Positions 1 through 23,562 of a DNA stretch of 23,562 bases are shown here, in pieces. The notes below the pieces were generated by a model that did not search any database, was not told the origin of the DNA, and saw nothing but the letters and a program-made list of their open reading frames with translations. Position 1 is the first letter of the stretch; every line of letters begins with the position of its first letter. The translations under genes were made by a program, and so were the position numbers. The stretch covers positions 1 to 23,562 of the IMG/VR virus record IMGVR_UViG_3300025280_000177; one strand, given 5' to 3'. This DNA comes from a virus.

Positions 1-2
1 GA

Positions 3-575
3 ATGGGGCTGGTCAAACTAGGCAACATGCTTGGCAAGTTAAGTATGGAAGAGGCCAGAGAAATACGGGACGAATACGACGAGAAGGTTCCTTTTATACG
101 TACATTGGCATCTACTGTAATGAAACATGCTTCTTCTCAGAAAGAATTACACACCCTGATGGGACGCAAGTGCAGATTTCCCATGAGAGATAAAGGGTTC
201 CGCGCCAAGATATCCCCTGTCCACGTGGATAAGCTGGAAGAAAGATGGCGTGATATAATTGCCACACCTGAAGCCGAGCGGCAGGAATACTGGAGGGACC
301 ATGACCCTGATAAGTACCAGGTCGCGTTCACGTTTAAGGCACTTAACCGATTAATTCAAGCCTCCAGTGCGGACCAGACCAAGAAAGCTATGCAGGACTG
401 TATGGGAAGTGGGTACATACCAATGCTTACGGTTCATGACGAGTTGTGCTTTTCCATTGAGGATGACACTCAGATCGAAAGTATTAAATTATTAATGGAG
501 AACTGTGTGACGGATATGAAGATACCGTCACGGGTTGATGTCGGTATAGGAGAAAACTGGGGGGATGCGAAGTAG
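3..575 (+). CDS. DNA polymerase family A, C-terminal fragment (5' end outside window)
   Basis: This is the end of a replicative family A (Pol I/T7-type) DNA polymerase. The frame is open to the left edge, so the Met at position 3 is internal. The first residues (GLVKLGNMLG) align with the segment just after motif B (the O-helix of the fingers). Residues about 115-130 (NRLIQASSADQTKKAM) match the conserved helix before motif C. Residues 144-147 are VHDE, the motif C catalytic carboxylate that binds metal in the palm domain. Between them, about residues 60-110 form a charged insertion typical of phage polymerases. The exonuclease and most of the fingers lie outside the window. It is the only plus-strand gene here, and its TAG stop abuts the stop of the convergent late operon. 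The family call is firm; the phage lineage cannot be told from this fragment. Confidence 0.93.
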   Translation: MGLVKLGNMLGKLSMEEAREIRDEYDEKVPFIRTLASTVMKHASSQKELHTLMGRKCRFPMRDKGFRAKISPVHVDKLEERWRDIIATPEAERQEYWRDHDPDKYQVAFTFKALNRLIQASSADQTKKAMQDCMGSGYIPMLTVHDELCFSIEDDTQIESIKLLMENCVTDMKIPSRVDVGIGENWGDAK

Positions 576-866
576 TTAGTGGCCTTTTGAAAAAGGTATC
601 CATTGGTTTCCGGTACCAACAGTACAGGAAAGTGAATCCACTCCCGTAAGGACCAAGGTCCATGATCCTTCGTCAGATACAAACAATTCAAAGAGATATT
701 TATTATTAGGAGGGGCAATCAGACCTTGCCAAGTTAAATGTTCTTGGGCTTCTGAGGCCAATAGAGCCACAAAATAATCTCTAGGTACTCTTGGATGGTT
801 TAAACAGGGACTTATTGCCCAGGCAAAGGAGGGGAACATGACCAACAAAAAGGCCAGCCACTTCAT
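576..866 (-). CDS. small secreted protein, 96 aa, with signal peptide
   Basis: This is the last gene of the minus-strand operon. The ATG at 866 is chosen over the longer GTG form at 878 because it puts a classic type I signal peptide at the N-terminus: MKWLAFLLVMFPSFAWA with an AWA cleavage site near residue 17. The upstream gene's TAG lies only a few bases before it. The mature part has two cysteines (C21 and C81), which could form a disulfide in the periplasm. No lipobox is seen, because AISPC does not fit. The pattern of a GL segment, an ELFVSDEGSWT stretch, a Cys and a final G-x-x-W recalls small secreted proteins of unknown function that I associate with alphaproteobacteria and their phages. 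The position after the endolysin-type gene suggests lysis or envelope work, but this is inference. It is not a recognisable spanin. Confidence 0.75.
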   Translation of the reverse strand: MKWLAFLLVMFPSFAWAISPCLNHPRVPRDYFVALLASEAQEHLTWQGLIAPPNNKYLFELFVSDEGSWTLVLTGVDSLSCTVGTGNQWIPFSKGH

Positions 867-870
867 TGTC

Positions 871-1056
871 CTATCCACTTGTAATGGGGGGGTCTGTAGA
901 TTTAGGAGTTATACTACCAATCCCCTCACTCGCCATATTAAGATACTCGTTTGGATCCACCCTACGGCTGGCAGCCAGGGAAACAATGGCTTGCCGAATG
1001 GGGATCCCACCGGAAGTAGCCACCTGTTGTGCAGTCTCTGGGCTTTGATATGCCAT
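871..1056 (-). CDS. hypothetical protein, 61 aa
   Basis: The product is not recognised. The ATG at 1056 is preferred over an upstream in-frame ATG at 1089. It follows the TAG of the zinc-ribbon gene by one base and has an AAGGAG Shine-Dalgarno sequence at 1069-1074, whereas the longer form would run inside the zinc-ribbon coding sequence. The protein begins MAYQSPETAQQVATSGG and contains a plausible helix (PIRQAIVSLAASRRVDP) followed by a disordered, Pro/Thr/Ser-rich C-terminus. It has no signal peptide, membrane segment or cysteines. It is sandwiched between the zinc-ribbon gene and the secreted-protein gene, so it is probably co-translated with both. Its reality rests on the strong ribosome-binding site and the tight stop/start spacing rather than on homology. 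Confidence 0.62.
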   Translation of the reverse strand: MAYQSPETAQQVATSGGIPIRQAIVSLAASRRVDPNEYLNMASEGIGSITPKSTDPPITSG

Positions 1057-1057
1057 A

Positions 1058-1228
1058 CTAAGATCTTTCTCCTTGGCAGCAGTCTCCATCCGCTATGCAC
1101 TTGCAATCAGCGCATTGGTAATGACCATGGACAAAGATTTTTGGTTTATCGCAGCCGCACTTAGGACAAACTGGACCAGGTCCTCCCGTCGAAGCGGCGA
1201 GCGCTATTTCTGTTTCTAGTTCCGACAT
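1058..1228 (-). CDS. zinc-ribbon microprotein, 56 aa, overlapping the M15 peptidase gene
   Basis: This short gene was found by translating the minus strand directly. It begins MSELETEIALAAS and then carries a compact metal-binding fold: C21-P-K-C24, an H34-G-H36-Y-Q-C39 stretch, C39-A-D-C42, then C44 and a final C50-C51 pair. The two CxxC knuckles 14 residues apart are the hallmark of a zinc ribbon. Its first 68 bases overlap the 3' end of the M15 peptidase gene in another frame, and its TAG is one base before the start of the 61-aa gene. The ordered cysteines, the absence of internal stops and the fit into the gene chain argue that it is real. Zinc ribbons of this size usually bind nucleic acid or protein, but no specific role can be assigned. 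No strong Shine-Dalgarno sequence precedes the ATG, so translation may be coupled to the peptidase gene. Confidence 0.8.
   Translation of the reverse strand: MSELETEIALAASTGGPGPVCPKCGCDKPKIFVHGHYQCADCKCIADGDCCQGERS
1069..1074 (-). promoter_or_regulatory. Shine-Dalgarno AAGGAG that sets the start of the 61-aa gene
   Basis: On the minus strand AAGGAG lies 12 bases before the ATG at 1056, inside the last codons of the zinc-ribbon gene. It decides the start at 1056 over the in-frame ATG at 1089. Confidence 0.6.
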
Positions 1229-1607
1229 AACTGCAATGCACCCATCCTGAGTGGGGTTCCCCTTCCTTGTAAAATTCCAGTATCAATTGATCGTAAGTTA
1301 GCTCATTAATAATCAATCGTGCCACATCTATGTTCGGTATTCCCGGAACCTCGAAGTCAACCGCTTGACCAATTATATGCTGTGACCTGTCCGAGGACCC
1401 TAGTAACTGGTTAAGATCTATACACCTGTAACCACTTGAGGGAGTAAAGGGGCGACCATAGTGCGTCCTCACCGGCTCAAGAATATTGGTGCATACTTCC
1501 TTCAGGTTCTTTATCGACTCCTCATCTGGTGTGTTGTCTATTCCGTTTCGTGTTGCCGTCTGCGACTTGGTTAACTCCCATAGGGAGAAGTGGTCGGATA
1601 GTTTCAT
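1161..1607 (-). CDS. peptidase M15 family endolysin-type enzyme (murein peptidase), 148 aa
   Basis: This is a single-domain zinc peptidase of the M15 (D-Ala-D-Ala carboxypeptidase / L-Ala-D-Glu endopeptidase) type, predicted to cut peptidoglycan peptides at lysis. Visible landmarks are SSGYR at residues 57-61, the S-x-H-x(6)-D signature with H77 (RSQHIIG) and D84 (AVDFE), and WVHCS with H124. H77, D84 and H124 are the expected zinc ligands. The length is normal for a stand-alone phage M15 enzyme. There is no signal peptide, so release would need a holin or membrane lesion. The ATG at 1607 overlaps the TGA of the 1213-aa virion gene (ATGA), implying coupled translation. Because the operon ends with lysis-type small genes, cell lysis is more likely than virion-borne wall degradation, although the latter is possible. 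Confidence 0.92.
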   Translation of the reverse strand: MKLSDHFSLWELTKSQTATRNGIDNTPDEESIKNLKEVCTNILEPVRTHYGRPFTPSSGYRCIDLNQLLGSSDRSQHIIGQAVDFEVPGIPNIDVARLIINELTYDQLILEFYKEGEPHSGWVHCSYVGTRNRNSARRFDGRTWSSLS

Positions 1608-4600
1608 GTGATCATTGGATCTCCAGTTAATTTAGCTTCCTCCCTTGCGGCTAATACCCGTATGGCTCTTTGTTCAGGTGTTTCCTGTGCTTGTGCCTGT
1701 GCTACTTGAGCAAGAGCTTGAGGAGGAGCAGCTTGAGCGGGGGGGATTCCAAGTCCGCTCCTAACTTGGGCTGGTAGTCCTTGAACAGCCGGCCCTATTT
1801 CCTCAGATGTTTCCTTGAGGAACTCCATCCCAGGTTGGATTATTTCCTCACTAATTGTTTCTCGCGTGTCAGCGGAGGGTTGTAACTGAGACAGTGTCAT
1901 TAATCGAGCTTCTTGGGCAACACGTTCACGTATCTCCATCATTAATGGACTAGCTTGGTCCACATCTGCACCAGCCCTTAACCCTTGTTGATACAGTCGT
2001 CTTCCACCTTTAAGCCCCATTACTCCTGCTTGGTATCGGGGTTTTAGTAAACTGTTTAACAGCCATTTTTGGCGTAGAACGCGGCCCATGGTAAAGATAG
2101 CCAAGGCTTCTCCCATGAAGTGAAGAGGTTCCGTGACCAATCTAAAACCAGCACCAGCAGCAAACGCGGCGGGGGCCAACCCGGTCTTGCTTCTTAGAGA
2201 ACTATCAGAAATACGTTCCCCAAGCTTGGAGAATTGTATAAGGCTATCCACCGTGTCCTGACCCAATATTTTAGACAGGGACCCTGTGCCGTGGGAATCT
2301 GTTTTACCATTTAGATTCTGGATCGTCCTCCGCATGGCATTGCCCCATGAACCTGAAGCAATTGCATCTGGGGTAATACCTTCTGGGAAAGAAGTAGACA
2401 CGATCCGCGCCATAACAGCATCTTTAAAACCACCAGCGGCCTCCAATTTGGGGATGCCAAATTCATTCACCAAACGGTCATAGTGATTTGGATTGGCTAT
2501 AACGGATTCTACCAGATCGTCAGCATTCTGTAGTCGTCCCGTCCGTACAGCTTGGAACAACTTGTCGTCACTTTGACGAATTGATTCTTTAAGAATCCCC
2601 TGAAGATTGGCGATCTCATCTGCAATGGGTCGTTCCCCTACCGCCGTTGCCGCTCTTTGTCGGATAGCCGCCGCATCTCCTCTTAGAATTTGAGCGGTAG
2701 CATTGGCGAACTCCGTTTTACCAAAGCCCACCATGTGATAGTCCTTGAACAGACTTCTCATAGCGTCTGCGTTTTGCTTGCCGAATAGAGAGGTCTGAAG
2801 GCCCTCTCCTAATTCATCAAAACTCTGGGCGAATTTACCAGGGTCAAATGCCCCAAATCGGCTGGATGCTAGAGAGTTTTGTTCTAACCATTCTCTGGCT
2901 AATGAATCTCGGAAAGCGTTCCGTACATCTATGGGCTTGGCTCTTGCTTCCGCCATGTTTGCGTACTTGCCCATCATACGCATAAATTCACCTTGGACTT
3001 GTTTTCGGTATGGATCCATTTTGCCAAACTTGTCTGGCGCTAGATCTTCTATAAAAGCGGGGAGTCTTGGGAGCAACTCGTCACTTATTTGTGCGCTTTC
3101 TAAAAGCTTATTCGCTGCTCTTATTTGACCAGCGTCCACCAACGCGGCGGCTTCTCTGAAGACGGGGGCCTTGGCCTTTGTCAACCCTTCCATAGAGCGT
3201 CCCGTGGGGGTAATAAGTTTCAGGTAGTAATTCAGTTTCGCTGGGTTTCCAGGCTCAATAAGGGTTTCAAGAACTGGTTTTCCACCCACAAATAACCTTT
3301 CCTTAATGTTTTTATCCAGAGCTTCAGCCGCCCCGTCCTTAAACCTTTTTATTCCAGAAGCATGAACCTTGTTGGCTTTTTGCCAAATTCGTATTGCATC
3401 ATCAAATTGTGCGGCTAATGCTGGATCCCACACTGGGCCAGCAGGATTCATCCCCGCCATAGCAGTTCCTTGGGGAGTTCTTAGATATGCCAATCCTTCC
3501 AGGCGATTTGTTATTGTATTATTTATTGAATCTATGAGATCTCCAAAATGTTTATCGGTTATTCCGGGCATTAAGGTAGGATCCTTCGATTTCGTCCGAA
3601 GGGCCGCACGCAAGGAAGTAAGCTCATTTAACGTAAAACTGTCTTTACCTCTGATATACTGAAGCAGTCCTGATCTAAATGTATCTCCAAGCGCAGCACT
3701 TTGTGCTTTGTCAGATTCCATATTTCTAATGACGTTTTTCATAGGTGCTGCATTAAACGTACCTACGTTTACTCCTCCTGGTCGTTTAATAATTTGACCA
3801 GGTATTATACCAAGTTCTGCTTTGGCCGCAGAATTTAAGGTGTCTACCCAGTCAGCCTTATGAACTTTTCCAGTAGCATCTTTCCAAGGTACGCCTTGCT
3901 TGATCTCTCTTCCTTGATAAGACCATCGTCTTACTACTGTAGGTGCCACACTACCAGGAAGTATAAGGGCCTTAAATGCGTCGTCCACTTTGGAATAATA
4001 ATGAGCGGAATCCTGCTCGAACATCCGTGCAGCTTGGTTTATGCCTTGTTCAAACTGGACATCCAGACTTCCCGGTTTGTACATCTTGAGTAGAATATCA
4101 AACTCGTTGTCTATGACTTTTTTGAGATGTTGATCCGCAAGACGAAGAGCTTCGTCGGCATCGGCGTTTTTCATGCGGTTATTTATTTCCCGGCTAATAA
4201 TTTCGGCTTGACGTTGCAGACCACTTTTCGCTTCTGCTTGTGAAATAGCACCCCCGTAATAATCTTTTAGTAATTGATCCACATATTTACGGTTCAGTTC
4301 CGCTGCTTTGCGGTTCGGGAAGATACCCTCATAGATCGCCTGTAAACGACCCGTGATGGCTTTGCCGCTGACTTCACTTATAGTGGGACGTGCTCCTCCT
4401 TTTACTGAACGGCGAAGCTGAGTTTTCGCTTCTTCCCGTGCCATTAGTTCCGCACCTTTGCGACCCATCCCTCTAGCCATAAGTTCCTCTATCCTAGCTG
4501 CATCTGGCCGTGGACCAGGACCCTTGATAAGACGACGGCCTAACCCCCAAATGCCGCGTGTTATTCCTTCCCCCAAGCCATACAGAACTCCAGTAATGGC

Positions 4601-5245
4601 CATGTCTCCGTACACTTCCTTATCGGACTGTAGTTGAAGACCTTCATATTTCTTTTCAATAAGTTCATCAATCCCTCTGCCACCGGCACCCGCCGCTGCC
4701 ATGAGAAGCATTCCAGGGCCAATGCCCACTCCGCTGAACATAAGTCCAGCCCCTAAAGCAAGCCCCAGAGGTCCGGCTTCTTGGCCGCCCAATCGAGACA
4801 GGTCATAGACCGAGAAGCCTTTCTCGTTGACGCGGATCGTACCTTCTTGCGGGAGATTGTATTGGTTCTTTAACTCTGGGGATATCTTATCGAGCAAAAG
4901 AAAAAAATCATCGTGGCCTACTTGCTCATAAGTGCCTGGACCAAATGTTTGTTCCAACCGGAGAGCACGTTCATCATCTCTATCCGCTCTACCGTAAAAG
5001 AACTGAAAGCCGTGGTCCTGTACTTCACCCTCATTAGTAGGGACGGGTACTTCGACTGCTTCTTGCTCTATTTCTTCTTTAGGAGCGGCCCTAATTATCC
5101 GTTCGGATAGGTCAGGGAAATCACTTGGGGTTGCTGATTGAAGAACCGTTGTCTGAATAGCTAGTAACTCTTCCTTAGTTGGTTCATCCCCAGCTATCTC
5201 AAAATCTACAAACCCATCTGGTGTTTCAACATTAATAAAGCCCAT
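1604..5245 (-). CDS. large putative internal virion protein, 1213 aa
   Basis: This is a very long virion-type protein without a recognised enzymatic motif. The N-terminus (about 1-30) has a short acidic module with VETPDGFVDFEIAGDEPT. An acidic linker follows, and near residues 157-190 there is a Gly/Ala-rich hydrophobic stretch (GPLGLALGAGLMFSGVGIG) that could insert in a membrane. The long middle is charged, Lys/Arg/Glu-rich and probably mostly helical. The C-terminus is Ala/Gln/Pro-rich (PPAQAAPPQALAQVAQAQAQ) before a helical tail. Its size and its place just before the lysis genes recall the largest ejected core protein of T7-like phages (gp16, about 1300 aa), but no lytic transglycosylase motif was seen. 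The start at 5245 follows the TGA of the preceding gene by 8 bases and has only a weak ribosome-binding site. The call as structural or ejected is inference from context. Confidence 0.7.
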   Translation of the reverse strand: MGFINVETPDGFVDFEIAGDEPTKEELLAIQTTVLQSATPSDFPDLSERIIRAAPKEEIEQEAVEVPVPTNEGEVQDHGFQFFYGRADRDDERALRLEQTFGPGTYEQVGHDDFFLLLDKISPELKNQYNLPQEGTIRVNEKGFSVYDLSRLGGQEAGPLGLALGAGLMFSGVGIGPGMLLMAAAGAGGRGIDELIEKKYEGLQLQSDKEVYGDMAITGVLYGLGEGITRGIWGLGRRLIKGPGPRPDAARIEELMARGMGRKGAELMAREEAKTQLRRSVKGGARPTISEVSGKAITGRLQAIYEGIFPNRKAAELNRKYVDQLLKDYYGGAISQAEAKSGLQRQAEIISREINNRMKNADADEALRLADQHLKKVIDNEFDILLKMYKPGSLDVQFEQGINQAARMFEQDSAHYYSKVDDAFKALILPGSVAPTVVRRWSYQGREIKQGVPWKDATGKVHKADWVDTLNSAAKAELGIIPGQIIKRPGGVNVGTFNAAPMKNVIRNMESDKAQSAALGDTFRSGLLQYIRGKDSFTLNELTSLRAALRTKSKDPTLMPGITDKHFGDLIDSINNTITNRLEGLAYLRTPQGTAMAGMNPAGPVWDPALAAQFDDAIRIWQKANKVHASGIKRFKDGAAEALDKNIKERLFVGGKPVLETLIEPGNPAKLNYYLKLITPTGRSMEGLTKAKAPVFREAAALVDAGQIRAANKLLESAQISDELLPRLPAFIEDLAPDKFGKMDPYRKQVQGEFMRMMGKYANMAEARAKPIDVRNAFRDSLAREWLEQNSLASSRFGAFDPGKFAQSFDELGEGLQTSLFGKQNADAMRSLFKDYHMVGFGKTEFANATAQILRGDAAAIRQRAATAVGERPIADEIANLQGILKESIRQSDDKLFQAVRTGRLQNADDLVESVIANPNHYDRLVNEFGIPKLEAAGGFKDAVMARIVSTSFPEGITPDAIASGSWGNAMRRTIQNLNGKTDSHGTGSLSKILGQDTVDSLIQFSKLGERISDSSLRSKTGLAPAAFAAGAGFRLVTEPLHFMGEALAIFTMGRVLRQKWLLNSLLKPRYQAGVMGLKGGRRLYQQGLRAGADVDQASPLMMEIRERVAQEARLMTLSQLQPSADTRETISEEIIQPGMEFLKETSEEIGPAVQGLPAQVRSGLGIPPAQAAPPQALAQVAQAQAQETPEQRAIRVLAAREEAKLTGDPMIT

Positions 5246-5253
5246 AATCTATC

Positions 5254-8181
5254 TCAATCAGGAGGTTGATAATGCTTAAACATATATCGGGTAACTCCAT
5301 CCTCACCCACTACAGGTTCATACATTAATTCAGTAAACTTGGCAGCTTGTTCAGAAGTTAGTTGTGGTCTATCCACCGTGGCGTATATTCGTTCCGTAGT
5401 CCGTCCTATTCCCTCAAGAGCTTCTTTTCGGATGGGTTCCAGCATGTAGCTAGCACTTCTCTCCGCTCTATCTATATAAATCCCAAATTCTGTTTCGATA
5501 GTATCCATGGTGATTATGGAATTATTATAATTCTTTAAGATTCTATCCCTTATCCTTCCTAATTTGTCCGCAACTATTTGTGGATCAGCAGTAATCATAG
5601 CTCTTCCGCTATAAAGTCCAATTATTTCCCTAGCAAGTTCTCTATCAATATTGGATATATTTTTGGAGCCCTCCCCCAAAATTTCTCTAATAAGCAGATT
5701 GGCTAATTCGTTCTGTTGGGCAATAAATTGTTGGGTTTCTCTGCCTTCTGCTGCGTACTTATCAAATAAAGAGTATTGTCTGCGAATATTTTTTAGACGG
5801 GCTTTTCTGTCTTCCGAAAGTGCTTTCCCATTTTCATCCCTGGCTGCTTCGATATCTGCATCTGTTACCTCACTCATATTCTCAATTTGTTTGCCGTCGC
5901 CGCGACCTATATTAAAGGCATTGTAAAACTTGTTTACGCCAACCTTTAAATAAGTCCCTAAACCAGTAGTCTGTCCGCTTTCAGTAAGGGCAAGGCTTGC
6001 ATCTGTTAGGGCCAACTGGGTGGCATAATCTGCTGTTCTAGTAGCGGCATCGAGGTAGGTTTCTTTTTGGGCCTTGATATATGTATCTGATGGTCCGCCT
6101 TGCTTAGTTGCGCCAATCATGACTCGCATAGATTTAACTGCTTGATCCGCTGCATACTCTGCATCTGCTTCTAGTCTTGCGGCGGCTAGTGCTATACCTT
6201 CTACTTGTCCGTCATAATCTCCGCTGTGAATATCAGCATTACTAAGAAAGAATGAAGTTCCTTTTTTCGCTCGTATATCACCATTTGGCCAAAATACGTC
6301 TTCGGTGGCCACAATCTCCCGTACTTCGCGGCCTTCCTTATCCATGGCACGTTGATGCGCGACATCCCTATCTACGGCCTCAAGTGCATACTTCGCGGCT
6401 GAGATCTCAACTTGTTGTTTGTAAGCTCGACGTTCCTTCTCATCATCGGTAAAGTTATCAATAGTTGCGTATACACCATTGGCTACGTTGGTAATGGCAT
6501 CAGAACTTTGACCAGCCGCAATCGCCATACCCATCTTTACGATGTCCATTCCTTTTTCCCACTCAGACTTGCCTTCGTAGTCTGGCATCGCATCTGTAAA
6601 CCTCTTAATGTAGTCTTCAACTGACGTAACACCAGCTTCCTCGCTTTCCCCAAAAGCTGCTACCACCGCATTTGCTGCTGTTCTATCGTAGGGGAGTCCT
6701 TCTCGTACATCTGGAGGTTCTTCTCCAACAGTGGGTGGAGGAACAGTTTCTAGAGGACGAATAGGAGCGTCTGGCTTTTCGGGGGGTGGTGGAGGTAAGT
6801 CTCGGTCAGTAACCTCCGCTCCTGGCCATAGTTGATCTGGCGCCTTTCTCATAGCCACAATATCTGGTACTCGATGCGCTGTATCTTCAGTACTCCCAGC
6901 GACTACTGGAGCCTCCGCTATGGCTATCTCTTGGTCCCCCACCTCATCCACACGGGCCAAAAGATTTTGAACATATCCGCTTCCCTTACTAGCGGTTAAC
7001 TCTTGAATAAACGCTAATTGTTGATCAGGACTGTCCATCATTCCTTGGTAAGTCCTGAGATCGTCAGCCAATCCTTTCTCCCCTAGAATTGTTACTCTAG
7101 CTTCTTGTTGAGTTAGGGGGCTTGTATCCGCTATTATTTCTTCAGCACGTGTAATGTCAGGCAAATCTGTAACACGGCCTTCTTGAGAAATACCCTGCAT
7201 ACTGGTGGCTTCTTGTGTCTTCTGATTGTAAAATGTCTCTGATATAGCAAGCCGATATTCATCTGGGCTCATATTTTGACCTTCTTCGGTGGCCATGAGT
7301 GCATCAGAGATTTGTCCTAATTCCACGGCGTAGTCTGGTTGAGCCGCTATCATATTGGTGAAGGCCCTAGTCTTTCCCCAGCCCAATGCCTTATCATCCT
7401 GTTTCTCAAACAGAAAACCAATCGAATTTCTAAGGGTTTTCCCTCCGTGGTATGTCAAGCGGGTCCCCAATTGTCCAAGAAAAAGCGCTACATGCGCTGG
7501 TAGCGAGGCACCCATCTCCGCATACGAAGGAGCACCTTCCCCAAACCAAGACTCTTGTGACACTAAATTTTCTTCAAGAGGCGGGTTCATAGAATGAAGC
7601 CCTGCGTCTACTTCAGCAGAATATGGGAACATCATATTGTACCGAACTTCTGCTGGCGACGTAGTACTTGTTCCTGTTGGGGACCATTGCATATTCCTAA
7701 ATGGCCCTATATCGATGGTTTCAGTCCCTGGTCCACGGGTGGTTGTGGGAGGGAACGCCATTGCGTAGGATTCGTCAGGTGTCGCAGAATCCACATACTC
7801 GTAGCTAGATGCTTTGGGAGTGTCACGAAGACTCGGATCCGCCTTTACCATTCTTCTCCATTCTTCAGGAGTCACGTCAGGATACCCCTGAGGGTATGAA
7901 CCCGTTTCAACTCTCCTCCCTATACCTATTCCTGGTCGATAAGATTGGCTACTCCCATGTGGGTGGGCGTGAGCCGTACCCCCCATATGAAACCGGGCAA
8001 CCCCACCCTGGTTCATGGACAGTGTACCACCGCCCTGTGGACTCATGGCATCCGCCGTTACTGCGTCGATCAAGGGGCTCGAAGAAGAAAGGATTCCGCT
8101 AGCCGCTGGAGGGGTGTCGGCCAACCCCCCACCACGGAACATTTTACGGTTTGCTAATACAGCCTTGATTGCACGTGCCAT
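5254..8181 (-). CDS. putative virion protein, 975 aa, with Gly-rich N-terminal motifs and a proline-rich linker
   Basis: The function is not recognised. The N-terminus carries short Gly-rich motifs (MFRGGGL, then LSMNQGGVARFHMGG, residues about 55-69) of a kind repeated in marine phage virion proteins. Residues about 70-250 are low-complexity and rich in Pro, Ser and Tyr. A proline-rich linker with PPPPPEKPDAP falls near residue 465. The C-terminal 450 residues are Ala/Glu/Lys/Arg-rich and probably helical, with possible coiled coil. The ATG at 8181 has AGGA 8 bases upstream and follows the previous gene's TAG by 9 bases. It lies between the Gln-rich 346-aa protein and the 1213-aa protein and has no catalytic signature. 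An internal or ejection protein, or a large tail-associated protein, are the main alternatives. Confidence 0.7.
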   Translation of the reverse strand: MARAIKAVLANRKMFRGGGLADTPPAASGILSSSSPLIDAVTADAMSPQGGGTLSMNQGGVARFHMGGTAHAHPHGSSQSYRPGIGIGRRVETGSYPQGYPDVTPEEWRRMVKADPSLRDTPKASSYEYVDSATPDESYAMAFPPTTTRGPGTETIDIGPFRNMQWSPTGTSTTSPAEVRYNMMFPYSAEVDAGLHSMNPPLEENLVSQESWFGEGAPSYAEMGASLPAHVALFLGQLGTRLTYHGGKTLRNSIGFLFEKQDDKALGWGKTRAFTNMIAAQPDYAVELGQISDALMATEEGQNMSPDEYRLAISETFYNQKTQEATSMQGISQEGRVTDLPDITRAEEIIADTSPLTQQEARVTILGEKGLADDLRTYQGMMDSPDQQLAFIQELTASKGSGYVQNLLARVDEVGDQEIAIAEAPVVAGSTEDTAHRVPDIVAMRKAPDQLWPGAEVTDRDLPPPPPEKPDAPIRPLETVPPPTVGEEPPDVREGLPYDRTAANAVVAAFGESEEAGVTSVEDYIKRFTDAMPDYEGKSEWEKGMDIVKMGMAIAAGQSSDAITNVANGVYATIDNFTDDEKERRAYKQQVEISAAKYALEAVDRDVAHQRAMDKEGREVREIVATEDVFWPNGDIRAKKGTSFFLSNADIHSGDYDGQVEGIALAAARLEADAEYAADQAVKSMRVMIGATKQGGPSDTYIKAQKETYLDAATRTADYATQLALTDASLALTESGQTTGLGTYLKVGVNKFYNAFNIGRGDGKQIENMSEVTDADIEAARDENGKALSEDRKARLKNIRRQYSLFDKYAAEGRETQQFIAQQNELANLLIREILGEGSKNISNIDRELAREIIGLYSGRAMITADPQIVADKLGRIRDRILKNYNNSIITMDTIETEFGIYIDRAERSASYMLEPIRKEALEGIGRTTERIYATVDRPQLTSEQAAKFTELMYEPVVGEDGVTRYMFKHYQPPD

Positions 8182-8190
8182 TACAAGTTC

Positions 8191-9231
8191 CTATGGGGTG
8201 AATAAAGATGCGCCAATTTGTCCAAGTGGATTACCAAGTCCCTTGTTAATTCCAAGTCCCGCGATCCCCGCTCCAATTGCTTGCGAGAACGGACTCGGAG
8301 AAGGAGCTACCGTCTGTTGCAAAGTAGACTGTGCGGTTCCAATTGCCGGCTTGAAAATATCACTGGTAAAGCCAATCCGCTGGAACGGCTCAAAGGCTTG
8401 TTGTAGCGCAGTTTGTCGTTCAGCATCCCTTACACGTTGTTCTTGTGTTTGTTGGAGAGCCCCTAATTGACTCTGGAGTTGTGCCTGTTGTCCAATCAAT
8501 CCCTGACCCGCGCCAGCAAGACCAGCCTGTTGAGCACCGAATTGGCCGATAGCCGCCCCTGTACGAATGCCTTCTTGCGATTGCGCCTGTCCGAGACCCG
8601 CTAACAACTGGGAAATTCCCTGTTGACGTTGCTGCTGGCTTTCAAAAGCGGTTTGCGCGGCGTTCTGTGCCTGGTTAAAGTTCCGTGATAAATCCTCAAA
8701 GACGCGCCGACTCTGGACATCCAATAAGTTGCGGGTGAGCTCAGACTGCATAATCCCCTGCCTCGCGCCACCAAAGGCGCCGGCACCTACTGCTTGAGCG
8801 TTTAACTGATTCTGTTGGATGTCCGCTTGGCGTTGATACTCCTCCAGAGCTTCTTGAGTAACAGCTTGTTGATAGGGATCAAGAAAAGGTGCAAGACCAG
8901 CTTCAGTAGGAACGAATTGTTGCCCAGTGGCCTGTGCCGCAGCCGCTGCTTCGTCAAATCGAGCGGGGACTCCTGCCGTTCTCTCTCGAAGAGTTTCCAG
9001 ACCTGTTCCAATGGTTTCCGCACCTGTAGTCAGGAACGGTTGGAACTGTCCAATACCAGCGCCCGTGGTGATAGCTTGTTGGGTAAGAGGATCAAGTCCC
9101 GCTACCTCAATAGCAGGTATATCGACAGGGGTTTCTCCCCTGGCAAAGGCTTGTTCCAGAATGCGCCGTTGGAAATCTTCCAGAAACGGAGCTTGCCGTA
9201 TAATGCTTTCTTGTTGGGTTACGTCAACCAT
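8191..9231 (-). CDS. Gln/Ala-rich virion protein, 346 aa (ejection-protein-like)
   Basis: This protein is dominated by Gln, Ala and Gly with long predicted helices. Residues about 110-150 (FLDPYQQAVTQEALEEYQRQ onward) lead into a GAGAFGGARQG motif that I associate with phage proteins annotated as DNA-ejection or internal virion proteins. The middle (about 180-280) is very Gln-rich (QSQQ, QQRQQG, QAQLQSQLGALQQTQ) and likely coiled. The C-terminus has small Gly/Ala-rich hydrophobic segments (AIGAGIAGLGINKGLG). The ATG at 9231 shares its base with the TAA of the upstream gene (TAATG), indicating translational re-initiation. Its place directly before two very large virion proteins fits a podovirus internal core or ejection set. 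Virion assignment is fairly secure; the exact role is inferred. Confidence 0.72.
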   Translation of the reverse strand: MVDVTQQESIIRQAPFLEDFQRRILEQAFARGETPVDIPAIEVAGLDPLTQQAITTGAGIGQFQPFLTTGAETIGTGLETLRERTAGVPARFDEAAAAAQATGQQFVPTEAGLAPFLDPYQQAVTQEALEEYQRQADIQQNQLNAQAVGAGAFGGARQGIMQSELTRNLLDVQSRRVFEDLSRNFNQAQNAAQTAFESQQQRQQGISQLLAGLGQAQSQEGIRTGAAIGQFGAQQAGLAGAGQGLIGQQAQLQSQLGALQQTQEQRVRDAERQTALQQAFEPFQRIGFTSDIFKPAIGTAQSTLQQTVAPSPSPFSQAIGAGIAGLGINKGLGNPLGQIGASLFTP

Positions 9232-10976
9232 TACGCTGTCCTCTCATATCGGGACATAAGATCGTACATACGAGCGGCCCCCAGATCTCTGTTGCCATTC
9301 CCTATTCCTCGAACAGCGTCAGCGGTCATTACAAATTCTCCATCCGAAAGACGGGCGGGTATACTGTCGGAGGTCCCTGTACCGGGACCCGTGATCTCAC
9401 CGCCCCCTTGTAATCTCATGATTCCGCCCTGTGCCGCTGTTAGAGATGGTTGAAGACCATGTGTAAATTGCGGTTGTTCCTCCGCATCCTCCAAGCTAAT
9501 ACCAGCAATTGTCGCTAACCGTTGAGGGGCGTAAGAGGGCGTCCCATACCATTGTGCGTATAGAGCTCGCGCTTTGGGGCTTTCTTTATTTTCTTCTAGG
9601 AGCCACTCCTCATATTTATTTACTAGATCCTGATTTCCAGAGGTGTATAGCTGCTGTTTACGTTCTTCCTCCTCTGGACTCATTACATAGGCCGCGATAC
9701 CAAGAGCGGCTGGAATTGCTAAAGTCTTTGCTGCTTGACCAGCGAACTGTTTGGCGCCTTCCTTGGAGAAAATGGATGCTGCTTCTTCCTCTAGTTTTAC
9801 TACAGAACCATCCAAAGGATTGATTTGGTAGGTTTGTCCATCATCGGCTTTCCAAGTATGTCCCGCGGATGGTTGAGTTTGGCCTTGTTGAGGAGCACCC
9901 GCTAATCTCGCGTCATATTGCGTGTAAAATTGTTCTCCTTGAGCGGTCAATAAGTTGTCAGAAGTTATGGCACCTTGTGATCTAAGGGCTTCGTATTGGG
10001 ATTCTGGGATCCATTTAGGTTCTCCAGTCGAAGTTCGCACTTGCCGTACTGGTTCTTGACCCCCCACTTGATACATTTGACCACCAGTTAGATCCGTACC
10101 ACTTGGGCCGGCTGTTCCAGAAAATAGTCCTTTTGGAGCTTGTTGCTTCCATGGCGTTTGGGTTTGTAATTGCTTACCACCATACCCTGCTTGGTATGGG
10201 GGTGGTATGGGTATGTTGGTGACAGGATTATATTTCGGGAAAAGACCACTTCGTCCGTAATTATAAGTAGTTGGCGCCCCCGCAGTACTTGGGAAAAAGC
10301 CCCCCGCTCCTAAAGGACCACCTTGACCCAAGATTCCTTGCGCTAATGGGTTAGCCGCAGCGGGTCCTCCGCCAATCAAAGGAATCCCTGTTCCAGAAAA
10401 TAAATTACCAGCCGCCTGGAAGGGAGCCATTATGCCTTTACCCAGACCTTCCGAAAATCCAGAAACACCACCAGCCGCGCCAGGTTGTAGAGCCCCCATG
10501 ACACCTTGTCCCAAGGCACTCCCCGCATAAGAGAAAGCAGCCGACTTTAAGACATCCCCCCACGATCCTCCTTGCAGCTTGGTAACAAGGCCCGAGGCTA
10601 TCGGGCCACCAATGCCGGGCAAGATCAAGTTGCCCACGATTGGTGCAATGACGGGTAACGCCTTCTTGAATACTTTCTTTATGGCTTTGAATATCTTCTT
10701 GAAGAAAAACTCAGGCTGTCCCGTAATGGGGTTGATGGAGTTGAGGTTGTTGCCTACCACGTAGCGATTGGGATCCTCGATGCCCATCATACGCATCTGC
10801 CAGAACAACTGGTTCTTGAGCTCCGGGTTCGCGTCCAGAATTTCCGCTGGTACTACGGTTTCCCCCTCCGCAGCGTGAACCATGTAGGAATCACCGTAAC
10901 GTCCCAGTGTCCCCAGACCAGTCGCTATGGATGCTATGGTGGGGTCACCGTTATATTTGGGTTGTGGATATTGCAT
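9231..10976 (-). CDS. Gly-rich virion protein, 581 aa, with basic amphipathic/hydrophobic segment and LSDGEFVM tail motif
   Basis: The ATG at 10976 is chosen because it forms a TGATG overlap with the preceding stop; a TTG at 10979 is possible but unneeded. The N-terminal domain includes MVHAAEGETVVPAEIL and a segment ending in NSINPITGQPEFF. This is followed by a strongly basic amphipathic stretch (KKIFKAIKKVFKKALP) and a hydrophobic Gly/Ile/Pro-rich run (residues about 90-135). The centre is Gly/Pro/Gln-rich and probably disordered. The C-terminus holds GGGEITGPGTGTSDSIP, then LSDGEFVMTADAVRG and a final helix (ARMYDLMSRYE), a module that recurs in marine phage virion proteins. No catalytic motif is seen. 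The basic-hydrophobic stretch suggests membrane interaction during genome delivery, but this is inference. Confidence 0.72.
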   Translation of the reverse strand: MQYPQPKYNGDPTIASIATGLGTLGRYGDSYMVHAAEGETVVPAEILDANPELKNQLFWQMRMMGIEDPNRYVVGNNLNSINPITGQPEFFFKKIFKAIKKVFKKALPVIAPIVGNLILPGIGGPIASGLVTKLQGGSWGDVLKSAAFSYAGSALGQGVMGALQPGAAGGVSGFSEGLGKGIMAPFQAAGNLFSGTGIPLIGGGPAAANPLAQGILGQGGPLGAGGFFPSTAGAPTTYNYGRSGLFPKYNPVTNIPIPPPYQAGYGGKQLQTQTPWKQQAPKGLFSGTAGPSGTDLTGGQMYQVGGQEPVRQVRTSTGEPKWIPESQYEALRSQGAITSDNLLTAQGEQFYTQYDARLAGAPQQGQTQPSAGHTWKADDGQTYQINPLDGSVVKLEEEAASIFSKEGAKQFAGQAAKTLAIPAALGIAAYVMSPEEEERKQQLYTSGNQDLVNKYEEWLLEENKESPKARALYAQWYGTPSYAPQRLATIAGISLEDAEEQPQFTHGLQPSLTAAQGGIMRLQGGGEITGPGTGTSDSIPARLSDGEFVMTADAVRGIGNGNRDLGAARMYDLMSRYERTA

Positions 10977-11296
10977 CAAGATACCTCTAACACGCTGGCG
11001 AAGGCGTAGATTTTGGAAGCCGTATCGCAGTTAAGTTGAAGCGTATCGCCAGCCTCGAGAACGAAAGGCCCGGTGAGGGACGTGTCGGCTTCAGTACTCA
11101 GCGTATCCTTGCTGAGGATACATAAAACCGAGGCAGAGCTATCATTAATCTTGGTGTATACCACGATAGATCCACTATGACTATTATACAAATTTATAAC
11201 TTTTACAATCGCTTCTGTCGCCGTAGGACAGGTATAAATTGTGACATCTCCCGTCGAACCCACCAAAGTAGGGATATTTTTGTAGGCGGAAGCCAT
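10976..11296 (-). CDS. small structural-type protein, 106 aa
   Basis: This is a compact, mostly beta-predicted protein beginning MASAYKNIPTLVGS. It has alternating hydrophobic stretches (VTIYTCPTAT, AIVKVINLYNS, SIVVYTKIND) and a closing FVLEAGDTLQL segment, a pattern seen in small phage beta-sandwich virion proteins such as decoration or neck accessories. It lacks a signal peptide or membrane segment. Its TGA overlaps the start of the 581-aa virion gene, and its ATG follows the TGA of the 55-aa gene by one base, so it belongs to the same translation chain. It could be a tail or head accessory subunit; nothing in the sequence distinguishes these. Confidence 0.72.
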   Translation of the reverse strand: MASAYKNIPTLVGSTGDVTIYTCPTATEAIVKVINLYNSHSGSIVVYTKINDSSASVLCILSKDTLSTEADTSLTGPFVLEAGDTLQLNCDTASKIYAFASVLEVS

Positions 11297-11297
11297 T

Positions 11298-11465
11298 TCA
11301 GCCTAAAAACCAGTTTTTAGCATTAGTTTCGTCTTCCCCGGTTATTACCGCTGGAAAGTCGAATTTCGTAAGGGCCATCTCCAGGTCCCGCATAATTCGG
11401 GAGAAAGTATCCTGGTCATAGGTAGCCGGAACCAGTGGAAAGTTGTGGTCAAGTAAAGAGGCCAT
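11298..11465 (-). CDS. hypothetical microprotein, 55 aa
   Basis: The longest frame runs back to 11570, but that part lies wholly within the end of the nozzle gene. The ATG at 11465 is preferred because it forms a TAATG overlap with the upstream stop and has GGGAGAAG at 11469-11476. The product begins MASLLDHNFPLVPATYDQ and ends GEDETNAKNWFLG. Its centre (QDTFSRIMRDLEMALTKFD) is an amphipathic helix. It has no cysteines, signal peptide or membrane segment. Its position between the tail nozzle-like protein and other small virion proteins suggests a tail or assembly accessory role, which is not proven. Confidence 0.7.
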   Translation of the reverse strand: MASLLDHNFPLVPATYDQDTFSRIMRDLEMALTKFDFPAVITGEDETNAKNWFLG

Positions 11466-13729
11466 TATCTTCTCCCGTCCGGTCGGACATTGAGGCGGGT
11501 ATCCCCTAAAGTCCATGTAGTATCCGTTTTGGAACTTGCAATTCGGAGAGTTGCGCTTCGGCCCCGGCACCGGACATTGGCTTGTGTCGTAGTTGCGGTG
11601 ACCGTGGTCGAGGCTTCGGTTACTAAGCTGTCACCGGGGAAGGGCCTGGTTTTCAGGACATATCCCACCTCGGCATCGGTGCCGCTGACTACGATGTCGG
11701 GAATAACCTTATTGATAAATAGAAACTCGTTGCCATCCCCTATGTCAAAGTCCGCAGACTCAATAAAGGATTCCATTGCGCTTCCGTCATCATTCTGCGT
11801 GTTCTCATGGTTATAAATGTATTCTACGGAACTCGCAGACCCCGCTCCTCTGGGGTTGTCGTGAATACCAAAGTCTACCCACGCGGTACGGGAAAGAGTG
11901 CCAATGTCCCATGTATTTTCCGTGTAGTTAAACTTGGCATAGCGGTCTATTTCCGTAGCATCGGAGGACACATAGAAGAAAAAGATCTCGTCAAACATGC
12001 GGTTGGAACCAGCAAAGAACTTACGGCTTTGCGCCAGATTGATGTCATCAAAAATATACCGAAGTACCGTGCATGGGATCACTTCCGCTCGTCCCGTGTA
12101 GGTGTAGAAGTTCTCTCGATCCATCCAGAAGATCCGGTCCCCTATTGCTACCACCGCATTTGGAGAAATGACGGAGATGTTGTTGGACACCAGTGCGAAC
12201 CCAAACGTAAAGGGTGGGCCAGTAAACCTCATGCTGTAGAGGGATACATCCGTCCAGATTAGAATTTCCTGTCTTGTCTTTTGGGCCGCTATAATCTCGG
12301 ACCCTGTAGACAGCCGTTGGCTTCCTGATGTGTTGGTAGCCGTAGGGGTCCAATCAAAAGGAGACTCTTGGTCTGACCAGCGAACCATTAGTAAATCTTG
12401 GGTAGCTTCCCCTAGCGCATTGCAGCCAAGAGCTACGATATGCCGATCCGCACCGGAAACCATAAGCTGGTGCGTAACCGTAGGAGCATCAGAAGCACCC
12501 GTCTGGGATGCAAAAGTGGTGGCGCGAGCACCTAGCCCCAAGGTCTTGTCCCAATAGTAGGGGGTACTGTCTACCGGGCAAAAGGCAAGATCCTCCCCCC
12601 AATTATCCTGGGACCAAAGCCTCAACTGCAGGGTGGACGTACTCGCAGTAGCTCCACCAAAAGTGGTAAAGTCGTTGGCTTCTTTAACAATAGTGGTGTC
12701 TGCGTGAGCCACTGCTGTTGTTCCTCGAACTCCTCGTACCACCCCTGCATCCAAGGTATGGGAAGTTTTTCCTGTGTACTGGATCAACTCATCTTCGATC
12801 TGAATCAAACCAACAAACGTAACGGCTGCACTACTGCTATGGGTTGCAATAGTTGTGCTATCCGTGTTTCGAGTTAAATCACTCAGTACATTGCCCGTCT
12901 TCGTTCCGTAGCGTATTTTCTCGCTCCCTACAAGAATGGTTCCTTTGTCTGGGAACGCACTAGCGGAGGCAAGAGAAATAGTGTCACTTGTGAGAGTGAC
13001 GTTGGCACTAAGTGTGCTGGAAGCCGTTTCAAAGTCTGTTGCACTGGTAAGTATAATAGAAGTAGCGGAATCTGAAATAAGCCCATTAAGCGTAGTCTGG
13101 GAGTAAGTAGAAGTTGGGCCACCAAAAAGACCCGCACCAAAACCAATACCTCCCACACTGACCGTCAAACCAGAATTAATTTGATAAATAGCCGTGGGGG
13201 TTCCTCCTCCTGCCGTAGACCCGGAAGAAGCGGAACCCGCTGTAGTAATGGTGTAACTGTTGGCATCTATAATCGTGATCTGGTGCTCGGTATTCAGTTG
13301 AGCAGCCGTGATTCCATCTGTCGTAGTTGCACCGGAAAAGGTTACAAAGTCATTGGTTACCGCCCCGTGACCGGGATCCGTAACGGTTACGATAGCACTT
13401 CCTGCATCCCCAGTTGTAAAGGGATTACTGGCAAGTGTCGCAGTTCTACGAACAGGGGTTACGTCGTTATAGGCACCCCCTTCCTCCACATAGAATTTGC
13501 TGTCTGTACCTACCCCCATATAATTGGCCCCATCCAGTGCCGACCATATGTGCAAGGATCGTGTAGTGCCTTCGATTGTATCGGAGCTAAGTCGGGTCCA
13601 GCCACCCATCTTCTCCGGGTGACCCTTCCGAAACCGGATTAGATTGGAGTCAAACCACCCATTTTCACTGGCATAGGAAGTGGCTTCCTTATTAACCCCT
13701 GGAACAAAAGTAATCTTGGTTAACGGCAT
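11465..13729 (-). CDS. tail nozzle/hub-like virion protein, 754 aa (P22 gp10-like)
   Basis: The protein opens MPLTKITFVPGVNKEAT followed by GGWTRL (residues about 42-47), an N-terminus typical of podovirus tail accessory/nozzle proteins. The C-terminal half has the repeated beta-propeller-like phrases expected of this class: MVRWSDQESPFDWTPT, QEILIWTDVSLYSMRF and GDRIFWMDRENFYTYTG. Residues about 98-176 form an inserted module (NPFTTGDAGS, then PGHG at 119-122, then IIDANSYT) that is also present in the 167-aa protein. Residues about 257-303 and 308-349 are two related beta units ending in 'ATHSSSAAV' and 'VAHADTTIV'. Its place after the fibre genes fits a tail-tip or nozzle role. The comparison with P22 gp10 is from remembered family patterns, not a search. 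Confidence 0.75.
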   Translation of the reverse strand: MPLTKITFVPGVNKEATSYASENGWFDSNLIRFRKGHPEKMGGWTRLSSDTIEGTTRSLHIWSALDGANYMGVGTDSKFYVEEGGAYNDVTPVRRTATLASNPFTTGDAGSAIVTVTDPGHGAVTNDFVTFSGATTTDGITAAQLNTEHQITIIDANSYTITTAGSASSGSTAGGGTPTAIYQINSGLTVSVGGIGFGAGLFGGPTSTYSQTTLNGLISDSATSIILTSATDFETASSTLSANVTLTSDTISLASASAFPDKGTILVGSEKIRYGTKTGNVLSDLTRNTDSTTIATHSSSAAVTFVGLIQIEDELIQYTGKTSHTLDAGVVRGVRGTTAVAHADTTIVKEANDFTTFGGATASTSTLQLRLWSQDNWGEDLAFCPVDSTPYYWDKTLGLGARATTFASQTGASDAPTVTHQLMVSGADRHIVALGCNALGEATQDLLMVRWSDQESPFDWTPTATNTSGSQRLSTGSEIIAAQKTRQEILIWTDVSLYSMRFTGPPFTFGFALVSNNISVISPNAVVAIGDRIFWMDRENFYTYTGRAEVIPCTVLRYIFDDINLAQSRKFFAGSNRMFDEIFFFYVSSDATEIDRYAKFNYTENTWDIGTLSRTAWVDFGIHDNPRGAGSASSVEYIYNHENTQNDDGSAMESFIESADFDIGDGNEFLFINKVIPDIVVSGTDAEVGYVLKTRPFPGDSLVTEASTTVTATTTQANVRCRGRSATLRIASSKTDTTWTLGDTRLNVRPDGRR
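11469..11476 (-). promoter_or_regulatory. Shine-Dalgarno GGGAGAAG that sets the start of the 55-aa gene
   Basis: On the minus strand this purine run overlaps the last codons of the 754-aa gene and sits directly before the TAATG junction at 11465, supporting the short start over the 11570 form. Confidence 0.5.
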
Positions 13730-15394
13730 CTAAATCTTCCATATTCGTACATCAGCGTAAACTTCCACAACACCGAAAGTACAGGCTACACCACCCGTAC
13801 CACTGGTGCTTACACGATGTTGCAATTCAACGGACTTAGACCCTGAAAGCGTGAAGCGTCCATCCATAGTTGCTAAAGTGGTAATTAGGCCCCCGTCATC
13901 TGCATTTACACCAACGAGTAAGGTAGTTCCATCTGTGGTATTCTGTAATCGTAACTTATGAAGATCGCATTGGTCAGCGGGGGCAGAACAAGCAATATAG
14001 TAACTTCCAGCAGGGATAGTCATGGTACTGGAAGAAACAGAAACCCCCGTTATTTCATTAGTTTTTACAGTGTTAAGATCTCGTTTGGTCCAACTTCCGC
14101 TACTAAGACTTTGAGCAACAGTTCCATCGGATTTTTCATCGCGTACCTGGAAAAGAGCGGAACCAAAATTGTCACCAGCCGCAGCCCAAGCATTGTCGCC
14201 TCGAAGGAAAACACTAGACGAGGCTGTTCCCGTTGCGGATAGTTGGGCCACCCCAACCGCATCGTCAGCTACTTTTGCGAGAGTAACCGCATCATCCGCA
14301 ATCATAGCGGTTGCCACCGTTCCATAGGAAGCATCCGTTCCATCCGATTGAAGAACCGTGTTTGCAGATCCAACAGCCAATGCCGCAGGATCTCCGCTGC
14401 TGTCACCGGAAATAATAGAACCTCTGGCTAATCCAGCCATCTTTGCCAGAGTAACCGCGTTATCCTGAATAGAAGCAGTTGGTACTCCAGCCGAGCCATT
14501 TACCTTGAACCCAGATTCCAGATCCGGGACCCCTGTGCCGTTCCCAGCCAGGGAGAGATCCCCGTTTGTGGCTAAAGAAGTAATGGAATCTACCGTCCAC
14601 ACACCCGCACTTGTCAAACGGGCTTTCTCAGCGGCTGTCGCACCACCGACCATGGTGTTAACAACCAAATCAAAATCTTCGGCCCCGGAAGAAACGTCTG
14701 TAGTGACGGATTGAATGGTATGCCCAATTTCATTGTTCCCAGCAGCGGTCTCCGTGGTAAATTCGATACCCGTACCAATACCAGCAGCGGGTGTGCCGCT
14801 ACTCGTTCTTTTTACGATAAGAGGATTCAGTACTGTATTCGTGCCGCTATCTTCTTTTGCTGTGGTAATGCCAGCAGAAGAGGTTACTGCGCCATCCAAA
14901 GCAGAGGTTCCCGTTACTTCCAAGGTAGTGACTTGAATATCCGCTAAAGCGTTAGTTACGACAGCCCCACTTCCAGCCCCGTCGCAATAGACGATTACAT
15001 TTTTGCCATTCTGAAGAGTAACATCTGCACCAGATCCTTGGCTAAAAACAAGCGAATAAGGACCACTGGAACCAGCGTCCGTGGTTGCATTCTCAAAAAT
15101 AAACCATGCTTTGGTAGTATTGGGGGCAATCGTAATCGTGCAGAGTTGACTTAGAGCACCCGTGAACTTGATAACACGAAACATTCCATCTTGTAAATTT
15201 TCAGTGGCTTCCGCAGGAGAAGCTTCTCGAACCGTTAAGGTCGCAGTAGATGCATCGGACAGGGTTACTGCCTTGTACGAAGCAATACGATCCAGAATGT
15301 CTAGATTGAAGTTAGTGGTTGTCCCCCACGTACCAGCTTGGTCGCCTGTCGCAACAGCTTCAAAGCCGAAGTTGGTTGTGAACGTAGAAGCCAT
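13730..15394 (-). CDS. tail fibre protein 2, 554 aa, with beta-sandwich-like C-terminal domain
   Basis: Residues 1 to about 170 form an anchor domain (MASTFTTNFGFEAVATGD, TVREASP, ENLQDGMFRVIKFTG, YCDGAGSGAVVTNAL) that is clearly homologous to the start of the 383-aa fibre encoded at 18758-19909. The centre is Ala/Ser/Thr/Gly-rich with repeated short units such as 'IQDNAVTLAKMAGLARG' and 'IADDAVTLAKVADDAVG', as in fibre shafts. The last 140 residues, starting FQVRDEKSDGTV, then DLNTVKTNEITG and ending VVEVYADVRIWKI, look like a C1q/TNF-like jelly-roll tip used for receptor binding in marine phages. AGGAGA lies just before the ATG. The TAG abuts the start of the nozzle gene. The fibre assignment is firm and the receptor is unknown. 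Confidence 0.86.
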   Translation of the reverse strand: MASTFTTNFGFEAVATGDQAGTWGTTTNFNLDILDRIASYKAVTLSDASTATLTVREASPAEATENLQDGMFRVIKFTGALSQLCTITIAPNTTKAWFIFENATTDAGSSGPYSLVFSQGSGADVTLQNGKNVIVYCDGAGSGAVVTNALADIQVTTLEVTGTSALDGAVTSSAGITTAKEDSGTNTVLNPLIVKRTSSGTPAAGIGTGIEFTTETAAGNNEIGHTIQSVTTDVSSGAEDFDLVVNTMVGGATAAEKARLTSAGVWTVDSITSLATNGDLSLAGNGTGVPDLESGFKVNGSAGVPTASIQDNAVTLAKMAGLARGSIISGDSSGDPAALAVGSANTVLQSDGTDASYGTVATAMIADDAVTLAKVADDAVGVAQLSATGTASSSVFLRGDNAWAAAGDNFGSALFQVRDEKSDGTVAQSLSSGSWTKRDLNTVKTNEITGVSVSSSTMTIPAGSYYIACSAPADQCDLHKLRLQNTTDGTTLLVGVNADDGGLITTLATMDGRFTLSGSKSVELQHRVSTSGTGGVACTFGVVEVYADVRIWKI

Positions 15395-15409
15395 TGTCTT
15401 CTCCTGTAA

Positions 15410-15880
15410 TTATGTTGGTTCCGTGGGCCAAGTAAACGAATCAGGCCATGCCGACATATCTGTTGTTGCGGGTAAATCTCGTAGAACTTGTCTGTAAGTC
15501 GCCCATTCCGCTTTCTTGTCCGCAGCCAAAGAAAACGAATAGTCAGATACTTGCGTCCAATCGGAAGCTGAAAGTTTTTCGTCCCTCTGCTCCCGTAAAT
15601 GGCTCATATGACTTGCATCACGCGCAGCTATTTCCTCTGCCGTCATATCCCTTGCACGATGTATCAAAAGTACTCTGTTTTCTTCGACAGTAACTATATC
15701 TGTATTGAACGTCTGGTTGGTAGCAAGAGTAACATTTGTCTCCACAAGCGGAAGCCACCCAATGGTCTTGAGATATGCATTATTGCCGTTGGACAAATGT
15801 AAATTGGATACGTTGCCCCAGTTCCTTGGCAAACTACCCAAATAATCTACGCTGCCATCGTCTTTAACGTGTGCATACAT
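15410..15880 (-). CDS. tail fibre assembly chaperone-like protein, 156 aa
   Basis: The C-terminal half matches the phage tail assembly chaperone pattern (PF16778-like): an RDEKLSASDWTQVSDYS segment, then KKAEWATYRQVLRDLP and a final WPDSFTWPTEP. The N-terminal half (MYAHVKDDGSVDYLGSLP, then NGNNAYLKTIGWLPL) is the variable part that in such proteins may contact a particular fibre tip. It starts inside the end of the sulfotransferase-GT gene (34-base overlap) behind a strong AAGGAG at 15889-15894, and ends 16 bases before the second fibre's start. This position directly before a fibre gene supports a role in folding or attaching that fibre. Confidence 0.78.
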   Translation of the reverse strand: MYAHVKDDGSVDYLGSLPRNWGNVSNLHLSNGNNAYLKTIGWLPLVETNVTLATNQTFNTDIVTVEENRVLLIHRARDMTAEEIAARDASHMSHLREQRDEKLSASDWTQVSDYSFSLAADKKAEWATYRQVLRDLPATTDMSAWPDSFTWPTEPT

Positions 15881-17595
15881 CGCAACCGCTCCTTAATCTT
15901 TGCGAAAGGCTCTTCCCAACTTCCATATTTTTCCTGTCGGAAAAGAGTGACGCTATCATAATATGGTGTCACATCTCCCGGTAGCGCCCACAAGTAGTAT
16001 GACAAAACAGGAACTACAATCCATGTTTCCACACCCATCGATGCTGCCAAATGTGCAACGCTGGTGCAGGAGCTTATTACTAGTTCACATTGGCTGATGG
16101 ACTTCCTGGTAACTTGCCAATCATCTAACGGAGCTTGCCCCATCCACTCTGGTTTCAGCTCTGCATCTTTATCTCTCTGCAACGAAACACAAGTATATCC
16201 CTTAACAGCATCAAACATTAAACCAGCCGGGAAGAACCTGTGCTGTTCATGCTCAAACTTAGGATTACCACTCCACCTTACTCCTACACGTCCCGGTATT
16301 GGGTCAGCAGTACGATCAATATACGGAGTTCCTTTTAAATCTTCATATTCATATCCCAGGGGAACGACTGCCGACATCGAAGGAAGCCAGTAATCATGGT
16401 ACGTTCCACACGCTGCATCATGTTCTACTACTGGAAAGTTCTCTGCAAACATAGGAGCTAATTCAGGCGAACAGGAAATTACCACTCTATTTCCTCGTTC
16501 CTGCAAAGCAAAAGCAAACCGATAACTCTTAATCTGGTCACCAAGACCCCCTTCCAGATTAAGCAGGACAGTTCCTTCTTCTCCATTCCAGATAGGTTGT
16601 TTGGAACCTATATGCCTGTTGCCAAATACATCTTGCCTTCGCCCTTGATCTAAAAGTTTATGCCCCTCCAATAATTTACCTTGTCGGAGCAGATACCATC
16701 CACGGTTAAAAGCTGCGCGTTGACAGGTTGGGGTTTCCTTCTCCAGTTGTTGAGCAATTTCCCAACCCTTCTTAAAATCTCCCCGTATCCCTGCTGCTAA
16801 TTGCAGGTCTATCAAGGTCTCTTTCTTTGTAGGTTCTGGCTGGTCATTCCAGAACTCTCCGCCAGAATAATGCTCCCATAACTCATCGCCCAACAACTCT
16901 TGTGGAGAGTACTTCTGTTGACTAACCACTGGACGTATCCGGTGCAAATCTTTAATGCCCCATATCCCGTCCTCCTCTGTCGAGGGAGGGACATTATCAA
17001 GTTCATGGGTGAATTGTTCTACCCCAATGAAATCAGAAATACGATTCATCTGAATCTGAGTGTGGTTTACCAATTCATCATATTCAATAAGCAAAAGATT
17101 ATCTGGATACTCCTTATAAGCATTACGTAATTCAGTATAAGTATTAATAATATACACACTTAAATCTTTAATAAGACTTTCTTTCCCATGAATATACTCA
17201 GCATTTTTCGAGGGACGAATAAGTTTATAAACCGAAGCAAGACATTCATTGATAGGACGTACCGTTGCAACAATCTTAACTTCTACCTGATTTTTCATCA
17301 TCAATTTGATAACTTCTAAATCAGTCCATGTTCTTGATTTATCAAAAATTATAGGACAATCAACTTTCCCGTACCGATATTGTTTCAATACTTCTACACA
17401 TTCTTCTTTTTTCAATCCATCTGACTGTACAGTTGTCAAAGTAGTGTTAGTTTCCCAGAAACCATTAAAAGCCATCAGAATATCTGCCATATTACTTGTA
17501 TTACTGGCATAAGTATCAGGACGCTGGTTTAATAAACTAGTTAAAAGTGTTGAACCAGATCTTGGGATTCCAGCTAAGAATTTTAATTTCTTCAT
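15847..17595 (-). CDS. sulfotransferase-TPR-glycosyltransferase (GT9-like) fusion, 582 aa
   Basis: Two enzyme modules share one frame. Residues 1 to about 245 are a sulfotransferase: GIPRSGSTLL (9-18) is the P-loop-like 5'-phosphosulfate loop for PAPS, and R113 with S121 (VRPINECLAS) fit the 3'-phosphate-binding motif with normal spacing. Residues about 255-335 are TPR-like (AFNRGWYLLRQGKLLEGHKL). Residues about 340-575 are a GT9/heptosyltransferase-like domain: NLEGGLGDQI (346-355), RVGVRWSGNP (436-445), SSCTSVAHLAASMG (508-521) and WALPG...YDSVTLFRQ. It would transfer sulfate and a sugar to surface or virion glycans; the acceptor is unknown. The ATG at 17595 forms TGATG with the RCC1 stop. 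The gene lies among tail-fibre genes. The sulfotransferase half is much more AT-rich than the GT half, suggesting separate origins. Confidence 0.87.
   Translation of the reverse strand: MKKLKFLAGIPRSGSTLLTSLLNQRPDTYASNTSNMADILMAFNGFWETNTTLTTVQSDGLKKEECVEVLKQYRYGKVDCPIIFDKSRTWTDLEVIKLMMKNQVEVKIVATVRPINECLASVYKLIRPSKNAEYIHGKESLIKDLSVYIINTYTELRNAYKEYPDNLLLIEYDELVNHTQIQMNRISDFIGVEQFTHELDNVPPSTEEDGIWGIKDLHRIRPVVSQQKYSPQELLGDELWEHYSGGEFWNDQPEPTKKETLIDLQLAAGIRGDFKKGWEIAQQLEKETPTCQRAAFNRGWYLLRQGKLLEGHKLLDQGRRQDVFGNRHIGSKQPIWNGEEGTVLLNLEGGLGDQIKSYRFAFALQERGNRVVISCSPELAPMFAENFPVVEHDAACGTYHDYWLPSMSAVVPLGYEYEDLKGTPYIDRTADPIPGRVGVRWSGNPKFEHEQHRFFPAGLMFDAVKGYTCVSLQRDKDAELKPEWMGQAPLDDWQVTRKSISQCELVISSCTSVAHLAASMGVETWIVVPVLSYYLWALPGDVTPYYDSVTLFRQEKYGSWEEPFAKIKERLRCMHTLKTMAA
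15889..15894 (-). promoter_or_regulatory. Shine-Dalgarno AAGGAG for the chaperone gene, inside the upstream gene
   Basis: AAGGAG on the minus strand is 8 bases from the ATG at 15880 and lies within the last codons of the sulfotransferase-GT gene. It supports the 34-base gene overlap as genuine. Confidence 0.65.
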
Positions 17596-18758
17596 CAAGC
17601 CGACCGTATACCGTGCATAACGTTACTTTGAGAATTACCTACTGAAATCCAATCTGTATCAGAGCCGACCTGTGCTGGTGAACTAATAGATGTAGTATTT
17701 CCTTGGGCAGTAAGACCATTGGCACCATCTCCCCAAGTCCATAACGTGCCATCAGTTTTAACACTTGCACCAACCCAATTCGGAGCAGACGTTACCTTCC
17801 AATCTGTTAAAGAACCAACCTGAACGGGAGAAGACCTATTAGTTGTATCTCCTAAACCTAATTGACCTTTATCGTTTTTACCCCAAGTCCATAACGTGCC
17901 ATCAGTTTTAACTGCTAAAACATTATCTTTATAACCCATTTCCGCATAAGACCATTCCGTAGTACCAATTTGAACAGGAGAAGATTTACTAGTAGTAGTT
18001 CCATCACCTAGTTGACCGCTAGCATTATGACCCCATGTGAATAGAGCACCGTCTGATCTAAGAGCAACAACGGCAAACCACCCTTGATTGACTAAAGTCC
18101 AAGTTTCCAATGACCCAATTTGAGCCGGGGATGATACTGAAGTTGTACTCCCAGTCCCTAATTGCCCTTGTCCACCATATCCAACGGACCACAATTGACC
18201 CGAAGTATCTGAGCCATGATTAGTAATAGCAAAAGCAGTCCTATAGTTTCCACTGCATTTTATCCAATAGGTTGCAGACCCAATTTGAACTGGTGAGGAA
18301 TAGGCCGTTGTATCCCCTTGTCCAGCTTGTCCGTAAGAATTGGTACCTCCTACATGCCACCAAGTATTATCCGTTTTCGTTGCCCACGTTTCATAACCAC
18401 CTGTGCAAGTGGCCCAATCTGTTAAAGAGCCAACTTGAACAGGAGAACTGTACTGAGTAGTATTTCCATGACCAAGTTGACCATTACCTCCTCGACCCCA
18501 AGTAAAAAGTTTACCATCCTCATCAATAGCCATTGTAGAATCCCCGGCAGCACTATATTTCCATGATCCATAATCATCTAAATCTACAATTTGCCAATTT
18601 GTATTACTTCCAATTTGAACAGGAGAAGATCTATCAGTACTACTTCCATCTCCTATTGCACCTTGTGAGTTTTCTCCCCATCCCCAGAGAGTTCCTACAT
18701 TACCACCAGCACTAGTCGAACCAGCAGAACCCATCATTGCTCGTCTAATATTAGACAT
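17595..18758 (-). CDS. RCC1-repeat beta-propeller tail protein, 387 aa
   Basis: After a short N-terminus (MSNIRRAMMGSAGSTSAGG) the protein consists of seven tandem RCC1-type units of about 50 residues. Each has a W-G-x-x-x-x-G-Q-L-G-x-G-x-T-T core followed by SSPVQIG or SSPAQVG, for example LFTWGHNASGQLGDGTTT and LWTWGKNDKGQLGLGDTT. Seven repeats are enough to close a seven-bladed propeller. There is no signal peptide. The start overlaps the TAA of the 383-aa fibre gene (TAATG) and the stop overlaps the start of the sulfotransferase-GT gene. The context suggests a fibre-tip or adhesin-like subunit that binds a host-surface ligand, not a nucleotide-exchange factor; eukaryotic RCC1 function should not be inferred. 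Unit 3 (WWHVGGTNSYGQAGQG) and unit 7 are the most divergent. Confidence 0.87.
   Translation of the reverse strand: MSNIRRAMMGSAGSTSAGGNVGTLWGWGENSQGAIGDGSSTDRSSPVQIGSNTNWQIVDLDDYGSWKYSAAGDSTMAIDEDGKLFTWGRGGNGQLGHGNTTQYSSPVQVGSLTDWATCTGGYETWATKTDNTWWHVGGTNSYGQAGQGDTTAYSSPVQIGSATYWIKCSGNYRTAFAITNHGSDTSGQLWSVGYGGQGQLGTGSTTSVSSPAQIGSLETWTLVNQGWFAVVALRSDGALFTWGHNASGQLGDGTTTSKSSPVQIGTTEWSYAEMGYKDNVLAVKTDGTLWTWGKNDKGQLGLGDTTNRSSPVQVGSLTDWKVTSAPNWVGASVKTDGTLWTWGDGANGLTAQGNTTSISSPAQVGSDTDWISVGNSQSNVMHGIRSA
17731..17912 (-). repeat. direct nucleotide repeats inside the RCC1 gene, 150-base period
   Basis: A 32-base stretch beginning ccccaagtccataacgtg is identical at 17731-17762 and 17881-17912. The spacing is exactly 50 codons, one propeller blade. 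The near-perfect copy suggests recent blade duplication or gene conversion. Confidence 0.75.
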
Positions 18759-19909
18759 TACGATGGACTCTTACTGTCAGCACTGGCAACCATACCATGC
18801 CAGATTGTGCCACCATCGGTGGTAATAAAAACGAGGATATCTATTCCACTGGTAGTTAAAGTTGGTGCCGTCCCACCGGCCCAATCTACAGTACCAGGCC
18901 AATTTACCGTTTGCGATCCACCGTTTGTCAGGAACAGTGTAAAACCGCAAAGCTCGTCAGAAGCAGTAGGATTGCTAAATGTAAAAGTATTGGCAGAAGT
19001 GTCTACTGTAGCTACAACATTGTTACCTAAAGTTAGATCAATATCTTGTGTACCTCCACCAGTACTACCAATAGCATTGGTGACTTCCCCATAATCTTTA
19101 AGATTAATAGCCGAAACCGTTTGGTCGGCACCTGTGACAGCACCTGCTAGAGTTTGCGCTGGGACAGCATTGACATTCTCAACCGCAAATGTTCCTAAAC
19201 CGATTGATGTTCTAAGTGTAGCTCCAGATTCAGCAACTGGGTCAGTAGTACCGTCACCTACAATCATTTCACCATCAGCTAAGGCTGCCATAGCTGTAAT
19301 AGCGCCAGTACCAGAACCTAATAAAACTCCACCATCAGTTAATGATGATGCACCAGTTCCACCGTTAGCTACGCTAAGATCAGTCCCCAAGGTTAATGCA
19401 CCGTCGATTGCCGCCGCACCAGTACATTCCAAAGTAGCAATCTGTAAATCTGAAAGAGCATTTGTGACTACCGCTCCGCTTCCGGCCCCATCACAATAGA
19501 TAATGGCATTTTTTCCATTTTGTATGGTGACAGATGCTCCTCCTCCACTTCCTTGTTTCATAAGTAATGAATACGGGCCGCTTGAGCCAGTATCAGTAGT
19601 AGCGTTTTCAATAATAAACCAAGCAGTAGTGGTATCTGGAGCAATGGTCACCGTACAGTTCTGGGCTAATGAACCTGTAAATTTGATGACCCGGAACATG
19701 CCATCCTGAAGATTTTCCGTTCCAGTTCCAGGAGAAGCCTCTCGAACCGTAAGGGTGGCTGTCGCTGCATCCGACAAGGCAACTGCCTTGTATGCGGCAA
19801 TCCGATCCAAAATATCAAAGTTAAAATTAGTGGTATCACCCCAAGCGCCAGTTTGATCCCCAGCAGCCATCTCTTCGATACCAAAATTAGTAGTATATGA
19901 TGAAGCCAT
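18758..19909 (-). CDS. tail fibre protein 1, 383 aa
   Basis: Residues 1 to about 172 (MASSYTTNFGIEEMAAGD, TVREASP, ENLQDGMFRVIKFTG, YCDGAGSGAVVTNAL) are the same anchor domain as in the 554-aa fibre. Next comes a short shaft with NGGTGASSLTDGGVLLGSGT and GEMIVGDGTTDPVAE, phrases common in phage fibres. The C-terminus differs completely from fibre 2: LGNNVVATVDTSANTFTFSN, a SQTVNWPGTVDWAGG strand pair and a closing FITTDGGTIWHGMVAS, resembling a small beta-sandwich found at the ends of phage tail proteins. AGGAT precedes the ATG at 19909, in a gap of 9 bases after the previous stop. It probably provides the connector onto which the RCC1 protein or other tips attach. Confidence 0.85.
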   Translation of the reverse strand: MASSYTTNFGIEEMAAGDQTGAWGDTTNFNFDILDRIAAYKAVALSDAATATLTVREASPGTGTENLQDGMFRVIKFTGSLAQNCTVTIAPDTTTAWFIIENATTDTGSSGPYSLLMKQGSGGGASVTIQNGKNAIIYCDGAGSGAVVTNALSDLQIATLECTGAAAIDGALTLGTDLSVANGGTGASSLTDGGVLLGSGTGAITAMAALADGEMIVGDGTTDPVAESGATLRTSIGLGTFAVENVNAVPAQTLAGAVTGADQTVSAINLKDYGEVTNAIGSTGGGTQDIDLTLGNNVVATVDTSANTFTFSNPTASDELCGFTLFLTNGGSQTVNWPGTVDWAGGTAPTLTTSGIDILVFITTDGGTIWHGMVASADSKSPS

Positions 19910-19918
19910 ATTATTATC

Positions 19919-20347
19919 CTACGCTGCTATTGGCACCCAGTTAGCGTCTTGTGTCGTGTCAATCACACTCCATACATTTGGCGTTGCTACAAGTCCTTGT
20001 GCCTCAACCCCTGTAACAACAAACGAAACCCCTTTTCCAATATCCCCAATTTCACCAACTGCTTCAACGCCAGTAACCCCAAAAATAAGCTCTGTGACTA
20101 TAGATTCAGAACCTAAAGAACCGGCAGCTTCAACTCCTGTGGCAGAAACAGCCACCTCTGTAACTACCGCAACAGTGCCAATAGAACTGGCGATCTCAAG
20201 CCCTGTAACTTCCTCAGTTGTATCAACAACAATTGAAACAGAACCTAAAGCTCCCGCAGCTTGAACCCCAGTAACCACTAGTGGGGCTGGTTGGCTCCAA
20301 GGGCCACTACTCCAAGTTTCTCGGCTCCAACCGTATAACAGGGCCAC
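19919..20347 (-). CDS. internal-repeat virion-type protein, 142 aa
   Basis: The start is a GTG at 20347 just after the TAA of the upstream gene (10-base gap); no better start exists nearby. After a Trp-rich N-terminus (YGWSRETWSSGPWSQP) come five imperfect units beginning at residues 25, 47, 69, 91 and 111. The first three are 22 residues long and the fourth is 20. Each opens V-T-G-V-E-A-x-G and most continue x-L/I-G, for example ATGVEAAGSLGSESIV. The last 30 residues (VWSVIDTTQDANWVPIA) form a conserved-looking end. The repeats are probably short beta strands in a fibrous or surface protein. The function is unknown, and the place between head-tail and fibre genes suggests a virion component. 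Confidence 0.72.
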   Translation of the reverse strand: MALLYGWSRETWSSGPWSQPAPLVVTGVQAAGALGSVSIVVDTTEEVTGLEIASSIGTVAVVTEVAVSATGVEAAGSLGSESIVTELIFGVTGVEAVGEIGDIGKGVSFVVTGVEAQGLVATPNVWSVIDTTQDANWVPIAA

Positions 20348-20357
20348 TTCGTTACTC

Positions 20358-20867
20358 TTATGCTATGCGAATAATCGCGTTGTTGGCGTCATTCGCAGGA
20401 TACTGGATCGTAAAATCCCCTGCACTCGATGATTTATCCCCACCAAAATCTAAAACACAAACACTAGGGTAGGCCGCATGATTTACAGACGCGCCCGTTC
20501 CCGCTGTATTCAGGGTGGAATTATATATTACCGCGCACCTTGCGCCTGTAATCGTGGAAGTACTCCAGGTAGTATCTGCAAAATCCAGAAAAGCCGTTGG
20601 AACAGAAGAACTGTTATCTGCAAGTCCCAAGGTAACACTACCAAGGGCAGCTCCTCCTGCTGAATAAGCAGTCCCGCTTACTTCATTCGTCGCCGTATAA
20701 CCAGTTAGATCCTCATTGGCATCGGTTCTACTTGAAGTAAACATTGCAATTTTAAAGGTGTCCGCCGAAATACCAGAAGACCCTGTCCTAGTGTGATCCA
20801 GCCAAAAATGGATACCCACCGTAATCTCTTTCTTGTAAGTACCGCACATGGCCTGATTAATAGCCAT
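20358..20867 (-). CDS. structural-type protein, 169 aa
   Basis: This is a beta-rich protein of a type I recall from phage structural operons, with no named function. It begins MAINQAMCGTYKKEITVGIH, has the segment DTFKIAMFTSSRT, then FADTTWSTSTITGARCAVIY, and ends with a well-conserved-looking block (VLDFGGDKSSSAGDFTIQYP, then NAIIRIA). The ATG at 20867 has AAGGAG 8 bases upstream (20876-20881), the best ribosome-binding site in this part, hinting at high expression as for a major virion component. It is flanked by the 96-aa protein (TGA one base before its ATG) and the repeat protein. A tail or decoration subunit is plausible; no enzyme motif is seen. Confidence 0.75.
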   Translation of the reverse strand: MAINQAMCGTYKKEITVGIHFWLDHTRTGSSGISADTFKIAMFTSSRTDANEDLTGYTATNEVSGTAYSAGGAALGSVTLGLADNSSSVPTAFLDFADTTWSTSTITGARCAVIYNSTLNTAGTGASVNHAAYPSVCVLDFGGDKSSSAGDFTIQYPANDANNAIIRIA

Positions 20868-20868
20868 T

Positions 20869-21159
20869 TCACAATCTCCTTATCATCTCGGCCATGTCTT
20901 CATGCCCTTGCTTCTGAAGTAAAGCCCAAATAGTGGTTCGTTCACTTTGCGCCATTTGCTTTAGGTAGTAGAGTATTACATCCCTAACCTTATTTCTATA
21001 CGCGACCGCCTGATCCCGTATAGGAGGGGGGGCCTTTTCGTTGATAACCATAATCTTGTTCATAGCCATATCAGCCATTGTTTCCGGGCTATGACCACCA
21101 TTATTTGAGGTAAATACTTTAACCGTCCCCAAATCTCCTTGACCGGTCGCTTGAAGCAT
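20869..21159 (-). CDS. hypothetical protein, 96 aa, helical
   Basis: The product is not recognised. It starts MLQATGQGDLGTVKVFTS, then has a Gly/His-containing turn (NNGGHSPETMADMAMNKI) and a long helical C-terminal half (RDQAVAYRNKVRDVILYYLK, then QMAQSERTTIWALL). It contains no cysteines, signal peptide or membrane segment. The ATG at 21159 forms TGATG with the stop of the 214-aa adaptor gene. Its place directly after the adaptor and before structural proteins suggests an assembly or tail-completion accessory. Confidence 0.72.
   Translation of the reverse strand: MLQATGQGDLGTVKVFTSNNGGHSPETMADMAMNKIMVINEKAPPPIRDQAVAYRNKVRDVILYYLKQMAQSERTTIWALLQKQGHEDMAEMIRRL
20876..20881 (-). promoter_or_regulatory. 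strong Shine-Dalgarno AAGGAG for the 169-aa gene
   Basis: AAGGAG on the minus strand lies 8 bases from the ATG at 20867 and inside the 3' end of the previous gene, an optimal arrangement that suggests high translation. Confidence 0.6.
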
Positions 21160-21803
21160 CAGGCGAGTTCCCTCCTTACGCGGTCAAATCTATATTCTTC
21201 TTGAGTCTGCTGCGCTTCTCCTAGATTTTTAAGACCTTGGAGAGATTCCATATAGCGACTGTTATAAAGCGTTAACAAATCCTGCTCCCCCTTCATGAAC
21301 GTGTATGCCTCAACTAAGCTACCGTACAAAAGAGCCAACTCTGCGTTGTCACCAAGCCAACTGGTTCCATCTGAAGTCTCTGTAATAGAAGTAGGACGGA
21401 AGAAATAATGCAACTCCATAGTCAAAGCATCATTTGGAGTAGGCGCTAATAAAAAAGTAGTGTCGTTCCAATCCCCATAATACAAAGGAACCCCCGTTGT
21501 GCCAGGATTCGGGGTGTAATCCTGTAAAAAAGTTACATGTTTGTATAAAAGAAACTCATTTTTAGAATCACTAATCACACTCAAAGAAAAAGGTGCTAAA
21601 AAGTCACTGGGTTTTGACAAAAACTTTTGCGAAGCAGTCGTAGTTCCTTGAGAATTTTGCCTAAAAACGTCTAATTGTACCTCTTTTAAGATGCGTTCTT
21701 CTGCATTCAAAATAAATCTTGTGAGATTATTAACAAAAGTAGTCTCAGTATTATCGGTATAATCCTGGATTGCGGTTTTAAGTGTTGCAAATGTATAAGC
21801 CAT
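21159..21803 (-). CDS. head-tail adaptor-like protein, 214 aa
   Basis: The N-terminal half is helical (FATLKTAIQDYTDNTETTFV, then RFILNAEERILKEVQLDVFR), the pattern of a phage adaptor of the SU10/P22 gp4 type, in which a helix bundle docks onto the portal ring. The centre is beta-rich and includes FLSKPSDFLAPFSLSV and GDWNDTTFLLAPTPND. The C-terminal helices (AELALLYGSLVEAYTFMKGE) precede a basic, charged tail (RFDRVRREL). The length suits an adaptor. It overlaps the next gene by one base and follows the 167-aa protein's stop by one base. The family assignment is from remembered pattern and neighbourhood, not a search. Confidence 0.72.
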   Translation of the reverse strand: MAYTFATLKTAIQDYTDNTETTFVNNLTRFILNAEERILKEVQLDVFRQNSQGTTTASQKFLSKPSDFLAPFSLSVISDSKNEFLLYKHVTFLQDYTPNPGTTGVPLYYGDWNDTTFLLAPTPNDALTMELHYFFRPTSITETSDGTSWLGDNAELALLYGSLVEAYTFMKGEQDLLTLYNSRYMESLQGLKNLGEAQQTQEEYRFDRVRRELA

Positions 21804-21804
21804 A

Positions 21805-22308
21805 CTATGGACTCACTGTTACAGGGCCAGCGGAAGCAAAACCACCCCCACCTCGGACAGATCCACTTGTGGCAGTCCCGCTACTGGCGGTAAAGGTATA
21901 ATTAGCATCATCGACTTTCGTAATAGAAAACCCGGCAGCAGTTTCAATCATACTGGCAGTGAAGCCATCAAAGGCCTCTGCACTACGAAATCGGACTGTA
22001 TCCCCCGTGCTTCTACCGTGTCCTGGTTGGTATACATTGATAGTTGTCGATCCAGAATCCCCTGATCTGAACGGATTAAACTGAAGAAGAACTTCTACTG
22101 GCGGTTCCACCCTGTCTGGGCGACTTATGCGTAAGGCTTGAGCGTCTGGGAGAACCTTCGCCGGCGTAAGTTGAGGCTGCTTCGCCTCAAATTCGTCCTT
22201 TCCTACCAAAAACCCATTCCATTCAATGGCCATATCTCTAAGCCGATAGGCCCTACCAGACATATCTGAGATGCCCATCGCATATTTTTCACTTGCGTAT
22301 CGAGACAT
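21805..22308 (-). CDS. virion-type protein, 167 aa, with inserted beta module
   Basis: The N-terminus (YASEKYAMGISDMSGRAYRL, then EWNGFLVGKDEFEAKQPQL) is a small conserved-looking domain of marine phages. In layout it resembles a rubredoxin-like zinc ribbon but lacks cysteines at those positions. Residues about 78-155 form a second module (NPFRSGDSGS, PGHGRSTGDTVRF, DDANYTFTASSGTA) that is also found inside the 754-aa nozzle-like protein, so it is a shared, possibly surface-exposed, domain. AAGGAT lies before the ATG at 22308. It sits between two probable connector proteins, which suggests a neck or tail accessory; its exact role is unknown. Confidence 0.73.
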   Translation of the reverse strand: MSRYASEKYAMGISDMSGRAYRLRDMAIEWNGFLVGKDEFEAKQPQLTPAKVLPDAQALRISRPDRVEPPVEVLLQFNPFRSGDSGSTTINVYQPGHGRSTGDTVRFRSAEAFDGFTASMIETAAGFSITKVDDANYTFTASSGTATSGSVRGGGGFASAGPVTVSP

Positions 22309-22309
22309 A

Positions 22310-23212
22310 TTATATCCTTAAAGATCTAGCCGTGGGGACAAGACGTAAAGGAACCCCATGATCTATATCCTGATTCGCTGCCCTTTGAAATTCTTCTTCA
22401 TAAATAAGCTTCAACCCTTCTACTCGTTGAGGAGATCGTTTTAAAGCTATGTGATAAGATAATCCAGCTACCAAACAAGGTAAAAAGCGAAAAGGAATCT
22501 GGGCAGTATCAGTGGACGCATCCGCATCCTCAATTCGTTTAACACGATAATAAATAAGTTGGTCCGTCGAATTTTCAGGACTTGGCCAGAGCGTTACAGT
22601 AGGCGTGATTTGACGATTTACATAGAACTGCGTGGGCCGCGCCTGAGTAGTTTTCGTAGGGATATCCAAATAATTAGATCGTCCAATACGGTTTATGGAC
22701 AAATCCTGGCTATCTCTACGAATTACAGCTTCTAGTACGTCCACGGTTGCTTGGACATCTGTCAATCCCGGATTAGCGGTAACAGTAGTAGTAGCCGCAC
22801 TCGAGGATCCAGTAATGGTTTCCGCAGCCGTAAAATCACCGCTCGGAACCGTTAAGGTCATGGTAGTGGAAGAAGGGAGTGTGATAATAGAAGCGGTTAC
22901 TGCACTAGTACCACCTGTTATCGTTTCCCCAACAGAGAAGCTGGTTGAAGACCCAACCGTCATGGTAATAACACCAATAGGATAGGTTGCTATGGAAGAG
23001 GAAGTCGATAACTGAGCTAAAGTCTGTGTGACTTGCTCAATCGTCCAGAGATTTAACCCCCGGTTCGCCCACTCTGCAAAAAGAAGATTTAGTGATCTTC
23101 GTGCAGTCTTGGCATCATACCCAGTTCGTAATTCGAGGCCGCACCTTTCAAAGGCTTCCTCTGTAATTTCGGCCATATCCAGGTTGAAATCAACCGATCC
23201 AGAAGTTGCCAT
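22310..23212 (-). CDS. head-tail connector-type structural protein, 300 aa, with inserted repeat module
   Basis: Residues 1-62 (EITEEAFERCGLELRTGYDA, then ARRSLNLLFAEWANRGLNLW) are the helical start of a connector-type protein common in marine podoviruses. The scaffold resumes near residue 155 (VDVLEAVIRRD, ARPTQFYVNRQITPTVTLWP, then FRFLPCLVAGLSYHIALKR and LKLIYEEEFQRAA). Between them (about 80-148) is an insertion of two similar beta units, each with GETITGGTSA or AETITGSSSA. TTAGGAG, overlapping the preceding gene's TAG, sits 7 bases before the ATG. Its role as a portal-proximal or neck connector, like T7 gp11, is inferred from layout and order. Confidence 0.75.
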   Translation of the reverse strand: MATSGSVDFNLDMAEITEEAFERCGLELRTGYDAKTARRSLNLLFAEWANRGLNLWTIEQVTQTLAQLSTSSSIATYPIGVITMTVGSSTSFSVGETITGGTSAVTASIITLPSSTTMTLTVPSGDFTAAETITGSSSAATTTVTANPGLTDVQATVDVLEAVIRRDSQDLSINRIGRSNYLDIPTKTTQARPTQFYVNRQITPTVTLWPSPENSTDQLIYYRVKRIEDADASTDTAQIPFRFLPCLVAGLSYHIALKRSPQRVEGLKLIYEEEFQRAANQDIDHGVPLRLVPTARSLRI

Positions 23213-23222
23213 TAAATATCTC

Positions 23223-23432
23223 CTAACCCCAAACCATCATGCGAAGTCCCACCACTAACTGTCCTATTATCAGAAATCCTATCCCCCATAAACGTCTACT
23301 CAGGGTATCTAACGATTTTTGGAGATGATAGAGGTCGTTTGTTTTAACAACATCTATCTTTTGAGAAAGAAGCTTGAGTTCACCTTTTATCTCGACAAGC
23401 TCAAGCTCATTCTTACGGGAAAGGTCGTCCAC
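23223..23432 (-). CDS. small coiled-coil protein with C-terminal membrane anchor (XhlA/holin-like), 69 aa
   Basis: The start is a GTG at 23432, two bases after the preceding gene's TAA; no internal Met exists before residue 65. Residues about 8-45 are heptad-like and charged (ELVEIKGELKLLSQKIDVV). Residues about 49-63 (WGIGFLIIGQLVVGL) are a hydrophobic membrane segment followed by RMMVWG. This architecture is typical of XhlA-type haemolysin or holin-accessory proteins of phages, which cooperate with lysis enzymes. Its place in the structural operon, far from the M15 peptidase at the other end, is unusual for a lysis protein, so a membrane role in assembly is an alternative. Confidence 0.68.
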   Translation of the reverse strand: MDDLSRKNELELVEIKGELKLLSQKIDVVKTNDLYHLQKSLDTLSRRLWGIGFLIIGQLVVGLRMMVWG

Positions 23433-23434
23433 GA

Positions 23435-23562
23435 TTAGAACTCTTTAATACATTCAAGGACCACGGTGTAATCATCACCAGCGGCATGTCCAATAGTAGT
23501 AAATCTGATATCCCCAGTAGGACTTGTAGCACTATTTACTAGGCCCCCAAAGGAAGAGAAAT
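23435..23562 (-). CDS. unidentified virion-type protein, C-terminal fragment (start outside window)
   Basis: Translating the minus strand from the right edge gives 41 uninterrupted codons before TAA at 23435-23437. The end reads FTTIGHAAGDDYTVVLECIK, preceded by a Gly/Ser/Thr-rich stretch (SSFGGLVNSATSPTGDI). The beta-strand pattern fits a small virion or decoration-type protein. The gene is joined to the coiled-coil membrane protein by a two-base gap. It is too partial to name. Confidence 0.6.
   Translation of the reverse strand, partial: FSSFGGLVNSATSPTGDIRFTTIGHAAGDDYTVVLECIKEF

Follow-up and report, generated by a model that had tools for sequence, protein, structure and literature searches.

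The protein examined here joins a sulfotransferase (ST) to a TPR segment and a glycosyltransferase (GT) of the GT9 fold, and it is probably a dedicated enzyme for the cytoplasmic O-glycosylation and sulfation of the RCC1 propeller encoded by the preceding gene, with the serines of Ser-Ser-Pro loops serving as acceptors. The partnership between RCC1 and the GT is itself very well supported. Beyond this one enzyme, we judge the chances to be a little better than even that it belongs to a widespread TPR-GT9 system with an exchangeable ST or methyltransferase, which places a decorated glycan on one SSP loop of each RCC1 blade in diverse tailed phages and in some Bdellovibrionales and Patescibacteria, and that phages thereby possess sulfated glycoprotein receptor-binding proteins. 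The gene is located in a virus record of 23.6 kb, the whole of which (23,562 nucleotides, hereafter the window) was analysed. The source of this record is probably a podovirus-like phage; a DNA polymerase A fragment in the window has its nearest relative in Pelagibacter phage HTVC023P (43.5%), and a P22-type tail stabilisation protein is encoded at positions 11465-13729. A small protein encoded at 21805-22308 has a stretch of about 80 amino acids in common with this tail protein (45% identical).

The frame of the fusion gene runs uninterrupted on the minus strand from an ATG at 17595 to a stop codon at 15847-15849. A preliminary description of this DNA had proposed the same frame, leaving the strand unsaid, and the frame proved to be intact. 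The motifs that it had listed, GIPRSGSTLL (residues 9-18), R113 and S121 in the ST half and GGLGDQI, RVGVRWSGNP and SVAHLAASMG in the GT half, were all recovered. Its suggestion of coupling to the upstream RCC1 gene was borne out by the junction TTGATGAAG, in which the RCC1 stop codon TGA and the ATG of the fusion gene share a single base, the A of both codons, and the overlap it had described with the downstream chaperone gene amounts to 34 bases (15847-15880). It had also held that neither half looked decayed, and we agree: the frames are intact and the key motifs invariant, on which grounds a decaying fusion was rejected. Orthologues of the fusion with 84-100% identity occur in at least four other contigs. 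Nor is the fusion a rare oddity, since 37 of the 80 representatives (90% clusters) carry a fused ST. The proteins encoded by the two tail-fibre genes of the window are about 76% identical in their first 170 or so amino acids and diverge thereafter, as in an exchange of distal domains. The positions of the features are listed in Table 1.

Table 1. Features of the fusion gene and its neighbourhood in the window.
Feature	Position	Strand	Size and basis
ST-TPR-GT9 fusion gene	15847..17595 (stop included)	minus	582 aa; Pfam and predicted structure
Sulfotransferase domain, aa 1-252	16840..17595	minus	PF13469; AF2 model; TPST1 fold match
TPR segment, aa 258-324	16624..16824	minus	structural and profile matches
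GT9-fold (heptosyltransferase-like) glycosyltransferase domain, aa 341-580	15856..16575	minus	predicted structure
RCC1 propeller gene	17595..18758	minus	387 aa; PF00415 2.3e-50, 7 repeats
SSPVQIG, blade 1, candidate acceptor serines	18609..18629	minus	
SSPVQVG, blade 2, candidate acceptor serines	18429..18449	minus	
SSPVQIG, blade 3, candidate acceptor serines	18279..18299	minus	
SSPAQIG, blade 4, candidate acceptor serines	18114..18134	minus	
SSPVQIG, blade 5, candidate acceptor serines	17964..17984	minus	
SSPVQVG, blade 6, candidate acceptor serines	17814..17834	minus	
SSPAQVG, blade 7, candidate acceptor serines	17664..17684	minus	
Tail-fibre assembly chaperone (Phage_tail_APC)	15410..15880	minus	156 aa; PF16778 7.6e-18; PHROG tail fibre assembly
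Tail-fibre protein	18758..19909	minus	PHROG 31104, 9017
Second tail-fibre protein	13730..15394	minus	PHROG 24210 1.5e-21

The N-terminal half of the protein was matched by the Pfam Sulfotransfer_3 profile (PF13469) over residues 6-193 (1.8e-12) and by PHROG 27463 (2.9e-43). When this half was folded alone by AF2 with an alignment of 43 relatives, a model with a mean pLDDT of 91.2 and a pTM of 0.89 was obtained, the best fold match of which was TPST1 (5wri; Z 19.9 over 239 amino acids, rmsd 3.8). TPST1 and TPST2 were the closest solved folds (Z 19-20), and polyketide-synthase and heparan sulfotransferases scored below them in the fold comparison. The PAPS loop PRSGST occupies residues 11-16, and R12, S13, G14, T16, R113 and S121 are invariant across 43 ST sequences; both the loop and the R113/S121 pair for the 3'-phosphate are invariant or nearly so among the relatives. 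The features of the sulfotransferase superfamily, namely the PAPS loop, the R...S pair and the fold, are thus all present in the ST half. The catalytic residue of TPST, which we take to be the glutamate within the GEETR stretch, is without a counterpart in the ST family, where the profile alignment places non-acidic residues. Since this stretch is not conserved, we do not call the ST half a TPST.

The TPR segment that follows was recognised by its structural similarity to the TPRs of AspH and OGT (Z 9.2-9.9 over 66-68 amino acids) and by a match to the consensus-TPR profile (E 0.003). For the GT half of the window protein, no usable match was found in Pfam, NCBIfam or PHROGs, and among its relatives the Pfam Glyco_transf_9 profile gave weak matches in 15 of 41 (best E 0.0032). 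Profile searching bore out the sulfotransferase family named in the preliminary description and gave the GT9 family weakly, in relatives of the window protein; because the sequence profiles are silent or weak, we base the GT9 assignment on the fold. The predicted structure of the GT half (pLDDT mostly 85-97) has a two-lobed GT-B fold like that of WaaC, as evidenced by matches to WaaC (6dfe, Z 15.1 over 226 amino acids), TibC (4rap, Z 14.8), WaaF (1psw, Z 14.6) and 3tov (Z 14.1). The top Foldseek matches were to SPINDLY, a TPR glycosyltransferase which we take to be a protein O-fucosyltransferase. Both the sulfotransferase and the GT folds are retained in the predictions, so the loss of fold that had been named as counting against the enzyme does not occur.

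D353, which lies within GGLGDQI, is invariant in 40 GT sequences. Residue 341 of the model pairs with residue 1 of WaaC, and residue 353 with residue 13 if the alignment is ungapped there; on that assumption D353 is predicted to occupy the site of Asp13, presumably the catalytic residue of WaaC. C510, also invariant, stands in place of the Asp of the heptosyltransferase C-lobe 'DTG..H' motif. In classical GT9 enzymes this motif has the Asp and is associated with an ADP-heptose donor; with Cys in its place, the donor of the phage enzyme may not be ADP-heptose.

A scan of IMG/VR with the C-terminal half of the protein yielded 399 relatives, from which 80 loci were kept; the ST half retrieved 80 further loci, and the window RCC1 protein only 8 loci. 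An RCC1 gene was found directly upstream of the GT in 66 of 78 loci after dereplication at 90%, in 36 of 43 at 70% (44 representatives) and in 10 of 15 at 50%, compared to 14/453, 7/283 and 4/141, respectively, or about 3%, among genes more than three positions from the GT. The RCC1 labels were confirmed by Pfam on sample proteins (2e-170 and 2e-75), and the seven repeats of a propeller are present in the window protein (PF00415, seven stretches). Co-occurrence was counted within phage records: among 50,697 annotated ones, RCC1 was present in five, the GT in five and both in four (Fisher 9e-17), these four being marine virus AG-345-E08 and the Synechococcus phages BUCT-ZZ01 and S-SRM01, the last twice. 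The ST of S-SRM01 and AG-345-E08 is encoded by a gene of its own, immediately after an RCC1 gene. MW202512, in the same phage collection, has a distant GT and no RCC1, and at two loci of distant plasmid TPR-GTs no RCC1 gene was found nearby. The pairing extends to bacterial assemblies of Bdellovibrionales, Patescibacteria and Pseudomonadales, and some of the short bacterial contigs may be viral. The RCC1 partners in three Bdellovibrionales loci begin, as judged by eye, with twin-arginine (Tat-like) stretches (SRRDFLK, TRRQFLE and TRRGFIK); such leaders would be consistent with modification of a folded RCC1 protein in the cytoplasm prior to export.

At one locus from near-identical phages, the RCC1 protein is 61% identical, versus 93-100% for its neighbours. 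Its position in the tail module, together with this variability, suggests that the RCC1 protein is probably a receptor-binding protein. The C-terminal domain of the fibre encoded directly upstream of it in the window precedes RCC1 in many related cassettes. Five loci have tandem cassettes of this fibre C-terminal domain and an RCC1 gene, as if RCC1 genes had been duplicated or exchanged as units.

The candidate acceptor was found by comparing the blades of 118 representative GT-paired RCC1 proteins with those of RCC1 proteins lacking a nearby GT. The structural Gly and Pro positions were alike in the two groups; the two positions before the loop proline were serine at frequencies of 0.87 and 0.91 in the GT-paired blades versus 0.10 and 0.19 in the unpaired ones. 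When the comparison was limited to blades that share the flanking Pro and Trp, the values were 0.88 versus 0.08 for S21 and 0.92 versus 0.19 for S22. Paired serines occurred in at least half of the blades in 110 of 114 RCC1 proteins near a GT and in 0 of 18 without one. Both groups were selected by a single profile, for which the window RCC1 was the seed, and the control group of 18 is small and mostly cellular. All seven blades of the window RCC1 have SSP. The main caveat is that the serine motif could be lineage-bound through shared ancestry of the GT-paired RCC1 proteins. At two loci with the S-SRM01-type GT, the most divergent kind with a long TPR, the RCC1 partners read N/S-Thr-Pro instead of Ser-Ser-Pro; judging from these sequences, this is possibly a co-varying acceptor.

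The partners of the GT are interchangeable. In the phage group of the window, GT halves are 88-92% identical whether or not an ST is fused to them. Among the 80 representatives (90% clusters), besides the 37 with a fused ST, the GT had a C-terminal extension in 23, stood alone in 13 and adjoined an ST gene in 7; at four loci and others, a separate ST gene lies directly downstream of the GT. In some relatives a methyltransferase is fused at the GT C-terminus, and a Patescibacteria locus (UBA2135; L175, positions 1649-5698) has an ORF of 1349 amino acids that combines ST, TPR-GT9-like, methyltransferase, TPR and GT41 parts and adjoins an RCC1 gene. Such swapping of modules would be expected of a glycan whose assembly is followed by capping of different kinds. 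The preliminary description had considered that the halves might turn up outside fibre loci, and this was seen for the ST only, relatives of which occur without a GT or RCC1 nearby at nine loci, that of S-SCSM1 among them, away from RCC1 and fibre genes. In six loci of larger phages, GT25, GT2 and methyltransferase genes come right after the RCC1-GT pair. The presence of these genes would suggest longer glycans, and some of the glycan genes near the loci of larger phages could have lipid-linked glycans or those of the host as their targets.

In the mechanism that we propose, the RCC1 chain and the enzyme would meet in the cytoplasm, aided by their translation from one message, and the short TPR segment may help to hold the RCC1 chain, as the TPR of FlmG does with its own substrate. 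The GT9-fold domain would then transfer a sugar from a nucleotide-sugar to a serine of the Ser-Ser-Pro loop in each blade, as the conservation of the motif leads us to infer, so that the propeller would bear some seven decorations at regular intervals. The TPST-like ST would subsequently add sulfate from PAPS, most likely to the transferred sugar, because relatives have methyltransferases instead of the ST, or no ST. The decorated propeller would finally join the neighbouring fibres and their chaperone in tail assembly, and the phage would likely gain in stability, in protection or in attachment to the host surface. We have moderate confidence in this chain of explanation as a whole.

The preliminary description had left two alternatives, namely that the enzyme modifies the Ser/Thr-rich fibres of the phage or that it changes the polysaccharide of the host surface. 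The gene neighbourhoods and motifs described above lead us to favour self-modification of the receptor-binding module over modification of the host. It is unlikely that the fusion alters host LPS or capsule after infection, thereby excluding rival phages or aiding release, with its place beside RCC1 and the fibres reflecting a variable host-interaction island. GT9 enzymes are classically LPS heptosyltransferases, with WaaC as the best structural match here, and GT25, GT2 and methyltransferase genes are nearby in the larger phages; however, the GT directly follows RCC1 itself whatever the size of the locus, in bacteria as in phages and not at fibre loci alone, the serine motif in each blade tracks the GT, and the nearest folds include the protein modifiers TibC, SPINDLY and TPST. 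As for the fibres, the GT is tied specifically to RCC1 and a serine pair is present in each blade, which makes RCC1 a likelier target than the Ser/Thr-rich fibres.

We likewise give a low probability to a tail fibre or other particle protein as the target, in which case RCC1 would be a co-inherited neighbour or a carrier of the enzyme. A related C-terminal domain of the fibre does recur in many cassettes, as does the chaperone, and the window fibres also consist of about 23% Ser plus Thr. No neighbour is as constant as RCC1, however; it serves as the partner in Bdellovibrio loci that have no recognised fibres, and it is the one protein for which the GT-associated motif was demonstrated. Direct sulfation of protein tyrosine, or of other side chains, on RCC1 or the fibres independently of any sugar appears similarly improbable. 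The closest solved folds of the ST are TPST1/2, and TPST is among its best profile matches (2.5e-11); by sequence, though, the polyketide-synthase sulfotransferase 4gox is its equal (4.9e-12), the family has no glutamate at the GEETR stretch, and exchange for a methyltransferase better suits a sugar substrate. Glycosylation of RCC1 followed by sulfation of the sugar is the reading that we retain.

Bacteria are known to O-glycosylate flagellins as well as repeat proteins of the cell surface. Within the searchable literature, outside of which most subscription papers lie, we found no account of an RCC1-GT system, of cyanophage RCC1 or of phage RCC1 together with a glycosyltransferase, and a conserved enzyme-substrate pair that sits where the tail binds its receptor and has exchangeable sulfation or methylation as its finish is apparently undescribed there. 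Phage RCC1 proteins are usually annotated as 'regulator of chromosome condensation'; if our reading is true, they would be decorated tail adhesins, and sugar chemistry would join phage host recognition. The reading predicts that a single protein bears modified serines at about seven sites.

Several known systems can be compared with this one. OGT and SPINDLY (GT41) have the TPR-GT architecture of protein O-glycosylation and include the top Foldseek matches, and a GT41 is fused to the RCC1-associated system of L175, whereas the catalytic domain in the window is GT9-like. TPST1/2 provide the nearest fold of the ST half; unlike them, the phage ST has no conserved catalytic Glu stretch, is presumably cytoplasmic and is fused to a glycosyltransferase. 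In mycobacteriophages, phage glycosyltransferases are thought to act on virion proteins, a likeness that would extend to RCC1 here. To our knowledge, capsid or tail proteins are the ones modified there, and neither an RCC1 partner nor a sulfotransferase is involved. Maravista has been mentioned in connection with phage virion glycosylation (PMC11256854).

FlmG of Caulobacter is a cytoplasmic enzyme made of TPRs and a GT-B glycosyltransferase, in which the TPR binds the substrate flagellin and the sugar is pseudaminic acid (PMC7591256). The combination of TPR and GT-B and a target that is assembled outside the cell are alike, and binding of the substrate by the TPR would apply here by analogy only; FlmG differs in its long TPR, its flagellin substrate, its pseudaminic acid and the absence of an ST; the likeness drawn here is one of architecture. 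The TibC/AAH autotransporter heptosyltransferases (BAHT; PMC4358343) also have a GT9-like fold, a surface repeat protein as substrate with multiple serine acceptors, and a catalytic Asp early in the GT domain, Asp110 in TibC; an iron finger and a dodecameric assembly also mark the BAHT family. TibC modifies serines of its protein and not threonines (PMC4358343), which may be seen as a parallel to the SSP motif and not as proof. In contrast to the N-terminal beta-barrel of BAHT, the phage enzyme has a helical TPR segment in the predicted structure, a fused ST and an RCC1 propeller as its proposed substrate; with a TPR instead of the barrel, it would work like a BAHT without being one. Since a defining feature of each of the BAHT and TPST families is absent, we place the phage enzyme as a variant of cytoplasmic protein O-glycosylation, TibC- and FlmG-like in its working.
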